Shown one piece after another: positions 1-64,000 of a stretch of DNA of 64,000 bases. The position numbers were made by a program, and so were the translations under genes. Below the pieces are notes generated by a model, which was not told the DNA's origin, made no database searches, and saw only the letters and a list, made by a program, of their open reading frames with translations. The stretch's first letter is position 1; each line of letters begins with the position of its first letter. This DNA comes from an uncultured Elusimicrobiales bacterium (GTDB lineage Bacteria > Elusimicrobiota > Elusimicrobia > Elusimicrobiales > Elusimicrobiaceae), in contig CALUVB010000001.1 of NCBI GenBank assembly GCA_944324115.1, forward strand, positions 124,001 to 188,000. Reading direction: 5' to 3'.

Positions 1-1
1 T

Positions 2-205
2 ATAGAAGCAGCAGACGCGAATGGAGAGACCGCTTTTATTGCGGCTTGCGCGGCCGGACATTTGCCTGTCGTGCGGGCTTTGGTGATGGCTGGAGCCAAT
101 ACGCAGGCCAAAAATAAAAGAGGCCGTTCTGGATTTGCTTTGGCGCAAGAAAGATATCATAATGGTGTTGTGGAATACTTGACTTCTCTGGGTATAGCAC
201 AATAA
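2..205 (+). CDS. Ankyrin-repeat protein, C-terminal fragment
   Basis: The reading frame is open from the window edge to a TAA at 203-205 and encodes 67 residues. It contains one clear ankyrin repeat (ADANGETAFIAACAAGHLPV, then VRALVMAGANTQAKN) followed by a degenerate last helix pair. The start lies outside the window. Ankyrin repeats mediate protein-protein contacts; the partner cannot be deduced. Related ankyrin proteins occur at 32770 and 35777, so this looks like a small dispersed family. A terminator follows at once. The family assignment is clear; the function is unknown. Confidence 0.85.
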   Translation: MEAADANGETAFIAACAAGHLPVVRALVMAGANTQAKNKRGRSGFALAQERYHNGVVEYLTSLGIAQ

Positions 206-227
206 CAAGCGACCGTTTCTGTTTTCG

Positions 228-261
228 CCGCCCCTTAGCCTATGGGCTTGGGGCGGTTTTT
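228..261 (+). terminator. Rho-independent terminator after ankyrin gene
   Basis: The 7-bp stem CCGCCCC (228-234) / GGGGCGG (250-256) is followed by TTTTT (257-261). It separates the ankyrin gene from ileS. Confidence 0.85.
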
Positions 262-429
262 GGGGACATGTAGCGTCTGTTGGGCGGGAGTGAAATCAGA
301 ATTGGCGTTACCAAGAAAAGGAAAAACCGTCTCTTTTTAAAAAATATCTCCGCCTGTCAAATAAATGTGTTCGGAGACTTATAAAATAGCGCACCCGCAG
401 AAGCCTGTATGTTATATAAACAAATTTTC

Positions 430-435
430 TATAAT
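430..435 (+). promoter_or_regulatory. Candidate -10 box for ileS
   Basis: A perfect TATAAT lies 31 nt before the ileS ATG. No good -35 box is visible at 16-18 bp. The 206-466 spacer otherwise contains only the terminator and AT-rich DNA. No T-box-like leader was recognised, and an AAAGAGAG ribosome-binding site precedes the ATG. Confidence 0.45.
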
Positions 436-466
436 ATAACCATATCCTTAATAAAGAGAGAAAAAC

Positions 467-3286
467 ATGGCTAAAAATAAATATTCTTCCACCGTTTTGT
501 TGCCCAAAACGGATTTTCCTATGCGCGCTGGTTTATCACAAAAAGAACCCAAGATTTTAGATTTTTGGAAAGAAATAAATCTCTATGAAGCGATTTTAAA
601 GAAAAATGAAGCAGGCAAGCATTTTGTTTTGCACGACGGGCCCCCGTATGCCAATGGGCAAATTCATATTGGGCACGCACTGGACAAAACCATTAAGGAT
701 ATTATTTTAAAAAGCCGCGCACTGATGGGTTTTTATACGCCGTATGTGCCGGGGTGGGACTGCCATGGCCTGCCTATTGAGCAAGCCTTGATGAAAGAGC
801 TGAAAATAGATAAAAAACATGTGACCAATGTGCCGGAATTTCGCCAAAAGGCGCGTGCCTTTGCCGCAAAATTTATTGATTTGCAGCGCCAGGGCTTTAA
901 ACGTTTGGGCGTGCAGGGCGAATGGGATACCCCTTATTTGACGATGGACAAACGCTATGAAGGCATTACGATTGCCGTGTTTTTGGATTTGATTGAAAAA
1001 GGCTATGTCTATAAAGGGCAGAAGACTATTACTTGGTGTTCTCACTGCGAAACGGCGCTGGCTGACGCGGAAACGGAATACAAAGATGTGGCTTCTTCAT
1101 CTATTTATTTGCGTTTTAAATTGGTCAATCCCACCGAGAAAGTGTTTGGCGATTTGGACTTTACCAAGCCGGTTTCTTTGGGCGTGTGGACTACAACACC
1201 ATGGACTATCCCTTCCAATATGGCTGCTGCCGTAAGCAAAGAAGAAGATTATGCTGTTTTGCAAGACGCCAATACGAAGGAATATTATATAGTGGCGGAC
1301 AAATTGGCTGAAGAATTTTTGAAAAATACCGGCTTGACGGCTCAAAAAGTGAATAAGGTGCGCGGCGAGAATTTGGTAGGACTGAAATATTTCCACCCGC
1401 TGACGCAGAAACAAAATCCGATTATTTGGACCGACTTTGTAACTATGGATACCGGTGTGGGGATTGTGCATATCGCTCCGGGCCATGGGGAAGACGATTT
1501 CCGCGCCGGCAAACAATGGGGGCTGGAGACATTTTGCCCCGTAGACGAAAAAGGCTGCTACACCAAAGAGGCGGGCGTGTTTGAAGGAATGCACGTTTTT
1601 AAGGCCAATCCGCTGATGGTAAAAAAATTAGACGAACTGGGAAGCCTAATTAAAGAGCAGGAAATTACCCACAGTTATCCGCATTGTTGGCGCTGCCATA
1701 ACCCCATTATTTTCCGCGCGACGGAACAGTGGTTTATGAGTATAGACAAAGACGGCCTGCGCGAAAAACTGATGAAGAACTTGGACCATGTTAAATTCTA
1801 TCCCGCCGCCGGGCAGGAGCGCATGCGCTCTATGATTGGCCTGCGGCCGGATTGGTGTTTGTCTCGCCAACGTTTCTGGGGTACGCCCGTGACTATTTTA
1901 TACTGTAAAAAATGCGGCAAACCCCAGGTGGACCACAAACTCTTTGAGTTTATCAAAGAGCGGGCCATGAACGAAGGGTCTGATTTTTGGTTTACCGACC
2001 CGGTGGAAAAACTCATGCCCCAGGGATATCACTGTTCCTGCGGGGGCACAGAGTTTAGAAAAGAAACAGATATATTAGATGTGTGGCTGGACAGCGGCGT
2101 ATCTTGGGCGGCGGTACTAAAAGACCGCGGGTTGGATTTCCCGGCAGACGTCTATTCCGAAGGTTCCGACCAGCACCGCGGCTGGTTCCAGAGCTCTTAT
2201 ATCCCCTCTTATACGTTGGAAGGTACGGCTCCGTTTAAGACGATTTTGACGCACGGCATGGTGCTTGACCAACAGGGCCGCCCAATGCATAAATCACTGG
2301 GCAACAGCGTAGACCCGCAAGACGTCATCAATAAATACGGCGCCGATATTTTGCGTCTGTGGGTGGCGTTTTCCGACTATCAAGGAGATGTGCGCATTTC
2401 CGATGAAATTTTGGGCGGGCCCATTGACACTTACCGCAAACTGCGCAACACCATTCGCTATGCGTTGGGCAACCTTTCCGACTTTGTGCCTGCCGAACAT
2501 ACGGTACCGGCGGGTGAGCTGGCGGAAATGGACCGCTATATGCTGGGGCGCTTAGATCAGTTGATTAAGGAAGTGCGTGCCGGATATGAAGAATTTAATT
2601 TCCGCCGCGCCATGCGCGCCATTACGGATTTCTGTATATTGGATTTGTCTTCTTTCCTCTTAGACGCTTCCAAAGACCGCCTCTATACGTTGGGGGCCTC
2701 GTCTCCGGCGCGCCGCAGCGCACAGACGGCGTTGTGTGAAATAGTGCGTACGCTTTTGCAGTTGACGGCCCCGGTGCTGTGCTTTACCTGTGAAGAAGCG
2801 TGGCAGGAACTGTTGAAAATCCCGGCCGGGAAGGGATTGCCTAAGAGTATTTTCCTTTCTGATATGCCGCAGCAGGCTTCTTTACCTGCTGATAAAGTGT
2901 TGGAAGAAAAGTGGAATAAAATCCGCCAAATTCGTGAAGATGTGCAGAAAGCGTTGGAAGAAACACGCCAAAAAGGGGAGATTGGTTCTTCCTTGGAAGC
3001 ACAAGTGATTTTTAAAACGAATGACGACAAGACGTGTCAATTTTTGACGGATAATGCCGCATTGTGGCCGGAAATTTTCATTGTGTCTGCCGTGTCTGTG
3101 AAAAAAGGATCCTTGCCTTTGGAAATTGTCGTGCGGCACGCAGAAGGTCAGAAATGCGCTCGTTGCTGGCAGTGGAAAAAAGAAGTGGGGCAGCCGGGCC
3201 GTGCACACGCCGATTTGTGTGACCGCTGCGCCGAAGTGCTGGAGCGGGAGGGTATTTCGGTGGCGGAGGAGCAACCCGTTGCGTAG
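467..3286 (+). CDS. ileS: Isoleucine--tRNA ligase
   Basis: This cytoplasmic class Ia synthetase charges tRNA-Ile and edits misactivated valine. At 939 residues it has normal bacterial length. Visible landmarks are the HIGH-type motif (PPYANGQIHIGHA, about residues 59-71), the editing-domain TTPWTIPSN, the catalytic WCLSRQRFWGTPV, and a C-terminal zinc site with two CxxC pairs (CARCW ... CDRC). The KMSKS loop reads PMHKSLGNS, so the first lysine of the canonical motif is absent; similar variants occur in some IleS lineages as far as I recall. It is the first gene of the ileS-lspA-TPR-ATPase-queF run, with lspA starting 1 nt after the stop. Confidence 0.98.
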   Translation: MAKNKYSSTVLLPKTDFPMRAGLSQKEPKILDFWKEINLYEAILKKNEAGKHFVLHDGPPYANGQIHIGHALDKTIKDIILKSRALMGFYTPYVPGWDCHGLPIEQALMKELKIDKKHVTNVPEFRQKARAFAAKFIDLQRQGFKRLGVQGEWDTPYLTMDKRYEGITIAVFLDLIEKGYVYKGQKTITWCSHCETALADAETEYKDVASSSIYLRFKLVNPTEKVFGDLDFTKPVSLGVWTTTPWTIPSNMAAAVSKEEDYAVLQDANTKEYYIVADKLAEEFLKNTGLTAQKVNKVRGENLVGLKYFHPLTQKQNPIIWTDFVTMDTGVGIVHIAPGHGEDDFRAGKQWGLETFCPVDEKGCYTKEAGVFEGMHVFKANPLMVKKLDELGSLIKEQEITHSYPHCWRCHNPIIFRATEQWFMSIDKDGLREKLMKNLDHVKFYPAAGQERMRSMIGLRPDWCLSRQRFWGTPVTILYCKKCGKPQVDHKLFEFIKERAMNEGSDFWFTDPVEKLMPQGYHCSCGGTEFRKETDILDVWLDSGVSWAAVLKDRGLDFPADVYSEGSDQHRGWFQSSYIPSYTLEGTAPFKTILTHGMVLDQQGRPMHKSLGNSVDPQDVINKYGADILRLWVAFSDYQGDVRISDEILGGPIDTYRKLRNTIRYALGNLSDFVPAEHTVPAGELAEMDRYMLGRLDQLIKEVRAGYEEFNFRRAMRAITDFCILDLSSFLLDASKDRLYTLGASSPARRSAQTALCEIVRTLLQLTAPVLCFTCEEAWQELLKIPAGKGLPKSIFLSDMPQQASLPADKVLEEKWNKIRQIREDVQKALEETRQKGEIGSSLEAQVIFKTNDDKTCQFLTDNAALWPEIFIVSAVSVKKGSLPLEIVVRHAEGQKCARCWQWKKEVGQPGRAHADLCDRCAEVLEREGISVAEEQPVA

Positions 3287-3287
3287 C

Positions 3288-3773
3288 ATGTGGGAACGTG
3301 TTTTAACCTGGCTGCGTGGCAACCGCTCGGTATGGGTGGTGTTGCTTATTTTGTTGGCTGTGGACCGGCTGAGCAAACGGTTGACGTTGGAATTTTTGGC
3401 CAATCAAGATATTATAGTCGCGCCGTTTTTGCATTTGCGTTATGTGCAAAATACCGGCGCGGCTTTTGGTATGATGCAGGGGGGAAACCTGCTGTTGATC
3501 GTGATTACATTATGTATTGTCGCCTACTTACTTAAAAGTTGGAAAGAGCTTTGTTCTTTGGGAATATGGGTCAAGTGGGGCTTGGTTCTTATTTTGGCGG
3601 GTGCATTGGGTAATCTTTATGATAGAATAACTTTAGGTTTTGTTGTTGATTTTATAGATTTTAGAGTGTGGCCCGTTTTTAATGCGGCGGATAGCTTTAT
3701 TACGGTAGGCGGCGTCATGTTGGCTGTGGCGTTTTTGCTTCCTGCCAAGACCTCACCCAGGGAGGAAAAATGA
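3288..3773 (+). CDS. lspA: Lipoprotein signal peptidase (signal peptidase II)
   Basis: This inner-membrane aspartyl protease removes signal peptides from prolipoproteins. The ATG at 3288 is chosen because it gives MWERVLTWLRGNRS and a typical 161-residue protein with four membrane helices. The upstream in-frame extension runs inside ileS and is not needed. Conserved motifs seen are NTGAAFG, and GNLYDRITLGFVVDFIDF plus FNAADSFI, which carry the two catalytic aspartates. ileS-lspA adjacency is common in bacteria. A GGAGG lies within the ileS end, and the next gene overlaps by 4 nt (ATGA). Its presence fits the lipoprotein encoded immediately downstream. Confidence 0.96.
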   Translation: MWERVLTWLRGNRSVWVVLLILLAVDRLSKRLTLEFLANQDIIVAPFLHLRYVQNTGAAFGMMQGGNLLLIVITLCIVAYLLKSWKELCSLGIWVKWGLVLILAGALGNLYDRITLGFVVDFIDFRVWPVFNAADSFITVGGVMLAVAFLLPAKTSPREEK

Positions 3774-4768
3774 AAAAAATTTGTTTTGTTGTAATGGCGG
3801 CGGTGTTGCTGGCAGCTTGCACGGGCAGTGAAGCTTCTTTATTTCGTAAGGCTCAGATGGCTGCAGATAAAGGGGATTTTGAAAAAGCGGTTCGTTATTA
3901 TTCCACAATTATTCGCAATAATCCGGAAAATTATGCCGCTTATGCCAGCCGCGGTTTAGCCTATGAACGTTTGCAGGCTGAAGATGCGGAAGAATTGCAA
4001 AAAAACAGAGCTTTTGCTGAGCAAGATTATCTACGGGCTATTGAGCTGAACTATCGCCGCCCGGAAATATTTAATAATTTGGGTGCTTTGTACATAGACC
4101 AAGGGCGCTATACAGATGCCATATTGAATTTAAACCAAGCTTTGCAGCTGCGGCCTACTTATTTTATGGCTTTGCTCAACCGCGCTGTAGCAAAAAGCAA
4201 AAGTGGGGATATGGGCGGCGCTTTGCTGGATTTTGACAGGGCAGAACAGGTGAACCCTCGTTCGCCGCTTCTGTATTTGAACCGGGGGTTGGCGCAGTTT
4301 GCCGCCGGTTATTATGCCAGCGCTGCAGAAGATTATAGCCAGATGATGGAGCTGGAGGAACAAAATCCGCGCCCTTATCTGGAGCGGGGGCGCGCTTTTA
4401 TGAAGATGGGGTATTATCAAAATGCCATGGACGATTTCCAGAAAGCCATGGCCTTAAATCCCAATTACGCCATGCCCTATTTCTACGCCGGAGAACTCTT
4501 GTTTAATAAAGGAGAAACAGATGAGGCTATCTCTTATGCAGAGCAGGCCAAGCTGTTGGCTCCCACCTATGCTCCTGCTTATGAAATGCTGGGCGATATG
4601 CTGGCGTTGGAATCTCCGATAGAAGCGACGCAGCATTATTTGGCTGCGCGCCGGTTGGATCCTGCCCGTGCCTTGCGTTACCAAGGAAAAATCCGTCTTA
4701 TGACGACAGAAGAAGGCCGCAAACGCGTTGTAGCGGGGCGGTTTTTTGACTTAGAAAACCAGAGATAA
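3770..4768 (+). CDS. TPR-repeat lipoprotein
   Basis: The 332-residue protein starts with a lipoprotein signal (MKKICFVVMAAVLLAACTGS; lipobox LLAAC, lipidated Cys17). About seven tetratricopeptide repeats of the NPENYAAYASRGLAYERL / NPNYAMPYFYAGELLFNKGE type follow. It is presumably anchored to the inner or outer membrane facing the periplasm and acts as a scaffold; the partner is unknown. Its ATG overlaps the lspA stop, so the peptidase that matures it is translationally coupled to it. There is no enzymatic domain. Confidence 0.9.
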   Translation: MKKICFVVMAAVLLAACTGSEASLFRKAQMAADKGDFEKAVRYYSTIIRNNPENYAAYASRGLAYERLQAEDAEELQKNRAFAEQDYLRAIELNYRRPEIFNNLGALYIDQGRYTDAILNLNQALQLRPTYFMALLNRAVAKSKSGDMGGALLDFDRAEQVNPRSPLLYLNRGLAQFAAGYYASAAEDYSQMMELEEQNPRPYLERGRAFMKMGYYQNAMDDFQKAMALNPNYAMPYFYAGELLFNKGETDEAISYAEQAKLLAPTYAPAYEMLGDMLALESPIEATQHYLAARRLDPARALRYQGKIRLMTTEEGRKRVVAGRFFDLENQR

Positions 4769-4774
4769 AATTGC

Positions 4775-6721
4775 ATGTCTGCCCGTACCTATGCCGCCGA
4801 TGAAGCCGCAGCTTTGTCCGTTCCCGTAAAAGCCTATTCCTACAGGTTTTTTCTTTCTGTCTGCTTTTTGGTGATGGTGGTGTATTTGTTGGCATTGGGC
4901 AGTTCCGCTACCGGTGTATTTATATTGGTGTTGTTGGATTTGTTATTTTGCGCCGATGTGATGTTCAAAAGCGCTTGGCGTGATTTGGAGCGTTTCCGTG
5001 TAAGTTTGTCTGTCTTGGCGTGTGTTTGTGTGTTATCTTCCTTTTGTTATGGCTTATCTAAAACATTCTTCTTGAGCCCTTTGGCCGGACGTGCGCCGGA
5101 TTTATATATTGCCCTTTGTGCTGTAATTGTATTGTATTTGTGGACGGGGTCCCGTGCTTCGCGCAGTAAAGAGCGCACTCGCGTATTTATTAAAAAATTA
5201 GACGATTTCCTTCCCAAATCCGGCCGCTTAATGCAAGGGCAGCGGGAGATGATGGTATTTGCGCGGGAACTCAAAGCGGGGGATATTATCCGTGTGAAAG
5301 CGGGGGAACGTGTCCCGTGCGAAGGAGAAATCGCCAAAGGGGATACCGCTATTGATGAAAGCCTGATTACCGGCAATATGTTGCCGGCCGCCAAAACGGT
5401 AGGCAGCCGCGTATATGCCGGTACGCTTAATAAGCGGGCGGAGATTATGGTTAGGGTAAAAAAAGGGTTGGGGGAATCTGTTATTGGGGGGATTATTAAC
5501 GCCATCAAGAACAGTGAACGCCGCCGCTGTGTGCGCAAAGATCCTTTAGACGGCTATGCATTGTGGCTGCTTTTGTTGGGGGCGGTGCTGGCGGTGGCTG
5601 GTTATGTGTATTTTTATTGGCAAGGGGATTACCGGAGGCCGCTGCATACGGTAGGTATTTTCTTGCTGATGATGGGTTTGTCTTGCCCGGTGTCTTTTTT
5701 CTTTTGTGCGGTATTTCCTGCCTGGTGTGTCCGTTTGGGGGCGCGGCGGCGCAAAATTGTGCTGCAAGAATTGGGTGCTTTAGATGTTTTGTCGCAGGCA
5801 GATGCCGTGTTTTTTGACAAGACAGGGACATTGACTTATGGAGAGCTGCGTATTGCGTCTGTTCATGCGGCTAATGAAAAGCTGCAAAGTGAATTGCTGG
5901 AGTGTTTGGCCTCAGCTGAGCAATTAGTAGATGGTCCTTTTGCCTCTGCGGTTAATATTTACGCACAGGAACATAAAATTGCCGTACGCAAACTGCTTTG
6001 TTTTGATGTGTTGCCGGGATTAGGGGTTAAGGCGGTATCCGGAAAAAGCGTTTTGTTGGCGGGCCGGCCGGAGTGGCTGCGGGAACAAGGCGTATCCGTG
6101 CCAGAGGGCTCTTTGGGAGAGCAGGCGGTCATTTGCGGCGCAAAGAATGGCCGTTATTTAGGCTATGTTCTGTTAGATGACAAATTGCGCCCCGGTGCGG
6201 AGGATATGGTGCAGTCTCTGCGGAAAATGGGGAAAGAAGTGGTGTTAATGTCGGGCGATACGGAAGCTTCCGTTTCGTTGATTGCCCGGGAAGCGGGCAT
6301 TGATAGATTTAATTTTGGGGTATTGCCCCAGACGAAGGCCGAAATTTTAAGCAATTTCAGCGCACTTGGCAAAAAGGCCGTTATGGTGGGAGATGGATTT
6401 AATGATATAACGGCTCTTTTGCGTTCTGATGCGGGAGTTGTGTTTTCGTCGGGTAAAAATGTTTATAATAATTGGGTAGATGTGATTATAAAGCGTTCGG
6501 ATTTGGGCAGTATTACCGATTTGTTTTCTATAAACCAAAAACTTTCTGCCTGTGTGCGCGGAAATGTGTTATTATGCTTGCTGTGCAATATGGTTTTGTT
6601 AGGTTGGCTGTTGTTTGCACAGCCGGGCGTTGCATGCGCTTGGTATCAGGTACCGGCGGGCATATTGGCGGGGCTTTTGGTGGTATTTTTTAATTCTGCG
6701 AGGTTATTAAACGTCAAATGA
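4775..6721 (+). CDS. Atypical P1B-type metal ATPase, likely altered or inactive
   Basis: The 648-residue polytopic protein has P-type ATPase architecture without an N-terminal heavy-metal domain. Retained motifs are the phosphorylation site DKTGTLT (Asp348), MSGD near 493 and the hinge GDGFND (539-544). Several residues that define active P1B pumps are changed. The actuator TGE is TGN (199-201), which removes the glutamate needed for dephosphorylation. The metal-site CPC is CPV (304-306). The nucleotide-domain HP motif is DGP (386-388). It overlaps queF by ATGA. In family terms it is nearest to copper or heavy-metal exporters, but these changes suggest a regulatory, sensor-like or slowed pump. 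Confidence 0.85.
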   Translation: MSARTYAADEAAALSVPVKAYSYRFFLSVCFLVMVVYLLALGSSATGVFILVLLDLLFCADVMFKSAWRDLERFRVSLSVLACVCVLSSFCYGLSKTFFLSPLAGRAPDLYIALCAVIVLYLWTGSRASRSKERTRVFIKKLDDFLPKSGRLMQGQREMMVFARELKAGDIIRVKAGERVPCEGEIAKGDTAIDESLITGNMLPAAKTVGSRVYAGTLNKRAEIMVRVKKGLGESVIGGIINAIKNSERRRCVRKDPLDGYALWLLLLGAVLAVAGYVYFYWQGDYRRPLHTVGIFLLMMGLSCPVSFFFCAVFPAWCVRLGARRRKIVLQELGALDVLSQADAVFFDKTGTLTYGELRIASVHAANEKLQSELLECLASAEQLVDGPFASAVNIYAQEHKIAVRKLLCFDVLPGLGVKAVSGKSVLLAGRPEWLREQGVSVPEGSLGEQAVICGAKNGRYLGYVLLDDKLRPGAEDMVQSLRKMGKEVVLMSGDTEASVSLIAREAGIDRFNFGVLPQTKAEILSNFSALGKKAVMVGDGFNDITALLRSDAGVVFSSGKNVYNNWVDVIIKRSDLGSITDLFSINQKLSACVRGNVLLCLLCNMVLLGWLLFAQPGVACAWYQVPAGILAGLLVVFFNSARLLNVK

Positions 6722-7146
6722 AAACACAGGATATTGATTTTGGATATACTTCAGATCATGCGCGTAAAAACGCCGATGCGCAGCTGCCTCAAATCCAATG
6801 CTGGCCCAATCAGTACAAGCGGGATTACCAGATTAAAATTGAACTGCCGGAATTTACCTCTGTTTGTCCTAAAACCGGCCTGCCGGATTTTGGGGTTATT
6901 ACCATAGAATATATACCCAATGAACTGTGCTTGGAGTTAAAAAGTCTGAAATATTATTTGTTGGAATATCGGGATATGGGTATTTTTATGGAAAATATAG
7001 CTAATAAAATATTAGATGATGTGGTGAAAGCCTGCCACCCTAAATGCGCCACTGTGACGGGGGTGTTTACCCCGCGCGGTGGATTGCGTTCGGTAATAGT
7101 GGCTTCATACGATGAGAAGAATGGTTATGGCAAAAAATCCAATTAG
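6718..7146 (+). CDS. queF: NADPH-dependent 7-cyano-7-deazaguanine reductase
   Basis: QueF reduces preQ0 to preQ1 in queuosine (tRNA wobble base) synthesis. The 142-residue single-domain (YkvM-type) protein shows the catalytic cysteine in SVCPKTGLPDFG with the following aspartate, and the QueF signature ELKSLKYYLLEYRD. It ends with the TPRGGLRS segment of the tunnelling fold. The ATG overlaps the ATPase stop codon. No other queuosine genes are visible in the window. The identification is secure from motifs and length. Confidence 0.95.
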   Translation: MKTQDIDFGYTSDHARKNADAQLPQIQCWPNQYKRDYQIKIELPEFTSVCPKTGLPDFGVITIEYIPNELCLELKSLKYYLLEYRDMGIFMENIANKILDDVVKACHPKCATVTGVFTPRGGLRSVIVASYDEKNGYGKKSN

Positions 7147-7891
7147 AATGATTGCGCTGGTATTAGCAGCGCTGGTGTTATTTTTGGCTGGAGGTTGGTT
7201 TTTTACGTCGCTTCCTTATTGGCGTGCCCCTAAAGGAGAAGTGGAATCCCTCTATGTCACAGAGGCCGAATCTTTTGGCATTTTTGATGAAATCCCGCCC
7301 GAAGATTTAGCCGCGGCTGAGACGGCGGCGCTTTATGGGTTGCAGCAAGAAATTATTTTGCCGGAAGATGCTGCTGCCGCCCACAGGCAAGACGCTTCTG
7401 AGCTGCCTACTCAATTGGTATTAACAAAAAAGTCAGACATTGCCGGGGTGGCCCCATTAGAGCAACCGGAACAAGAAGACGCTTCTTCTACTCGCCCGGC
7501 GTTGGATTTACAGCTGACGGGAAATGAAAACAATGTCTTTCCCCAGCAGGATATATCTTCCCTGCCGGAGCAGGAGAGCAAAATTGCACTTATTGCGGCC
7601 CCGGTGCAATATTTTTTGGTGGAGGACAGCCAGCAGTATAAGGATTTTAAAACCCGCGCCCGCGGGCAGTATCCGGAGGTAAACTTCAAAAAACAAATGT
7701 TGGTGGTGCTGGAGTCCCAAAGCAATTTGCCGGATAATGTCTTTGAAATAGACGCTGCAGAAGTAAAAGACGGCAAACTGCATATTACATACAGGGTAAA
7801 TGTGTTTGATTTGCAGGATAAAATTAATACGCATGCCGCTATCGTTGTAGATAAAACACAAATTCCTATTGTTTTGGACCAAATTCAATAA
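7127..7891 (+). CDS. Single-pass membrane protein with PrcB-like C-terminal domain
   Basis: The product is 254 residues from the chosen ATG at 7127 (MAKNPIRMIALVLAAL); ATGs at 7112 and 7121 are possible alternatives. It has one N-terminal membrane helix, an acidic, proline-rich linker (about residues 45-155) and a folded C-terminal region of about 95 residues. The pattern of that region (PVQYFLVEDSQQYKDF ... VNFKKQMLVVLES ... AAEVKDGKLHITYRVNV) resembles PrcB-type protease-complex-associated domains, but without their glycine-rich GGY motif. It overlaps the end of queF and is the last gene before a terminator. The function is unknown and the domain call is tentative. Confidence 0.65.
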   Translation: MAKNPIRMIALVLAALVLFLAGGWFFTSLPYWRAPKGEVESLYVTEAESFGIFDEIPPEDLAAAETAALYGLQQEIILPEDAAAAHRQDASELPTQLVLTKKSDIAGVAPLEQPEQEDASSTRPALDLQLTGNENNVFPQQDISSLPEQESKIALIAAPVQYFLVEDSQQYKDFKTRARGQYPEVNFKKQMLVVLESQSNLPDNVFEIDAAEVKDGKLHITYRVNVFDLQDKINTHAAIVVDKTQIPIVLDQIQ

Positions 7892-7906
7892 TCGGATATA
7901 AATGAC

Positions 7907-7935
7907 CAAAACCCCGCTTTTTAGGCGGGGTTTTG
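7907..7935 (+). terminator. Rho-independent terminator
   Basis: The stem CCCCGC (7912-7917) / GCGGGG (7925-7930) is extended by A/T pairs on both sides and followed by TTTTG. It ends the ileS-queF transcript. Confidence 0.85.
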
Positions 7936-7983
7936 TTTTGAAGATCCTGTTCCCTAAGAGCGGTGAAAGCAGGAAAGCCGGGC

Positions 7984-8010
7984 AATTAAAACCCCGCTTT
8001 CAAAGCGGGG
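7984..8010 (-). terminator. Rho-independent terminator of the HU gene
   Basis: The near-perfect hairpin CCCCGCTTT (7992-8000) / AAAGCGGGG (8002-8010) is followed on the minus strand by TTTTAATT. The same GC core as the convergent terminator at 7907 faces it across about 60 nt. Confidence 0.85.
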
Positions 8011-8016
8011 AAAAGT

Positions 8017-8280
8017 TTATTTTTTTAGTAAATTGGCAGAAGGTTTAAAGCGCACTTTCTTTTTAGCGGGCACTTGCACTTTTTCCCCAGTTTTGGGGTT
8101 GCGCCGGGTGACGGGAAGCGCTGTTTTTAGATGAAAAGAGCCAAAGTTACTAATGACAACTTTCCCGTCGCGTTTTAGGCCGTGTTTAATAATTTCAAAC
8201 ACTTTGTCTACTGATATTTTAGCTTGTTTTTTATCCAGCACATGACGGGTTAAGTGGCGGATAACATCATCTTTATTCAT
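8017..8280 (-). CDS. HU/IHF-family DNA-binding protein
   Basis: This 87-residue histone-like protein bends and compacts DNA as a dimer. It has the family signature GKVVISNFGSFHLK and the DNA-grasping arm RRNPKTGEKVQVPAKKK, followed by VRFKPS. Length and motif spacing are canonical. A GAAGGAA ribosome-binding site precedes the ATG. The sequence alone does not decide between HU and one IHF subunit. It is a monocistronic unit or the last gene after gpsA (25 nt gap), with its own terminator. Confidence 0.96.
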   Translation of the reverse strand: MNKDDVIRHLTRHVLDKKQAKISVDKVFEIIKHGLKRDGKVVISNFGSFHLKTALPVTRRNPKTGEKVQVPAKKKVRFKPSANLLKK

Positions 8281-8305
8281 AATTCATTCCTTCTCTGTTA
8301 TAAAA

Positions 8306-9310
8306 TTATTTATTATCCCGGTTTACAAAGCCCATAGCTTGCAGCAATACATGCGGTTTAGCTCTTTGGCATACAATTTGCCAAATGGCATCTATGATGG
8401 GGGTATGCAGGCGGTTTTTGCGGGCGATGTCATATACGCTTTGTACCGAGTTGACACCCTCGGCAATGGTACCTACTTCCTTGGTGGCTTCTTCCAGCGA
8501 GAGGCCCGCTCCTAATTTTTCACCTAATCTGCGGTTGCGGGAAATGGCGGACATGCCGGTTAAGATAGCATCTCCAAATCCAGCTAAACTATATACGGTA
8601 TTAGGTTGACCGCCTTGGCTGACGATTAAATCATTCATTTCTTGCAGTGCTTGGGTAATGAGTGCCGCTTTGGCGTTGGCTCCATCGCCGATACCGTCAA
8701 TCACTCCGGCGCCGATGGCCATAACGTTTTTGATTCCGCCGCCGTATTCCACCCCGCGCCGGTCAGAAGCGGGCACAACGATAATGGGGTCCGCCTCAAA
8801 AACGCGGCGGATTTCTTCCACCAAGACGGGGTCTTTCCCGGCCAGCATAATTTTAGTGGGCACATTCTGCGCCACTTCCAATGCAAAACTGGGCCCGCTG
8901 AAAGCTAACACTTTGTCGGTCAGCTGCGGTAATTCTTCTTCAATAATTTCGCAAATCGTTTTAAAGGATCCTCTTTCTATTCCTTTGGAAGCGCTGACTA
9001 CCGGCACCACTTTCCCGTTTAAAAGAGGTTCGAGCTGTTGGCGGCAGAAATTGCGGATTGCTTTGGAAGAAATGACAAATACCAACATATCGGCGTTTTC
9101 TACTGCTTCTTTTACGTCGCCGGTCAATTTGATATTGTCATGTATTTTAAAATTAGGGATATTGGGGTGAGTGCCGCTGGTTCTAAGCACATTAAGCAAT
9201 GGCTCTGAATACTCCCATAGCCGCACATGATAGCCGCCTTTGGCTAAATGCTGGGCAATCACACTGCCCCAAATACCTGCGCCGAAAACAGCGATATTAT
9301 TTATGTTCAT
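8306..9310 (-). CDS. gpsA: Glycerol-3-phosphate dehydrogenase [NAD(P)+]
   Basis: This enzyme reduces dihydroxyacetone phosphate to sn-glycerol 3-phosphate for phospholipid synthesis. The product is 334 residues from the ATG at 9310 (MNINNIAVFGAGIWGSVIA), chosen because the Rossmann GxGxxG then lies at the usual position. Further motifs are SASKGIE, the substrate-loop GPSFALEV and the C-terminal-domain lysine in GGIKNVMAIGAG. It overlaps the end of plsY by 14 nt. Together the two genes make glycerol 3-phosphate and acylate it, so coupling is functionally sensible. Confidence 0.97.
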   Translation of the reverse strand: MNINNIAVFGAGIWGSVIAQHLAKGGYHVRLWEYSEPLLNVLRTSGTHPNIPNFKIHDNIKLTGDVKEAVENADMLVFVISSKAIRNFCRQQLEPLLNGKVVPVVSASKGIERGSFKTICEIIEEELPQLTDKVLAFSGPSFALEVAQNVPTKIMLAGKDPVLVEEIRRVFEADPIIVVPASDRRGVEYGGGIKNVMAIGAGVIDGIGDGANAKAALITQALQEMNDLIVSQGGQPNTVYSLAGFGDAILTGMSAISRNRRLGEKLGAGLSLEEATKEVGTIAEGVNSVQSVYDIARKNRLHTPIIDAIWQIVCQRAKPHVLLQAMGFVNRDNK

Positions 9311-9923
9311 TTTGTCTCTTTTTGGCACCGTCTTCAAAGGCCAATTCTTTTTTAGCCAGTAAACGTTTAATGTTAGGAATATGTTTGTAAATAACTAAAA
9401 CGGCAATAGCCAAAGCCATTAAGTCTAAGGCCAAAGGATGTGTTCCAATAAGAAAACTTGCCACCGGCAAAACAATGCAGGCCGCTATAGAGCCAATGGA
9501 AATCCTGCCCCACAAAGCTACACAAAGCACAAACACCGCAAAGGCCAAGCCGGTCGGTATTGGCAATAAAGCCGCAAAGACGCCCGCTGAGGTGGCCACG
9601 CCTTTCCCGCCCCGGAATTTAAGGTAGATGGTCCACATGTGACCTAAAATAGCAATCGTACCGCACAAAATGGCCGGCCAGTAGTTACCCGGAAAAATAT
9701 AAAGAGCCAGACATGTGGGTATAAAACCTTTCAATCCGTCAATCAAGAAGGTGGCAATGCCGGCCCATTTGCCCACGGTGCGGTATACATTGGCCGCCCC
9801 CGGGTTGCCGGAGCCATGCTGGCGGATATCTATGCCCATTGCTTTGCGGGCAATCAGGTAGCCGGTGGGTACGGAACCGAGCAAATAACTAAACAAAACA
9901 AGAAGCAATACTTTTATAGTCAT
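9297..9923 (-). CDS. plsY: Glycerol-3-phosphate acyltransferase PlsY
   Basis: This inner-membrane enzyme transfers acyl from acyl-phosphate to glycerol 3-phosphate, giving lysophosphatidate. The 208-residue polytopic protein shows the PlsY motifs GSVPTGYLIAR, GSGNPGAANVYRTVG and KFRGGKGVATSAGV. It starts the plsY-gpsA unit. There is no Shine-Dalgarno sequence, and a TATAAT stands 6 nt before the ATG, so the mRNA is probably leaderless. Confidence 0.97.
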   Translation of the reverse strand: MTIKVLLLVLFSYLLGSVPTGYLIARKAMGIDIRQHGSGNPGAANVYRTVGKWAGIATFLIDGLKGFIPTCLALYIFPGNYWPAILCGTIAILGHMWTIYLKFRGGKGVATSAGVFAALLPIPTGLAFAVFVLCVALWGRISIGSIAACIVLPVASFLIGTHPLALDLMALAIAVLVIYKHIPNIKRLLAKKELAFEDGAKKRQNEHK

Positions 9924-9929
9924 ATATTT

Positions 9930-9957
9930 ATTATATAAAGTTTGGCTTGAAGGGCAA
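9930..9957 (-). promoter_or_regulatory. plsY promoter, leaderless type
   Basis: On the minus strand TTGCCC (9957-9952), a 16-bp spacer and TATAAT (9935-9930) are followed by AAATAT and the ATG. Transcription would start at or next to the initiator codon. Confidence 0.65.
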
Positions 9958-9986
9958 GCATAAAAATCAACTGCTTAGGCAGAAAA

Positions 9987-10015
9987 GTGACGGCGTGGCA
10001 TTTTTTATATATACT
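9987..10015 (+). promoter_or_regulatory. Promoter of the protease gene
   Basis: GTGACG (9987-9992), a 17-bp spacer and TATACT (10010-10015) predict a start near 10022 and a leader of about 43 nt with a GGAGAGGAG ribosome-binding site. Confidence 0.5.
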
Positions 10016-10064
10016 TAATAAAACTGCCCTGGAGCCGCTAAAAGTGCTCGGAGAGGAGCGAATA

Positions 10065-11075
10065 ATGAAAAAATACCTTCTAAGCCTTTTCTTTTTAGGA
10101 TATGCTTGGGGAATGCCGTGTGCGCAGGAAAAACCGGTATTTGTTGCAGAGGATTTTGCCAATCAAAGCAAGTTCTGGGTGCAAGACAACCGCGATGCCC
10201 AACAATGCCAGGCTACCCGCATTTTGCCTAATTGGTATATGACGGCGGCCCATTGCGTGCGGCCCTATTGCGATAAACAATGCCAGCTTACTTTTGCCTT
10301 GCTGCAGGGGGAGCTGCAAGCATCGGCCCAAGTGTACCACACCGCTTCCAACCCACGGGTGTTTACGCCGCGCCAATATCACCGGGGCGAGGCTAAAAGC
10401 ATTCGCTATGATGTCGCTTTGATATATTTTAATCCGGCGGAAGAAGATTATTTCTTCTATGATGCCCGCAATAAAAAAGTATTGGACCGGGGCGGGTTTC
10501 TGAAAGCATTAAATTTGGCTCCCTACTCAGACCAGCGCAGCCAGTGGCTGGCTTTGGAGCAGGCGCGGCCTAAAATTTTCGTTATTCCGGAGGGAAGTAC
10601 CCGTCATGTGCAATATTCGCTGGCCGTGCCGGATTTGCGCGGGGAAGGTATTTTTTTTCATGACAGCAAAACGTCAGATTTCTATTATTTTAAAGAATTG
10701 CATCATTATATGGGCAGCAATTTTGGCGTACAGAAAGGCATGAGCGGCTCTGGCGTGATAATGCCGGGGGGAGATATTTTAGGGGTGGTGTCGTCTAGTT
10801 TAAGTACGCATAATTCTTTAATTACCTACGACGACAAAGACCAGCCTGTCCATTCGGTGCCTTATTCGGCCGATTATTTTCTGTTTACTCCGTTGACGCC
10901 GTCTAATATGAACTTTATCCGCGCCACGATTTCTTCTTTTCATCAGACCGGGCAGAACCCTTATTTTATGTATATTGGCAGTGCGGAGGCCAAACCTTCT
11001 GACGCTACGGTACAAAATGCGTTTCCGCAGGCTCTCTCGGTCAATGTGGTGCTTTCTGCAGAGGAAAGGAAGTAA
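10065..11075 (+). CDS. Secreted trypsin-like serine protease
   Basis: The product is 336 residues from the ATG at 10065, placed by the strong GGAGAGGAG site and a clean signal peptide (MKKYLLSLFFLGYAWGMPCAQ). The chymotrypsin-fold triad is visible: His in MTAAHCV, Asp in RYDVALIY and Ser in GMSGSGVIMPGGDILG. The protein is therefore likely an active periplasmic or exported S1-family endopeptidase. Several cysteines (PYCDKQCQ) could form disulfides. The substrate is unknown. The gene is monocistronic and overlaps the 3' end of the convergent hflX by 35 nt. Confidence 0.88.
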   Translation: MKKYLLSLFFLGYAWGMPCAQEKPVFVAEDFANQSKFWVQDNRDAQQCQATRILPNWYMTAAHCVRPYCDKQCQLTFALLQGELQASAQVYHTASNPRVFTPRQYHRGEAKSIRYDVALIYFNPAEEDYFFYDARNKKVLDRGGFLKALNLAPYSDQRSQWLALEQARPKIFVIPEGSTRHVQYSLAVPDLRGEGIFFHDSKTSDFYYFKELHHYMGSNFGVQKGMSGSGVIMPGGDILGVVSSSLSTHNSLITYDDKDQPVHSVPYSADYFLFTPLTPSNMNFIRATISSFHQTGQNPYFMYIGSAEAKPSDATVQNAFPQALSVNVVLSAEERK

Positions 11076-12306
11076 TTTTTTGAGTTAACTCACGCCAGTT
11101 GCCATCGGTAGCCATGACAGTTAAGCGCAGGAGTCCTTCGGGAGTTGCTTTACAGTCCAGCACCAGGCATTGTTCATAAATCTTGCCTAACAATCCCGCT
11201 TGCTGCGGCGGCAGCTTCAGCCGGCGGCGTTTCCATTTGCAGAGCAAGGCTTTTTCTACTTGTTTAAGCAAAGCTGAAAGTCCCTTTTTTCTTTGTGCGC
11301 TGATAAAAATGGCTTGAGGGTATTGGGCGTGCAGCGCGCGTAAACCTTCGGCGGAGAGCAAATCTGTTTTATTCATAACGTCAATAACGGGGCGGCGGGT
11401 ACTTTTTAGGTCGCTTAGGATTTGCCGTACGGTGCTGCTTTGTTTTTCCCGTTGGGGAGACGCCGCGTCATGAATGTGCAGTAATACATCGGCAAACTTT
11501 GTTTCTTCCAGCGTAGCACGGAAAGCCGATACTAAAGAGTGGGGAAGTTTTTGGATAAAACCCACCGTGTCCGTAAATAACATCTGTCCGCCTCCGTGCA
11601 TGGGTACGCGGCGGGTGGTGGGGTCCAGGGTGGCAAAGAGTTTATCGTCGGCATAGACGGCATGCTGGCCCGTCAGTGCGTTTAAAAGAGTGCTTTTGCC
11701 GGCGTTGGTATAGCCGATGAGCGCAATCTGCGGCAGCGGAACGGCGCTGCGTCTTTCCCTTCGCAAAGCCCGTTCCCGTTTGACCTGTTCAATTTCTTTT
11801 TCCAACCGGGCGATGCGGGCGCGCAGGCGGCGGCGGTCATATTCCAGTTTTCTTTCTCCGGGGCCGCGCATGCCAATACCACCCTTTTGCTGCATCATGG
11901 CGGCGCCTTTACCGCTTAATCTGGGCAGTAAATAATTGAGCTGGGCCAATTCTACTTGCAATTTGCCCTCTTGAGTGCGTGCGCGTTGGGCGAAAATATC
12001 TAAAATAAGACGGGTGCGATCCAATACTTTTGCGGGAAGCCTGTCTTCTAAATTTTTTTGTTGGGCCGGTGTAATTTCTTCGTCAAAAATTACTGCGTCG
12101 GCTTGTTCCTCTGTGCAGTCCTGTGCAATTTCTTGCAGCTTGCCGGAGCCAATTAGTGTGGCGGGATTATATGCTTCCACGCGTACCAAATAGGTGGCTG
12201 CCGTTTCTGCCCCGGCGGTATGGGCCAAACGCTCCAATTCCGGCAGAGAAGTACTCTCCGGCAATTGATTCTTGAGGTGAACTCCTACCAAAATTACTTT
12301 TTCCAT
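11041..12306 (-). CDS. hflX: GTPase HflX
   Basis: HflX is a ribosome-associated GTPase that splits or rescues stalled ribosomes. The product is 421 residues from ATG 12306 (MEKVILVGVHLKN). An upstream in-frame extension adds a non-conserved 40-residue leader and was rejected. Motifs are the N-terminal HflX domain with the glycine-rich GGIGMRGPGERKLEYDRR linker, then G1 GYTNAGKST, G3 DTVGF and G4 NKTD. The 3' end overlaps the convergent protease gene. There is no ribosome-binding site; TACAAT lies 7 nt before the ATG. Confidence 0.96.
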   Translation of the reverse strand: MEKVILVGVHLKNQLPESTSLPELERLAHTAGAETAATYLVRVEAYNPATLIGSGKLQEIAQDCTEEQADAVIFDEEITPAQQKNLEDRLPAKVLDRTRLILDIFAQRARTQEGKLQVELAQLNYLLPRLSGKGAAMMQQKGGIGMRGPGERKLEYDRRRLRARIARLEKEIEQVKRERALRRERRSAVPLPQIALIGYTNAGKSTLLNALTGQHAVYADDKLFATLDPTTRRVPMHGGGQMLFTDTVGFIQKLPHSLVSAFRATLEETKFADVLLHIHDAASPQREKQSSTVRQILSDLKSTRRPVIDVMNKTDLLSAEGLRALHAQYPQAIFISAQRKKGLSALLKQVEKALLCKWKRRRLKLPPQQAGLLGKIYEQCLVLDCKATPEGLLRLTVMATDGNWRELTQKITSFPLQKAPH

Positions 12307-12313
12307 TAAATAT

Positions 12314-12319
12314 ATTGTA
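12314..12319 (-). promoter_or_regulatory. hflX -10 box, leaderless type
   Basis: TACAAT on the minus strand is followed by ATATTTA and then ATG, with no Shine-Dalgarno sequence. No convincing -35 box was found. Confidence 0.5.
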
Positions 12320-12449
12320 GTAAATCCCTTGTAGACAGAATAGGGCGGGAATGCTTGAATTTTTTTTTTTTGATACCCTATACAGACGGGAAGGAAAAAA
12401 TTGTTAGAGTCGGTTTTTGTGGGCATAAATGCCGTTTATGAGAGAGAAT

Positions 12450-12974
12450 ATGTTGAAAAAGAATTTTTCTGTTTGTCGTTGCCAGCTTGGGAACAATCTT
12501 GGGCAGAAAGGTTTTACGCTCATTGAGCTGTTGGTAGTAGTGCTGATTATTGGCATTTTGTCGGCAATTGCTTTGCCGCAGTACACGGCGGCTGTGGAAA
12601 AGGCGCGTTTGGCGGAGGCGCTGACTACTATCAGATATGTGCGTGACGCCATGAAATTGCGCTGGATGGAGTGTGGCGGGGATTCGGAATGTATGCGTCA
12701 ATACCAAGATTATTTAGAATTGACGGGTGGAGAATGGAGCGATAGCGGAAGTGGCTACATCACAAAGAATTTTTCTTATGAATTTGATATTCAAATTGCT
12801 GCTTCTAGAATTATAGATGGTCAAGAGATATATGTTTTAATTGAAGAAGATGGTATGGGGTGGGATTTCTTGGTTAAACCATTTCCTAAGGTGTGCTCTA
12901 CGAACACGGATTTGGGTTATAAAATGTGTAAGAGTGTGGAAAGTTTGGGCTATGAATTAGACGATAGGCGTTGA
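12450..12974 (+). CDS. Type IV pilin-like protein (prepilin)
   Basis: This 174-residue prepilin has a long leader ending in QKG, then the cleavage point and FTLIELLVVVLIIGILSAIA with the conserved Glu at +5. The amphipathic helix continues into PQYTAAVEKARLAEAL. The globular part contains four cysteines in two pairs (MECGGDSECM; VCSTNTDLGYKMC), probably disulfide-bonded. ATG 12450 is chosen because GAGAGA precedes it; ATGs at 12429 and 12438 are alternatives. It is a lone pilin with no assembly genes nearby, as is usual for the multiple dispersed pilin genes of Elusimicrobium. Its 3' end overlaps convergent miaA by 25 nt. Confidence 0.92.
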   Translation: MLKKNFSVCRCQLGNNLGQKGFTLIELLVVVLIIGILSAIALPQYTAAVEKARLAEALTTIRYVRDAMKLRWMECGGDSECMRQYQDYLELTGGEWSDSGSGYITKNFSYEFDIQIAASRIIDGQEIYVLIEEDGMGWDFLVKPFPKVCSTNTDLGYKMCKSVESLGYELDDRR

Positions 12975-13915
12975 GCTTCGGCGCGGTATTGGCTTATAAT
13001 TAGAGCGGCAAGTTTTTCTGTGTCAAAGTCCTGCGGCTTGTGCAAATCCAGCCGCAGGGCGTTTTTATAGCGGTTAAACCAAGTGCGCTGGCGTTTGGCG
13101 TATTGGCGCGTTAAGGTAATTATTTTTTCCAGCGCTTCTTGGCGGCTGATTTCGCCGTCTATCCATTGTAAGATTTGCGGGTAACCCAAGCTTTTTAATG
13201 CCGGACAATCTTGTCGTGCACCTGCCGCAAGCAAAGACCGGGTTTCCTGCGCCATGGGCTCTAACATGCTTTGGGTTCGTTTTTCAATGCGGGCGTTTAA
13301 CAACTCTTTATCCCAATTTAAATAGACAAGCAAGGCCTGGTCTGTAGGAAAATCTCCTCCAAAAGCTCCGCTTTTTAATTCAGAAGCCGGCTGGCCCGCC
13401 AGCAGGCAAATCTCCAGCGCACGCATGACGCGCTGAATGTTCCCTACCGGGATTTGGGCCGCAGAAACCGGGTCTTTTTGCGCCAGGCGGGCATGCAGAG
13501 CCGCTTTCCCTTTTTCTTTGGCAAAAGCTGTTAGTTCCGCCCGCAAAGCAGGTTGAGAAGGGGGGAGCGGGTCCATTCCTACAAAAAAAGCATGCAGATA
13601 CATGCCCGTACCGCCTGCAAAGATAAAGGGTTTATCCGGTTTTGTGCGGATAATGTCTTGTGCGCGGGCACAAAAAGAAGCGGCGTCAAAATGTTGTTCG
13701 AGAGCCAAAAAATCCACCATATGATAGGCAATCCCCTCTACGATATATTTCCCGCCGCGCCAAGTACCTTCCGGCTTGGCGGTGCCTGTGGTGAGCTGGC
13801 GGTACACTTGACGGGAATCGGCCGATATAATTTGTGAGTCTAATTTGCGGGCTAAAGCCAAAGCCAGTTCTGTTTTTCCGCTGGCGGTAGGCCCTGCCAA
13901 AACAATCTGTTTCAT
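12950..13915 (-). CDS. miaA: tRNA dimethylallyltransferase
   Basis: MiaA adds the dimethylallyl group to A37 of tRNAs that read UNN codons. The 321-residue protein has the P-loop GPTASGKTEL, the DSRQVYRQL catalytic motif, GGTGMYLHA and the C-terminal RQYAKRQRTWFNRY. miaB, which acts next on the same base, lies 1.6 kb away at 15517. TAAAAT stands 6 nt before the ATG without a ribosome-binding site, so the mRNA is probably leaderless. Confidence 0.97.
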   Translation of the reverse strand: MKQIVLAGPTASGKTELALALARKLDSQIISADSRQVYRQLTTGTAKPEGTWRGGKYIVEGIAYHMVDFLALEQHFDAASFCARAQDIIRTKPDKPFIFAGGTGMYLHAFFVGMDPLPPSQPALRAELTAFAKEKGKAALHARLAQKDPVSAAQIPVGNIQRVMRALEICLLAGQPASELKSGAFGGDFPTDQALLVYLNWDKELLNARIEKRTQSMLEPMAQETRSLLAAGARQDCPALKSLGYPQILQWIDGEISRQEALEKIITLTRQYAKRQRTWFNRYKNALRLDLHKPQDFDTEKLAALIISQYRAEAQRLSSNS

Positions 13916-13921
13916 GTTTAT

Positions 13922-13927
13922 ATTTTA
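13922..13927 (-). promoter_or_regulatory. miaA -10 box, leaderless type
   Basis: TAAAAT is followed by ATAAAC and ATG on the minus strand. The -35 box is weak. Confidence 0.5.
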
Positions 13928-14108
13928 GTAAATTGAACGCTTACTTTATCCGTTTGACATTTGGGAAAAATATTTTCGTTTTTGTGGGGGGAATATGTTT
14001 GGTTTAAGAAAGGCGCAAACGTGTGCAGAGATTGGTTTATAGTCTCAGTCCGTTTATGGGGCGCGGTAGCAGTTGCTGCTCATGGCGGGGGATTTAGGGT
14101 GAATGAAT

Positions 14109-14321
14109 TTAATGTGTTTTGGAATTGCGGGTACGTCTCTTGTTTTTTAAGGCGTTTTGTATTTTATTTTTGCTTTGCACATAACATTCCCGGCGTTTTG
14201 CTATACAAAAAAGCCGGAAGCATTTTTCTTTTGCTTCTAGGAAATTTTCCCGTGCGCGGCAAATGCTGGCGTATAAATCTTCCAGTTCTTCCTGGGTAAT
14301 TTCCGGCGGCGGCGTGGGCAT
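14109..14321 (-). CDS. Small basic helical protein, unknown
   Basis: The candidate gene encodes 70 residues (MPTPPPEITQEELEDLYA...). After a proline-rich start it is almost entirely helical and ends strongly basic (KNKIQNALKNKRRTRN). It contains three cysteines. A good ribosome-binding site (GAGAGG, 7 nt before the ATG) supports translation. The site lies in a small hairpin (AGAGAGGTTCTCT) directly downstream of the folded RNA at 14342-14487. No family was recognised. It is the only ORF with a proper start signal in this otherwise gene-poor 1.1 kb. Confidence 0.45.
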   Translation of the reverse strand: MPTPPPEITQEELEDLYASICRARENFLEAKEKCFRLFCIAKRRECYVQSKNKIQNALKNKRRTRNSKTH

Positions 14322-14341
14322 AAGAGAACCTCTCTATTACA

Positions 14342-14487
14342 CGGGCGCAAAAAAAGGTGACGCCCATACTTGAGGATCGCATTCCCAAAATGGACATCGC
14401 CTGCCGCCCCGTTAGGGAACGGCAAAACGATACCATTTTTTGGCTGCGATCAGCCGGCTCTGGGCCGGACAAACCCCATTGTGGGGT
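14342..14487 (-). ncRNA. Candidate structured RNA or leader, four hairpins
   Basis: Four consecutive stems are visible. They are ACCCC/GGGGT (14473-14487), CCGGC/GCCGG (14454-14468), a long arm with GATCGCA/TGCGATC (14375-14381 with 14445-14451) that continues inward through CCAAAATGG-type pairing, and GGGCG/CGCCC (14343-14365). The minus strand is preferred because the 70-aa ORF begins 21 nt downstream and a TACAAT lies upstream near 14507. No match to 6S, tmRNA, RNase P, SRP RNA or a known riboswitch consensus was recognised. Confidence 0.5.
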
Positions 14488-14536
14488 ACCAAAAAATCGG
14501 TAGAAAATTGTAACAACTTTTCCTTCTCTTTTTATT

Positions 14537-14566
14537 TTATCATTTAAGCCTCTGTTTCTTTATAAT
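14537..14566 (+). promoter_or_regulatory. Candidate promoter reading into a gene-free region
   Basis: TTATCA (14537-14542), an 18-bp spacer and TATAAT (14561-14566) are followed by about 420 nt without any plausible ORF. That stretch folds locally: GAAAGCG (14756-14762) pairs with CGCTTTC (14804-14810) around a CGGCT-GTAT-AGCCG hairpin, and TGGCGG (14827-14832) can pair with CCGCCA (14898-14903). An untranslated RNA is possible. Confidence 0.35.
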
Positions 14567-15005
14567 CTGTTTACAGGGGGAAAAAAATAATTTTTTACTA
14601 GCTGCCATCTAAAAACAGGGGATTGCGGGAAATAAAGCTAAATCAGCAGGACTGTCTGTATAGTTATTGGGTATAGTGCCGGGGAAAAGCTTAGAATCAA
14701 TATGAGGAGAATCGGTGGGGCCAGGCGTAAGGCAAAGAAGGCGGATCGTGCGGAAGAAAGCGATTGTGGCGCGGCTGTATAGCCGTAGCCGTTAAGTTAA
14801 AAACGCTTTCCTCCTGTTCTGCTGTATTGGCGGAAACGGCTTTTGTTCTCCGGTCATGAAACATATGAATCCTACAACTATCCGCTCACTCCATGGGCCG
14901 CCAGGAAGCCGCAATCTGCATTCTTTGTGAGGCATGATTCCCACCGCCTGCTTTTACTGTTAGCAACTACCTGTAATGTTTTAATTTTTTAACCCCGCCG
15001 GACAC

Positions 15006-15034
15006 AAAAAAAGGCCCGCTTTAACAGCGGGCCT
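15006..15034 (-). terminator. Rho-independent terminator after PilZ gene
   Basis: The perfect 9-bp stem AGGCCCGCT / AGCGGGCCT (15012-15020 with 15026-15034) is followed on the minus strand by a run of seven T. Confidence 0.92.
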
Positions 15035-15050
15035 GGCAAATGGCGTTAGG

Positions 15051-15515
15051 TTAATTGTCAAAAAGAGAGTCGTCTTTTTGAATTTTATTGCAAATACGGT
15101 ATGCTTTGCAATTGGGAGAGCAAACTTCCGGCAAGCGCAGCAAAATACGGGTATCACAGTCATTAAAATCGTCTGCCATAGCGCTGATTAAAGCGGCATA
15201 TTGCGGCTTCATATCCGTAAATTCTATACCTACAGTATATACATTTTCTTTTTGTTTTACCCAAGCCATGCGCGCCCCAATTTCCATGCGTTCCATGCCC
15301 GGCAGCTGCAGACTGATGGAAAAGTGGTCCGCCATCGGCGCACCCAAAAAGCTGATCATGCGCATACCCGAGGCAGACAAGTCCGCTAAAATAGCCACGA
15401 GGGTCGTTTCTTTCCCGTCTTGGGTTTTGTAAAAAAGATTGACCGGTTCAATCAGATTGCTCAAAACCGGCATACGGCGGTGTTTGCGTTTTTCTGAAAA
15501 ATTCTTTTTATTCAT
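15051..15515 (-). CDS. PilZ-domain protein
   Basis: The product is 154 residues from ATG 15515, which has a GAGGGA ribosome-binding site; the longer in-frame form starts inside miaB. It carries the PilZ c-di-GMP-binding signature, an RxxxR-type KRKHRR near the N-terminus and DLSASGMRM (D/NxSxxG) about 35 residues later. The C-terminal tail has a possible metal or disulfide cluster (EVCSPNCKAYRIC). It is likely a cytoplasmic c-di-GMP effector. It follows miaB by 1 nt and ends the transcript. Confidence 0.88.
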   Translation of the reverse strand: MNKKNFSEKRKHRRMPVLSNLIEPVNLFYKTQDGKETTLVAILADLSASGMRMISFLGAPMADHFSISLQLPGMERMEIGARMAWVKQKENVYTVGIEFTDMKPQYAALISAMADDFNDCDTRILLRLPEVCSPNCKAYRICNKIQKDDSLFDN

Positions 15516-15516
15516 A

Positions 15517-16743
15517 TTAATCCCTCGTAAAAAGTAAGGTACCATCTGAGGCGCTTACTTCACTCTGTACCACAGAGCCTATTTTATAACTTTTTTTCGT
15601 TTGTGCCCAGAAATTATCAGAGGTGCGGCCTTTGTGTGGGCTTTCCATTAAAACAGTTGCTTGCTGGCCGATATGTCTGCTGTAAGCATGTTCAGCCAGA
15701 CCTCTTACTTTATTTAACAAAATATCCAACCGTTGTTCCAGTGTTTTCTCATCTAACAGCGGCAATTGGGCTGCCGGCGTGCCTTGGCGGGGGGAATATT
15801 TAAAGCAATACGCCGCCGAGAAGCCGGCCTGTTCCACCAGCGTCAATGTCTGGAGAAAATCTTCTTCCGTTTCTGTCGGAAACCCTACAATCAAGTCCGT
15901 ACTGATGGCAAAGCCGCACTCTTTTAAAGCGTGGATTTTTTGCAGCAAGGTTTCGCGCGTATAGCCGCGTTTCATCTCTTGAAGGACTTTTGTGGAGCCG
16001 CTTTGTGCCGGCAGATGAATATGGCGGGCGATTTTGGGGTTATTTTTGACTGCTTCTAAAAATTGCGGCGTAATAAAGGCCGGGTGCGGACTGACAAAAC
16101 GTACCCGCTCCACCCCGGGCAAGGCGGACACTTCGTTGAGTAAATCGGCAAAGGTTTTGCGCTCCTCTTTCCACGCATTGACCGTTTGGCCCAAGAGCAT
16201 AATTTCGGGGTGGCCTTCTTGGGCTTTGCGTGCGGCGTTGGTTAGAATTTCTTTAGATGAAAGACAATGCACCGGGCCGCGTACGGCGGGTACGATACAA
16301 TAGCTGCAGGCAAAATCGCACCCGCGCATAATAGTAACATATCCCGTCACGCCCCGTTTGTCTGCTTCTCCGCCGGGGGCGGGCGCAAACAGGCCGCTGC
16401 GGTCGCACAAATCGGCGAAATGGTCTATTTCCCGCGCGCCGGATATTAAATCTAAATAGGGAAATGTTTTTTTTAGTTTTTCTCCCAAACGCTGGGCTGC
16501 GCAACCGGCAAAGATAATATGGCGGCCATCTTTTTCACGCTTCCATTTGCGCAGCCGTCCCAGCAAAGACAAGGCCCGGTGTTCTGCGTGGTCGCGCACG
16601 GTGCAGGTATTTATTATGACTAAGTCGGCCTGGTCCAGTTGGTCGGTTAATGCATAGCCGCGCATTAATAAGTGGGCGGCCATTTCTTCCGAATCAGCCA
16701 AATTCATCTGGCAGCCATACGTTTGGATAAAAAGCTTTTTCAT
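15517..16743 (-). CDS. miaB: tRNA-2-methylthio-N6-dimethylallyladenosine synthase
   Basis: This radical-SAM methylthiotransferase thiomethylates i6A37 in tRNA. In its 408 residues it shows the N-terminal UPF0004 cluster (YGCQMN, NTCTVRDHAEHR, AGCAAQ), the radical-SAM CxxxCxxC (GCDFACSYC), and a C-terminal TRAM-like region with GRTSDNFWAQT. It is slightly shorter than typical MiaB (about 440-470 residues). MiaB rather than MtaB or RimO is supported by YGCQMN and by the nearby miaA. It starts only a few nucleotides beyond the pgi terminator hairpin. Confidence 0.94.
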   Translation of the reverse strand: MKKLFIQTYGCQMNLADSEEMAAHLLMRGYALTDQLDQADLVIINTCTVRDHAEHRALSLLGRLRKWKREKDGRHIIFAGCAAQRLGEKLKKTFPYLDLISGAREIDHFADLCDRSGLFAPAPGGEADKRGVTGYVTIMRGCDFACSYCIVPAVRGPVHCLSSKEILTNAARKAQEGHPEIMLLGQTVNAWKEERKTFADLLNEVSALPGVERVRFVSPHPAFITPQFLEAVKNNPKIARHIHLPAQSGSTKVLQEMKRGYTRETLLQKIHALKECGFAISTDLIVGFPTETEEDFLQTLTLVEQAGFSAAYCFKYSPRQGTPAAQLPLLDEKTLEQRLDILLNKVRGLAEHAYSRHIGQQATVLMESPHKGRTSDNFWAQTKKSYKIGSVVQSEVSASDGTLLFTRD

Positions 16744-16749
16744 AATACA

Positions 16750-16780
16750 TAAAAAAGGCGGCGTTTGTAACGCCGCCTTT
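16750..16780 (-). terminator. Rho-independent terminator between pgi and miaB
   Basis: The perfect 12-bp stem AAAGGCGGCGTT / AACGCCGCCTTT (16769-16780 with 16754-16765) is followed by TTTTTTATG on the minus strand. The miaB ATG lies about 10 nt after the T-run, so miaB needs read-through or a promoter embedded in the hairpin region. Confidence 0.9.
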
Positions 16781-16793
16781 CCCTTGAAAGAGG

Positions 16794-18458
16794 TTAGAAT
16801 AAGTCGCTCAGTTTCTTGACGGCTTCTGCCACGGGCTGCTGCAGGTGCAGTTTTACCACGCGGCGGCCTTTATTTTCCAAGGCTTGAAAGTCGCCCAGCG
16901 CCTGGGCATTGCACAGCTGTCCGAAGGTATAATGCTGCCCCGGAACCTGTACATCATGCGCCGGTTCTGCAGAGAGAATAAGGAACACGCCGTTATTCCC
17001 GTCTCCTTTATGCAGCTGGCCGCTGGAGTGCAGATAGCGCGGACCATAGCCGAACAAAACGGCGCGTTTGGTGCGGCACAATATTTTATCGCGCAGGCCG
17101 GCCAAGGCCTCGTCATTTTCTTTAGAAGGCCAAAGATAAGGCAAAATGGCCACATAATCGTTGCTTTCCAGCAAAGAGAAGAAATCTTGGGCCAAGGTAT
17201 CAAGCTTGACCTCATCTTTTAAATCTTTGCTGACGAGCAGCGGCGCGGTGACTTCGGCGGGGATATCGCCCGCTTCCAGCTTGGCCAATACATTTTTTGT
17301 CAAAGTTTTGGCTTCTTGCACATTGGGTTGGTCAAAAGGGTCAATGGCCAATATGGCGCCAGCGGCGGCGGTGGCAATCTCCCACAGCAAGTACAAAGCC
17401 CCCAGCTGGTATTTGTCTTCCAGTTGTAAGGTGCAGATGGGGAAGCCCCGTTCGGCCAGGTCCTCGGCTATTTCTTCCACCCGTTTATTGTCATCGGTGT
17501 CTGCCGAAAGGTAAACAAAGAAGCGGTCTTCGCGATAGTCAAAATTGCGGTGCAACGTCTCCCCGGTAACGGGGACTATGCCTTTGCTCTCTTTACCGGT
17601 GGATTCTGCCACCAGCTGTTCGGCCCAGAGTCCAAAAGCGGCAATTTCCTGCGGCGCCAAAATGGTCATTTTATCTTTATTATGGTTGGAATAGCAGGCC
17701 CCCATATAAGCGCCCAATTTGACGGCGGCATTATCTTTGACGGGAGCTTGCGGCCCAAAGGTTTCGGCGGCTTGCTTTGCTCCGTTCAAGATTTTTACCA
17801 CATCTACTCCCATAATGGCGGCCGGCACAATTCCAAAGAAAGACAGCGCAGAGAAACGCCCGCCAATATCGGAAGGATTGGTAAATACATGGCGGAATTT
17901 GTGTTTTTGGGCTAAGGTTTGCAAGCCGGTTCCTTGGTCGGTAATAGCGATGAAATTGTTTCCCGGGTTTTTGACGCCGGCTTTTTTGACTTCTTCATAA
18001 AAATAGGCGAATTGGGAAGACGGCTCCACCGTTCCGCCGGATTTGCTGGCGAAAATGAACAGCGTTTCAGCCGGTTCAATTTGTCCGCGTACGGCGCCTA
18101 CCCAGTCCGGGTTGGTGGTGTCTAAGACAAACAGTTCCGGCCGGCCCGCTTGTTTGCCAAACAGAGAGCGGAACACTTCCGGCGCCAAGCTGCTGCCGCC
18201 CATCCCCATGACGACGCAATATTTATAATCTTTTTTAGCTTCTTCTGCAAATTGGAGCACTTCATCTATATGTTCCAAAGTCCAATTATAAACAGTTTGC
18301 CACCCCAAGAAATTTTTAATCAATTCTTGGTGTTCCGCTTCCTGTTTCCATAACGTAGGATCTTTGGCCCAAAACTTCTTGTTGAAATTTAAGCCTTCCA
18401 ATTTGATAATACCTTCGCGGATAATACCTTCTGCTGTGGGATTTGCGTTCATTTTCAT
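16794..18458 (-). CDS. pgi: Glucose-6-phosphate isomerase
   Basis: Pgi interconverts glucose 6-phosphate and fructose 6-phosphate. The product is 554 residues from ATG 18458, placed by GGAAG 11 nt upstream. SIS-fold motifs are MGMGGSSLAPEVFR, the phosphate loop ASKSGGTVEPSSQF and STGKESKGIVPV. The sequence belongs to the long bacterial type often found fused to transaldolase rather than to the E. coli type (my recollection of the family). It is the last of the gmhA-rpiB-pgi sugar-phosphate genes. Confidence 0.93.
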   Translation of the reverse strand: MKMNANPTAEGIIREGIIKLEGLNFNKKFWAKDPTLWKQEAEHQELIKNFLGWQTVYNWTLEHIDEVLQFAEEAKKDYKYCVVMGMGGSSLAPEVFRSLFGKQAGRPELFVLDTTNPDWVGAVRGQIEPAETLFIFASKSGGTVEPSSQFAYFYEEVKKAGVKNPGNNFIAITDQGTGLQTLAQKHKFRHVFTNPSDIGGRFSALSFFGIVPAAIMGVDVVKILNGAKQAAETFGPQAPVKDNAAVKLGAYMGACYSNHNKDKMTILAPQEIAAFGLWAEQLVAESTGKESKGIVPVTGETLHRNFDYREDRFFVYLSADTDDNKRVEEIAEDLAERGFPICTLQLEDKYQLGALYLLWEIATAAAGAILAIDPFDQPNVQEAKTLTKNVLAKLEAGDIPAEVTAPLLVSKDLKDEVKLDTLAQDFFSLLESNDYVAILPYLWPSKENDEALAGLRDKILCRTKRAVLFGYGPRYLHSSGQLHKGDGNNGVFLILSAEPAHDVQVPGQHYTFGQLCNAQALGDFQALENKGRRVVKLHLQQPVAEAVKKLSDLF

Positions 18459-18498
18459 AACAATACTACTTCCTTTTTTCACAAGTTTAAAAATAATT

Positions 18499-18948
18499 TT
18501 ACTGGATTTTTTTCTCTAATGCCAGCACTTTGTCTACGCGTTTTTTATAATTTCCTTCATTAAAATACCGCGCGGCCAAAAAACGTTCCACCAATTCTTC
18601 TGCCACTTGTTTCCCTACAACTAAAGCGCCCAAACACAACGCATTCATATTGTCGTGTTCCACCCCTTGATGCGCAGAATATTGGTCGTGGCATACACAA
18701 GCGTATACGCCCGGTATTTTGTTGGCGGCAATACACATGCCGATGCCGCTGCCGCAAATGAGTACGGCGCGTTGGGCCTGGCCGGCGGCCAGCAAAGCCC
18801 CGGCTTTGGCGGCATAATCTGGGAAATCCACGCGCTGGGTATCTGCGCAGCCGCAGTCCAGCACGTCATGGCCTAAAGATTTGATTTTTTCTATAACGGT
18901 TTCTTTTAAAGCAAAACCTGCATGGTCACACGCCACGGCTACTTTCAT
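18499..18948 (-). CDS. rpiB: Ribose-5-phosphate isomerase B
   Basis: RpiB interconverts ribose 5-phosphate and ribulose 5-phosphate. The product is 149 residues from ATG 18948 (TTAGGAGACA upstream). The RpiB/LacAB hallmarks are ACDHAGFALK, the anion-hole CGSGIGMCIAANK with catalytic cysteine, and CHDQYSAHQGVEHDNMN. It lies 8 nt after gmhA and upstream of pgi. The enzyme partners with Rpe, which is encoded at 29895. Confidence 0.96.
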   Translation of the reverse strand: MKVAVACDHAGFALKETVIEKIKSLGHDVLDCGCADTQRVDFPDYAAKAGALLAAGQAQRAVLICGSGIGMCIAANKIPGVYACVCHDQYSAHQGVEHDNMNALCLGALVVGKQVAEELVERFLAARYFNEGNYKKRVDKVLALEKKIQ

Positions 18949-18956
18949 ATTGTCTC

Positions 18957-19514
18957 CTAAAAAGATTGGTCTACCAGGTCGCATACGCTATGACCGATAA
19001 AAATATGGCATTCCTGCACCCGCGGCGTATTGGGCCATTTGACAATAAGCGGCAAGTCAACCACATTTTTAATCGTTCCGCCGTCTTTGCCCAATAATGC
19101 GGCCGTGTAGCAGCCGCGTTGTTTAGCCAGCTCCAAGGCCAGCTGTACATTTGGGCTGTTGCCGGAGGTAGAAATCCCAATGACTACATCTCCCGGCCGG
19201 GCAAAACCATCTATTTGACGGGAAAATACCTTATCATAGCCATAGTCGTTCCCCACCGCTGTGACGGTGGAGGTGTTTGTATTCAACGCCAGCGCCGGAA
19301 AAGATTTCCGTTCTTTTTTAAAGCGGCCTACAAATTCTGCCGCAATATGTTGGGCGTCTGCAGCGCTGCCGCCGTTGCCCATCAAAATGACTTGATTTCC
19401 GTTTTTAAATGCACGGATAATTTGGTCAGCCAATTGCTGTACTTGTGTCCCCAAATTTTCTTTTACATATGTAAGGGCCGCAATCAATTCGTCGGCTTCT
19501 TGGGCAATAAACAT
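18957..19514 (-). CDS. gmhA: Phosphoheptose isomerase (GmhA-type SIS protein)
   Basis: GmhA converts sedoheptulose 7-phosphate to heptose 7-phosphate for LPS core or S-layer glycans. The product is 185 residues from ATG 19514 (CGGAGAG upstream). It shows the SIS motifs GNGGSAADAQHIAAEFVGR, LNTNTSTVTAVGNDYGYD, GISTSGNSPN and a C-terminal ECHIFIGHSVCDLVD. Its presence fits a Gram-negative envelope. It follows the Bat operon by 14 nt and is probably cotranscribed with it. DiaA-like initiator binding is an alternative for this fold but less likely with these motifs. Confidence 0.93.
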   Translation of the reverse strand: MFIAQEADELIAALTYVKENLGTQVQQLADQIIRAFKNGNQVILMGNGGSAADAQHIAAEFVGRFKKERKSFPALALNTNTSTVTAVGNDYGYDKVFSRQIDGFARPGDVVIGISTSGNSPNVQLALELAKQRGCYTAALLGKDGGTIKNVVDLPLIVKWPNTPRVQECHIFIGHSVCDLVDQSF

Positions 19515-19528
19515 AAGCACTCTCCGTT

Positions 19529-20248
19529 TTATATTTTTTCCAGCGTATCGGCCTCTATCCAACCCTGCAGGCCTTGGTCTTTGACAACAACGTCGTACCA
19601 GTTGTCTTTGGTATCTTGTATAAGCAATAGATGACCTTGAGCAACATTGGCACTGGCAGGAAAATTTTTACCTGGCCCGCTGCGCAATTCCGCCACCGGT
19701 GCTGCTACTACTGCTAAAGGGGCCTGTTCTATCTTGCTGCGCCAAACGTACCAAACGGCCAAAAAGCCCACTATTGCCAAAACAATCAGTGTTACCCTTC
19801 CCAACCGGCGTTTGACCAGCCAAAAAGCTCCTAATAAGCAAAAAAGCCATAAGACTACAAAAAACAGGCCTTTCAGTTCGTCTATGCGCAAACTAAAAAA
19901 CAGTTTGTGCAAAACCTCAGGCATACCTGTAGGCACCAGCCGTTCGCCGCTGTTTTCCAGCGATAAAGCTAAATTGTGGCGTATATCTCCATCTCGGGGG
20001 GATAACCGGAACGCCCGGTAATAATTCGCCACAGCCAAACCTACCGTACCCATTTTAAAATAACAGTTCCCTATATTGTAGTAAAGATGGGCGTTGTTTG
20101 GATAGGTTTTTAATAATTCTTCATATTGGCCTAGGGCGGCGGCAAATTTACCTTCCCGGTATAATTCTTCCGCGCTTTGTAAATCGGCGGCCGAGGCCGA
20201 CAAGGCGGCCGCAAGCCAAAAACATATGAGCAAGATTCCTTTTTTCAT
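19529..20248 (-). CDS. batE: BatE-like TPR and SH3-domain protein
   Basis: The product is 239 residues from ATG 20248 (MKKGILLICFWLAAALSASA, signal peptide). Two or three TPR units (about 25-110) are followed by two membrane helices (about 125-175) and a bacterial SH3 domain (ELRSGPGKNFP ... GLQGWIEADTLEKI). It overlaps the batD stop by 4 nt. Bat proteins form an envelope complex linked in Bacteroides to aerotolerance and in Leptospira to stress survival; the biochemical role is unresolved. Confidence 0.82.
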   Translation of the reverse strand: MKKGILLICFWLAAALSASAADLQSAEELYREGKFAAALGQYEELLKTYPNNAHLYYNIGNCYFKMGTVGLAVANYYRAFRLSPRDGDIRHNLALSLENSGERLVPTGMPEVLHKLFFSLRIDELKGLFFVVLWLFCLLGAFWLVKRRLGRVTLIVLAIVGFLAVWYVWRSKIEQAPLAVVAAPVAELRSGPGKNFPASANVAQGHLLLIQDTKDNWYDVVVKDQGLQGWIEADTLEKI

Positions 20249-22086
20249 GCACGGCCTCCTTTGTCCATAGCTTTTATTAAATCTGTCGCCTGCCGGGCTA
20301 ATTCTATTGCATTTTCTTCCTGCATTTGGGCAGGAGCAAAACGGGCTGCGTTTAAACGTTGCCACAGTGTATCAAAACGTTGGACCAATTCAGCCGGGCA
20401 GCCGTTTTTGCGCAGAGCGGCGGTAATGTCTTTTAAAGGCAAACTGGCTATATGCACCCGGTAACGCGCCTGCAAATAAGCGGTTAGCGCTTCTGATACG
20501 GCTTCTTCCGTATGGGCATTTTTCAGCTGGGTCCGCGCTTTGGCTAAGGCCCGCCTGCCGGCTAATGTTTGTTTATCCATGAGGGCAAACAGGGCCGCCA
20601 GCACCAAAAGCGCTCCAAACAGATAATTTGCAATCTGCCAGTCGGATACTGTGGAGAGGACTCCCAGTTTAGACGGGGAAACATCTGATTTTAAATACCG
20701 GATATCCCGGCCCAACTCTCTAAATCCATTTCCCAATTCACTGTGTGTGGCAAAGTCAAACCCGGTATCTGTTTTAGAGGAGGGAGTTGCTTTAATGGTA
20801 AGCGGTTGGGTGCGAATGGTGCGGTATTGCTGGGCGGAAGGGTCAAAATAAGACCAGTCTAAGGCCGGAATAGTATAGGTTCCGGAGGAGAGGGGTACTA
20901 CAACCGCCTTGAAAATTTTGTAACTTTTCAGCTCGCCGTTTGTAGGCACTACGCCGGAAGTAGCCACTACGTCATACACTTTGAACCCGGGCAAATTGGG
21001 CAGTTTTAAATCGGAAGTAGGTTTTAAATTACCGCTGCCGTTTACTTTTACAGTCAAATTTACCGCTTCTCCGGCTTCTACTTCTTCGCGGTCTATGGAA
21101 GCGGAAATCGTATAACCGCTGCCTACCGCCCCGTAGAAACTTTTGGGTTTGCCTTCTTGGGGGGCGGAACGTATCGTCAAAGAAAGAGGATTGGAGCGCA
21201 CAGTCTGTTCTTCTTGAGATACGGCGGCAAACATACGGTCAAATACAGATATATTGGTTAAATTACCGGCCGGAATATAGCGTACGGAGGCTTCCCCCAC
21301 TTGGGCCGGGCCGGCTGTCACGCCGGAAATGGCATAGCGTCTTTCTATGTAGCCATATGTTTTGTTATCAATTTTTTGGCGCCCTTCGGAGGTAGAGATT
21401 AATTCCATGAACAAATTGGAAATAGACGGCTCATTATACGGAGCGTTATCCACAAAATTGCTGGAGAAATAAAAACGTATGCCCAGCGTGACGCTCTGAT
21501 TGACGTAAGGAGTACTATCGCTTAGGGCGGCCACCATGAAGTAAGTTTTGTCTCCATTTCTGGCGGCAGAATTATATAAATCTCGCTCCAAGGGGGGCAT
21601 ATCTGCCGGTGCCGGCGTTGGCTCGGCTTGGCGGGCTTTAGCAGGCGGTGCGGCTGTTTTGGCTGCGGGTTTGGAGGCATTGCTTTTTGATGTATTTGTT
21701 TGAGGTGTATTAGGAGTACGGTAAACGGTTACCGTAATCGGATCCGTTTTATAGATTTTATTCCCATAATTAAGGGTAATGGGGCCAATAACTGTTTTCC
21801 CCGGGAAACGCGGCAACATAATGAACTCAAATGTAACAATACTGTGAAAATTAATAATTTGAGTAGTGGAAGAACGGGCATAGACATTAAAAGCCGGCAG
21901 ACTGGGCAGTTGGGGCATAAAATCCCCCGTAGCGCCATCTACAGTTACAGTCAGCACCAATTCATCTTCCATAGTAAGGGAAGTTTTATTTACGGAAGCC
22001 GTCATGCTAATCCCGTTTACATTCAAAGCGGCATGCGCCGTCAATGGGAAAAGCAATACCAGAAGAAATAAAAAACGTTTAAACAT
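20245..22086 (-). CDS. batD: BatD-like membrane protein
   Basis: The product is 613 residues from ATG 22086, preceded by GAGAAGGA in the end of batC. A signal peptide (MFKRFLFLLVLLFPLTAHAA) is followed by several immunoglobulin-like domains typical of the oxygen-tolerance BatD family (MEDELVLTVTVDG, DREEVEAGEAVNLTVKVNG). A proline/alanine-rich linker (about 140-165) and one membrane helix near residue 490 precede a cytoplasmic tail. It is probably a periplasm-facing scaffold for the BatA/BatB von Willebrand proteins. Confidence 0.88.
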   Translation of the reverse strand: MFKRFLFLLVLLFPLTAHAALNVNGISMTASVNKTSLTMEDELVLTVTVDGATGDFMPQLPSLPAFNVYARSSTTQIINFHSIVTFEFIMLPRFPGKTVIGPITLNYGNKIYKTDPITVTVYRTPNTPQTNTSKSNASKPAAKTAAPPAKARQAEPTPAPADMPPLERDLYNSAARNGDKTYFMVAALSDSTPYVNQSVTLGIRFYFSSNFVDNAPYNEPSISNLFMELISTSEGRQKIDNKTYGYIERRYAISGVTAGPAQVGEASVRYIPAGNLTNISVFDRMFAAVSQEEQTVRSNPLSLTIRSAPQEGKPKSFYGAVGSGYTISASIDREEVEAGEAVNLTVKVNGSGNLKPTSDLKLPNLPGFKVYDVVATSGVVPTNGELKSYKIFKAVVVPLSSGTYTIPALDWSYFDPSAQQYRTIRTQPLTIKATPSSKTDTGFDFATHSELGNGFRELGRDIRYLKSDVSPSKLGVLSTVSDWQIANYLFGALLVLAALFALMDKQTLAGRRALAKARTQLKNAHTEEAVSEALTAYLQARYRVHIASLPLKDITAALRKNGCPAELVQRFDTLWQRLNAARFAPAQMQEENAIELARQATDLIKAMDKGGRA

Positions 22087-22088
22087 AA

Positions 22089-22751
22089 TTACCAATCCTT
22101 CTCTACCGTCTGGTCCGGCCGCCGGTTAGACGTACCCGTGCGGCGGTATTCATTTTCTTTTGCCATAGCCATCACCCGGTCTGCGGCGTCTTTGTCCAGT
22201 TGATTGTTTTGTTTTTGGCTGTCCTGCGGCTCTTGGGGAGACTGGCCTTTTTGGTCCTCATTTTGCTGGTTTTGGTTGTCTGAATTTTGGTCTTGGTTAT
22301 TTTGATTATTTTGGTTATCTTGGTTTTGTTGCTGTTGTTGTTGCATGACCAGTTGCAAATTGTGAATAGCCTCCTTATCCTGCGGGTTTTGCAAGATGGC
22401 GGCTTTATAGCTTTCTATGGCTTTTTCCCGGTTTCCGGCGCGATAATATGCGTTTCCCAAGTTAAATAGAGCGCTTTGGTTCAGATCTCCGTTTTGTTGG
22501 GCGGCCTTTTGGTACATTTCTTCTGCTTGGGTGTATTCATTAAGACGGTAATAAGCATTCCCGGCGTTAAAGAGCGCGCGCTGGTTGTTGGGGTGTTCTT
22601 TTAAGATTTCCGTGTAACTGTTTAACGCGGAGCCGTATTTTTGATCTTCGTAAAACTGCCCGCCTTGGCGCAACTGACCTCTCACGCCAGCTTGAGCTGC
22701 TGTGACGCCTAACAAAAATACCAAAAAGACATACCACTTATTCATCTTCAT
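22089..22751 (-). CDS. batC: BatC-like TPR protein with Q/N-rich tail
   Basis: The 220-residue exported protein (signal MKMNKWYVFLVFLLGVTAAQA) has three TPR units (LFNAGNAYYRLNEYTQAEEM; LFNLGNAYYRAGNREKAIES). A markedly low-complexity segment of about 45 residues built from Q, N, D and K follows, then a short conserved tail (DKDAADRVMAMAKENEYRR) ending in EKDW. It sits 5 nt after batB. The Q/N block is prion-like in composition, but no function can be inferred from that. Confidence 0.85.
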   Translation of the reverse strand: MKMNKWYVFLVFLLGVTAAQAGVRGQLRQGGQFYEDQKYGSALNSYTEILKEHPNNQRALFNAGNAYYRLNEYTQAEEMYQKAAQQNGDLNQSALFNLGNAYYRAGNREKAIESYKAAILQNPQDKEAIHNLQLVMQQQQQQNQDNQNNQNNQDQNSDNQNQQNEDQKGQSPQEPQDSQKQNNQLDKDAADRVMAMAKENEYRRTGTSNRRPDQTVEKDW

Positions 22752-22756
22752 TTATT

Positions 22757-23794
22757 TTACCTTTTTTGTTCGGTTTGCGGAGCGCTTTGGCGGCGTTCTT
22801 TAAAGGGGAGAGCTAAAGCGGTCAATAAACAAATCACAGCAAGTGCCAAGGGAATTTGATAGCGGTTTTTGTAGCGGGTGCGGGAAGAAGAAACGGAGCG
22901 GCTGCGGTCTAAGTCTCTGACGCTTTCTTCCACTTTAGTGGCCACTTGGGCCGGGGTGGTGTATTGGATATAGACCCCTTGGGTTGCCTGTGCCAAAGCG
23001 GCCAAGCTCTGCTGGTCTAATTTGCTGACTACAGTTTTGCCTTCCCGATCTTTTTTATATTCTAATACACGTCCTGATACATCTGTACGTTGGGGAATTA
23101 ATTCACCTTCCGGCGTGCCGATGCCTATAGCAATAATGCGTATGCCTTCTTGCTGGGCCACGCTTTGCGCTTCTTTAAGTTCTTCTGGAGAATGGTCTTC
23201 CCCGTCGGTTAAAATAATGAGGGCTTTTTTGCCAGGGTATTTGGCTAACATGTGGGCGGCCAGTTTGACCGGCGCCGCCAAAGAGGTGCCTGCCACGGGC
23301 AGCATATCCGGTTGGAGCGCGGAAATAAAGTATTTAAGGGCGTCTTCATCGGTGGTAATAGGGCACTGTATGAAAGCTTGTGAAGTAAATGCAATAAGCC
23401 CGATGCGCTCATTTTGCAAATGGCTGATTAACATGCGCAGCATATTTTTTGCGCTGTCTAGGCGGTCTGGGTGTACGTCTCGGGCGCGCATAGAAGCAGA
23501 TACGTCTACCGCAATTACCGTTTGGGCAAAGTCTCCTTCCGCTTTAACAATTTCCAACCCCCATTGGGGGCGGGCCAAAGCGGCAAAAGCAAAACAAACG
23601 GCCGCTATAAACAAGACGGTTTTCAGCGGCTGCAAAGCATCTGCAGCGCCGGTTAAACGCATATAAGCGGCCGGGCCGAATAAAATGCTAGTAATGCGCC
23701 GTTTGAGACGCCCGCCCAGCCAATATACCAGCGCCAATGCGCCTAAAGCGATGAGCAAATAAACAAAATATATGGGTTGTTCAAATAATTGCAT
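22757..23794 (-). CDS. batB: BatB-like von Willebrand factor A protein
   Basis: The 345-residue membrane protein has two N-terminal helices (about 10-25 and 58-75), a VWA domain with the metal-site motif DVSASMRARD (DxSxS) and TDGEDHSPEE, and a C-terminal helix near 315-330. The VWA domain binds a divalent cation and protein partners, and the AAA+ MoxR encoded upstream probably remodels the complex. It is 2 nt from batA. Confidence 0.93.
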   Translation of the reverse strand: MQLFEQPIYFVYLLIALGALALVYWLGGRLKRRITSILFGPAAYMRLTGAADALQPLKTVLFIAAVCFAFAALARPQWGLEIVKAEGDFAQTVIAVDVSASMRARDVHPDRLDSAKNMLRMLISHLQNERIGLIAFTSQAFIQCPITTDEDALKYFISALQPDMLPVAGTSLAAPVKLAAHMLAKYPGKKALIILTDGEDHSPEELKEAQSVAQQEGIRIIAIGIGTPEGELIPQRTDVSGRVLEYKKDREGKTVVSKLDQQSLAALAQATQGVYIQYTTPAQVATKVEESVRDLDRSRSVSSSRTRYKNRYQIPLALAVICLLTALALPFKERRQSAPQTEQKR

Positions 23795-23796
23795 AA

Positions 23797-24927
23797 TTAC
23801 GGCACCTTAATAAAAATCAATTTGCGTAATATGACGGCCAGCAGCAACAATGCTAGTCCGGCCAACAGAAACGGGCGGTACGCATCGTTTTGGTTTGTAC
23901 GGGCGGCCTGTGTAAAATCAGTTTTTTCTAATTCATTGATTTCGTTATAAATGCTGCTCAGCTCCATTTCATTTTTAGCCCGGTAAAATTTCCCGCCGGT
24001 GGCCTTGGCAATTTCCATCAACAATCCTTCGTCAATTTCGTCTTCCCGGCTGGAAAAAATTGTAGTGCCCGGAGGGCTGGCCGTGGCGATGGTATAAATT
24101 TTAATGCCATATGCGGCAGCCGCTTTGGCCGCAAGCATAGGGTCCAAAGTACCGGCGTTATTGGATCCGTCAGTCAGGAGTAATATAATTTTGCTTTTGG
24201 CGGAGCTGTCTTTTAAGTGGCTAGACGCTACGCCCAGCGCATCTCCTATAGCCGTTAAATTGGGGTCTACAATCCCTAGGTACAAAGAGGCGACTAATTC
24301 TTGCACGGCGTCATGGTCCAATGTCAGCGGAGCCGCCAAAGAAGCGTTTTTGGCAAATACCACTAACCCAATCCGGTCATTAAAACGTTTGCTGATAAAA
24401 TTGATGGCGTTCTTTTGGGCCGCCACGAAACGAGATGGATAGAAATCCCGGTTTGCCATGCTGGCGGAAGCGTCTATAATCAGCATGATATCTATTCCCT
24501 GGGTGGGGGGCAGTTTGGCCGTACTGACAGTAACTGGCCGCGCTAAGGCAATAATAAATAAACACAAGCCACCCAATACCAGCACCAATGGAAAACGGCG
24601 CGTAAAGGCCCCGCGCAACGTAAATGGCTGTTGCAAGAATCCCGCCAGCGGATAATTTAACGGCTGGCTGAAAATATTGCCGCGGAAAACATATAAGGCG
24701 CCGATAATGAATACAAGAGGGAGCAAAAAAAGAAAGGCTGGATTTAAGAAAGTAAAATGTTCTCCGGCCGCCCGTTGTGCCAACATGCCCGCCGCCAGTA
24801 ACAGCGTAGTGCATGAAAACACCAAAATGGCCCCTGAGGTCAGCCGGGCGAAACGGCGCAACAGCGCTGAAGCGATAAGCGCCAGAATTAAAAGCCCTAA
24901 AGAAACCAAAAACCAAGTACCAAACAT
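23797..24927 (-). CDS. batA: BatA-like von Willebrand factor A protein
   Basis: This 376-residue paralogue of BatB has three N-terminal membrane helices, a fourth near residue 115, a VWA domain with DASASMANRD and TDGSNNAGT, and a C-terminal helix (LLAGLALLLLAVILRK). The two VWA proteins in tandem are diagnostic of a Bat operon. Its stop codon directly precedes batB by 2 nt, and it begins immediately after the preceding gene. Confidence 0.93.
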   Translation of the reverse strand: MFGTWFLVSLGLLILALIASALLRRFARLTSGAILVFSCTTLLLAAGMLAQRAAGEHFTFLNPAFLFLLPLVFIIGALYVFRGNIFSQPLNYPLAGFLQQPFTLRGAFTRRFPLVLVLGGLCLFIIALARPVTVSTAKLPPTQGIDIMLIIDASASMANRDFYPSRFVAAQKNAINFISKRFNDRIGLVVFAKNASLAAPLTLDHDAVQELVASLYLGIVDPNLTAIGDALGVASSHLKDSSAKSKIILLLTDGSNNAGTLDPMLAAKAAAAYGIKIYTIATASPPGTTIFSSREDEIDEGLLMEIAKATGGKFYRAKNEMELSSIYNEINELEKTDFTQAARTNQNDAYRPFLLAGLALLLLAVILRKLIFIKVP

Positions 24928-25926
24928 TTAGCGCTCCTCCTTGACGGGGCGGGGGGAAGTTTCCCTTACAATTTCCCGTACGGTGTCCACATCTTGCTGC
25001 ATGGTGTCTTGAGTCGGGGTTACTTTGGCAAATTTTACCAAGTCCGAAGAATTCAAATACATACGCAGCGGAGAAAGCAAGGAAGCCAATTGAGGTATTT
25101 TGCGGGCGCGGCGCAAGAGCTCTACAGAGGTGTCAGAAGATACATCTTGCTGAAAACGCCGCCAAAAATATTCACGCAGAATATTGCCCAACTCTATATA
25201 AAATATCTTATATTGGGCCTTTTCCCATAAGCCACTTTGCAGAAGGGCATCTATCTTGGATAAAGCAATCACGTCGGCCGGGCGGTCATCGCGGGTTTGT
25301 TGCAGCGCGCGGCTTCGATTTCGTACTTCTTTATAGAACCGCCATGCAAAAAATCCAATTAATCCAAATACGATTAAACATAACAGCCATATTATCCAGC
25401 TGGAAGGAATATACGGGGGGCGTATGTCGCGCAGGGAGGATTCCTTAAAATAACTGACTGGTTTGACGTCAATGGTCTGAGGCTCAGAGTGCGCCTGTCC
25501 GCGGGGTTTCCCGCCGGCTTGTTCTTTAAGCTCAAACGTGACGGCCGTAAAGGTGGAAATCCCCAGCGTAAACGGCATAAAAGTCATCTGATATTGCATT
25601 GTGCCGGGCGAAAGCGTTTGCTCATGCTGCGCCGTTAATTCAAATCCTTGAGGAAGGGTTTCTTTGTCTAATTCCACGATATAGCCGGGCTCATGAGCCA
25701 ACTCAAAACGCACGTCAAAAGGCTCGGCGAAGGAAGCCTGCCTCGGTATGCTTTGGGCGGTAATGTTGATTGCGTTTGGCCTTGCGGCGTATGGGGCTGC
25801 AGCGGGCGGCTGAGCTGCCGAACTGGGCTGAAGCGTTTCGGAAGCCGCTGCATTTTGCGCATGTCCCGATACGGCGCAGAACATGGAAACAAATAAAAAC
25901 AAAAAGGATAAAAACGTTTTTTTCAT
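24928..25926 (-). CDS. Bat-operon membrane protein (DUF4381-like)
   Basis: The 332-residue protein has a signal peptide (MKKTFLSFLFLFVSMFCAVSGHAQ) and an alanine/proline-rich region. A BatD-like beta domain (ARQASFAEPFDVRFELAHE-type pattern near residue 60) follows, then a membrane helix (IIWLLCLIVFGLIGFFAW) and a cytosolic helical domain with YFWRRFQQDVSSDTSVELL typical of the DUF4381 proteins between DUF58 and batA in such operons. The ATG overlaps the DUF58 stop. The exact role is unknown; it is probably an accessory of the MoxR/VWA complex. Confidence 0.75.
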   Translation of the reverse strand: MKKTFLSFLFLFVSMFCAVSGHAQNAAASETLQPSSAAQPPAAAPYAARPNAINITAQSIPRQASFAEPFDVRFELAHEPGYIVELDKETLPQGFELTAQHEQTLSPGTMQYQMTFMPFTLGISTFTAVTFELKEQAGGKPRGQAHSEPQTIDVKPVSYFKESSLRDIRPPYIPSSWIIWLLCLIVFGLIGFFAWRFYKEVRNRSRALQQTRDDRPADVIALSKIDALLQSGLWEKAQYKIFYIELGNILREYFWRRFQQDVSSDTSVELLRRARKIPQLASLLSPLRMYLNSSDLVKFAKVTPTQDTMQQDVDTVREIVRETSPRPVKEER

Positions 25927-26819
25927 CTTCTTATCTTCCTGGCCCGGCGTTTAAAAAATTCAATTACCGGGTCTGCCGGCGGGCGGGCGGTGTCCACCCA
26001 AATACCTTCTATTTTGAGCGGATTAAACAAATCGGTCAGTTGGTTTTCCCAGACTTCGCGCCGCAAAGACAGCAAACGGTTTAAATCTGAGGAAGCAAGA
26101 GAGAAAAACTTTTCTTCTCCTGTTTCCGGATCCCGCACATTCAAGCAGGCATGTACCAAGGGCAATGTCTTTTCCAATCGGTCTTCTATAATAACTGGTA
26201 TTAAGTCAAATTTTTTGGCGGCCAGCCTCAGCGGCTGGGAAAAAGTATTCGGTTCAGCCAAAAAATCAGAAATGAAAATCAGAATACCCTGCCGTTTGAT
26301 TACTTTAGAGAGAGTAGTCAGCGCTAAAGCGATATCTGTGCCGGTACTTTGGGGTTCAAAAGCCAATAGTTCACGAATAAGCCGCAGAATATGTTTTTTC
26401 CCTTTTTTAGGGGGGACAAAGAGTTCTATTTTGTCCGAAAACAAAAGCAAGCCTACTTTGTCGCCGTTTTTTAAGGCGGAAAAAGCAAACAGAGCCGCCA
26501 GCTCGGCGGCGGCTTCTTGTTTGAATTTATCCAGTGAGCCAAAATTTTGCGAAGCCGATACGTCGCAGGCAATCATTAGTGTCAGTTCGCGTTCTTCGTT
26601 AAATTTTTTGACAAAAGGAGTGCCGCTGCGTGCGGTTACGTTCCAATCTATGGAACGCACGTCATCTCCAGGGGTATATTCTCTCACTTCTGAAAATTCA
26701 ATACCCTGGCCTTTGAAGGCGCTTAAATATTCTCCGGCAAAAGTTTCTTCTACCAGTTTGCCGGTCTGTATTTCAATTTGCCGTACTTTTTTTAAAATGT
26801 CGGCGGTATCCATGCGCAT
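25923..26819 (-). CDS. DUF58 family protein
   Basis: The 298-residue cytosolic protein carries the DUF58 signature EFSEVREYTPGDDVRSIDWN followed by an atypical VWA-like fold with DVSASQNFG as the metal site. DUF58 proteins always accompany MoxR ATPases and are thought to be their substrates or adaptors. ATG 26819 has AAGGAG 9 nt upstream; an ATG two codons downstream is an alternative. It lies between moxR and the DUF4381-like gene in one transcript. Confidence 0.93.
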   Translation of the reverse strand: MRMDTADILKKVRQIEIQTGKLVEETFAGEYLSAFKGQGIEFSEVREYTPGDDVRSIDWNVTARSGTPFVKKFNEERELTLMIACDVSASQNFGSLDKFKQEAAAELAALFAFSALKNGDKVGLLLFSDKIELFVPPKKGKKHILRLIRELLAFEPQSTGTDIALALTTLSKVIKRQGILIFISDFLAEPNTFSQPLRLAAKKFDLIPVIIEDRLEKTLPLVHACLNVRDPETGEEKFFSLASSDLNRLLSLRREVWENQLTDLFNPLKIEGIWVDTARPPADPVIEFFKRRARKIRR

Positions 26820-26842
26820 GGCGTTTGCTCCTTCAACGCAGC

Positions 26843-27826
26843 TTACGGTACATCTACCGCTTCAAATATTTCCTTGACAATTTGGTCTGATATGATGTTT
26901 TCGGCTTCGGCTTCATAGGTAAGCAAGACGCGATGGCGCAGCACATCTGCACCGACGGCTTTTATATCCTCCGGGGTTACATAACCGCGGCCGTTTAAGA
27001 AAGCATATGCTTTGGCGGCTTGGGTGAGGAAGATGGTGGCACGCGGGCTGGCGCCATAAGCAATAAAAGAGGACAATTTATCCAATTTATAGGCTTTTGG
27101 GTCGCGGGTGGCGAAGACCAGCTCCACTATATAGTTTTTAATTTTTTCATCTACATATATCCCATCTACTACGCCGCGTGCTTTTAAAATCATTTCCGGC
27201 GTAACGTTGGTATTTAATGTGATCGGCTGGTGAGCAGCCATGCGTTCCAAAATTTGTTTTTCTTCTTCTTTAGTGGGATAGGTAATGAGCACTTTGAGCA
27301 TGAAGCGGTCCACTTGTGCTTCCGGCAGCGGGTAGGTCCCTTCTTGTTCTACCGGGTTTTGTGTGGCCAGCACCATGAAAGGGGCCGGCAGTTTGTAGGT
27401 TTGTTCCCCAATGGTCACTTGGCGTTCCTGCATTGCTTCCAGCAAAGCACTTTGCACTTTGGCCGGGGAGCGGTTAATTTCATCAGCTAATACAAAGTTG
27501 GAGAAGATAGGTCCGCGTTTAGGGTAGAACAAGCCGTCTTTGGGGTTAAAAATGAGGGTGCCTGTGATATCGGCCGGCAGTAAGTCCGGCGTAAATTGAA
27601 TGCGCTGGAACTGCGCGTGAATGGCGCCGGCGAGTGTTTTAACGGCTAACGTTTTGGCTAATCCGGGCACCCCTTCAATAAGAATATGCCCGTCAGCCAG
27701 CAAAGCAACCAGCATTTTTTCAATTAAATCTTCCTGCCCTACGATAACTTTGCTTACTTCCCGTTTTAAATCTTGTAAAAAAAGGCTTTCGGATTGCACT
27801 TGTTTGTTTAGTGTAGTAATATCCAT
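26843..27826 (-). CDS. MoxR-family AAA+ ATPase
   Basis: The product is 327 residues from ATG 27826, which has the ribosome-binding site CAGGAGGGG; the longer form upstream is not supported. AAA+ landmarks are Walker A GVPGLAKT (a MoxR-type P-loop with Ala before Lys), Walker B VLADEINRSPAKVQSALLEA, sensor 1 LATQNPVEQEGTYPLPEAQ and the Arg finger in VDRFMLK. MoxR ATPases remodel VWA-domain partners, here DUF58, BatA and BatB. It is the first gene of the operon that runs to batE and probably to pgi. Confidence 0.95.
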   Translation of the reverse strand: MDITTLNKQVQSESLFLQDLKREVSKVIVGQEDLIEKMLVALLADGHILIEGVPGLAKTLAVKTLAGAIHAQFQRIQFTPDLLPADITGTLIFNPKDGLFYPKRGPIFSNFVLADEINRSPAKVQSALLEAMQERQVTIGEQTYKLPAPFMVLATQNPVEQEGTYPLPEAQVDRFMLKVLITYPTKEEEKQILERMAAHQPITLNTNVTPEMILKARGVVDGIYVDEKIKNYIVELVFATRDPKAYKLDKLSSFIAYGASPRATIFLTQAAKAYAFLNGRGYVTPEDIKAVGADVLRHRVLLTYEAEAENIISDQIVKEIFEAVDVP

Positions 27827-27878
27827 AACACCCCTCCTGTGCCGTAAGAAATCTTTCATTGGTGCGGCGTCTTTCTTT

Positions 27879-27884
27879 ATTATA
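27879..27884 (-). promoter_or_regulatory. Candidate -10 box of the moxR-bat operon
   Basis: TATAAT lies 52 nt before the moxR ATG; 17 bp upstream is a poor TTCTTG. The rest of 27885-28098 holds nothing recognisable. Confidence 0.4.
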
Positions 27885-28100
27885 ACTAAAATCTAAAAAA
27901 ACAAGAAAGAGGGAAAGTGATTAGTTTTTGCTTTGCAGAAAATAGGCAGTGTGTATATTATGCAGGCGCTCTTTTTATTTGATGGGAGAGTGCATTCTTG
28001 CATATAGGCGAAAAGAGCGGGCAAGCGGGTAATCTGTGCCGGAGAGGGAATGTCTGCAGAGTGAAATAATCTCTTATTTGCGGCGTGCGTTTTATTTGGC

Positions 28101-28128
28101 AAACAAAAACCCCCGGCTGGGCCGGGGG
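28101..28128 (-). terminator. Rho-independent terminator after rplS
   Basis: GCCGGGGG/CCCCCGGC (28110-28117 with 28121-28128) closes on a TGG loop and is followed by TTTTTGTTT on the minus strand. It ends the fmt-rplS operon. Confidence 0.9.
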
Positions 28129-28162
28129 GTATTGGAGGAAATAATTCGGCCCGCAGGCTTGC

Positions 28163-28573
28163 TTATTTGGCCTCGGCAGCCGGTTCTTCGGCGGCGGGAA
28201 CAGCTTCGGCGGCAGCTTCTTCAGCGGCTCCGGTCTGCTTTTTTACTTCCTGCAGGCGGGCGGCTTTACCGGAGAGTTTCTTTAAGTAGTTCAATTTCGC
28301 TCTGCGTACTTTGCCGCTCTTTAAGACTTCAATGCTTTCCACGCGGGGGGAGTGAATCGGAAAAATTCTTTCCACGCCCACGCCAAAGGAAATTTTGCGC
28401 ACCGTAAAGGTTTCGCTGATACCGCTGCCTTTGCGGCCAATTACTACGCCGTCAAAAGCCTGCACGCGTTCGTTGTCGCCTTCTACGACTTTGACTTTTA
28501 CGCGCACCGTGTCGCCGGATTTAAAAGACGGCACGTCGGTTTTAAGATTGTGTTTAATTTGATTGATGTTCAT
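28163..28573 (-). CDS. rplS: 50S ribosomal protein L19
   Basis: The 136-residue ribosomal protein starts [21 protein letters not shown]. It contains the L19 signature segments [27 protein letters not shown] and [14 protein letters not shown]. The core ends near residue 115. A further tail of about 20 residues made almost only of Ala, Glu and Pro ([18 protein letters not shown]) is an unusual acidic extension. It is the last gene of the rpsP-khpA-trmD-rplS block and is followed by a strong terminator. Confidence 0.97.
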
Positions 28574-28595
28574 AACTCTTACTTCCTCCGAAAAA

Positions 28596-29357
28596 TCATT
28601 TCGTTGTTTTTTTCTTCGGCGTCTTTTTTACAGTTTTTTTGACTGTTTTGGTGACACCCTTTTTCGTTGCGGCCTTTTTTGCCTGAGAGGTTGTTAGCAA
28701 ATCGGGTCTATATTTCTTTGTCAATTTCAAAGCTTGTTCCCGTTTCCATTCTTCCATTTGTTTGTGGTGGCCGCTTAAAAGTATTTCGGGCACTTTTTTG
28801 CCACGCCACACCTCGGGCCGGGTGTATTGCGGGGCTTCCAAAAGCCCTCCTTCAAACGACTCAGAAAAGGTAACGTCTTGCTTTTTAAATGTTCCCGGCA
28901 CGAGCCGCGTGATTGCATCTATCATCACGGCTGAAGCCAGCTCTCCGCCGGTTAGGATAAAATCCCCCAGCGATACTTCCATGTCCATCTCGGGATATAT
29001 ACGTTCGTCTATCCCCTCATAATGCCCGCAAACGAAAATCAGGTGCTTCTTTTTGGCTAATTTCTTAGCCAAGCCCTGCGTAAATGTCTGTCCGCGAGGG
29101 CTGGTCAATATGACCACCGAATTTTTTTTGCGCAGCTTCTTGATTGCCCGGTAAAGCGGCTCTGCTTTCATCAGCATTCCGGGGCCGCCCCCATAGGGTC
29201 TGTCGTCTAACGTGTGGTGCTTGTCATCAGTAAAATCCCGCGGGTTGGTAAAACCCAGCTTGAGCACCCCGCTCTTTTGCGCCCGCCCTACAATGCTTTG
29301 TCCTAATGGGCCGGAAAGCATATCGGGAAACGCAGTAACGACATCTACCTTTAGCAT
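28596..29357 (-). CDS. trmD: tRNA (guanine-N1)-methyltransferase
   Basis: TrmD makes m1G37 in tRNA using SAM and prevents +1 frameshifts. The 253-residue SPOUT enzyme shows [17 protein letters not shown], the trefoil-knot SAM site ([39 protein letters not shown]) and the C-terminal [17 protein letters not shown] lysine/threonine-rich tail (about residues 220-253, repeats of TVKKT) follows and is absent from typical TrmD. It overlaps khpA by 1 nt (TGATG). Confidence 0.97.
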
Positions 29358-29587
29358 CAGTCTTCCAGCTTTAACGTCACTTTTACGTTTTGTTTGGCCG
29401 CCGCCGCGCTGAGCACGGTGCGTACGGCCTTAATAATGCAGCCGTCTTTTCCAATTACCTTGCCTTTATCCTCAGGGGACACTTTGGTCGTCAGGTAAAC
29501 TTTATTATTCTCAACTTTTTCTTCTACCACCACATTGTCCGGGTTAGCGGAGAGAGATTTGAGAAGGATAGTGGCTAACTCTTTCAT
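29357..29587 (-). CDS. khpA: KH-domain RNA-binding protein (KhpA/YlqC type)
   Basis: The 76-residue single KH domain has the GxxG loop IGKDGCIIKAVRTVL. Family members bind RNA, often with KhpB/EloR, and influence cell size and sRNA function. It sits between rpsP and trmD, the usual khpA position. In most bacteria rimM lies between khpA and trmD; here the khpA stop overlaps the trmD start, so rimM is missing from its normal place. Confidence 0.92.
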   Translation of the reverse strand: MKELATILLKSLSANPDNVVVEEKVENNKVYLTTKVSPEDKGKVIGKDGCIIKAVRTVLSAAAAKQNVKVTLKLED

Positions 29588-29599
29588 ATACAGCGCCTC

Positions 29600-29854
29600 T
29601 TACTTGGCGGCGGCTTCGGCTTTTTTAATCAAGCTGGCTACCGTTTCAGACGGTTTGGCGCCGTTTTTAATCCAATGCTGCACGCGGGGCAGATTGAGCG
29701 TAATTTGTTTAGCTGTTTCTTTATTGCACGGATCATATTGTCCGAGTACTTCTTTGGCTTCGGAGCCGACGGCGGTTTTCTTTTCAATCGCTACGACTCT
29801 GTACTGCGCATGGGCTTTTTTGCCCACTCTTTGTAATCTAATGACGACTGCCAT
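29600..29854 (-). CDS. rpsP: 30S ribosomal protein S16
   Basis: The product is 84 residues from ATG 29854 (MAVVIRLQRVGKKAHAQYRV), placed by GGAGAAG upstream; the longer open frame begins inside rpe and is not S16-like. Motifs GSEAKEVLGQYDP and NLPRVQHWIKNGAKPSETV are typical. It heads the ribosomal/tRNA-modification part of the operon. Confidence 0.97.
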   Translation of the reverse strand: MAVVIRLQRVGKKAHAQYRVVAIEKKTAVGSEAKEVLGQYDPCNKETAKQITLNLPRVQHWIKNGAKPSETVASLIKKAEAAAK

Positions 29855-29894
29855 GTAACTTCTCCTTATGTTCGCCCGTTGCCGGGCGGTATAA

Positions 29895-30581
29895 TTAAAT
29901 TGTGGCCGCTTGGCGTATATCCTGCAGCGCTTGCTTTGGGTCTGCTGCGGCAAAAATGGCATTTCCTGCCACCAGTGCATCTGCTCCGGCTTGTGCCGCT
30001 TTGCGCGCAGTTTGCGCATTAATGCCGCCGTCTACTTCCAACCAAATCCGGCGGCCGCTTTGGGTAATGGCTTGGCGTACGGCGGCTATTTGCCGCGGGC
30101 TGGAGGGCAGAAAACTTTGTCCGCCAAAGCCCGGCTGTACAGTCATTACCAGCACCAAATCCAATAAATCTAAAAACGGCTCCAGGCGCTCCGGGTCCGT
30201 ATCCGGTTTTAAAGACAGGCCCGCACTGACGCCTAAATTTTTAATTGCTAAAAGAGCTTCTTTAATATTATCTTCTGCTTCTATATGCACCGTCAGCATA
30301 TCTGCGCCGGCTTTGGCAAAAGATTCTATAAATTTCAGCGGGCGGCGCACCATTAAATGTACATCTAGCGGAAGCTGCGTTCGCCCATTTAAACTTTTTA
30401 CAGTGGCCGGGCCGAAACTTAAATTCGGTACAAAATGCCCGTCCATAATATCCACATGCAGCCAGTCCGCTTTGGCCTCTTGTACGGTTAACACGTCTTG
30501 GCCCAAACACCATAAATCGGCCGATAAAATGGAAGGCGCAACTATTATTTTACCATTTGCGGGGCCGATTTTGGAAGTCAT
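29895..30581 (-). CDS. rpe: Ribulose-phosphate 3-epimerase
   Basis: Rpe interconverts ribulose 5-phosphate and xylulose 5-phosphate. The 228-residue TIM barrel shows IVAPSILSADLW, the metal/catalytic HVDIMDGHFVPNLSFGP, LDVHLMV, VMTVQPGFGGQSF and LEVDGGIN. Its ATG overlaps the PASTA gene stop (ATGA). The 40-nt gap to rpsP contains no terminator, so cotranscription with the ribosomal genes is likely. Confidence 0.97.
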   Translation of the reverse strand: MTSKIGPANGKIIVAPSILSADLWCLGQDVLTVQEAKADWLHVDIMDGHFVPNLSFGPATVKSLNGRTQLPLDVHLMVRRPLKFIESFAKAGADMLTVHIEAEDNIKEALLAIKNLGVSAGLSLKPDTDPERLEPFLDLLDLVLVMTVQPGFGGQSFLPSSPRQIAAVRQAITQSGRRIWLEVDGGINAQTARKAAQAGADALVAGNAIFAAADPKQALQDIRQAATI

Positions 30582-31579
30582 TGTATTTCACGCTCCCGAA
30601 CCAAAATGCCATCTGAAAGAATACGGAACGTGGCTTTGCCGCTGTATGGAATTTCCAAATCTATCTTACTGCCCGGTTGGCGAGATTCATTAATGACTTC
30701 GCGCTCGCCGTTATCATCTGTCATAACAATGCGGATACGCATGGCTTTTTTACCTTGTGGCAGCTCATAATGCAAATGATACATTTTTTCATCTTCAGAC
30801 GCTTCTCTGCGACTGACTGTAATTACAACGGCGGAACCCGGGGCCACTTGGCTGTCTGCTTCCGGTGTCTGTTCTGCAATAGTACCATAGGGGAAAGGGG
30901 AATGGGAATCTTCTTTCACGGTTAAGTTCATATTTTGCTGGCTGGCCCACAGAGTGGCTTCCGCCAGTTTTTTGTTGCGGAAATCCGGCACTAAAATTAC
31001 ACTGGCAGGCGGTTGCCCGTTAGACAAGACAAGGGCTACTTTGTCTCCGCGGGTAAGCATGCTGTCCGCTTCCGGCGTTTGGGAAATGATAAAGCCTTTC
31101 TCCACTGTCAGTGAATAGGCATTTTCCACTTTTTCCACTTGCAGACCGGCTTTGCGTACGGCCAGTTGGGCCGCGCGCAAATCCAACCCTTCTACAGACG
31201 GCACGAACACCATTTCGTCGCCTTGGGAAATCCATACCCGTATTACGCGGCCTTCCCGTACGGTACTGCCGGCGGAAGGAATTTGACGCAGGACCGAGCC
31301 GGGAGGGACATCTTCGGCATATTCCAAGCCGGCCTGTTTTAAGGCTAAATTGACCCCGGCTAACGAATTAAGCGCTGCTGTAACCGGTTTTTTGGTAATG
31401 TCGGGCACTTGTACTTCTTTGCGCGTATGCACCAAGGCTCCCATTACCCAGTCAATAGATACAAAAATCAGCAAAACAAAAAAAATGAAAATTACCCCGG
31501 CGATAACCCATTTCCCGCGGGAAGATTTTTTTGTTTTTCCAATAAATTCTTCAAAATTTTCTTCTGTATTTTTATTCAT
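30578..31579 (-). CDS. PASTA-domain membrane protein without kinase domain
   Basis: The product is 333 residues from ATG 31579, which overlaps the fmt stop by 8 nt. A short cytosolic N-terminus and one membrane helix (WVIAGVIFIFFVLLIFVSIDW) precede three extracytoplasmic PASTA repeats (VQVPDITKKPVTAALNSL; FVPSVEGLDLRAAQLAV; ILVPDFRNKKLAEATLWA). A C-terminal beta domain of about 85 residues follows. PASTA modules usually belong to Ser/Thr kinases or penicillin-binding proteins and sense peptidoglycan. Neither catalytic domain is present, so this may be a peptidoglycan-binding scaffold. Confidence 0.9.
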   Translation of the reverse strand: MNKNTEENFEEFIGKTKKSSRGKWVIAGVIFIFFVLLIFVSIDWVMGALVHTRKEVQVPDITKKPVTAALNSLAGVNLALKQAGLEYAEDVPPGSVLRQIPSAGSTVREGRVIRVWISQGDEMVFVPSVEGLDLRAAQLAVRKAGLQVEKVENAYSLTVEKGFIISQTPEADSMLTRGDKVALVLSNGQPPASVILVPDFRNKKLAEATLWASQQNMNLTVKEDSHSPFPYGTIAEQTPEADSQVAPGSAVVITVSRREASEDEKMYHLHYELPQGKKAMRIRIVMTDDNGEREVINESRQPGSKIDLEIPYSGKATFRILSDGILVREREIQ

Positions 31580-32534
31580 AACAAAAAACCACATCCCCGG
31601 AAGGTTTTATCCCATGTCCATTGGCAAAGGCAGCCGCAGGCATAGGTTTTTTCCCGGCAGGATGCAACATAACAAGCCAAATAGTTCCTTGCTTACATTT
31701 TACTAAAATTCCGCGCCCGCTTTCAACGGCGAGCACGCTGCCCGGAGCGGCGTTGTTGTCCATTGCGGGGGCCGGAAGCTGGGTGCGCAGAATTTGCACC
31801 AGTTGCTTTTTCCCATTGATGCTGATGCAGGTACGGGCCTTGGGGCCACATGCTAAACCGCGTACTTTGTGATGGATCTGTTCGGCAGACATGGTTTGGA
31901 AATCCAGTACGGCGTCTTGTTTGTCAATCATTGGCGCCAGGGTGGGCTCTCCGTGTTGTTCCTGCCGGATAATGTTTCCTTGCGCAATCTGTTCTAATGC
32001 TTCTGTTAAGGCGGAAATACCCAGCGGCACTAATTTATCAAACAACGTAACGGCATCGTCTTGCGGTTGAACGGGAATTTCTTTTTGCAAGAATAAGGGG
32101 CCGTCATCAAGCCCCGGCTGAATCCAAAAAATGCTCACGCCGGTTTGTTTAAAATCTTGAAATAGACTGTGTTGTACCGGGGCGGCCCCGCGCAAAAGCG
32201 GCAAGAGCGAAAAATGTACGTTTAAAATGCCCAGTTTGGGCAGGGCCAAAAAGTCCGGGCGAAAAATTTTGCCAAAAGCTACGGCTATGCCTAAATCAAA
32301 GGGGATATTTTTTACTTCTTCATAAATGTCTTTTAATTTTTCCGGGGAGCGTACCGGCAGGCCCAGCTCCAGCGCGCGGCTTTTGACCGGGCAAGGGGTG
32401 ATAACCATACCGCGGCCGCGCGGCTTGTCAGCCTGGGTCACGACCAGCTGCACATCTGTCATTTTATGCAACAGTTCCAAATAAGGTACAGACAGCTGCG
32501 GCGTACCGAAAAAAATAGTTTTTAGTGTAGGCAT
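31572..32534 (-). CDS. fmt: Methionyl-tRNA formyltransferase
   Basis: Fmt formylates initiator Met-tRNA with 10-formyl-tetrahydrofolate. The product is 320 residues from ATG 32534 (MPTLKTIFFGTPQLSVPYLE). Motifs are the folate/catalytic loop with NVHFSLLPLLRGAAPVQ and HSLFQDFKQTGVSIF. The canonical catalytic sequence is N-H-S-LLP; here it reads NVHFSLLPLLRG, the usual form. The C-terminal OB-like domain is present. There is no ribosome-binding site; the start lies about 10 nt after the -10 box. It is the first gene of the operon through rplS. Confidence 0.95.
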   Translation of the reverse strand: MPTLKTIFFGTPQLSVPYLELLHKMTDVQLVVTQADKPRGRGMVITPCPVKSRALELGLPVRSPEKLKDIYEEVKNIPFDLGIAVAFGKIFRPDFLALPKLGILNVHFSLLPLLRGAAPVQHSLFQDFKQTGVSIFWIQPGLDDGPLFLQKEIPVQPQDDAVTLFDKLVPLGISALTEALEQIAQGNIIRQEQHGEPTLAPMIDKQDAVLDFQTMSAEQIHHKVRGLACGPKARTCISINGKKQLVQILRTQLPAPAMDNNAAPGSVLAVESGRGILVKCKQGTIWLVMLHPAGKKPMPAAAFANGHGIKPSGDVVFCYE

Positions 32535-32544
32535 AATCTTCGTA

Positions 32545-32573
32545 TTTATATATTTTAACAAATTTGTTAACAA
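32545..32573 (-). promoter_or_regulatory. fmt promoter
   Basis: On the minus strand TTGTTA (32573-32568), a 17-bp spacer and TATAAA (32550-32545) predict a start 3-5 nt before the fmt ATG. A perfect 16-bp palindrome overlaps the -35 box. Confidence 0.7.
32555..32570. promoter_or_regulatory. Perfect 16-bp palindrome, candidate operator
   Basis: TTAACAAATTTGTTAA is fully self-complementary. It occupies the spacer and the edge of the -35 box of the fmt promoter, a position suited to repression. The regulator is unknown. Confidence 0.5.
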
Positions 32574-32701
32574 GAGATATTGAGCGGCAGAAGGGAAGAA
32601 GTGGCGGTGCTTTCTGCTTGGACAGAGTCGTACACTAGTACGAGTAAAACCGTGGTGAAAACATAGGCCTATTGGGGATATATGTTTAGGTCTTTGGACC
32701 C

Positions 32702-32730
32702 TTGTGGAATGTGTATGGAATAGATATACT
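32702..32730 (+). promoter_or_regulatory. Promoter of secreted ankyrin-like gene
   Basis: TTGTGG (32702-32707), a 17-bp spacer and TATACT (32725-32730) give a predicted leader of about 32 nt. GGAG lies 8-9 nt before the ATG. Confidence 0.65.
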
Positions 32731-32769
32731 CTAGATAAATAAAATTATTTCACATGCGGAGTAAACGGA

Positions 32770-33480
32770 ATGAAAAAAATCAGTTTGTGTGTATTGTGTG
32801 CGTTGTTTTTAGTATTGACTTGCGGGGTGTTTGCCCAGGAAATCCCTTGCGAAGAAGAAAATCAAACGGCTGAAAAGGAAGAAGCGTCTGCCTTGCCGGG
32901 GGATTTTACTCACTGGCAGCGCACATGCCAAGAATATATTTTGGCGGGGCGTTTTGATGAGGCTAATTCTTTGGGATTAAACGCAATCCGCCAAGGGGCT
33001 TCTGCAGAAGAAGTTAAAGGTGTATTTCAAAGCGTTCTTTGGCTTTTGTCTTCCCAGCCGGGGCCAGATTGCCAAGTGCTTTACAGAAAAGCCAAATTCG
33101 CCCTCTATCCATTGCCCGCCATGGCGGCTGACAGGGAAATGACGGCCGAGAAAATGCGCGAAACAATAAATAATGTTGTCCCTTATATGCTGGGAGAAGA
33201 TGGGCAGGAAGTGCCTCTGAGCGGTAAAGGAAATGTGGCTGCAAGTTACCGTACGATGTTGACTAATGCCTTGTTGTCCGAGAATACCTGTATGGCGCGG
33301 TTTTTGCTGGAGAATGGGGCTAATCCCCGTTTAGGCAGCCCCAGTGCGATGCAGATGGCCCGCAACCCTAATTTCCAAATGGATTTGCAAATGAGGACTT
33401 TTTTGTTGGAATATCAAAATGTAGGGGGCAAGTTGATTAGGGGACTTAAAGATTTATTTCGCAAACAGCAGTACCGCTAG
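32770..33480 (+). CDS. Secreted protein with degenerate ankyrin repeats
   Basis: The 236-residue protein has a clear signal peptide (MKKISLCVLCALFLVLTCGVFAQ), an acidic start, and a helical middle. A C-terminal stretch (TNALLSENTCMARFLLENGANPR) forms one recognisable ankyrin repeat, with a weaker one after it. The product is likely periplasmic or exported. It has its own promoter and terminator, so it is monocistronic. It resembles the other ankyrin proteins of the window only in the repeats; the function is unknown. Confidence 0.75.
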   Translation: MKKISLCVLCALFLVLTCGVFAQEIPCEEENQTAEKEEASALPGDFTHWQRTCQEYILAGRFDEANSLGLNAIRQGASAEEVKGVFQSVLWLLSSQPGPDCQVLYRKAKFALYPLPAMAADREMTAEKMRETINNVVPYMLGEDGQEVPLSGKGNVAASYRTMLTNALLSENTCMARFLLENGANPRLGSPSAMQMARNPNFQMDLQMRTFLLEYQNVGGKLIRGLKDLFRKQQYR

Positions 33481-33495
33481 TTACTTTTTCATTAA

Positions 33496-33524
33496 AAATT
33501 CCGCTTTCGAGGCGGAATTTTTTT
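33496..33524 (+). terminator. Rho-independent terminator
   Basis: AAATTCCGC (33496-33504) / GCGGAATTT (33512-33520) is followed by T's to 33524. It may also act for the convergent MATE gene. Confidence 0.88.
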
Positions 33525-33573
33525 GTATCTATAGTCTTTGCCGTGCCGGGAGCTGTCTGCGGATTAGCGGAAT

Positions 33574-35034
33574 TTACATTTCCGTATGTTTCCAGCGGTG
33601 TAATTTGCGCCACAGCACCAGATAGACTAATTTCATGCGGCGTTTTGTGCTGAGCGCCTTGCGGGTGTATTGATATTTGTGGAAAAAGTGTACCAAAAAC
33701 GGAATGGAAACAAAAAATGTCAGCATATCTGCTGCCGGCTGGGTGGCTTCTACGCCGACTAGGCCCAAGTAATGCGGCAATATAAATACCAGCGGCAAAA
33801 ACATAATTCCTTGGCGGCAGCTGGCTAAAAAAGCGGCGCTTTTGGCTTGTCCCAGAATTTGCAGCAGTTGGTTTACATAAGTGGAATAGGCCAAAAACGG
33901 CAATGCTGCACAGAAAAAATATAATGTTTGTACTCCAATTACCACCACTTCTTCACTGCCGGTGCGAAAGGCGGATATTACGGGCTGAGCCCATACTGCC
34001 AATACGATTGCGGCCGCCGTGCAGATAAGTGTACCGGCGCGGGTGGTCACCCAGAAGGCTTCCCGCACGCGGTCGTACAGTTTGGCTCCGTGGTTGTATC
34101 CGGCTACCGGCTGCATGGCTTGGCCAATTCCCAGGACAATGCCGCGCATAGCCAGGTAGATTTTGGTGGCAATGCTGACGGCCGCCACAGCGGCGTCTCC
34201 GAAAGGAGCCGCTTTAATATTGAGCAAAGCCATAGCCAGAGAGGCAAAGCCCTGACGTAAAGTTGTGGGAGAGCCGAGGCGTATTAAATTCCAATAATCG
34301 CGCCAACGGAGGCTGACTAATTGCCAAGACAACGTGGTAACGCTTTTACGCCGAATAAAGAAAGAAAGCAAAATGCATAAGCTGATGCTTTGGCAAATCA
34401 GCACGGCGATGGCCGCCCCACGAATTCCCCAGCCCAACATATAAATAAAAACCGGCGCAATAGCAATATTTAAAATGGCTCCGGTGCTCATCCCTATCAT
34501 GGAAAAAAAGGCCTTTCCTTCCGCACGCAGTGTGGTGTTGAGAACAAAAGCGGAGCACATCACCGGTGCCGCAATGAGAATATAATGCCCGTAATCGCAG
34601 GCGTAAGGCAAAATGGTATCTGTGCTACCCAGCCAGCGCATAAGGCGGTCTACATTGATTTCTCCGACAATAAAAATGCATAGCCCAATAAATGCCCCGA
34701 AGAAAAAAGCGGAAGAAACGTATCGGGAGGCTGTTTGTGTATCTCTCCTCCCCAAACAACGGCTCACCATACTGGCGGCTCCCATGCCAACGCCCATACC
34801 TAACGCTTGAATCAAAGACATCAGCGAAAAAACAACGCCCACCGCCCCCGCCGCGCTGGGCCCCAGATGGGCCACATAAAACGTATCGGTTATGTTGTAT
34901 ATGGCAGAAACAAGCATGCTGATGACGGTAGGCACGGACAGTTTGGCTATCAACCGCCCTATCGGGGTCTGAGTCATAATAATAAATTGTTCTTCTTCCC
35001 GGCTGGGGGCTGCGCTTGCAAGAGATTGAGTCAT
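33574..35034 (-). CDS. MATE-family efflux transporter
   Basis: The product is 486 residues from ATG 35034 (MTQSLASAAPSREEEQ). It has twelve predicted membrane helices in two MatE halves (IGRLIAKLSVPTVISMLVSAIYNITDTFYVAHLG; RLGSPTTLRQGFASLAMALLNI). It exports drugs or metabolites by Na+ or H+ antiport; substrate unknown. ATGs at 35040 and 34977 are alternatives. The 35034 start lies 7 nt after an extended -10 box and lacks a Shine-Dalgarno sequence, consistent with the leaderless pattern elsewhere. Confidence 0.93.
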   Translation of the reverse strand: MTQSLASAAPSREEEQFIIMTQTPIGRLIAKLSVPTVISMLVSAIYNITDTFYVAHLGPSAAGAVGVVFSLMSLIQALGMGVGMGAASMVSRCLGRRDTQTASRYVSSAFFFGAFIGLCIFIVGEINVDRLMRWLGSTDTILPYACDYGHYILIAAPVMCSAFVLNTTLRAEGKAFFSMIGMSTGAILNIAIAPVFIYMLGWGIRGAAIAVLICQSISLCILLSFFIRRKSVTTLSWQLVSLRWRDYWNLIRLGSPTTLRQGFASLAMALLNIKAAPFGDAAVAAVSIATKIYLAMRGIVLGIGQAMQPVAGYNHGAKLYDRVREAFWVTTRAGTLICTAAAIVLAVWAQPVISAFRTGSEEVVVIGVQTLYFFCAALPFLAYSTYVNQLLQILGQAKSAAFLASCRQGIMFLPLVFILPHYLGLVGVEATQPAADMLTFFVSIPFLVHFFHKYQYTRKALSTKRRMKLVYLVLWRKLHRWKHTEM

Positions 35035-35041
35035 ATTCATT

Positions 35042-35050
35042 ATAATAGCA
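35042..35050 (-). promoter_or_regulatory. MATE gene extended -10 box, leaderless type
   Basis: TGCTATTAT (a TGn extension plus TATTAT) is followed by 7 nt and the ATG at 35034. There is no -35 box of quality. Confidence 0.45.
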
Positions 35051-35125
35051 AAAGAGGAAGTTGGGGTTATAACATTTATTGTGTTTCCTGATACAAAAAT
35101 ATGAGGCGTGAGGCAAGATATAAGC

Positions 35126-35766
35126 ATGGATTCAAACAGGATTTCTTTGGAAGCAGATTAGCGGCGTTTCCGTCAGTATTATCAAGAGAGAATTTCTCTC
35201 CGGCTGCGTGTTAAGGAGTGCTATTATTGGACAATGCCTATTCTGCTGGTTATTTTGGGATATTTCTTTTCACATACCGAAATTCCTGTTCTGGTGTGGC
35301 TGGCCTGTTTGATTATGGTCGTTGTTTGGGTGGGGTATGCTTCTTCTGATAAATTCCGAAAATTTTCCAAGAGTTAGCGCAGGAAAAAGAACAAAATAGA
35401 AAAGAAACCCAAGAGAATAAGCAAAGAAAAAAGTTGGAAAGAACAGAGCGTCACCCACTGGCGTATTCTGTGCAGCGAGGTTGGCAATTTTTTAGGGTTA
35501 ATTTACAAAGAACAGGGGGAAGCCCCCTAGGATATGTTGCAAGTCCTAAGTAAAGCCGGAGTATTGACTTTAGGAGAGGAAAGCCATTATTCTTACTGGG
35601 GAGAACAAATGGTCTTTCGGCGGATATTTTTGGCATAAGGTTAGAAGACGAGGAAGTCTTTGTGTTAATTCACCATTTACGCACTCCTATAGAGGGGGAA
35701 GTCCTTTTACTGCGCGATGGATTAAATTCTAAATGGGGGATATTGCGCCGGAAAGAAAAGGAGTAA
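35126..35766 (+). pseudogene. Broken gene for a two-helix membrane protein
   Basis: Reading from ATG 35126, the frame carries an in-frame TAG after 11 codons (35159). It then encodes a protein-like stretch with two membrane helices (MPILLVILGYFFSHTEIPVL; VWLACLIMVVVWVGYAS) and meets a second TAG at 35375. Coding-looking segments continue in other frames (AQEKEQNRKETQENKQ; VLSKAGVLTLGEESHYSYWG; LEDEEVFVLIHHLRTPIEGE) and end at the TAA 35764-35766. At least two nonsense codons and two frame changes show decay. No family was recognised. Confidence 0.7.
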
Positions 35767-35776
35767 GTCGGAATGG

Positions 35777-36472
35777 TTGTCATTTGAAGAAACATTTGGC
35801 CTTTTTGCAGATTGTGAACAGGAAGCCCGTGTCATCATGCAGCCAGATTTAATGCAAGAGGTGCATGCCTTTTTTAAAGAATATCCGGAATTGGATATGA
35901 GTTTTGTGTTTAAAGAAGACTGTATGTCGGTGGTGGTGATAGATCAAAATCCCGTCAAAGATTTGCCTCCGCAAAGATTTCATCAAGCGGCTGATCAGTT
36001 TTTCTGTAAAATTTGGTTTTTGTTGAATATATCTGTCAGTTTGGCGGGTAAAGGACTTGCTGCTGCTTGGCAGGAGCAAGAATATCTCTCTCAGCGCAGA
36101 TCACAAGAAAGTGCGGCTGACAAAGCGGTTATTGCCGCTTCGTTGCGGTTGCCGCGCCAACAGAAGGAGGCGCTTAATCCCCAGTATGCAGAAGAACTGC
36201 CCCCTATTATGCAGGCTATATTAATAGGAGAGTTAGAAAGTTTTAGAACACAATTGGGTTATCCGCAATTAGATGTTAACCAATGTTTTTCTCAAAACGG
36301 CAACGGCTTACTGCATTTGGCGGCATTAAACGGAAGAATAGAAATGCTGAAACTCTTGCTGGCCCGTTCCCAAATTAATAAAGATGTCCGCAATAATGCC
36401 AATCAATCTCCTTTTGATTTAGCTAAAGAGCGTGGACAAAACGAAGCCGCCCAGCTGCTTTTGCGGGGGTGA
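35777..36472 (+). CDS. Cytosolic ankyrin-repeat protein
   Basis: The 231-residue ORF ends in two ankyrin repeats (NGNGLLHLAALNGRIEMLKL; NNANQSPFDLAKERGQNEAA). The first 150 residues are a mixed alpha/beta region without recognised family. There is no signal peptide. The start is uncertain: the best in-frame candidate is TTG 35777 with GGAG 13 nt upstream, while the only nearby ATG (35773) is out of frame. The gene lies directly behind a pseudogene, so it may have lost its original start or be decaying itself. Confidence 0.65.
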   Translation: MSFEETFGLFADCEQEARVIMQPDLMQEVHAFFKEYPELDMSFVFKEDCMSVVVIDQNPVKDLPPQRFHQAADQFFCKIWFLLNISVSLAGKGLAAAWQEQEYLSQRRSQESAADKAVIAASLRLPRQQKEALNPQYAEELPPIMQAILIGELESFRTQLGYPQLDVNQCFSQNGNGLLHLAALNGRIEMLKLLLARSQINKDVRNNANQSPFDLAKERGQNEAAQLLLRG

Positions 36473-36573
36473 AACTCAAAGGTTTTTTGCAAACGCGGAA
36501 ATTTTCTTTCAGAATTTTGGTATGTGTCTATAATTTGTTGTCCAATTCTAACAACCTGCGGCTGTACTGACAT

Positions 36574-36603
36574 TAAAAGACCCGTTTCGGTTCTGAAACG
36601 GGT
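36574..36603 (-). terminator. Terminator of tRNA-Ser
   Basis: The perfect stem ACCCGTTTC / GAAACGGGT (36580-36588 with 36595-36603) is followed by TCTTTTAA on the minus strand. Confidence 0.85.
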
Positions 36604-36618
36604 TCTGTAATAATGAAA

Positions 36619-36703
36619 CGGAGAGGGAGGGATTTGAACCCTCGAAGCCTTGCGGCTTACAGGTTTTCGAGACCTGCTGTTTCAACCACTCACACACCTC
36701 TCC
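36619..36703 (-). tRNA. tRNA-Ser (anticodon CGA)
   Basis: The 85-nt class II tRNA has acceptor GGAGAGG/CCTCTCC, anticodon loop CTCGAAA with CGA (reads UCG), a long variable arm (AAGCCGCAAGGCTT) and TTCAAAT in the T-loop. The discriminator is G73 and CCA is not encoded. Confidence 0.96.
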
Positions 36704-36716
36704 CAAATCTATTTAT

Positions 36717-36722
36717 ATTATA
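36717..36722 (-). promoter_or_regulatory. -10 box of tRNA-Ser
   Basis: TATAAT lies 13 nt before the mature 5' end. The -35 box is poor. 36723-36872 shows nothing else. Confidence 0.5.
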
Positions 36723-36872
36723 TCAAACTGTTTCGCCTGCTGTGGCGGAAAAGGTCTGACTTAGGGCGGCGCTATGCCTTTTGGGGCGGATACGAGGAAA
36801 GCGTAATGGGTGGATAAGAGGAAGATGCGGCGGGGTTCTGCCCTACTTGGTAAAGAAGGAAAACCGGGTCTT

Positions 36873-37697
36873 TCAGCGACAATTCTGCAAAAATTCCAAA
36901 GCGCGTTTTTCCAGCCAGCCGAATTCCCCATGTGCTCCGCTTTCAGATGCGTAAGCTTGTGTTCCATGCGGAGCCATACGCGCCAAAGCGGCGCTCATTT
37001 GCCAAGGTATCATTTCATCTGCTTTGGTATAAGCCACCAGTAAAGGTGGGCGAATCAAGCCGATTTGGCGGGTATTGTCTAATTTTTTATTCCATAACAG
37101 TATATGTAGGAAAAATAAGGCCGCCTGCTGCCGGACAGACCATGGCTTGTAATGCCCCTGTGCCAAGCAAGCTCCCATTTCTACACTGGAAGTGAAAGGA
37201 CTTTGGGCGATAACGGCTTTAAATGGTAACTCGCTGTTCCGAATAGCAGTATGCAGACAGATGGAATTGCCCATAGAAAATCCCCACAGTACAATATGCT
37301 GCGGAGGGATTTTTTTACTATGAAGCAAATAGTTCAATGCCGTTTGGCCGTCTTGATAGGCGTTTTTTTCACTTACATGACCGGTGCTGTGTCCAAAGCC
37401 GCTGTAGTCAAACATGAACACGCCCAATCCATGCGCCGCATAACGCTGGGCAAATGGAACAAAGTGGGATAGATTGCCTCCTTTGCCATGAAAAAAGAGT
37501 AAGGTCTCTTTTCCGGGCCGGGCAGGAATATAGAGCGCTTGTATTTTATTTTTTCCGCTGGGCAGAAAGAAAGTTGCCGCCGGCAGTTTGCCCGGCAAAA
37601 AACCGCGCACCGGCTGAAAAATAAATTCATCGGCTTTGTGGGAGAGGATTATATAGGTGCCAATCAGTACCAAAAACAACAGCGCGGCGTAAATCAT
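36873..37697 (-). CDS. Membrane-anchored alpha/beta hydrolase
   Basis: The product is 274 residues from ATG 37697, which overlaps the preceding gene's stop (ATGA). One N-terminal membrane helix (MIYAALLFLVLIGTYIIL) is followed by an alpha/beta hydrolase fold of the BEM46/YqiA-like group. The oxyanion motif is LFFHGKGGNLSHF, the nucleophile elbow GFSMGN (Ser), the acid in YTKADEMIP and the His in SGAHGEFG, so the triad is intact. It is likely an esterase or thioesterase facing the periplasm or cytosol; substrate unknown. Confidence 0.88.
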   Translation of the reverse strand: MIYAALLFLVLIGTYIILSHKADEFIFQPVRGFLPGKLPAATFFLPSGKNKIQALYIPARPGKETLLFFHGKGGNLSHFVPFAQRYAAHGLGVFMFDYSGFGHSTGHVSEKNAYQDGQTALNYLLHSKKIPPQHIVLWGFSMGNSICLHTAIRNSELPFKAVIAQSPFTSSVEMGACLAQGHYKPWSVRQQAALFFLHILLWNKKLDNTRQIGLIRPPLLVAYTKADEMIPWQMSAALARMAPHGTQAYASESGAHGEFGWLEKRALEFLQNCR

Positions 37698-38287
37698 TTT
37701 TTCAAAGGCCACTCCAGTATTTGGTTTTTATTTTGCTTGGCGTACCAGTCGTTAAATGCGGATAAGGTGCGCACCCCGTCACGCAAAACGGCGGTATAGA
37801 TCCAGATTCCGCCAATATGCGGCGTGCGGGGGAGATCTTTTTTGATTTGTAAAATGGCGGTGCGGGTGGGGTCCGTAAGCATTTCTTTGATAGCTGCGGC
37901 TTGTTTCTCAAAATAACCGTCGTAGCGGCTGCCGCGCATAATATGAATGATGTCCAAATTCCATTCATCTCCTTTCTCATCTTCAAAAAAAACGTGCCAC
38001 TCTACACAGGCCTCCGGCGTGTCTAAAAGGTTTTGGCAGGTTAGGCGTTTGAAGCCTTTTTGCTGAGCTATCATAGCCATGGCGGCAAAGGCGTTTTCCA
38101 TATCAAAAGGATCCGTATAAACATGCAAGTCAATATCGCGGCTGTTAAAGTACAACCCGCAGGCCAAAGAGCCTACTATATGTACTTCCGCCCCTTGCAA
38201 ATCCCAAGCGGTTACTGCGCGGCTTTGGCGCAGCAGAGAGAATGCTTCTTTTGTGTTTTGTTGGGCCAACTGTAAAATGTTCTCCAT
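37694..38287 (-). CDS. Nucleotidyltransferase-fold protein
   Basis: The product is 197 residues from ATG 38287 (MENILQLAQQNTKEAF). It contains the polymerase-beta nucleotidyltransferase motif HIVGSLACGLYFNSRDIDLHV (GS, then DxD) and a possible third carboxylate in WNLDIIHI. The catalytic residues look intact, so it may transfer a nucleotide to a small molecule or RNA. It is translationally coupled to the hydrolase. TATAAT stands 6 nt before the ATG, with no ribosome-binding site. Confidence 0.8.
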   Translation of the reverse strand: MENILQLAQQNTKEAFSLLRQSRAVTAWDLQGAEVHIVGSLACGLYFNSRDIDLHVYTDPFDMENAFAAMAMIAQQKGFKRLTCQNLLDTPEACVEWHVFFEDEKGDEWNLDIIHIMRGSRYDGYFEKQAAAIKEMLTDPTRTAILQIKKDLPRTPHIGGIWIYTAVLRDGVRTLSAFNDWYAKQNKNQILEWPLKK

Positions 38288-38293
38288 ATATCT

Positions 38294-38332
38294 ATTATAG
38301 TAATTACGCGCCAGTGCGTTTAATAGTACAAT
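38294..38332. promoter_or_regulatory. Divergent leaderless promoters
   Basis: Minus strand: TATAAT (38299-38294), AGATAT, ATG of the nucleotidyltransferase. Plus strand: TACAAT (38327-38332), AAACAT, ATG of the DUF2157 gene. Both -10 boxes are exactly 6 nt from their start codons, and only 51 nt separate the two genes. Confidence 0.65.
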
Positions 38333-38338
38333 AAACAT

Positions 38339-39175
38339 ATGAAAGAGTTTTTCGCTTCATTTAAAGCTTCTTTGCCCGCTTGGTCGGCGCCGCTGTGCGG
38401 CGTGACGGGAGTGTCTTTGTTTTTGGCGGGTATCGTGTGTTTTGTGGCCTATAACTGGGCAGAGTTGGGCACGCTTTATAAATTTGGCCTGCCGCTTGTG
38501 GGGTTGCTGGTTTGTGCTGGGGGCGCTTGTATAAAAGGACTGGAAAGCGGCGTTGGCAAGGTGTTTTCTTTTTCCTGCGGGTTTTTTGTTGGGCTGTTTT
38601 GGGCGGTGTATGGGCAGGTGTATCAAAGCGGGGCTTTTGTATATGAGTTTTGCTTGGCGTGGGCGCTTTGCCTGTTGCCGCTTGCTGTGCTGGCGGGCAA
38701 CCGCTGGCTGTGGCTGTTGTGGGCGGCGGCAAGCAATTTGTATGTTTTGTCTTACTGGGGCAATACTACTAAAGACGGCTATTTCTTTGTTCATCTGTTT
38801 GGTCTGAATATTTTGTGTTTCGCCGTTAGCGAATGGGCCGCGCGGCGTAGTGGCAGGGGCGGCTGGTTTTCGCTGTTCTTTTTGGCGGGGGCTTTGCTGG
38901 CCTGTGTGATGTACGGGGTCGGGTTTTGGGGCAGTTCTTTTTGGACAGCGTTTTGTTTTATGTTGCTTTTAGGTGTGTACGCTTGTAGGTTTAAACGCGG
39001 CGCAACGCAGCTTGCTTTTTGTGCGCTGGCGATGGATATTTTACTGGCAGAGCGAATTATTTCCAGCGTGCCCTATAGCCACGGAATGGTAAGCGTACTG
39101 CTGGTACTGGCGGTGTTTATATTCAGCGCGTGGGCGGTCTATTTTTTAAGCATACGAGGGGAATGCCGTGAATAA
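38339..39175 (+). CDS. DUF2157 polytopic membrane protein
   Basis: The 278-residue protein has about eight membrane helices and the DUF2157-type N-terminus (FLAGIVCFVAYNWAELGTLYKFGLP). It is the first of a three-gene set (DUF2157, DUF4401, GDYXXLXY) that co-occurs in many Gram-negative bacteria. The set is probably an inner-membrane complex of unknown function. It overlaps the next gene by 8 nt and is probably translated from a leaderless mRNA. Confidence 0.85.
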   Translation: MKEFFASFKASLPAWSAPLCGVTGVSLFLAGIVCFVAYNWAELGTLYKFGLPLVGLLVCAGGACIKGLESGVGKVFSFSCGFFVGLFWAVYGQVYQSGAFVYEFCLAWALCLLPLAVLAGNRWLWLLWAAASNLYVLSYWGNTTKDGYFFVHLFGLNILCFAVSEWAARRSGRGGWFSLFFLAGALLACVMYGVGFWGSSFWTAFCFMLLLGVYACRFKRGATQLAFCALAMDILLAERIISSVPYSHGMVSVLLVLAVFIFSAWAVYFLSIRGECRE

Positions 39176-40070
39176 TGTGGAAAACAAACTGCCTTTTATG
39201 GTCTCTGCCCTGCTGGCTGTGGGGGCGTGGCTGGCCTGTTTGCCGGTGCTGTTTTTAATTGGCCGGCAGTTTTGGACAGGGGCCGCGTTTGTGGCGCTGG
39301 CGGCGGGGCTGCTGTACGGGGCCGGGCGCAAAGGCGGCGTGGTAGGGGCGTTTATGGAGCAGGCGGCGCTGGCGTTCTCTTTGTGCGGAAAGGGCTTGCT
39401 GATTTTTGGTTTTATAAAATTATGGTCTTTAAGTACGGGGCAATCATGTCTGTTGGTGTGGCTGATAACGGCGGTTAGTTACCCGCTTTTTACGCAGAAA
39501 ATGGATCGCGCCGTGATGGTGTTTGCCAGCATGCTGGCTTTGCAGTATTGGCTGTTTACATATAAAACGGAAATTTGGCCGTGTATGGAAACAATCAGCA
39601 TATTACTTTTTGTACTGGCTTACGTTCTCTTTTTTGTACCTAGTGAAAAGCTCAGTCCGCTGGCGTGGGGCCTATTGCCTTCCTGCGCGCTGGCGTTTGC
39701 CTTTGGGCTAATGAAAGAAGAGCCGTTTGGCTTGGCGTTTAACGCGCTGTTCTTGGGCGTTTGTCTGTGCGCGGTGTACGCGTGGCAGGCGCGGGAAAAA
39801 TTTCATATCGCTTTGGCGGTGCTTATTTTGCTGGTGTCTTATTTGACCAACAGCGGTACGGTAATGGGCGTGGCCCTGTTAGCGCTGGGGTTTGGGCAAT
39901 GCCGCTTGAACTTGAAAATAGCCGGTTGTGCGGTGTTTGCCCTGTCTTTACTTTGGCTGTACTATCATATGCAAGCTACACTTTTGGTAAAAGCGTATTA
40001 TTTGTGGGCGTCGGGGCTGTTGCTGCTTGGGCTGTACGCTTGGCAAAAGAGGGGGAGCTATGCGCGCTAA
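39168..40070 (+). CDS. DUF4401 polytopic membrane protein
   Basis: The 300-residue protein consists almost entirely of membrane helices and is placed between DUF2157 and GDYXXLXY genes as DUF4401 proteins are. It contains ALAFSLCGKGLLIFGF, which fits the family's conserved middle helix. ATG 39168 lies inside the previous gene; its stop overlaps the next start by 11 nt. The function is unknown. Confidence 0.8.
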   Translation: MNNVENKLPFMVSALLAVGAWLACLPVLFLIGRQFWTGAAFVALAAGLLYGAGRKGGVVGAFMEQAALAFSLCGKGLLIFGFIKLWSLSTGQSCLLVWLITAVSYPLFTQKMDRAVMVFASMLALQYWLFTYKTEIWPCMETISILLFVLAYVLFFVPSEKLSPLAWGLLPSCALAFAFGLMKEEPFGLAFNALFLGVCLCAVYAWQAREKFHIALAVLILLVSYLTNSGTVMGVALLALGFGQCRLNLKIAGCAVFALSLLWLYYHMQATLLVKAYYLWASGLLLLGLYAWQKRGSYAR

Positions 40071-40551
40071 ATGGTTTTTTCTTTTGTCCTGTGTGCTGAC
40101 TGGTTTTTTGTGCGGGTACGCCGTTTATACCCAGCGGGCTTTGCAGACGGCACCAACGGTCTATTTAAAAATAGAACCGCTGGATCCGCGTGCATTGTTC
40201 AGCGGCGATTATATGCAGTTAAGGTATGATTTTGAAAGGCCGCACCTGATGGAACAAGGCCGCCCTCTTGTGCTGCAGGTGGAGGAAAATAATAAGGTGC
40301 TTCCGCTGGCGAATGGAACAGAAAAAACGGCAGCCCCAAACGACGTGCCCACAAACACGCAAGATAGAATGCAGCCCCGCACCATACGCATAAAAAACTT
40401 GCGTACCCGTTACCGCGTGCCGCACCAGTTTTATTTTCAGGAAGGCACTGGCAAAAAATATGAAAACGCTGCTTATGCCAAAGTCGCCTTGTTGGAAAAC
40501 GACTCCCTGCTGCTGGTGGGGCTGACGGACGAAAACTTTAATTTGCTATAA
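40060..40551 (+). CDS. GDYXXLXY-domain membrane-anchored protein
   Basis: The product is 163 residues from ATG 40060 (GGGGGAG upstream). One N-terminal membrane anchor (WFFLLSCVLTGFLCGYAVYT) is followed by the signature SGDYMQLRYDF, which defines the family, and a beta-rich periplasmic region. A second conserved block (RVPHQFYFQEGTGKKYENA-type) lies near the C-terminus. It completes the DUF2157-DUF4401-GDYXXLXY operon. Confidence 0.92.
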   Translation: MRAKWFFLLSCVLTGFLCGYAVYTQRALQTAPTVYLKIEPLDPRALFSGDYMQLRYDFERPHLMEQGRPLVLQVEENNKVLPLANGTEKTAAPNDVPTNTQDRMQPRTIRIKNLRTRYRVPHQFYFQEGTGKKYENAAYAKVALLENDSLLLVGLTDENFNLL

Positions 40552-40587
40552 GGACGTGCTTCCCGGTACGCCCAAGGAGATTTCATA

Positions 40588-41418
40588 ATGAGCGAATGTA
40601 ATCATGATTGTGCTTCCTGCAGCCAAAACTGCGGGGAACGTAAAGAGCCGCAAAGCTTGTTGGAAAAACCTAATCCGCATGCACGTATTAAAAAAGTAAT
40701 AGCCGTATGCAGCGGCAAAGGCGGGGTGGGAAAATCTTTGGTGACCGCGTTGCTGGCCAGCGCCGCCCAGAAAAAGGGCCTGCGTGCCGGTGTGTTAGAC
40801 GCAGATATTACCGGCCCGTCTATTCCTAAAATGTTTGGCGTGCATGAGCGTGCCAAAGGAGACCAAAGCGGCGTTTACCCGGTGCTGAGTGCGGGGGGCG
40901 TACAACTGATGTCTTTAAATTTACTGTTGGACAATGAAACAGACCCCGTCATTTGGCGCGGACCGCTTATTACGGGTACGGTCAAACAGTTTTGGACAGA
41001 GGTTGTGTGGGACGATGTGGATATTTTGTTTGTGGATATGCCGCCGGGCACTGGAGACGTCACGCTGACGGTATTTCAAAGTTTGCCGGTAAGCGGGATT
41101 GTGTTTGTCACCAGCCCGCAGGAGTTGGTGGGTATGATTGTGGAAAAAGCGGTCAAAATGGCCCGCATGATGAATTTGCCGCTGGCGGCGCTGGTGGAAA
41201 ACATGAGTTATTTCGTCTGTCCCGACTGCGGCAAAGAACATGAAATTTTTGGCCATAGCCGCGTGGCGGAAACGGCTCAAGCCTTTGGCATACCCGCCAC
41301 GGCGCGTCTGCCATTAAGCTCCGATATCGCCGCCGCGGCCGACAGAGGTGGCGTGGAAGGATTATCTTTGCCCCAATTGGATAGGGTGTTGGCGGAATTG
41401 GAAAACGTAAAAAAATAA
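40588..41418 (+). CDS. mrp: Mrp/NBP35-family Fe-S carrier ATPase
   Basis: The 276-residue deviant-Walker P-loop NTPase has CSGKGGVGKS near residue 42, DADITGPSIPKMFG, and switch VDMPPGTGDVTLT. It has an NBP35-like N-terminal cysteine cluster (CNHDCASCSQNC) and the C-terminal CPDCGKEHEIFG with the CxxC that holds a bridging 4Fe-4S cluster. It assembles and transfers Fe-S clusters to apoproteins. GGAG lies 9 nt before the ATG. It is 36 nt from the previous gene. Useful clients here are the Fe-S enzyme MiaB and others. Confidence 0.93.
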   Translation: MSECNHDCASCSQNCGERKEPQSLLEKPNPHARIKKVIAVCSGKGGVGKSLVTALLASAAQKKGLRAGVLDADITGPSIPKMFGVHERAKGDQSGVYPVLSAGGVQLMSLNLLLDNETDPVIWRGPLITGTVKQFWTEVVWDDVDILFVDMPPGTGDVTLTVFQSLPVSGIVFVTSPQELVGMIVEKAVKMARMMNLPLAALVENMSYFVCPDCGKEHEIFGHSRVAETAQAFGIPATARLPLSSDIAAAADRGGVEGLSLPQLDRVLAELENVKK

Positions 41419-41553
41419 AATATTTTCGCTGTTTACATGTGTTCCAAGGTGCAGTTTTAATGAGAAAGGCGGCTGCCTTTGTAAAAAATAAACAAAAGGC
41501 TTGCCCCTTTTTGGGGTATTAAATGTTACAATGAGAATAAGGAGCTTTTCTAT

Positions 41554-42738
41554 ATGTCCGATTTAACCTTGAGCAAACGCGCGCAGAGTATCGGCGATTC
41601 GCCGACTCTGAAAATTAATGCGCTGGCGCGTGCGCTGAAAAAAGAAGGGAAACCTATTATCCATTTAGGCGGCGGAGAGCCTGTTTTCCCCGCGCCGCAA
41701 ACGGCGGTAGAAGCTATTATAGAAAAAGCGAAAAGCCGCAAAATTAAATATTCCCCTTCTTCAGGCACCCCGGAGCTAAAAGAGGCCGTAGCCCGATATA
41801 CGTTGGCTAATTACGGGCAAGAGGTCGGCCCGGAAAATATTATTATTTCCGCCGGAGCCAAACAAGCTTTATTTAATTTTCTCTTAGCGGCCGTAAATGC
41901 GGGAGATGAAGTGGTTTTCCCGGCTCCGTATTGGGTCAGCTATCCGGAAATGGTCAAAATGGCGGGGGGAACGCCGGTTGTTGTGCGCCCATCGGAAGGC
42001 CGCCTGCTTGTCTGTTTTGAGGAATTGGCCGCCGCTGTTACGGAGCGGACAAAGGCTATTTTGCTTAACAGCCCCAATAACCCTTCCGGCCAGATTTTTA
42101 GTGCCGATTTTATCAAACGGGTAGTGGAGCTGGCTGAGAAGAAACATATTTTTCTGTTAATGGACGATATTTACCATAAACTCGTTTTTGACGGCAAAGT
42201 TTGCCCCAACCCGTACGAATACAGCCATGACAGCCAGAACTTGGTGATCGCAAACGGAGTTTCCAAGTTATATGGCTTGACAGGACTGCGTATTGGTTGG
42301 GCCGTGTCGCAAAACAGGTCCTTAATCAGCGCTATGGGCCGTATGCAAGCCCAAAGTACTTCCTGCAACAGTGATTTGTCCGAGGCAGCGGCTGCGGCCG
42401 CTCTTACGGGTGACCAACGCTGTATTGAGGACCTGCGTTCTTTGCTTGAACATAACCGAGATGTCCTTATGCGGGAGTTGGCGCAGATTGCACACATTCA
42501 AGTGCAGAAACCGCAGGGGACATTTTATTCGTTCGCCGATTTTAGCTACTATAATCCTGATTCTCAGGCGCTGGCTCAGTACCTGTTAGAAAAGGCTTTG
42601 GTGGCTGTGGTGCCCGGACAAGCCTTCGGAATGGAAGGTCATTTGCGCATTAGTTTTTGCGCCTCCGAAGACAGTATTGTGCAAGGAGTCCGCAGGATAA
42701 AACGGGCGCTTGAAAATCTCCCTATAAAGGAAGGATAG
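41554..42738 (+). CDS. Class I/II aminotransferase (aspartate aminotransferase-like)
   Basis: This 394-residue PLP-dependent enzyme of fold type I shows AKQALFNFLLA, NSPNNPSGQIF, the DDIYHKLVFDG aspartate, the Schiff-base lysine in GVSKLYGLTGLRIGWA and the substrate-binding Arg in HLRISFCAS. It is nearest to bacterial aspartate/alanine aminotransferases of subgroup I-gamma by motif. AAGGAG lies 9 nt before the ATG and TACAAT lies at 41527. pckA follows 7 nt later, so oxaloacetate made here could feed PEP carboxykinase. Confidence 0.93.
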   Translation: MSDLTLSKRAQSIGDSPTLKINALARALKKEGKPIIHLGGGEPVFPAPQTAVEAIIEKAKSRKIKYSPSSGTPELKEAVARYTLANYGQEVGPENIIISAGAKQALFNFLLAAVNAGDEVVFPAPYWVSYPEMVKMAGGTPVVVRPSEGRLLVCFEELAAAVTERTKAILLNSPNNPSGQIFSADFIKRVVELAEKKHIFLLMDDIYHKLVFDGKVCPNPYEYSHDSQNLVIANGVSKLYGLTGLRIGWAVSQNRSLISAMGRMQAQSTSCNSDLSEAAAAAALTGDQRCIEDLRSLLEHNRDVLMRELAQIAHIQVQKPQGTFYSFADFSYYNPDSQALAQYLLEKALVAVVPGQAFGMEGHLRISFCASEDSIVQGVRRIKRALENLPIKEG

Positions 42739-42745
42739 GTACATT

Positions 42746-44383
42746 ATGAATACAAAACATGCAAACCCGGATTTTTTTAAACCGGACTATGGCTTGGAAC
42801 ATTCCGGCCTAAAAACCACCAAGACCGTGCACTGGAACTATTCCACGCCGGCCTTGTATGAAGAAGCCGTTAAACGCGAAGAAGGTGATATCGTTTATGG
42901 TGGCCCGCTGTGTGTCAGCACCGGCAAACATACCGGCCGCAGCCCCAATGACCGCTTCTTCGTCAAAACCAAAGATGTGGAAGGGAAACTTTGGTTCAGC
43001 AAAGGCAACGTCGGCATTGAGCCGAAATATTGGGATATTTTGTTTGCCAAAGCCCAGAAATATGTGGAAGACAAAGAACTCTTTGCCCGCGACGCTTATG
43101 TAGGCTCCAGCGAGGCTTCCCGCCTCAAAGTGCGCGCTATTACCGAATGCGCCTGGACCAACCTGTTTGTAAAAAATATGTTTATTGAACCCAAACAGGA
43201 AGAATTAAAAGGGTTTGTTCCTGAATTTACGCTTATCTGTCTGCCCCGTATGAAAGCCGACCCGGCCACTGACGGCACCAACTCCGAGACAGCCATTTTG
43301 ATTAATTTTGAAAAGAAAATGGTGTTGGTCATCGGTTCCGAATACGGCGGCGAAAACAAGAAAGCCTTGTTTACTGTCATGAACTATCTCTTGCCGCAGA
43401 AAGGCATTATGACCATGCACTGCTCTGCCAACGTGGGTCCTAAAGGCGACAGCGCCATTTTCTTCGGTTTGTCCGGCACGGGCAAAACTACGCTGTCTGC
43501 TGACGTGTCCCGCGGCCTTATCGGCGACGATGAACACGGTTGGGACGAAAGCGGTATCTTCAACTTTGAAGGCGGCTGCTACGCTAAGGTAATTAAACTT
43601 AACCCCGAAGCCGAACCGCAAATTTATTCCACCACCCGCCGCTTTGGCACCGTGCTGGAAAACGTAGTTTTTGACCCCGAGACCGGCAAGCTGGACTTGG
43701 ACGACGGTTCTTTGACGGAAAACACCCGCGCCTGCTACCCGCTTAACTTTATCAGCAACGCGGTGGAAAGCGAACGCGCCGATCACCCGAAAAACATTAT
43801 TTTCTTGACCTGTGATGCTTTCGGCGTGATGCCTCCGATTTCCAAGCTCAGCCCGGACCAGGCCCTGTACCACTTCATCAGCGGTTACACCGCCAAAGTG
43901 GCCGGTACGGAAAAAGGCGTAAAAGAACCGCAGAGCACGTTCAGCACCTGCTTCGGCGGGCCGTTTATGCCGTTGCACCCAGACGTGTATGCCCAGCTGC
44001 TCAAAAAGAAAATTAAAGAGCATAATGTGGACTGCTGGCTGGTCAACACCGGCTGGATTGGCGGCCCGTATGGCGTGGGCAACCGCATCAGCATCAAATA
44101 CACCCGCACGCTCTTAAATGCTGCTTTAGACGGCAAATTGGCTAAGGTGCACTTTACCACTGACCCGGTGTTCGGTTTCCAAATTCCGACGGAATGCGAA
44201 GGCGTTCCTTCTGAAATCTTGAACCCGATGAACCTGTGGCAGGATAAAGAAGCGTACATGAAAAAGTACGAAGAACTGGCCAAATCCTTTGTGGAAAACT
44301 TCAAGAAATACGCCGACGGCGTATCCCAAGAAGTGCTTTCTGCGGCGCCGAAAGTGAAAGACGGTTGCTGCTGCGGCAAATAA
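42746..44383 (+). CDS. pckA: Phosphoenolpyruvate carboxykinase (ATP)
   Basis: It interconverts oxaloacetate and PEP with ATP/ADP. Motifs in its 545 residues are SGKHTGRSPNDRF-type (CVSTGKHTGRSPNDRFFV), the P-loop GLSGTGKTTLSAD, the metal-binding DDEHGWDESG, and ENTRACYPLNFI, so it is the ATP-dependent class. The end GCCCGK (three adjacent cysteines) is unusual. It is probably used for CO2 fixation or PEP supply in a fermentative anaerobe. Codon use is strongly biased to C-ending codons, suggesting high expression. Confidence 0.98.
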   Translation: MNTKHANPDFFKPDYGLEHSGLKTTKTVHWNYSTPALYEEAVKREEGDIVYGGPLCVSTGKHTGRSPNDRFFVKTKDVEGKLWFSKGNVGIEPKYWDILFAKAQKYVEDKELFARDAYVGSSEASRLKVRAITECAWTNLFVKNMFIEPKQEELKGFVPEFTLICLPRMKADPATDGTNSETAILINFEKKMVLVIGSEYGGENKKALFTVMNYLLPQKGIMTMHCSANVGPKGDSAIFFGLSGTGKTTLSADVSRGLIGDDEHGWDESGIFNFEGGCYAKVIKLNPEAEPQIYSTTRRFGTVLENVVFDPETGKLDLDDGSLTENTRACYPLNFISNAVESERADHPKNIIFLTCDAFGVMPPISKLSPDQALYHFISGYTAKVAGTEKGVKEPQSTFSTCFGGPFMPLHPDVYAQLLKKKIKEHNVDCWLVNTGWIGGPYGVGNRISIKYTRTLLNAALDGKLAKVHFTTDPVFGFQIPTECEGVPSEILNPMNLWQDKEAYMKKYEELAKSFVENFKKYADGVSQEVLSAAPKVKDGCCCGK

Positions 44384-44394
44384 GCTGTTTTGAC

Positions 44395-44440
44395 GGCAAA
44401 TTGTAGGGGGATAAAATTCCTCTTACAATTTGCCTTGTAA
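44395..44440 (+). terminator. Terminator after pckA
   Basis: The perfect 11-bp inverted repeat GGCAAATTGTA (44395-44405) / TACAATTTGCC (44424-44434) is followed by TTGTAATTT. Confidence 0.7.
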
Positions 44441-44501
44441 TTTACTAGAATAAATCCAATACCCTTTGTGGTATCTGATATTAAGATACAGGAGATTTAC
44501 T

Positions 44502-44756
44502 ATGGCAAAAGCGAATGCTAAATTTATGGCCCCTTTAACCCCTAGCGCTGCGTTGGCTGCGGTGGTAGGCAATAACCCGCTTCCGAGAACGGAAATCGTT
44601 AAGAAAATGTGGGAGTACATTAAGAAAAATGGGCTGCAGGACAGCACCAATAAGCGCATGATCAACTCTGATGAAAAGTTGGCCGCCATTTTTGAAGGCA
44701 AAAAACAAATCAGCATGTTTGATATGAGCAAATATATTTCTAAAAACGTCAAATAA
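44502..44756 (+). CDS. SWIB/MDM2-domain protein
   Basis: The product is 84 residues from ATG 44502 (AGGAGA upstream). After a short basic tail, LTPSAALAAVVGNNPLPRTE, IVKKMWEYIKKNGLQD, INSDEKLAAIFEGKKQ and ISMFDMSKYI follow the SWIB fold closely. SWIB domains are best known in eukaryotic chromatin remodelling and in Chlamydia topoisomerase and small SWIB proteins. Free-standing bacterial copies probably bind proteins or DNA of the nucleoid. It is monocistronic with a strong terminator. Confidence 0.93.
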   Translation: MAKANAKFMAPLTPSAALAAVVGNNPLPRTEIVKKMWEYIKKNGLQDSTNKRMINSDEKLAAIFEGKKQISMFDMSKYISKNVK

Positions 44757-44773
44757 GAACTAATGTTCCATTT

Positions 44774-44810
44774 AACGCGGTGCTGGCATATGCCAGCGCC
44801 GCGTTTTTTT
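44774..44810 (+). terminator. Strong terminator after SWIB gene
   Basis: The long stem AACGCGG-TGCTGGCA / TGCCAGCG-CCGCGTT is followed by T7. The next 400 nt (44811-45213) contain no gene, repeat or recognisable RNA. Confidence 0.95.
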
Positions 44811-45213
44811 GTTCTCCTTCCAAGCTATTAGGATTTATTTGTCTAGACTCGGGTTGGGTAGTGGCTGGGGCAGACATGGGGGAGTTGGCGAAGTTGGGTT
44901 GTAAAATTACATAAACGCGGATAGCTTTTCTGTGTGAGGCGGTAAAACGCGGTATTTTGATGGCTGGGGTGGGCATTACAGGGTGCACAGAAATTTACTG
45001 TCGTGTCTTGGATAGGATTGTGTTGGGCGGAAAATGAGTTTCTCTCTCTGTTGGCTATGTGTGAAGCAAAATACCATAAGACGGTCTAACTGCTGGGCAT
45101 TGTTTTCTTCACATATATTTGGCTTAGGCTGCCGCAAGGTTTTTGGGTGCTCTTTGATATAGGGAAAGAAAACCCTAAAGTCAGCAAAAGTTTTTTTATA
45201 TCAAAAAATAAAC

Positions 45214-45219
45214 TATACT
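45214..45219 (+). promoter_or_regulatory. -10 box of Sel1-like gene, leaderless type
   Basis: TATACT, then TAATGT, then the ATG at 45226. No ribosome-binding site is present. Confidence 0.55.
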
Positions 45220-45225
45220 TAATGT

Positions 45226-45672
45226 ATGGAAAGCTTCGTATTGCTCATCTTGTTTTGTATTGCTGTGTGCAGCCTGGGATACGGGCTGTGGTTGCGCCGC
45301 CCGCCTTCTCCCGCCGTCAAAAAGAAAATGTATAAAGAGCTGGAAGCCCGCGCCAAAGAAGGCGACAAAGAAGCCATGTATGCTTTTGCGGAGCTCTTCT
45401 ATAAAGAAAAAGATGAGAAATATTATCCCATGATTTTTAAATGGGTCAGTATATTAGCCGCCCAAGAAAAAGACCCTGCGGTATGGCTGTTGTTGGGCGA
45501 TTTGTATGCTTCCGGCTGCGGTACGCTGCGTGACCCAAAACGTTCGTTAAGTTGTTATGAACAGGCCTTGTCTGCTGATATTGCTTCCGGGCGAAACACT
45601 GATTTATCCAAAGAAGCCCATGATTATTTGGAGAAACGCATTATTTGCCTGCGCAAAGAAGTATTCAAATGA
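45226..45672 (+). CDS. Membrane-anchored Sel1/TPR-like protein
   Basis: The 148-residue protein has an N-terminal membrane anchor (FVLLILFCIAVCSLGYGLWL). Helical repeats of Sel1 type follow (ARAKEGDKEAMYAFAELFYK; WLLLGDLYASGCGTLRDPKR). Sel1 repeats are protein-interaction modules; the partner is unknown. It is monocistronic with a leaderless-type start, and a bidirectional hairpin follows. It is convergent with nhaC. Confidence 0.75.
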   Translation: MESFVLLILFCIAVCSLGYGLWLRRPPSPAVKKKMYKELEARAKEGDKEAMYAFAELFYKEKDEKYYPMIFKWVSILAAQEKDPAVWLLLGDLYASGCGTLRDPKRSLSCYEQALSADIASGRNTDLSKEAHDYLEKRIICLRKEVFK

Positions 45673-45845
45673 GGTTTTTTCTATTTTCAAATGCTTCCAA
45701 CGGTAGTGTGCCCGGCCCTTAAGGGTGAAGATATACAACAAACGAAAAATAGGAGCCTTCTGCAGAAATTGCCCCAAGGTGTTGGGCCGTTGGGTTTATT
45801 TATGCACAGGAAAAAGAAAGCGCTTGGCGCAACAAACGGGACTGG

Positions 45846-45893
45846 AAAATTCCTTAAAAAGAAAAGCCCTTTCTTAAGGCTAGACGGAATTTT
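45846..45893. terminator. Bidirectional hairpin between Sel1-like gene and nhaC
   Basis: AAAATTCC (45846-45853) / GGAATTTT (45886-45893) encloses CCTTAA...AGAAA / TTTCT-TAAGG. The A/T-rich flanks serve as T-tracts on either strand. Confidence 0.6.
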
Positions 45894-45895
45894 AA

Positions 45896-47230
45896 TTAAG
45901 CGATTTTCTTGTTCTCTCCGCCGCGCGGACCCCGGCGGGGCAATCCTAGCCAGATAGCCAGCAAGGCGCCGATTCCCAGCAAATACGGATAATACAAGTA
46001 TTGCATAATGGCAATAGGGGAAAGATTTGAAAGCCCCGCCGCCATCAAAAGCTGCGCCCCGTACGGAATGGCCCCTTGTACAAAACAGGAGAAAATATCC
46101 AAAATACTGGCCGAGCGGTTAGCCGGGATTTTAAAACGCAGCGCTATTTCTTTGGCGATAGGGCCGGCCATAATTAAGGCGATGGTATTGTTGGCGGTAC
46201 ATAAATTGGCGAAACTGACCAACCCGGCTATGGAGAGTTCCGCTCCGCGTACCGAATTAGCCCGGGCCGTCATTTTTTGGATAATCCAGGCAAAGCCGCC
46301 GTTTAAGCGAATCATTTCCAGCATGCCGCCTGCCAAAATAGTCACTACAATCAGCTCCCCCATTCCATTAATGCCTTTGCCCATAGCTCCTGTCCAGCCC
46401 CATATATCAAAAGCTGCCGTAAATAAGCCTATGAGTCCCGCCAGCAGGGTACCCGCCAGCAATACGGTCATTACATGTATGCCGGCCAGCGCCGCGCCCA
46501 ATACCGCCAAATAGGGCAGCACATGCAGCCAGTTTACGGGGCCTGGCTCGTACGAGACAGACGCCTCGCTCCCTGCTGCGAAATAAATCAGCGTACTAAT
46601 TATGGCAAAAGGCAGTACGATGCGCAGATTGGTGCGGAATTTGTCTTTCATGCGGCAACCTTGGGTGCGTGTGGCTACAATGGTGGTGTCCGAAATAAAA
46701 GAGAGGTTGTCTCCAAACATGGCTCCGCTTACGACTGCAGCCGTTATGAGGGCTGGAGCTACACCGGTTTTGGCTGCAATTCCAGCCGCTACGGGTGTTA
46801 ATGCCACGATAGTTCCCACAGAAGTCCCGACGGAAATAGAGACAAAGCAAGCCGCCATAAAAATACCGGGTACCAATAATTTTTGCGGCAGTAGCCAAAG
46901 TGTCAGGTTGACGGTACTATCCACCGCGCCCATGCTCTGGGTCGTTTGGGCAAATGCGCCGGCTAAAATAAATATGAGCACCATCAGCATAATGTTTCCG
47001 TCGGCGGCTCCTTTGCAGAAGCTTTCTATGCGCTGCGTGATGTTTCCGCCCTTGGCTGTTACCACAGCCACTACGCAGGCCAATACAAATGCTACGGTGA
47101 TGGGCATCTTGTAAAAGTCTCCCGCCAGCAAAGACACTGCCAAATAAGCAATTAAAAATACCCAAAGCGGGAGCAACGCCCAAGCATTAGGCTTAGCAGG
47201 TAATACGGGTAAAGAAGTAAGTGGATCCAT
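45896..47230 (-). CDS. nhaC: NhaC-family Na+/H+ antiporter-like transporter
   Basis: The 444-residue polytopic membrane protein of the NhaC/ArsB-NhaD fold contains GTSVGTIVALTPVAAGIA, GAMFGDNLSFISDTTIVATRTQGCRMKDKF (the family hallmark) and a second half with ANLCTANNTIALIMAGPIA. NhaC homologues exchange Na+ for H+ or carry metabolites such as lactate/malate or methionine (MetT subgroup), so the substrate is not certain. The gene is monocistronic. TATAGT lies 6 nt before the ATG, and a three-way-junction RNA fold lies 93-163 nt upstream. Confidence 0.92.
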   Translation of the reverse strand: MDPLTSLPVLPAKPNAWALLPLWVFLIAYLAVSLLAGDFYKMPITVAFVLACVVAVVTAKGGNITQRIESFCKGAADGNIMLMVLIFILAGAFAQTTQSMGAVDSTVNLTLWLLPQKLLVPGIFMAACFVSISVGTSVGTIVALTPVAAGIAAKTGVAPALITAAVVSGAMFGDNLSFISDTTIVATRTQGCRMKDKFRTNLRIVLPFAIISTLIYFAAGSEASVSYEPGPVNWLHVLPYLAVLGAALAGIHVMTVLLAGTLLAGLIGLFTAAFDIWGWTGAMGKGINGMGELIVVTILAGGMLEMIRLNGGFAWIIQKMTARANSVRGAELSIAGLVSFANLCTANNTIALIMAGPIAKEIALRFKIPANRSASILDIFSCFVQGAIPYGAQLLMAAGLSNLSPIAIMQYLYYPYLLGIGALLAIWLGLPRRGPRGGENKKIA

Positions 47231-47236
47231 AATTAC

Positions 47237-47242
47237 ACTATA
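47237..47242 (-). promoter_or_regulatory. nhaC proximal -10 box, leaderless type
   Basis: TATAGT, GTAATT, ATG on the minus strand. A longer transcript carrying the 47323-47393 fold would need a distal promoter that was not located. Confidence 0.45.
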
Positions 47243-47322
47243 TCCAAGGCGGCTCTGCGGCGGCTGCCGGAAAATTTTTATAAAAATTCACTTCTATTGG
47301 GAAATATGCCTTTTGCATGGGA

Positions 47323-47393
47323 GAGAAATTTGCACCGACACAAGAGAAAGGTGCTCCCGGCAGAAAATCAAGCCGGCGGAGCGGCAATTTCTC
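47323..47393 (-). ncRNA. Candidate three-way-junction leader RNA of nhaC
   Basis: GAGAAATT (47323-47330) and AATTTCTC (47386-47393) form a perfect 8-bp base stem. Inside it, GCACC/GGTGC (47332-47336 with 47350-47354) and GCTCC-CGGC/GCCG-GC-GGAGC (47353-47361 with 47372-47382) make two arms. The strand is inferred from the nhaC gene 93 nt away; the plus-strand alternative would precede the gene at 47701 by 308 nt. It does not match a riboswitch consensus I know. Confidence 0.45.
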
Positions 47394-47700
47394 AAGAGTA
47401 GTTTGCTGTTAAGCGGAATACGGGCCAATTAGGTGTTTCCTTTCTTCTGTATACAACGGCTTCCCGTTAGTATTTGGAAGCTTCGGCTTAGAAGCGGTCC
47501 CCAAATCCTATATAGTAATGATATCATTTTTGTATTCGGTTTGTTTCGGCCGGTTATGGTCTGGAAATAAGAAATTTTGTATATTATGACTTATAAATTG
47601 CATTTTTTATTTTTAGGCAGCAGACGAGTAAAAGACGGCGCGTTATCCGGGCAGTTTACAACAAAAAGAAGAAACGGCGTGGTTATCTCGGAAGAATAAG

Positions 47701-48471
47701 ATGGATACAGCAAAAAATATATTAGAAGATATGCTTGCATATATGGCAGAAAAGGCGGCTTGGGTTTTAAAACTGGGAGCCTGGGTAGGTGTTTTGGGAG
47801 ACTGGTTGGCCGTGCCGGCGCTTTTTGTGCTTTTATTTGCAGGAGCATGGCGGTTTTTCTTGGTGGGGTTGGCGGCGCTTTTGCTGAGGCGGTTGGTATT
47901 CTATCTTCTTTCATTTCCTTCTACTGTATTAGTAGCTCAGACACTTAAGGCGGCTGAGCGGAATCGTAATCGGCGTGCGCTGTGGGTTGCGTTTATTGTT
48001 GTTATTTCTTTGAGTGTGGGAATGCTGGTGTGGGGGATAAATATGTATCTTTTCTGCACGATGCTGGAAATGTTGGCGGCACGTCATTTCTTCGTTGTGA
48101 TCATGGGGGTGTTGGTTTGTTTTATGGCGGGAACGGGGATAACTGTTTCTTATGGTATCAGAGGAGAAGAATTCTTTAATTTGTGTTTGTATAACTTAGC
48201 CCGTGCAGGATTATATGTTTTATTTGTCGTGAATTTGTTGTCGTGGAAAGGGGTAATGTGGGGGTTTGGCGTATTAATCGTTTTGTTGGCTGTTGTTGAG
48301 GCGATAATGGTGTCTGTCTCGGTGCTGGGTACAGAATCCTCAAAAACCGGTCCTATTTATAATACCAATCATTCCACTAGTGACCCAGAGTCCCCATTGA
48401 ATATGCCGTCAAGCGCTTTCTTTAGGTTGTCAACAAATTGGCAGCATATAACTTATCGGAAATCAAAGTAG
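47701..48471 (+). CDS. Polytopic membrane protein, unknown
   Basis: The 256-residue protein has about six membrane helices (for example VPALFVLLFAGAWRFFLVGL; VVISLSVGMLVWGINMYL; GVMWGFGVLIVLLAVVEAI). A hydrophilic C-terminal tail of about 50 residues is rich in Ser, Asn and Pro. ATG 47701 has only a weak GGAAGAA upstream. There is no recognised family and no operon partner. 47394-47700 shows no other gene. Confidence 0.65.
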   Translation: MDTAKNILEDMLAYMAEKAAWVLKLGAWVGVLGDWLAVPALFVLLFAGAWRFFLVGLAALLLRRLVFYLLSFPSTVLVAQTLKAAERNRNRRALWVAFIVVISLSVGMLVWGINMYLFCTMLEMLAARHFFVVIMGVLVCFMAGTGITVSYGIRGEEFFNLCLYNLARAGLYVLFVVNLLSWKGVMWGFGVLIVLLAVVEAIMVSVSVLGTESSKTGPIYNTNHSTSDPESPLNMPSSAFFRLSTNWQHITYRKSK

Positions 48472-48823
48472 GACTCTGCTTCTGTTTAATTTATCAGACA
48501 GCATATCTTGTTTTACAATTAAGCCTATATCGGCTGGTGTTTTTAACCTAAGAATAGCTTCTTTGGGGGAATGTTATGCGGGGAAAGAGCCGTCTTCTGT
48601 CATGTCAAGAAATAAGAAAACAGGAATGCATGATAATATGCTTATTTACAATGCAGGCTGGCGGGGCCGGTTGTTCTTAAAGGCTGCAGGAAGACGAGAG
48701 GAGAATAGTTGTTTGCACGGAAAACTGGTAGCGTTTTCGGTAGCGTTTTTTAAGAAAAAAAGCGTTCCCTTTGCTTCTTATTGTTTCCGTTTTGCTCCTT
48801 TCCTGTATAGGGGAACTGGGCAC

Positions 48824-48853
48824 CAAAAAACCCTTCTATTGCTGGAAAGGGTT
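48824..48853 (-). terminator. Terminator of tRNA-Arg(CCG)
   Basis: AACCCTT / AAGGGTT (48829-48835 with 48847-48853) is followed by TTTTTTGG on the minus strand. 48472-48823 contains no convincing gene. Confidence 0.75.
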
Positions 48854-48865
48854 TGTATAGTGAAA

Positions 48866-48937
48866 TGCGCCCGGCGGGAGTCGAACCCACATTTCCAGCT
48901 TCGGAGGCTGACGCTCTATCCATTGAACTACGGGCGC
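48866..48937 (-). tRNA. tRNA-Arg (anticodon CCG)
   Basis: Acceptor GCGCCCG/CGGGCGC, anticodon stem TCAGC/GCTGG with loop CTCCGAA, so the anticodon is CCG (reads CGG). The T-loop is TTCGACT and the discriminator is A. CCA is not encoded. Confidence 0.96.
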
Positions 48938-49149
48938 GAAAAATTAGGAATAATCTCAGAATCTGCTGTTTCTATTTAATATTTTATCATATTCAAACAC
49001 AGTTTTTATGGCAGCCTCTGAGTAGGCAACGGGTCTATGGCTTTGTTTTTTATTTTGTCCGGTAGAAGAATTCGTGATGAAAAAACATATCCGGGGCAAG
49101 AGAAAAAACGTTATTTTTTAAAATCTCCGTTTGTAGTTTTTTTTATGAC

Positions 49150-49178
49150 TGGCAGAAAAGAGAAATAGTTGCTATACT
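49150..49178 (+). promoter_or_regulatory. Candidate promoter of the outer-membrane protein gene
   Basis: A good -10 TATACT (49173-49178) is preceded at 17 bp by a weak TGGCAG. A GAGGAG ribosome-binding site lies before the ATG at 49215. Confidence 0.45.
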
Positions 49179-49214
49179 GAAAACAGCTGTTTATTCTCTT
49201 TATGAGGAGCATAT

Positions 49215-49964
49215 ATGCATAAGTGCATAGGAATAATCCTGTTAGTAGGGGTGTGTGCAGTACCGTCTTTTGCTCAAATCCAGAAATTCTGTATTCCGGG
49301 GTTAGCTCCGTCTCGTAATGTGACTTCTTTGGAGTTTTCTCCTGCCATTACCGTAGTAGATAATGACGGCGGCGTTTCAGTGAATACGATGACGACCAAG
49401 ATGTATTATGCATTTACGCCAGATTATAATATAGGGATTGAAGTGCCGCTTTCCCGTTTTGAATCGCCGGAACAATCGGTCAATGGACTGGGGGATATTT
49501 TGCTGTCGGCGGAGGCGATTCATTCGGTCCATTATGTGGATTGGGGGGTTAAGCTGGATACCTATCTGCCTACGGCGACAGACGACTTGTTGGGCACGAG
49601 TAAATGGATTGTATCTCCTGCTGTGTTTGCGCTGGTTCCGGTCAGTACAAATTTTTTCGTGGCAGCCGGTTATAAGCAGTATATTTCGGTCGCGGGAGAA
49701 GGAAGTAAAGATAATATTAATTATGCCCGCTGGCGTTTGTTGTTGACTTATATGGCTGATGCACAGTGGTGGGTAACCTTTGACCCGCAGTATTATGTAG
49801 ATTATGAAAATTCCGGACAAGCAGAATTGATATGGGAAAGCGAAATCGGTGTGATGGTTAATCCAGGAACAGCTTTGTATATCAAACCGGGCGCTCATTT
49901 GGGCGGGAACTGGAAATCGCGTGATTGGACATTTAGTATGGGATTTAAAATCTTGTATTTGTAA
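49215..49964 (+). CDS. Outer-membrane beta-barrel protein, unknown
   Basis: The 249-residue protein has a signal peptide (MHKCIGIILLVGVCAVPSFAQ), alternating amphipathic strands rich in Tyr/Trp, and a terminal beta-signal ending in MGFKILYL. The pattern resembles the phenol-degradation MetA-like or transporter barrel families (YNIGIEVPLSRFES; GLGDILLSAEAIHS; VKLDTYLPTATDDLLGTSKW), which form 12-strand outer-membrane channels. It supports a diderm envelope. It is monocistronic and is followed by a tRNA-Arg. Confidence 0.8.
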   Translation: MHKCIGIILLVGVCAVPSFAQIQKFCIPGLAPSRNVTSLEFSPAITVVDNDGGVSVNTMTTKMYYAFTPDYNIGIEVPLSRFESPEQSVNGLGDILLSAEAIHSVHYVDWGVKLDTYLPTATDDLLGTSKWIVSPAVFALVPVSTNFFVAAGYKQYISVAGEGSKDNINYARWRLLLTYMADAQWWVTFDPQYYVDYENSGQAELIWESEIGVMVNPGTALYIKPGAHLGGNWKSRDWTFSMGFKILYL

Positions 49965-50017
49965 GGAGTGAAAACAAGAAAAAAGAAAGAAAAAGCCTTT
50001 GGCAAACGGAGAAAATT

Positions 50018-50046
50018 TTGTAAATATTTTTCAAAAATGTTAAAAT
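50018..50046 (+). promoter_or_regulatory. Promoter of tRNA-Arg(GCG)
   Basis: TTGTAA (50018-50023), a 17-bp spacer and TAAAAT (50041-50046) give a 5' leader of about 34 nt. Confidence 0.65.
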
Positions 50047-50086
50047 AAAGAAGTAGTAGAAAACAGGTTGTAAAATGTCCGTTTTA

Positions 50087-50161
50087 GCGCCCATAGCTCA
50101 ATGGATAGAGTGTCAGCCTGCGGAGCTGAAGATACAAGTTCGATTCCTGTTGGGCGCACCA
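50087..50161 (+). tRNA. tRNA-Arg (anticodon GCG)
   Basis: Acceptor GCGCCCA/TGGGCGC, anticodon loop CTGCGGA with GCG (reads CGC and CGU), T-loop TTCGATT, discriminator A. The 3' CCA is encoded (50159-50161), unlike the other two tRNAs here. Most bacteria use an ACG (inosine) anticodon for this box, so GCG is less common. Confidence 0.95.
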
Positions 50162-50164
50162 TTT

Positions 50165-50190
50165 AAAACCACGCGAAAGCGTGGTTTTTT
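50165..50190 (+). terminator. Terminator of tRNA-Arg(GCG)
   Basis: AAAACCACGC / GCGTGGTTTT closes on a GAAA tetraloop and ends in a T-run. By symmetry it can also end the minus-strand operon from 52387. Confidence 0.92.
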
Positions 50191-50348
50191 ATTGGCGCGC
50201 ACAATGCTGTTTCCGTCAGGGAACCTTACACTTGCACCGCTATAGAGCAAACTTGTCCGCCATTCTCCTACAATACGGCCTTGGACGGCAGATTGGCGCA
50301 AATGTTTTCAAAATACTCCTTATAGCCGTTTTTGTAAAACGCTCCACA

Positions 50349-50489
50349 TTATAAATTTATCCACTGAGTACACGCTTGATATAATTCCCGCGTACTAGTA
50401 TAGCCTTTTACCGGCAAACGGTTTAGCACCGCCCGGCGCTGTTGCTCCATTTGGTCCAAAAACTGCACTAACTGCGAATAAACATTCAT
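50349..50489 (-). pseudogene. 46-codon ORF, truncated homologue of the AAA N-domain
   Basis: ATG 50489 has a perfect AGGAGG 6 nt upstream and follows the AAA gene by 9 nt. The ORF (MNVYSQLVQFLDQMEQQ...GYTSTRELYQACTQWINL) ends at TAA 50349-50351. The same frame continues with CGAFYKNGYKEYFENICANL to a TAG at 50268. YTSxxEL-x4-TxW before the stop, and CG...F..ICA.L after it, both match residues 13-50 of the AAA protein, so homology crosses the stop. This is either a nonsense-truncated gene or a short functional remnant. Confidence 0.65.
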
Positions 50490-50498
50490 TATGTCCTC

Positions 50499-51872
50499 CT
50501 ATAAGCAAACTTTTACGGTTTGCTGTAAAAATTGTTCTTGAAACAATTGCCCTACTTGCTGCTGCAATCCTCTCGCTCCCAAACGCCGCTCATAAGCCCG
50601 ATTGACCATTTCTTCCACCATTTCCGGCCGAATAATGGCAGTTGACAGATGCAACAGCTTCTTATATTGGCTAATAGGGCCATTGTACGGATTTAATAAA
50701 ATACGGCGTAAATCTTCCTTTTCTAGCGGTCTTAACTGCACAAAATAAGAAAATCTTCCGATAAATTCCGGCAGCATTCCATACCCGATGTAATCATCGG
50801 CCGACAAGGGCTCTTGTCGTACAGCGGCTGCCTGTGTAAAACCGACGGATTTATCCGCGTGTTTTACCTGTAAGTTTTCAAAAGCACCGCCTACTACAAA
50901 GAGCACTTTGGAAAGGTCCCACTCGTCTGTTTTGTGGGTAAGGGGATCTTCGGTCATAAAGAGCCTGCTTTCTATCATGCGCAACAGTTCTGCCTGTACA
51001 TTCCCCGAGGAAACGCCCCAGCGCTCGCTTCCTTCTCGCAGTTTGTCAATTTCATCTATAAACACAATAGAAAGCGGCAGCTTTTTATCATTTGCCAACA
51101 ACTGCAAGGGTTGTAGCATATTGCCAACACTCATACCGGTATAGCCCGCCTGCGTGTATTGGGAAGCATCCGCGTGGACAAACGGAAGTTTTAAAATCTG
51201 CGCTAAGGACTGGCATAAATAGGTTTTTCCGCAACCCGTCGGGCCGCTGATAAAAATATTGTTTTTGGTGAAGGACTCCCGGGGGCTTTGGGCGCATTTG
51301 GCTAAATGCTCAAATACTCCTGCGACCACTTGTCTTTTGGCGTTTTCCTGCCCGATAACGTATTTGTTCAGTTCAGTCAGTACGCGCTGGGCGCTGAAAG
51401 TGCGCCGGGCAGTACAAGCTGCCTTGAGGGGCGGAGGGGCCAAGAGCGGATTTTTCTTAATATCTACCAAGCCGCCAGATAAAACCAAAATCTTTTTGCT
51501 GAAAAGCACGCTTTTCCCTTCAAAAAGAGTTTCCAATACTTCTTTAGAGGAGGCGAATGTTTGCGCCGTTTGCAATAGGGCTGTTACCTTGCAAGTAGAC
51601 GGCGTAATAATCCGCAATAACTGTGAGATGGCCAAAAACAGCAGTAAAAACAGTTCCGTATCATTTAAGTTGTATTGTTGCACCAAAGCAGCCATAGGCA
51701 CTTTTTTGCCATTGGTTTTTTTCAGCCGGGCGCAAATTTCCTTAAACAGTTCCACGCACTCGGCTTGGCGTATTGCCACGCCGCATTTTGCGTGCCAGCG
51801 GGTTAATTGTTCAATCAACTCCGTGCGGGAAGTATATTTTTTAATCTTTGTATTCTTATTTGTATTTGTCAT
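50499..51872 (-). CDS. ClpX-like AAA+ unfoldase with a non-zinc N-terminal domain
   Basis: The product is 457 residues from ATG 51872 (AAGGA upstream). ClpX-type motifs are Walker A GPTGCGKT (210-217), pore loop QAGYTGMSV (ClpX has EAGYVGEDV), Walker B IVFIDEIDKL (269-278), GGAFENL, then SVGFT where ClpX has its ClpP-docking IGF, Arg finger LPEFIGRF (368-375) and sensor 2 RRLGARGL (429-436). The ClpX zinc domain is replaced by about 150 residues of helical sequence (YTSRTELIEQLTRWHAK...) of unknown family. It is probably an ATP-driven unfoldase with its own adaptor domain. It is controlled by a WYL regulator and a SAM-type riboswitch. Confidence 0.88.
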   Translation of the reverse strand: MTNTNKNTKIKKYTSRTELIEQLTRWHAKCGVAIRQAECVELFKEICARLKKTNGKKVPMAALVQQYNLNDTELFLLLFLAISQLLRIITPSTCKVTALLQTAQTFASSKEVLETLFEGKSVLFSKKILVLSGGLVDIKKNPLLAPPPLKAACTARRTFSAQRVLTELNKYVIGQENAKRQVVAGVFEHLAKCAQSPRESFTKNNIFISGPTGCGKTYLCQSLAQILKLPFVHADASQYTQAGYTGMSVGNMLQPLQLLANDKKLPLSIVFIDEIDKLREGSERWGVSSGNVQAELLRMIESRLFMTEDPLTHKTDEWDLSKVLFVVGGAFENLQVKHADKSVGFTQAAAVRQEPLSADDYIGYGMLPEFIGRFSYFVQLRPLEKEDLRRILLNPYNGPISQYKKLLHLSTAIIRPEMVEEMVNRAYERRLGARGLQQQVGQLFQEQFLQQTVKVCL

Positions 51873-51882
51873 ATTTATTTCC

Positions 51883-52029
51883 TTATGCACCCTGATAAAT
51901 GTTCCAATCGTTATAGCCAGATTCTTCCTGCAGAGGTTTTTTCACCCTCCAACACCCCTCCTCTGCCACCCACATGCGGCGGCTGGGATAAAATTTTGTT
52001 TCTTTGTAAGTCTGTGTTCTTTTTGCCAT
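51883..52029 (-). CDS. 48-residue protein, first gene of the AAA operon
   Basis: The 49-codon ORF starts at ATG 52029 (MAKRTQTYKETKFYPSRRMW) and ends at TAA 51883, 10 nt before the AAA gene. It is basic at the start, aromatic-rich (five Tyr/Phe and three Trp) and has one Cys; it contains GYNDWNIYQG near the end. AGAGAGG lies 6 nt before the ATG but is in the 3' arm of a strong hairpin. No family was recognised. Its position suggests an adaptor or substrate of the AAA protein; that is inference. Confidence 0.6.
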   Translation of the reverse strand: MAKRTQTYKETKFYPSRRMWVAEEGCWRVKKPLQEESGYNDWNIYQGA

Positions 52030-52066
52030 AAAAAACCTCTCTTTGGGTCTGTCCCATTAGAGAGGT
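52030..52066 (-). promoter_or_regulatory. Second leader hairpin that buries the ribosome-binding site
   Basis: ACCTCTCT (52066-52059) pairs perfectly with AGAGAGGT (52042-52035), with an inner TGGG/CCCA, and is followed by TTTTT and then ATG 52029. It can act as a terminator or hide the AGAGAGG Shine-Dalgarno sequence. Confidence 0.75.
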
Positions 52067-52068
52067 GG

Positions 52069-52100
52069 AAAAAAAGAACCCATCGTCTCCAATGGGTTCT
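52069..52100 (-). terminator. Riboswitch terminator (T1)
   Basis: AGAACCCAT (52100-52092) / ATGGGTTCT (52083-52075) is extended by TG/CG to a GAGA tetraloop and followed by seven T. The 5' arm CCCATTG can instead pair with CGATGGG (52131-52125) in the aptamer P4 loop, a built-in antiterminator. Confidence 0.85.
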
Positions 52101-52103
52101 ACT

Positions 52104-52205
52104 CACAATAAAACGCTTGCAGTTCCCATCGTTCAAGCATTAGCACCTTACCCTTAGGCAGGTTGCTGTGTAGTCGTCGGGCTTGTCCCTCGTACACTCT
52201 ATATG
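52104..52205 (-). promoter_or_regulatory. SAM-I-like riboswitch aptamer
   Basis: The minus strand carries GAGGGAC-N2-GCCCGACGA (52191-52174), GCAACC (52166-52161) and AAGGTGCTAA (52149-52140), the conserved S-box core. P2 GTGTA/TACAC, P3 TGCC/GGTA, P4 TGCTTG/CAAGCG and a bulged P1 CATATAGA/TTTTATTGTG all form. SAM-I riboswitches normally switch off methionine genes when SAM is high; here the downstream genes are a 48-aa protein and a ClpX-like AAA protein. Confidence 0.82.
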
Positions 52206-52327
52206 GATCTAGACGGTATTTTCTGGAAGCCCCAATCCCTGTTTTTTCACCAGCTTTGAGAGTTATACAAGCTGTTCTTTTTTTCTAGGAATTGGTAGAT
52301 GGATAGTAAAACTACCTATCTTCCTTC

Positions 52328-52341
52328 AAATAACGTTATTT
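52328..52341. repeat. 14-bp perfect palindrome in the AAA leader
   Basis: AAATAACGTTATTT lies about 50 nt after the predicted transcription start and before the riboswitch. Its role is unknown. Confidence 0.4.
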
Positions 52342-52357
52342 ATAAAATAATAAAAAC

Positions 52358-52371
52358 GACATTTTAATGTC
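52358..52371. promoter_or_regulatory. Operator copy B, downstream of the AAA promoter
   Basis: GACATTTTAATGTC, arms GACAT/ATGTC, lies about +16 to +29 relative to the predicted start. It is the same palindrome as at 52439 and is close to 53330. Confidence 0.75.
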
Positions 52372-52393
52372 TTTTTATCTTTTTTATAATAAA

Positions 52394-52422
52394 ATTATAG
52401 CATGAAAAGGCCCTTTTGTCAA
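52394..52422 (-). promoter_or_regulatory. Consensus promoter of the AAA operon
   Basis: TTGACA (52422-52417), a 17-bp spacer and TATAAT (52399-52394) match the sigma-70 consensus perfectly. The predicted start near 52387 gives a leader of about 358 nt. The operators on both sides imply tight repression. Confidence 0.9.
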
Positions 52423-52438
52423 CCAAGTGCCATTTTGC

Positions 52439-52452
52439 GACATATTAATGTC
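52439..52452. promoter_or_regulatory. Operator copy A, upstream of the AAA promoter
   Basis: GACATATTAATGTC, arms GACAT/ATGTC. Its centre is 81 bp from copy B, so DNA looping by one regulator is possible. Confidence 0.75.
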
Positions 52453-52526
52453 ATTTTTTTGTTTTATGTGAGATTTTATAGCTGTTTCCGGCACTAGTTA
52501 AGGGGTAAAAGGCTAGCGTTTCCGGT

Positions 52527-53309
52527 TTATTTGCCAGGGGCAGACTCCGGAGCCGGTGGGTTCTGTATGGGGCAAGTCAGGGGCTCGGCTGGTAAAGATT
52601 GGGTAACTGCTGAAGTTTGTGGGGTGAGTTCTTGGACCCACTGATGAGCGCGCTGCCAAATGGCCCATTTTACAAAGGGAATCGGCCGAAACTGGGCATA
52701 TCCGGTGGAGGTAGCTTGGTCCTCCCGCAAGGAGAAGTTGCTTATGTTTTCCAAGGCATAGCAAGAGATTTCCCGCTTGCTGCTTACGCTAACCACATGC
52801 CATTTATCATAAAGACGCAGAATAATATAGGGGTATAATGTGCGGTTTTTTTTACAATCCTTTAGATATACGCGCACAAGACAGTGGTATTTGATACATT
52901 TTAAAAGCGTAATGGCCCGTTCGTCTGTTTCAGCAAAATCGTATTTAGTAGCGCCAAATATACAATGTTCAAAAGAAGGCGGCACAAAGCGTTGGGCGAT
53001 TTGAGCCGCTATAGGGGAGAAAGCGCCCCCTAGTTGCTGTGAAATATCGGCTGCCAGAATGAGCAGGCTTGCTTCTTCGGCGGACAGGTTTGCAGCCGCC
53101 AAAGAAAAACCAGGTGCCAGCATATATACGCTTTGCCGGGGGGAAATAACCGGAAATTGCGCCTGCATAAGCAGTTCCATATCGCGCTGTATGGTGCGTA
53201 TAGATACATGAAACTGCTTGGCTAAGTCCGTTACAGAGACAGGTGTTTTTTCCAGCAGAGACAGGATTTCCGCAATACGTTTTGTTTTTCCTGTGATTTC
53301 TTTAGACAT
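52527..53309 (-). CDS. WYL-domain HTH transcriptional regulator
   Basis: The 260-residue protein has an N-terminal winged helix (KRIAEILSLLEKTPVSVTDL; VSIRTIQRDMELL, about residues 8-60). A WYL-type ligand-binding domain follows (YPYIILRLYDKWHVVSVSSK near 160-180, with KWH in place of the WYL triad), and the tail is proline-rich. WYL regulators respond to nucleic acids or nucleotides; several (BrxR/CapW) repress phage-defence operons. GACAT palindromes at its own promoter and around the next promoter point to autoregulation and control of the AAA operon. Confidence 0.85.
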   Translation of the reverse strand: MSKEITGKTKRIAEILSLLEKTPVSVTDLAKQFHVSIRTIQRDMELLMQAQFPVISPRQSVYMLAPGFSLAAANLSAEEASLLILAADISQQLGGAFSPIAAQIAQRFVPPSFEHCIFGATKYDFAETDERAITLLKCIKYHCLVRVYLKDCKKNRTLYPYIILRLYDKWHVVSVSSKREISCYALENISNFSLREDQATSTGYAQFRPIPFVKWAIWQRAHQWVQELTPQTSAVTQSLPAEPLTCPIQNPPAPESAPGK

Positions 53310-53315
53310 ATTGTT

Positions 53316-53343
53316 ATTCTACAAAAAAAGACATTTTTGTGTC
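53316..53343 (-). promoter_or_regulatory. WYL gene promoter with operator copy C
   Basis: TAGAAT (53321-53316), AACAAT, ATG is the leaderless type. GACATTTTTGTGTC (53330-53343) overlaps the spacer and -35 region. This operator copy is imperfect, with one mismatch between its arms. Confidence 0.6.
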
Positions 53344-53546
53344 GTTAGAATAGAACGTCTAATCTATTCCTTGTTAAGATTGAATCTTTATTTTTATTCA
53401 TCAGAACAAGTGCCGGCTGCAATGTGTATTTTTCGTTCTACACAAGTTTGTCCTGGCATAATCATACTTCCCAGGCAATTATTGGAAGAACCGCTCAAGC
53501 TGCTAAAAAACTGTTTTAGACGGAAAATAATCCGCCAACCGTTGCG

Positions 53547-56500
53547 CTAATTTGCTTTTTCATCGGCCAAGGCTTGTTCTTTTAGTTTGACGTAATCTAT
53601 TTTGCCCGTACCCATAAGGGGCATTTCTTGCAGCGTGTATATTGTTTTGGGGACAGCCAGCTCGCTTAATCCCTTTTCTTTAAAATCGGCCAAAATAGGA
53701 CTGCGCGCAGCGCCAGGCTGTGTGGTAAATAAAATGAGTTTTTCTCCTTTTTTCTCATCGGGCAGATTGACCAAAGCATGCATTTGGTCGGGCCATAATG
53801 CGGCCAAAGCCGTTTCTACTGCCGTTAGAGAAATCATTTCTCCGGCAATCTTGGCAAAACGTTTCGCCCGGCCCAAAATACGCACAAAGCCCGCCGAGTC
53901 TATACGGACAATATCCCCGGTATCATACCAGCCTTCTTGTGGCGGCTCCAAAACGCCGGGATTATTTTGCTTTATGTATCCCATCATGATATTGCCGCCT
54001 TTTACCAGCAGTTTGCCTCCTTCTTCAACGCCCGGCATCTTCTCTAATTTGTATTTTAATCCAGGTAACAAGCGCCCAACTGTGCCCCGTTTAAAAAACA
54101 TGGGGGTATTTACGGCTAATACGGGGGAAGTTTCCGTTGCGCCATATCCTTCCATAATGCGCAGACCAAAGCGGTCATAATAGAGTAAGGCGGTTTCTTC
54201 TTTTAGTTTTTCGGCTCCCACTACGGCCAGACGGACCGAGTAAAAATCATAGGGGTGGGCCATTTTGGCATAGCCGTTAAAAAATGTATCAGTGCCGAAT
54301 ATAATTGTGGCGTTGCGGTCGTAAATCAATTCCGGCACAATGCGGTAGTGCAGCGGAGAGGGGTATAAAAATACGGATACCCCGTTTAACAGCGGAAGCA
54401 GCGTTCCCACCGTAAGCCCAAATGAGTGGAAAATGGGCATGGCATTAAATACTTTATCTTTTAAGCCAAAATCCAAAATACTTTGCAGCTGCAGGCGGTT
54501 TGCCTGGATATTTTGATGGCTGAGTACGACGCCTTTAGGGGTGCCTTCGGATCCGGAAGTGAATAACACAACGGCTGGGTCTTGCGCGGTAACTGTGCCC
54601 CGTACCATTTTATAGTAGCGGCGGGGAAAGAACGAGGCCAGCCAGGCCCAGCATTTGTCTGTAAAGCGGATTTTTTGTTTCAGGTCTTCCAAATAGATCA
54701 ACTCTAGGCCTGCCGCTTCTAAAGCGCGGGCGGTATCTTGCAGATTTGCCTGGGCGATAAATTGGCGGGAAGTATATATCGTATGCAAAGCGGCCGCTTT
54801 GCAGCAAGCCAACATATTTTTGACGCCGGTGGAAAAATTTAACATACATGGCGTAATGCTAAAAGCCCGCATACCAAAAAAAGCCACTACGGCCGCGGCG
54901 GAAGTAGGCATCATCAGGCCCACAAAATCGCTCTGTTTCTGCCGCAGGGAGATTTGTTTTCCCAGCGCGAATAAAGCTGTCAAAAATGCTCCAAAAGAAA
55001 GCGGCCGGCGGTTTATGTCTTCTATAATCTTTTTCTTTCTTCCTACCAGTTTTACGGCGTCAACCAGAGAATCAAACAACGTTTCTTGGGTGTTTCCCGC
55101 ATCGTATTTCATATTAATCATAATGTCGTATAAAGCTCGTTCCGCCGCCAAGCGGCGTTCTTTTCCTTTCAGTTCTTGCTTCACTTTTAACCAAACAGGC
55201 GGCAAAATAGTCATGGTGATTTTACTTTGCGGGCGTGTTTTTAACTGGGTGCCAAAACGGGAAAATAACGAATATTGGCTTCCTTCTAAGCAAATGGGCA
55301 AAATACAAGCATTGCTTTTATCGGCAATTAAGGCCGGGCCGGGATAGATCTTCATTAAGCCGCCGGTGGTCGTGATACGGCCTTCCGGAAAAATAACAAC
55401 CCGATGCCCCTGTTTTACTTCTTCTATAATAGATTTTACCGCCATGGGATTAGACGGATTAATGGGAAAATATTTGACTAAATGCAAGAAAGGCTTTACC
55501 CACCATTTTTGGCTTACATAGGTATCAATAGCAAAGTATAAATGGTCTGACATATATACCCATAATAAAACCGCATCTAAGAAAGAGGTGTGATTTGCCA
55601 CAATAAGCGCATTGCCTTGTAAATTTTTCCAGTGTTCCATTCCGTTTACTTTGACGCCGTATACTACATGTAAAACCCGCTTGGCTATCATACGGATAAT
55701 GTGCTGCGGCAGTAAGCCGCAAATATAAATGGCGGCGGCAAAATTGGCTAACGCAATCCAGCCGAAAACGGCCGGAATGGTAAATTTTAATGCCAGCAGC
55801 CCCGCACAGGCCCCACTTCCCACCACCATAAAAAGGGAATTGATAATATTATTGCTGGCAATAACGCGGGAGCGGCTTTTTTCTGCGGAAAGAGCTTGAA
55901 GCATGGCATTGAGCGGCACAATATACAATCCGCCGCATACCGCAAAAGCCAATAAATCAAACGAAATGCGTTTACCGGCAAATGTGGCCAAAAAAGTCTT
56001 AATGTCCATTATGGGGGCGCTTGCGTTGTAGCCTGCGCAAGCAAAGGCTAAATCCGCCAGAAAAACTGTCATCAGCAAGGCGCTTACGGGCACATATTTG
56101 CTGGTAATTTCTCCCTTTACTAAAAATTGACACAGCAAAGAGCCTAAACCTATGCCGCAGGAGAAAATGGTCAGCATAGCTGTCAGCAGTTGAGGAGTGC
56201 CTTTTATAATATTCGTCGTCAGTGAGGGGATAAGAGACATTAAGGCCGTACCCAGCATCCAAAACCAAGAAATACCTAAAATGCATAGAAAAACATTGTG
56301 AGTTTGTTTTGCAAAAGAGATGTTTTTCCAAGTGCTGCGTATAAAATTTTTGTCTACATGCAGGGAAGGATTGTGGGGTTGCTGGCGCGGAATGAATAAA
56401 GAAGCAGCCAATCCCGCCAACGCCACAGCCAAAATAATCCCCGGCAGAAGCCATGGGTTGGTGGTAATAATCACTCCACCCAGCAGCATGCCTTTTAAAA

Positions 56501-56969
56501 TCGCCCCATAGGTGGCCGATTCAATAATACCGTTCCCGGCAATCAATTGTTCATTCGGCAAGATATCGGGCAAAATGCTGTATTTTACCGGACCAAAGAA
56601 AGCCGATTGCGTACCCATTAAGAACAAGACCAGCAGAAGCAGTGGTATATTATATGTTAAGAAACCTACCCCTATAAGCAAAGCGATAATTACCTCCAAG
56701 CCTTTTGTAATTTTTATGAGCAAATCTTTGCGCATTTTGTCGGCCAATTCTCCGGCTTGGGCGGAAAACAGGAAAAACGGCAGCATAAACAGCATGACCG
56801 CCAAGGATATGATGATAGACTTTGTTTCTGACGAGATGGTAGTTATTTTGTAGGTCACAAAAGATACCATGGCCATACGAAAGAAATTATCATTGAAGGC
56901 ACCCAGATATTGTGTAAGAAATAAGGCTAAAAAAGAACGTTTGAAGAAAGTTTTCAGTAATACCAACAT
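53547..56969 (-). CDS. MFS lysophospholipid flippase-acyltransferase-acyl-ACP synthetase fusion
   Basis: The 1140-residue protein joins three activities. The LplT-like MFS transporter (about 1-420) contains FLTQYLGAFNDNFFRMA. The PlsC-type acyltransferase (about 430-640) contains NHTSFLDAVLL and FPEGRITTTGG. The AMP-forming acyl ligase (about 650-1140) contains FTSGSEGTPKGVVLSHQ, GYGATETSPV and YDTGDIV. By homology to LplT-Aas it would import lysophosphatidylethanolamine and re-acylate it in the inner membrane. AGGAG lies 10 nt before the ATG. It is monocistronic. 53344-53546 and 56970-57257 hold no further gene. Confidence 0.92.
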   Translation of the reverse strand: MLVLLKTFFKRSFLALFLTQYLGAFNDNFFRMAMVSFVTYKITTISSETKSIIISLAVMLFMLPFFLFSAQAGELADKMRKDLLIKITKGLEVIIALLIGVGFLTYNIPLLLLVLFLMGTQSAFFGPVKYSILPDILPNEQLIAGNGIIESATYGAILKGMLLGGVIITTNPWLLPGIILAVALAGLAASLFIPRQQPHNPSLHVDKNFIRSTWKNISFAKQTHNVFLCILGISWFWMLGTALMSLIPSLTTNIIKGTPQLLTAMLTIFSCGIGLGSLLCQFLVKGEITSKYVPVSALLMTVFLADLAFACAGYNASAPIMDIKTFLATFAGKRISFDLLAFAVCGGLYIVPLNAMLQALSAEKSRSRVIASNNIINSLFMVVGSGACAGLLALKFTIPAVFGWIALANFAAAIYICGLLPQHIIRMIAKRVLHVVYGVKVNGMEHWKNLQGNALIVANHTSFLDAVLLWVYMSDHLYFAIDTYVSQKWWVKPFLHLVKYFPINPSNPMAVKSIIEEVKQGHRVVIFPEGRITTTGGLMKIYPGPALIADKSNACILPICLEGSQYSLFSRFGTQLKTRPQSKITMTILPPVWLKVKQELKGKERRLAAERALYDIMINMKYDAGNTQETLFDSLVDAVKLVGRKKKIIEDINRRPLSFGAFLTALFALGKQISLRQKQSDFVGLMMPTSAAAVVAFFGMRAFSITPCMLNFSTGVKNMLACCKAAALHTIYTSRQFIAQANLQDTARALEAAGLELIYLEDLKQKIRFTDKCWAWLASFFPRRYYKMVRGTVTAQDPAVVLFTSGSEGTPKGVVLSHQNIQANRLQLQSILDFGLKDKVFNAMPIFHSFGLTVGTLLPLLNGVSVFLYPSPLHYRIVPELIYDRNATIIFGTDTFFNGYAKMAHPYDFYSVRLAVVGAEKLKEETALLYYDRFGLRIMEGYGATETSPVLAVNTPMFFKRGTVGRLLPGLKYKLEKMPGVEEGGKLLVKGGNIMMGYIKQNNPGVLEPPQEGWYDTGDIVRIDSAGFVRILGRAKRFAKIAGEMISLTAVETALAALWPDQMHALVNLPDEKKGEKLILFTTQPGAARSPILADFKEKGLSELAVPKTIYTLQEMPLMGTGKIDYVKLKEQALADEKAN

Positions 56970-57257
56970 GAGGATAATCTCCTATGCAAAGTTAAGATGA
57001 TACCACTTGTCCGCTGCGGCTGTGTGCTTGCCGGAGCGCACGGTTTTGTTTCAGCTGTTCGAAATATATGACAAAATTATTTTCTTAAACTACAGCATAT
57101 TTTACAAAAACTAATCTTTTGCAGACAGTTATTCTATAGTTGGCAAAAACGAAATGAGGCCCTAGGGCGGGCATATGGTTGCTTGGCCCTGAGAGTGGCA
57201 AGGAGCATATTTGGGCTGTCCAGGCTTTATTTTTGTTTAGGCGTTTGGCTATGAGGG

Positions 57258-58376
57258 CTAATTTAATTTGGCTTTAAAATTTTTATAGGCAACTACCGCC
57301 AGTACCGCAGCCATGGCCGCAGCAATGGCTGCGTATTGTCCAAAAAGCGCCCAGTCCGCTCCTTTTAAGATGACATTTCTGAAGTTGGCGGTGGCATACA
57401 TCATGGGGTTTAAATAGCACGCCCAACGAAAGATGGCCGGGATATTGGCTACCGGGAAAAAGATGCCGGAGAGCAGAATGGCCGGCATTAAAATCAGTAC
57501 GCCTCCCATCATGGCTTGTTGTTGGGTGTGGGTAATGGTGCTTAACAGCGTAGCTGTAGAGAGCGCACAGGAAATCAGAATGGCGGAATTAATAAACAGC
57601 TGAAGCAGCGAACCTCTCCATGCTACAGAAAACCCAAAAATTCCTACCGCCAGCATGGTGCTGATAATGGCTAGCCCCAACAGGAAATAAGGCAACGTTT
57701 TCCCCAGCAGAATTTCGGCCGTAGAGGCCGGAGAAGCAATCAGTTTTTCCATCGTGCCGGTTTCTTTTTCCTTCGTAATAGACATGCTGCACACGATTAA
57801 CAACACGATAAAGGAAGACATGACCAACAAAGCGGGTACCATGAAATCGGTCGTATCCATGTAATGATTAAAAAGTACACGGGTGTCCAGTTCTATCAGT
57901 CCCGGTCCTGTCAGCTCATACCCATGTGCAGCTGCGGTGCGGACCAATACTTGCCGGACATAAGCATCTACCTGCTGTGCCCTTTGGGCATTAATGGCAT
58001 TGACGAGGATTTGCACAGGCTTGTCTGCACGTTCTAAAGCAGCTTCCAGCCCTTCCGCCGGTGCCACCAGTACGGCCTCTGCGCGGCGCTGAATAAGCAG
58101 CTGGGCCGGATCGGAAATAAGAGCGGGGTCTATATTTTTTACTTCTTTAAACCAGCCGGAAGCCAGGGCGCGCGCTTGTATTTCCCGCGCCAGAGCAGAA
58201 GGGCGGGATACGACCACAAATTCTATATTTTTTACTTCGCTTGTTAGGGCCAACCCAAACATAACAAGCTGCATCAGCGGAATAAAAAACAGAGCCACAA
58301 TCATTTTGGGATCGCGGAAAATCTGTATAAATTCTTTGGCGATAAAACCCGCCAATATGCGCATATGTATTTTCAT
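57258..58376 (-). CDS. ABC-2 transporter permease (YbhR-like)
   Basis: The product is 372 residues from ATG 58376, overlapping the previous stop (ATGA). One N-terminal helix (MIVALFFIPLMQLVMFGLAL) precedes a large periplasmic domain, with five C-terminal helices after SMSITKEKETGTMEKLIASP, the ABC-2 coupling motif. With the neighbouring permease it forms the heterodimeric channel of a YbhFSR-type drug exporter. It is the last gene of the operon, and no clear terminator was seen after it. Confidence 0.92.
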   Translation of the reverse strand: MKIHMRILAGFIAKEFIQIFRDPKMIVALFFIPLMQLVMFGLALTSEVKNIEFVVVSRPSALAREIQARALASGWFKEVKNIDPALISDPAQLLIQRRAEAVLVAPAEGLEAALERADKPVQILVNAINAQRAQQVDAYVRQVLVRTAAAHGYELTGPGLIELDTRVLFNHYMDTTDFMVPALLVMSSFIVLLIVCSMSITKEKETGTMEKLIASPASTAEILLGKTLPYFLLGLAIISTMLAVGIFGFSVAWRGSLLQLFINSAILISCALSTATLLSTITHTQQQAMMGGVLILMPAILLSGIFFPVANIPAIFRWACYLNPMMYATANFRNVILKGADWALFGQYAAIAAAMAAVLAVVAYKNFKAKLN

Positions 58377-59506
58377 GGTTCCACGTCCGTTTTGAAGTTT
58401 TTTACCGCCAAAAATATCATGGCCAGCGCAAAGCATGTAATAGCCGCCATCGGTATCGCCAGGGTGCCCCAACCCGCTTCACTTAAAAAGACGCTGCGGC
58501 TGATGCTTAAAAACCAGCGCTGCGGAAATAAAACGGTCACCGCTCGGAAAAAGAGCGGCATGTTTTCTATGGGAAAAATAAAACCGGAAAAGATGAATGA
58601 AGGCAGTAAGCCGACGGCAAACCCAAATTGGATAGCCGCCTGCTGTTGGCGCGTCAATACGGAGATTAACAGTCCTAAAGCGGCCGCTCCAGTTATGTAA
58701 ATGGCGCAAGCTGCCAAATATAAGAAAAAATTGCCTAAAAATGGAATTTGAAAGACCAACAAGGCCAGTACAAATACCACCATTACATCAAAAAATGTCA
58801 GCGCAAGATAAGGCAATAGTTTGCCCAGTACAATTTCCAACGGGGAAGCCGGAGTGGAAAGCAATAGCTCCATGGAGCCGTTTTCCCATTCTTTAGCCAC
58901 TGTCAGAGCCGTTAGAATAATGGCTAAAAACCCGATAATAATTGTGCTTAAAGCCGGCACAATAAACCAGCGGCTGTTAAGCTCCGGATTAAATAAAAAA
59001 CGTGTCCGCAGCGCATTGGCCGAGGGGGTAGCCTCTGCCTGCTGTGAGGAAAAAAGGGCTTGCACTGCTTGTACAACGCCTTGCATGTAATTGCTTAAAA
59101 TAGCGGCTTGGGCATTATCGCTTCCATCTACCAACAGTTGTAATTTGGCGGGGCGTTCGGGCGCAGCGCGTACTATATTTTTGGCAAAGTCTGTGTCAAT
59201 AATCAGTAAAGATTTGGTATCGTTTTGAAAAACTTTTTTTTCAGCTTCTGCCGGGGTGTGTATGAGGCTGACATCAAAGTAGCCGCAGGAATCCGCCGCC
59301 TGTATCAGGCGGCGCGAGTAAGAAGATTGATCGTTATCTCGCACTAAAAGAGGCATATGTTTGTAATCTAAGTCAATTACAAATCCGAAGAAACCGACAA
59401 ACACCAACGGCAGTATCAAAGAGACTGCCAGCGTAAACGGATCGCGCCGGATATGTTTGGCTTCTTTTGCTGCAATAGAGAATACGCGCCGGATAAATAA
59501 ATTCAT
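58373..59506 (-). CDS. ABC-2 transporter permease (YbhS-like)
   Basis: The 377-residue paralogue of the preceding permease contains RRDPFTLAVSLILPLVFVGFFGF, a periplasmic domain, and TVAKEWENGSMELLLSTPAS before the C-terminal helices. The two permeases share architecture but not close sequence, consistent with a heterodimer. The ATG lies 31 nt after the upstream ATPase gene. It exports drugs or cations as part of a tripartite system with the HlyD- and TolC-like proteins of this operon. Confidence 0.92.
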   Translation of the reverse strand: MNLFIRRVFSIAAKEAKHIRRDPFTLAVSLILPLVFVGFFGFVIDLDYKHMPLLVRDNDQSSYSRRLIQAADSCGYFDVSLIHTPAEAEKKVFQNDTKSLLIIDTDFAKNIVRAAPERPAKLQLLVDGSDNAQAAILSNYMQGVVQAVQALFSSQQAEATPSANALRTRFLFNPELNSRWFIVPALSTIIIGFLAIILTALTVAKEWENGSMELLLSTPASPLEIVLGKLLPYLALTFFDVMVVFVLALLVFQIPFLGNFFLYLAACAIYITGAAALGLLISVLTRQQQAAIQFGFAVGLLPSFIFSGFIFPIENMPLFFRAVTVLFPQRWFLSISRSVFLSEAGWGTLAIPMAAITCFALAMIFLAVKNFKTDVEP

Positions 59507-59537
59507 AAGCGCCCCCGGCGGAAAATTTGGGAACCTA

Positions 59538-60467
59538 TCATGGCGTGCCTCCTGCGCCGGATACGGCCTTTAGAAAAACGTCTTCTAACGTGGGGGGGAC
59601 AGTCTGTACGGAGAAGATATTGTTTTTTCCCCGGGCAAATGCGTCAAAAGCGTTTTCATCATGAACTCTTACGCGCAGTTTGTCGGCAAAAGCCGAAGGC
59701 TGCCCCAAGCCTAGGCGCTGTATTTCCGCTGCAATTTGTTGTTGACGAGGCTGCCGGAAGGATAACTCTTTGATGCCTTTTGGAAAGTAGCTGTTTTTAA
59801 GACTTGCAGGAGTATCCAGGGCTACCATTTTGCCTTTTTCCATAAGAGCAATTCGGCCGCAGTTTTCCGCCTCGTCCATATAATGCGTCGTGACAAATAC
59901 TGTTTTCCCGCGTTGTGCCAAACGTTGTATCAAACGCCAAAATGTTTGCCGCATTTGGGGGGAAGTGCCGGCGGTCGGTTCGTCTAAAAATACCAGTTCC
60001 GGATCATGTAAAATAGCCGCCGCCAGCGCAATAATTTGTTTGTCTCCTCCGGATAAATCTTTTACCGGACCGGGTGGTATTTTTTGCATACCGATGAAAT
60101 CAAAAAGCAATTGGCTGCGTTGGGCGATGCGTTCTTTGGACATATTGTACAGGCTGCCTGCGAAGTTTATATTTTCGCGCACGGTTAAATCCGGATAAAG
60201 CGTAAATTTTTGGGACATGTAGCCAATATATGGTTTCAGCACGGCAGTTGCGGCGGCGACGTCTTTTCCAGCAACAAATACTTGCCCGGAAGTGGCGTTT
60301 AAAATGCCGCATAAGGTGCGTATGGTGGTGGTTTTGCCTGCCCCGTTAGCCCCTAAGAACCCAAAAATTTCTCCGCGCATCACCCCAAAGGAGATGTCGT
60401 TAACTGCCTTGAAATCTCCAAAAGCCACCACCAAATGTTCTACGCGTATTATTTCATCTGACGGCAT
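59538..60467 (-). CDS. ABC transporter ATP-binding protein (second half of YbhF)
   Basis: The product is 309 residues from ATG 60467 (AGAGGGAATA upstream, 1 nt after the previous stop). It shows Walker A GANGAGKTT, signature DLSGGDKQI, Walker B LVFLDEPTAGTSP and the H-loop THYMDEAE. The signature is LSGGD rather than LSGGQ. E. coli YbhF carries two ATPase domains in one chain; here they are two genes, this being the second domain. Confidence 0.94.
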   Translation of the reverse strand: MPSDEIIRVEHLVVAFGDFKAVNDISFGVMRGEIFGFLGANGAGKTTTIRTLCGILNATSGQVFVAGKDVAAATAVLKPYIGYMSQKFTLYPDLTVRENINFAGSLYNMSKERIAQRSQLLFDFIGMQKIPPGPVKDLSGGDKQIIALAAAILHDPELVFLDEPTAGTSPQMRQTFWRLIQRLAQRGKTVFVTTHYMDEAENCGRIALMEKGKMVALDTPASLKNSYFPKGIKELSFRQPRQQQIAAEIQRLGLGQPSAFADKLRVRVHDENAFDAFARGKNNIFSVQTVPPTLEDVFLKAVSGAGGTP

Positions 60468-60468
60468 A

Positions 60469-61185
60469 TTATTCCCTCTGTAAAAAGATATCGGCAAAAT
60501 TGCTGACATGGTAGTGTTCCATGAGCTGTTGGGGGGCATCGGCAGCCAGCAACACGCCGTCTTGTAATACATGCACTTTGGCGCAGCGCAGCGCTTCATC
60601 TATATAGGAGGTGCTTAAAATGACGGTCATTTCTTTCCCGGAAAAGCCATAGACGATATCCCATAACTCCTGCCGGCTGATGGGATCTACCCCCACGGTA
60701 GGCTCATCTAAAAGCAGCAGGGAGGGGCGGTTGAGCAATACACACATAAGCCCCAGTTTTTTATACATACCTCCAGAGAGCTTGCCTGCCGGCCGATCGA
60801 CAAAAGGAGCCATGCCCGTAGATTCTAAAAGCTGTTTTGCCCGTTGTTCAAAGGGGGCGGCGGGCAGTCCGTACAAATCGCGGAAGAACTCCAAATGTTC
60901 CCGACAGCTTAAATCCGGGTACAGACTGGGCTCCTGCGGAAAGTACCCAATATACGCTTTTACCTCAGCGGCGGAATAGCTTTTGCCGGCCTGCGTGTAA
61001 GTCAGTTGGCCGTTGTCGGGACGCAATAAACCGGCCAGCAGACGCAGCAGGGTCGTTTTGCCTGCGCCGTTGGGGCCTATAATACCGTGCACGCGCCCCG
61101 CTTCAAAGCAGGTGCTGACGGATTGGAGCGCTTGGGCGCGGCCCATTTTTTTGCTGATTTGTTGCACGGCAGCCTGCATCGCCAT
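60469..61185 (-). CDS. ABC transporter ATP-binding protein (first half of YbhF)
   Basis: The 238-residue protein has Walker A GPNGAGKTT, signature KLSGGMYKKLG, Walker B LLLLDEPTVGVDP and switch STSYIDEAL, where the usual H-loop histidine is replaced by Tyr/Ser-type sequence. The changed signature (LSGGM) and H-loop suggest a degenerate ATPase site paired with the other subunit's consensus-like site. AGGAG lies 8 nt before the ATG. Confidence 0.93.
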   Translation of the reverse strand: MAMQAAVQQISKKMGRAQALQSVSTCFEAGRVHGIIGPNGAGKTTLLRLLAGLLRPDNGQLTYTQAGKSYSAAEVKAYIGYFPQEPSLYPDLSCREHLEFFRDLYGLPAAPFEQRAKQLLESTGMAPFVDRPAGKLSGGMYKKLGLMCVLLNRPSLLLLDEPTVGVDPISRQELWDIVYGFSGKEMTVILSTSYIDEALRCAKVHVLQDGVLLAADAPQQLMEHYHVSNFADIFLQRE

Positions 61186-61193
61186 AAAAACTC

Positions 61194-61919
61194 CTATTCT
61201 TCAAATTCCGTTTCCAGCGTCATGCCCGGTTTTAACGTAAAATTAGCGTCGTTTACGAAACGGGTTTTTACTCCATAAACTAACCGCGTGCGTTCGTGGC
61301 GCGTCTGTACGTTTTTAGGGGTAAACTCCGCTTCATCGTTAATGGAGAGTATTTTGCCTTCAAAATGCTGTTTTGTCTCCGGAAGATAGCCGCTTACTTT
61401 TTGACCGACAGACAAGTGCGCCAGCTCATCATGCGGTACATAAATCCATACATCTAGTTCTTTTAAATCTGCCACAGTGGCCAATTTGCGTCCAGCAGCA
61501 ATAAATTCACCCGGCTCATAAAATTTATACAGCACTTTGCCATTGATGGGGCTTTTTATTTCACACCAGCTTTGTGCTAGGGCGGCTTGGTCAAACTGAT
61601 GCTTTTTTAAGTCGTAATTTTCGCGCGAACCGGCAGTAGTTTCCAACAGTTGGGCGGCCCGTTTATATTCCGTTTCCGCTATTTTGGCTTTTAAGTCGGT
61701 GTCGGCGCATTCTAAGCGTGCCAGCGTTTGCCCTTGGGAGACGGGGCTTCCTTCTTCTATAAATACCTCAGCCAATGTGTCACTGAGGCGGGCGGGCACG
61801 CCTATTTCCACCGCTTCAATAACTCCACTGTAATGAAAGGGGGTCTTGCGGAAAAAGGCCAGTGCGGCTAATACCAGCACAGCTAAAATAATGAGGGAAA
61901 TCAAAATCGTTTTTTTCAT
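61194..61919 (-). CDS. HlyD-family periplasmic adaptor (YbhG-like)
   Basis: The 241-residue membrane-fusion protein has one N-terminal membrane helix, a lipoyl half (VEIGVPARLSDTLAEVFIEEGSPVSQGQTLARL), a short coiled-coil hairpin (about 75-110), the second lipoyl half (IKSPINGKVLYKFYEPGEFIAAG) and a beta-barrel. It links the inner-membrane ABC pump to the TolC-like channel. The ATG overlaps the TolC gene stop by 4 nt. Confidence 0.94.
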   Translation of the reverse strand: MKKTILISLIILAVLVLAALAFFRKTPFHYSGVIEAVEIGVPARLSDTLAEVFIEEGSPVSQGQTLARLECADTDLKAKIAETEYKRAAQLLETTAGSRENYDLKKHQFDQAALAQSWCEIKSPINGKVLYKFYEPGEFIAAGRKLATVADLKELDVWIYVPHDELAHLSVGQKVSGYLPETKQHFEGKILSINDEAEFTPKNVQTRHERTRLVYGVKTRFVNDANFTLKPGMTLETEFEE

Positions 61920-63274
61920 AAATTCTCCTTGCCTAAGCTATCCATAACAGCCAACTGGCTTAACTGTCTGTTTTGCAGGCCGGCTAAAGCCAGCTGGCTG
62001 TGAAGTAAGTCTAAATTGGCACGGTCCACATCAAAGAAAGTAGCCGCCCCCGCTTGATACGCTTGATAAGTCAATTGGGCTGTTTTTTGGGCGTCAGTAA
62101 TCATTTGGCGGATAAACTGTTCTTCTATGCCAAGAGCATACAATCCGTCTTTGGCGCAATAAAATAATTTTTCCAGTGTTTGTGCCGCGTCAAGCTTTTC
62201 ATATTCTGCAGCGCGTGCGGCGTGTTGTTGTGCTTCCGCCTGGCGGCGGCTGCGGCCCGCTTCAAACAGCGGCAAGGACAGCGCTGCCGCTGCTTTGCCC
62301 ACAAAAATATGTTCTTTGATTGGGCCGTTGGGATATTCAAAATAGGCCCCTCCTGCTAAAGAAACCCGGGGATAGAGCGTTGCTTGGTAACTTTGGGAAA
62401 GGTAGTGATAATACTGCGCCATATCTTCTAAAGCGGCCAAGCGGGGTGAATTTTCATCAAAAGAAAACTGGGCATAGGGCGCAAAATTCTGCAAAGTTTG
62501 GCTTAGAGAGTCTACGGAAATAAAAGCAGATATTTCTCCTTCTGTTTGGCTATGGGCCAAGCGTATATCCAAGGGATAACGCGGAGAAATGCCGTAATCA
62601 GTACCAGTCAGACGGAACAGCTCTCTGAGGTGCGCCCCCAGCGCGCCGCGTGCGGCAGCCATATCGGCTTGTGCTTGGGAGAACTGTTTGTTGGCCATAT
62701 AAACGTCTAAACGGCTTTTGGCGCCGGCTTTAAAAGAAGATTCAATATCTGCCAGCTGTTTGCGGGCTACCCCCAGTTGTCCGTTTAAAAAATAGAGGGT
62801 TTCCAAATCATTTTGCACGGTAAAATAGGCTTGGCGCACTTGCAGCAGAATTTGTTTGCGGGCAAAATTCAGTTCTTCCTCTTTTGCTTGGGCCGCGGAG
62901 CGTGCACTGCGGCTTTGACCGCTGCGGGCTCCGGCGTCAAAGAGTACATAATTGGCAGTGGGACCTACGGAATATCCCCAGTTATCGCCAAATTCCATGC
63001 GCTGATTGCCCAACGTCAGTGAAGGTACTTCCGATATCCAGGAGCCCTGTGCATCTAATGAAAGCGTGGGATAAAACACGCTGCGTGCGGCTTGGTAAGT
63101 GCTGCGTGCGGCGTCAACTTGCGCTTGGAGCTGTTTTAACTGGGCGGAAGAGGCCAGGGCGTCTGTTTCGCATTGATGCAACGATAAGTGAACTGTTTCC
63201 TGTGCGGCAATGGCTTGGAAACAGAAACAGCACAACATACACACGGCCCCCACTAAAGAAAAAATATTTTTCAT
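61916..63274 (-). CDS. TolC-like outer-membrane efflux protein
   Basis: The 452-residue protein has a signal peptide (MKNIFSLVGAVCMLCCFCFQAIAA) and two OEP repeats with long helical hairpins (about 50-215 and 260-445), typical of TolC (RKQILLQVRQAYFTVQNDLE; AQLTYQAYQAGAATFFDVDRA). It forms the outer-membrane duct of the exporter. ATGA overlaps on both sides couple it to tetR and hlyD. E. coli ybhGFSR lacks a dedicated TolC, so this operon is self-contained. Confidence 0.95.
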   Translation of the reverse strand: MKNIFSLVGAVCMLCCFCFQAIAAQETVHLSLHQCETDALASSAQLKQLQAQVDAARSTYQAARSVFYPTLSLDAQGSWISEVPSLTLGNQRMEFGDNWGYSVGPTANYVLFDAGARSGQSRSARSAAQAKEEELNFARKQILLQVRQAYFTVQNDLETLYFLNGQLGVARKQLADIESSFKAGAKSRLDVYMANKQFSQAQADMAAARGALGAHLRELFRLTGTDYGISPRYPLDIRLAHSQTEGEISAFISVDSLSQTLQNFAPYAQFSFDENSPRLAALEDMAQYYHYLSQSYQATLYPRVSLAGGAYFEYPNGPIKEHIFVGKAAAALSLPLFEAGRSRRQAEAQQHAARAAEYEKLDAAQTLEKLFYCAKDGLYALGIEEQFIRQMITDAQKTAQLTYQAYQAGAATFFDVDRANLDLLHSQLALAGLQNRQLSQLAVMDSLGKENL

Positions 63275-63906
63275 ACTTCCTCCTCAAAAGCGGCTTGAAG
63301 CAGCAGGCTGATGCGCTTGTCTGTATTTTCTTCTGCCAAGACGGAAGCAATGGCTTTCTGTGCGGCGGGAGGCAATAAATTACGCCCCAACCGTTCCAGT
63401 GTGCCGGAAAAAAGTTGCGGCAAGGCCACCGGCAACACCAGCGTAACTGCCAAACTGCCAATAGGCATGGCGGCGGCCTGCGCCGTCAGCCGGGCCCGGC
63501 GCAGCTGCTGCAACAATAAAGATACATGTTCCGTAAAATGCTGTACAATAAACTGCAGCGTATGTTTATCTCCACCCAAAATATCAGCTGCCAAAGCGGA
63601 GAGCAATACCTGGTTTTTGCATACAAAGACGTGAACGGATTTTAAAATATGCTCGGTATTCTTTCGTGCGGAAAGCCGGGGGGAGATTTCTATAGTGATA
63701 TCTTGTATCATTTGGTTATAAATGGCCCGCAGCACTTCTTGGTCAAAACGTTCTTTTGTTTTGAAATAATAATGAAACATTCCTAAATTTACTTTGCTTT
63801 TGGCGCACAACTCCCGTACACTAAAGCCCGAAAGCCCTTTTTTGCGCGCCAAAGCCATGCCGCAAGCCAGCAGTTTTTTATCGGTATGCAGAGAAAGACG
63901 CCCCAT
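63271..63906 (-). CDS. TetR-family repressor of the efflux operon (CecR-like)
   Basis: The product is 211 residues from ATG 63906 (GAGGAG upstream). The N-terminal TetR helix-turn-helix contains GLSGFSVRELCAKSKVNLGMFHYYFKTKE. The ligand-binding C-terminal domain resembles the CecR/YbiH group. It is the first gene of the operon and is preceded by a consensus promoter overlapped by two 18-bp palindromes, so it almost certainly represses itself and the downstream transport genes until an exported compound binds. Confidence 0.93.
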   Translation of the reverse strand: MGRLSLHTDKKLLACGMALARKKGLSGFSVRELCAKSKVNLGMFHYYFKTKERFDQEVLRAIYNQMIQDITIEISPRLSARKNTEHILKSVHVFVCKNQVLLSALAADILGGDKHTLQFIVQHFTEHVSLLLQQLRRARLTAQAAAMPIGSLAVTLVLPVALPQLFSGTLERLGRNLLPPAAQKAIASVLAEENTDKRISLLLQAAFEEEV

Positions 63907-63924
63907 AAATAACTCCTCGTTTTT

Positions 63925-63942
63925 ATTATACGCCTGTATAAT
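63925..63942. promoter_or_regulatory. TetR operator, promoter-proximal
   Basis: ATTATACGCCTGTATAAT has arms ATTATAC/GTATAAT and a 4-bp centre. It lies between the -10 box and the ribosome-binding site. Confidence 0.85.
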
Positions 63943-63943
63943 T

Positions 63944-63961
63944 ATTATACGCATGTATAAT
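63944..63961. promoter_or_regulatory. TetR operator, over the -10 box and spacer
   Basis: ATTATACGCATGTATAAT is the same palindrome as at 63925, differing at one central base. The two sites start 19 bp apart, so bound dimers would lie on nearly the same DNA face. Confidence 0.85.
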
Positions 63962-63971
63962 TTTTTGTCAA
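63944..63971 (-). promoter_or_regulatory. Consensus promoter of the tetR efflux operon
   Basis: TTGACA (63971-63966), a 16-bp spacer and TATAAT (63949-63944). The -10 box and spacer coincide with an operator. Confidence 0.9.
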
Positions 63972-64000
63972 GTGTTTTTATGGTTAAAAGATAGGAACCG

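Follow-up and report, generated by a model that had tools for sequence, protein, structure and literature searches.

A WYL- and SAM-I-associated operon encoding a ClpX-like unfoldase in a bacterial family with small genomes

The window, i.e. the whole 64-kb stretch of DNA analysed here, carries an operon for a ClpX-like AAA+ unfoldase whose transcription is probably gated by a WYL regulator and by low SAM, and whose likeliest use would be as an accessory device for stress or defence. Regulation of methionine metabolism is the textbook role of SAM-I riboswitches and, as SAM riboswitches are known for the control of methionine genes, the presence of one before an unfoldase operon is unexpected. 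In a comparison set of 90 genomes of this bacterial family, which has small genomes, the full-length AAA gene was found in 17, all 17 of them with a SAM-I 0.2–0.36 kb upstream. The order leader, small ORF and AAA gene, for which a sequence-only reading of the window had suggested a synteny check, is kept in these relatives.

The same reading had proposed a SAM-I-like aptamer and suggested a search with SAM-clan models. RF00162 indeed matches positions 52123–52209 of the minus strand with 56 bits (E 3e-10), the Rfam gathering score being 44.4 bits. Covariation in homologues, also proposed as a check, is found as well: across 34 loci, 97.3 % of cells are paired and 8 pairs have changed two-sidedly, a level that none of 500 shuffles equalled. 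It backs helices P1–P3 and the P2–J3/4 pseudoknot, the latter being 100 % paired with two-sided changes. Judged by sequence, this segment is a genuine SAM-I aptamer. It is the single SAM-I of the window's genome and, as metK of this genome carries none, the AAA operon is its sole SAM-I output.

Like other members of the SAM-I (S-box) family, the element combines the aptamer fold and pseudoknot with an expression platform of the terminator type. The intrinsic terminator (52075–52100, minus strand; 11 bp and a U run, fold z = -5.3) has a 5' arm, CCCAU, with an alternative partner, AUGGG, in the 3' strand of aptamer P1. According to this layout and to known SAM-I logic, bound SAM would let P1 keep the AUGGG strand, so that the terminator forms and the hairpin at the Shine-Dalgarno (SD) sequence stays shut, whereas scarce SAM would free AUGGG to pair with the CCCAU arm and the operon would be read. 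This hairpin (52035–52066, minus strand; fold z -3.9), absent from the sequence-only reading, has as its 3' arm AGAGAGG, the SD sequence of a 48-aa ORF; an equivalent hairpin with covarying arms occurs at nearly all SAM-I loci. Two long-range pairings of its 5' arm were submitted to a between-locus swap test, which gave no preference for the P1 5' strand (643/1292) and a weak one for the terminator 5' arm (681/1210; AAA loci 95/144); neither is therefore claimed. Control at the SD sequence is also displayed by the dual-function SAM-I of Xanthomonas campestris, which controls a met operon and senses initiator tRNA (PMC7270179); in contrast, the leader described here precedes an unfoldase operon and places terminator and SD hairpin in series.

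The promoter, previously read as a perfect TTGACA-17-TATAAT, matches 12/12 consensus positions at 52422–52394 of the minus strand, with a TG before the -10 box, and its position agrees with a leader of about 358 nt. Relatives carry equivalent promoters. Both flanking GACAT-N4-ATGTC palindromes are exact, one lying 5' of the -35 box (52439–52452) and the other 3' of the -10 box (52358–52371), and the third, located 21 bp 5' of the start codon of the WYL gene (53330–53343), has one mismatch. Palindromes are also found 34–35 bp 5' of the WYL start in L071, L075 and L076. At one mismatch or less, the 64 kb contain 4 occurrences of the motif, 0.83 being expected, and 0 shuffles reached 4. The regulator (260 aa, 52527–53309, minus strand) is probably a WYL-type HTH protein, as the first reading had it: it matches HTH_11 (E 4.6e-9) and the PADLOC WYL model (65.5 bits, E 1.3e-18 over residues 8–199), the Pfam WYL family being unlisted at E 0.1.

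A WYL gene lies 5' of the leader in 13/17 AAA loci; being absent from the other four, it is dispensable. GACAY-N4-RTGTC operators are present in 13/13 loci with a WYL gene and in 0/4 without. This co-occurrence supports, but does not prove, recognition of the GACAT palindromes by the WYL protein, and suggests that a WYL repressor occupies the two palindromes flanking the strong promoter. The transcript would then traverse a new structured RNA domain before reaching the SAM-I aptamer. This layout, together with SAM-I usually acting as an OFF switch, would imply an AND gate combining the WYL signal with low SAM.

The additional domain, which the earlier reading had not spotted, covers about 133 nt directly abutting SAM-I (52210–52342, minus strand; fold z -2.8). 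Its consensus structure, derived from 13 sequences, shows compensatory change in 9/26 pairs, and it has no Rfam match. It is found at 13/17 AAA loci and nowhere else in the 90 genomes, and a strict pattern retrieved none from viral contigs. As it is missing from 4/17 loci, it is dispensable. In the WYL loci that carry it, the two operators are spaced by 81–82 bp. A leader combining SAM-I with another structured RNA domain is also known from the tandem SAM-I and AdoCbl riboswitches of Bacillus clausii metE (reviewed in PMC2258182), but the second domain here is an undescribed one, lies directly against SAM-I and is devoid of an expression platform of its own.

The ClpX-like AAA+ protein announced from the sequence is indeed encoded by the operon. 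This unfoldase (457 aa, 50499–51872, minus strand) shares with ClpX the AAA+ core, Walker motifs, pore loop and arginine finger but stays far under the equivalog cut-offs (174.5 versus 370.75 and 201.6 versus 359 bits for TIGR00382 / NF003745, the latter score being with NCBIfam ClpX). Walker A/B, the GYxG pore loop, PE-GR and GARGL are conserved across 15 aligned orthologues, all of which display the Walker A/B, pore loop, arginine finger and sensor 2 features of ClpX. A [VI]GF tripeptide (VGF or IGF) found in 15/15 orthologues, VGF in the window's protein, aligns to the IGF of the ClpP-docking loop, although the IGF-loop insertion is shorter than that of ClpX. The zinc-binding N-domain of ClpX is replaced by a non-zinc helical domain common to a partner protein; the Pfam matches listed for the unfoldase all lie within the AAA part and include no zinc-finger family that would indicate an N-terminal C4 zinc domain. 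The full-length model has a middling pLDDT of 72 and is weak around the VGF loop. No canonical ClpX above cut-off was found in any of the 90 genomes, and the window's genome has ClpP, encoded at C23:28104–28676, but no ClpX. The product would be a hexameric unfoldase that retains the ClpP-docking motif of ClpX with its zinc domain exchanged for another N-domain. It could dock on ClpP and, when SAM or methionine is depleted, might deliver new substrates to the ClpP of the host.

The 48-aa protein predicted ahead of the AAA gene corresponds to an ORF at 51883–52029 (minus strand), and most AAA loci have a related ORF with the C-terminus GY(N/S)DW(D/N/E)IY, its counterpart being broken or divergent in L063, L065, L068, L069 and L074. 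Behind the AAA gene, the truncated N-domain homologue also stands: hhalign relates the 46-aa ORF 50349–50489 to the AAA N-domain (96.6 %, E 4.8e-10). This ORF was rejected as a real short protein, for it forms the beginning of a broken gene that encodes an intact 170-aa free N-domain protein in relatives. The remnant (50289–50489, minus strand; 82 % identity over 67 codons) has an in-frame stop at codon 47, and homology stops at about 50289. With a pLDDT of 86.5, the model of the free N-domain protein matches no PDB structure at E <= 0.001, the best prob being 0.10.

The window copy had been taken for the whole system, a view that must be abandoned, since the operon of relatives runs on with the N-domain homologue, a LemA-like protein and a TPR membrane protein. 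The LemA-like gene is present in 12/90 genomes, in 11 of these within the AAA operon; it is gone from the window's genome and missing at five other AAA loci too. By comparison with relatives, what the window carries is a truncated derivative, the unfoldase of which is intact. In fuller copies, the unfoldase may act with the free N-domain, LemA-like and TPR membrane proteins and, because these copies pair it with membrane proteins, its substrates are probably located at or near the membrane. With the membrane part lost and the partner gene broken, the window copy may have a reduced mode of action or be decaying. That it is already a decaying remnant without function is nevertheless quite improbable: the stopped and cut-off partner gene and the loss of the LemA-like gene would fit such a state, but the AAA frame is intact with all motifs and a dN/dS of about 0.1 versus close relatives, promoter, operators and riboswitch are all intact, and the LemA-like gene is equally lacking at the five other AAA loci.

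The LemA-like gene of L074 (8754–9251) matches phrog_1383 (E 2.8e-30) and has no Pfam match, hence none to PF04011; the record of a phage homologue itself annotates LemA pfam04011. Homologues of the LemA-like and membrane genes (phrog_1383 and phrog_2087) form an adjacent pair in the large phages PTm1, pT24 and MT837876. Megaphages hold such a pair together with ClpX-type genes, three genes apart in Lak phages. Unlike the phage pair, the bacterial pair lies behind AAA and N-domain genes downstream of SAM-I, and its membrane protein is extended by a TPR region. No LemA-like or TPR gene was found beside 160 ClpX-like genes taken from public contigs of bacteria and viruses, a LemA family search of viral contigs retrieved nothing, and the TPR protein has no plasmid match.

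The AAA loci are patchily distributed, with different neighbours in nearly every genome, and the AAA protein of G015 is 73 % identical to that of G077, from another genus, versus 56 % to that of the window. The AAA operon is probably shared horizontally. Near-identical SAM-I leaders precede other, unrelated accessory genes of the family, and one lies on a viral contig, where its neighbours are an integrase and a DNA adenine methyltransferase. These near-identical aptamers, the viral leader and the megaphage genes would fit a regulatory cassette that travels with accessory genes of a phage- or plasmid-like kind, the AAA operon being one cargo, selfish or moron. This is rather unlikely, as no integrase, repeats or target duplication are tied to the AAA loci. 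An empty-site comparison turned up no closely related empty site: the relatives that carry the neighbouring acyltransferase have DNA identity of about 70 % and nothing in common beyond that gene, and so do not mark the boundaries of the insertion.

Published SAM-I regulons consist of methionine and cysteine metabolism and transport (PMC3766115). By contrast, no recognisable methionine or SAM gene lies downstream of any of the 35 SAM-I matches of the window and the rest of the family. SAM-I usually signals how well a cell is supplied with SAM and methionine (PMC3766115, PMC2258182) and in this genome, whose metK lacks one, there is no SAM-I output besides the operon, so methionine or SAM starvation might induce the unfoldase to recycle or remodel proteins with ClpP, no phage being involved. 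This possibility deserves consideration but is not favoured, because one would not expect to find a core starvation response in only 17/90 related species, and no metabolic role is recognisable for the accessory genes that make up the other SAM-I targets of the family.

WYL regulators are frequent guards of defence loci, and one heads this operon. Together with the patchy spread, changing neighbours and crossing of genera (G015/G077), the partner genes common to large phages and the look-alike leader on the viral contig, this circumstantial basis makes a role against phages or mobile elements plausible, if somewhat doubtful. Infection would strip SAM (SAM lyase, DNA hypermethylation) and make the WYL signal, and the unfoldase would kill or clear the infected cell. 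However, no PADLOC system was matched, the matches being confined to the generic WYL model and partial AAA ones, of which DolB is the best: the AAA+ similarity to Dodola DolB (E 2e-8) extends over 118 residues, no match reaches DolB length and no gene was recognised as the partner in a described system. Moreover, no defence island was identified around the locus, and the phage-shared genes are equally compatible with phage-to-host transfer. A literature search yielded no paper combining a SAM riboswitch with anti-phage function, and searches for the WYL domain or Elusimicrobi- with riboswitch gave only matches unrelated by title and abstract.

More speculatively, and with rather low probability, the 133-nt domain would be a new class of ligand- or protein-sensing RNA that forms a three-input gate with SAM-I and the WYL operators, and the lineage would have repurposed SAM-I, otherwise a methionine switch, as a low-SAM alarm for a whole set of accessory (defence-like) genes, including the sole ClpX-like unfoldase of ClpX-less cells. 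A lineage with every SAM-I ahead of accessory genes would be an example of a metabolite riboswitch put to new use as an alarm, and such use would link SAM depletion to conditional proteolysis. The RNA domain beside SAM-I offers a concrete candidate for a new class of regulatory RNA, while the operon lends functional context to the LemA-like/membrane pairs of megaphages, otherwise of unknown function.

The regulatory architecture of the AAA operon, which includes a WYL regulator gene, operators around the promoter and a structured RNA leader, is real and conserved, as indicated by sequence, conservation, covariation and co-occurrence. All the elements named in the sequence-only reading are found at the positions that it assigned in the window, which belongs to a genome of 1.53 Mb. 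Indeed, the aptamer described there as SAM-I-like is an Rfam match (52123-52209(-), 56 bits), and the perfect TTGACA-17-TATAAT promoter is flanked by two exact GACAT-N4-ATGTC palindromes, the third one, located before the regulator gene, carrying one mismatch. The product of this gene (52527-53309(-)), considered as a WYL/HTH regulator, matches HTH_11 and the PADLOC WYL model. The predicted ClpX-like product (50499-51872(-)) is a 457-aa protein closest to ClpX, yet far under the equivalog cut-offs, and the proposed truncated N-domain homologue is a 46-aa ORF homologous to the N-domain of the AAA protein itself (profile comparison, 96.6 %).

Full-length AAA orthologues were found in 17 of the 90 genomes of the family, including that of the window, and a SAM-I aptamer lies about 0.2-0.36 kb upstream of the AAA gene in all 17. 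Over 34 SAM-I loci, 97 % of the cells are paired, the pseudoknot covaries and eight pairs show two-sided changes, a number reached by none of 500 shuffles. The CCCAU arm of the terminator has two alternative partners, the 3' arm of the terminator and AUGGG of P1. This is the usual layout of an OFF switch, and the leader would respond to SAM. In nearly all loci, a hairpin located between the terminator and the start codon buries the Shine-Dalgarno sequence. Further alternative pairings tested in the leader received no support.

The palindrome GACRY-N4-RYGTC, searched with at most one mismatch, is found near the promoter in each of the 13 examined loci that have a WYL gene, and is missing from the four loci devoid of this gene. 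Ten loci carry two copies around the promoter, spaced by 81-82 bp, and four an additional copy upstream of the regulator gene; the WYL protein probably represses the operon. A structured RNA domain of about 133 nt (52210-52342(-)), without match in Rfam, immediately adjoins the SAM-I aptamer. With a covariance model derived from six sequences, the domain was detected at 13 of the 17 AAA loci and at no other place in the 90 genomes. RNAalifold recovers the same helices from the 13 sequences, 9 of the 26 pairs showing compensatory changes; this evidence for the structure is good but not final, because all the sequences come from one genus and were aligned by fitting to the model. Two leaders (loci L070 and L072) harbour this domain and lack both WYL gene and operators; three loci (L064, L074 and L081) carry a WYL gene with one operator-like site and lack the domain.

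The AAA orthologues form two groups (about 73-92 % and 66-89 % identity within groups, about 50-57 % between them), the protein of locus L069 being intermediate (61-63 % identity to the first group). One group crosses two genera: the protein of G015, a genome of the window's genus, shares 73 % identity with that of G077, from another genus, versus 56 % with that of the window. Furthermore, the genes surrounding the operon vary between genomes. Because of this distribution, the cross-genus group and the varying neighbours, the operon has the appearance of an accessory operon shared horizontally. Neither mobility genes nor boundaries were identified at the AAA loci. In two genomes, a 76-aa piece of a second AAA copy precedes the intact operon by about 3 kb (G046:C48:5853-6047 and G050:C6:29594-29788), which suggests repeated gain and decay.

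In relatives, the gene order is leader, small ORF, AAA gene, gene of a 170-aa N-domain homologue, in some cases a lipoprotein gene, LemA-like gene and gene of a TPR membrane protein, some copies lacking one or more of these genes. Of the 90 genomes, 12 have the LemA-like gene, in 11 cases within the AAA operon. It is absent from the window genome, where codon 47 of the N-domain gene is an in-frame stop (homology stops at 50289) and the AAA gene is intact, with a dN/dS near 0.1 relative to its closest relatives. The LemA-like and TPR proteins correspond to phrog_1383 and phrog_2087, whose genes are neighbours in Tenacibaculum phages PTm1 and pT24 and in MT837876. In the Lak megaphages MK250026.1 and MK250016.1 (L315, L318), the same strand bears a LemA-like gene and, three genes upstream of it, a ClpX-type gene with zinc-domain sequence; the two families are paired there independently.

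SAM-I regulons described in the literature concern methionine/cysteine metabolism and transport (PMC3766115, PMC2258182). Searching the family yielded 35 SAM-I matches. Those outside the AAA operon lie ahead of genes for a degenerate DnaA-like protein bearing a zinc ribbon, for the N-domain homologue together with a DUF6876 protein, for ankyrin-repeat proteins and for small unknown proteins. In locus L267, from a genome of another family of the order, an N-formylglutamate amidohydrolase gene follows the aptamer. No recognisable methionine gene was found among the targets in the family or in L267, and metK of the window genome has no SAM-I. The DnaA-like proteins (up to about 340 aa; L084, L085, L090, L094, L096 and L097) have a degenerate ATPase domain (Bac_DnaA, E 0.013), in which no intact P-loop was seen, and a C-terminal zinc ribbon that stands alone in L083 and L265. 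An aptamer nearly identical to those of the bacterial accessory loci (L331:1415-1498(+)) is carried, in phage or flanking host DNA, by the 34.7-kb IMG/VR viral contig IMGVR_UViG_3300001598_000126, where it precedes a gene encoding a 203-aa protein without Pfam match and lies near genes for a phage integrase, tail morphogenesis and a D12 DNA adenine methyltransferase. In L268 (G115:C73), a weak SAM-I-like match under threshold (31 bits) precedes genes for an AAA ATPase, a vWA/metallopeptidase-like protein and a protein resembling, by eye, SAM synthetase.

The AAA protein retains all the AAA+ motifs of ClpX and lacks its zinc domain; in each of the 15 orthologues aligned, the ClpP-docking tripeptide reads VGF or IGF. 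Since no canonical ClpX exceeds the cut-off in any of the 90 genomes, and since the only other ClpX-like proteins in these genomes are two more distant ones with other N-domains (G045:C8:6580-7803, L077; G042:C287, L078), the operon is the source of the sole ClpX-like unfoldase of the window genome. ClpP is present in this genome, and the unfoldase may work through it. The literature search found no earlier description of this regulatory architecture, and the operon that it controls may act in stress response or defence.
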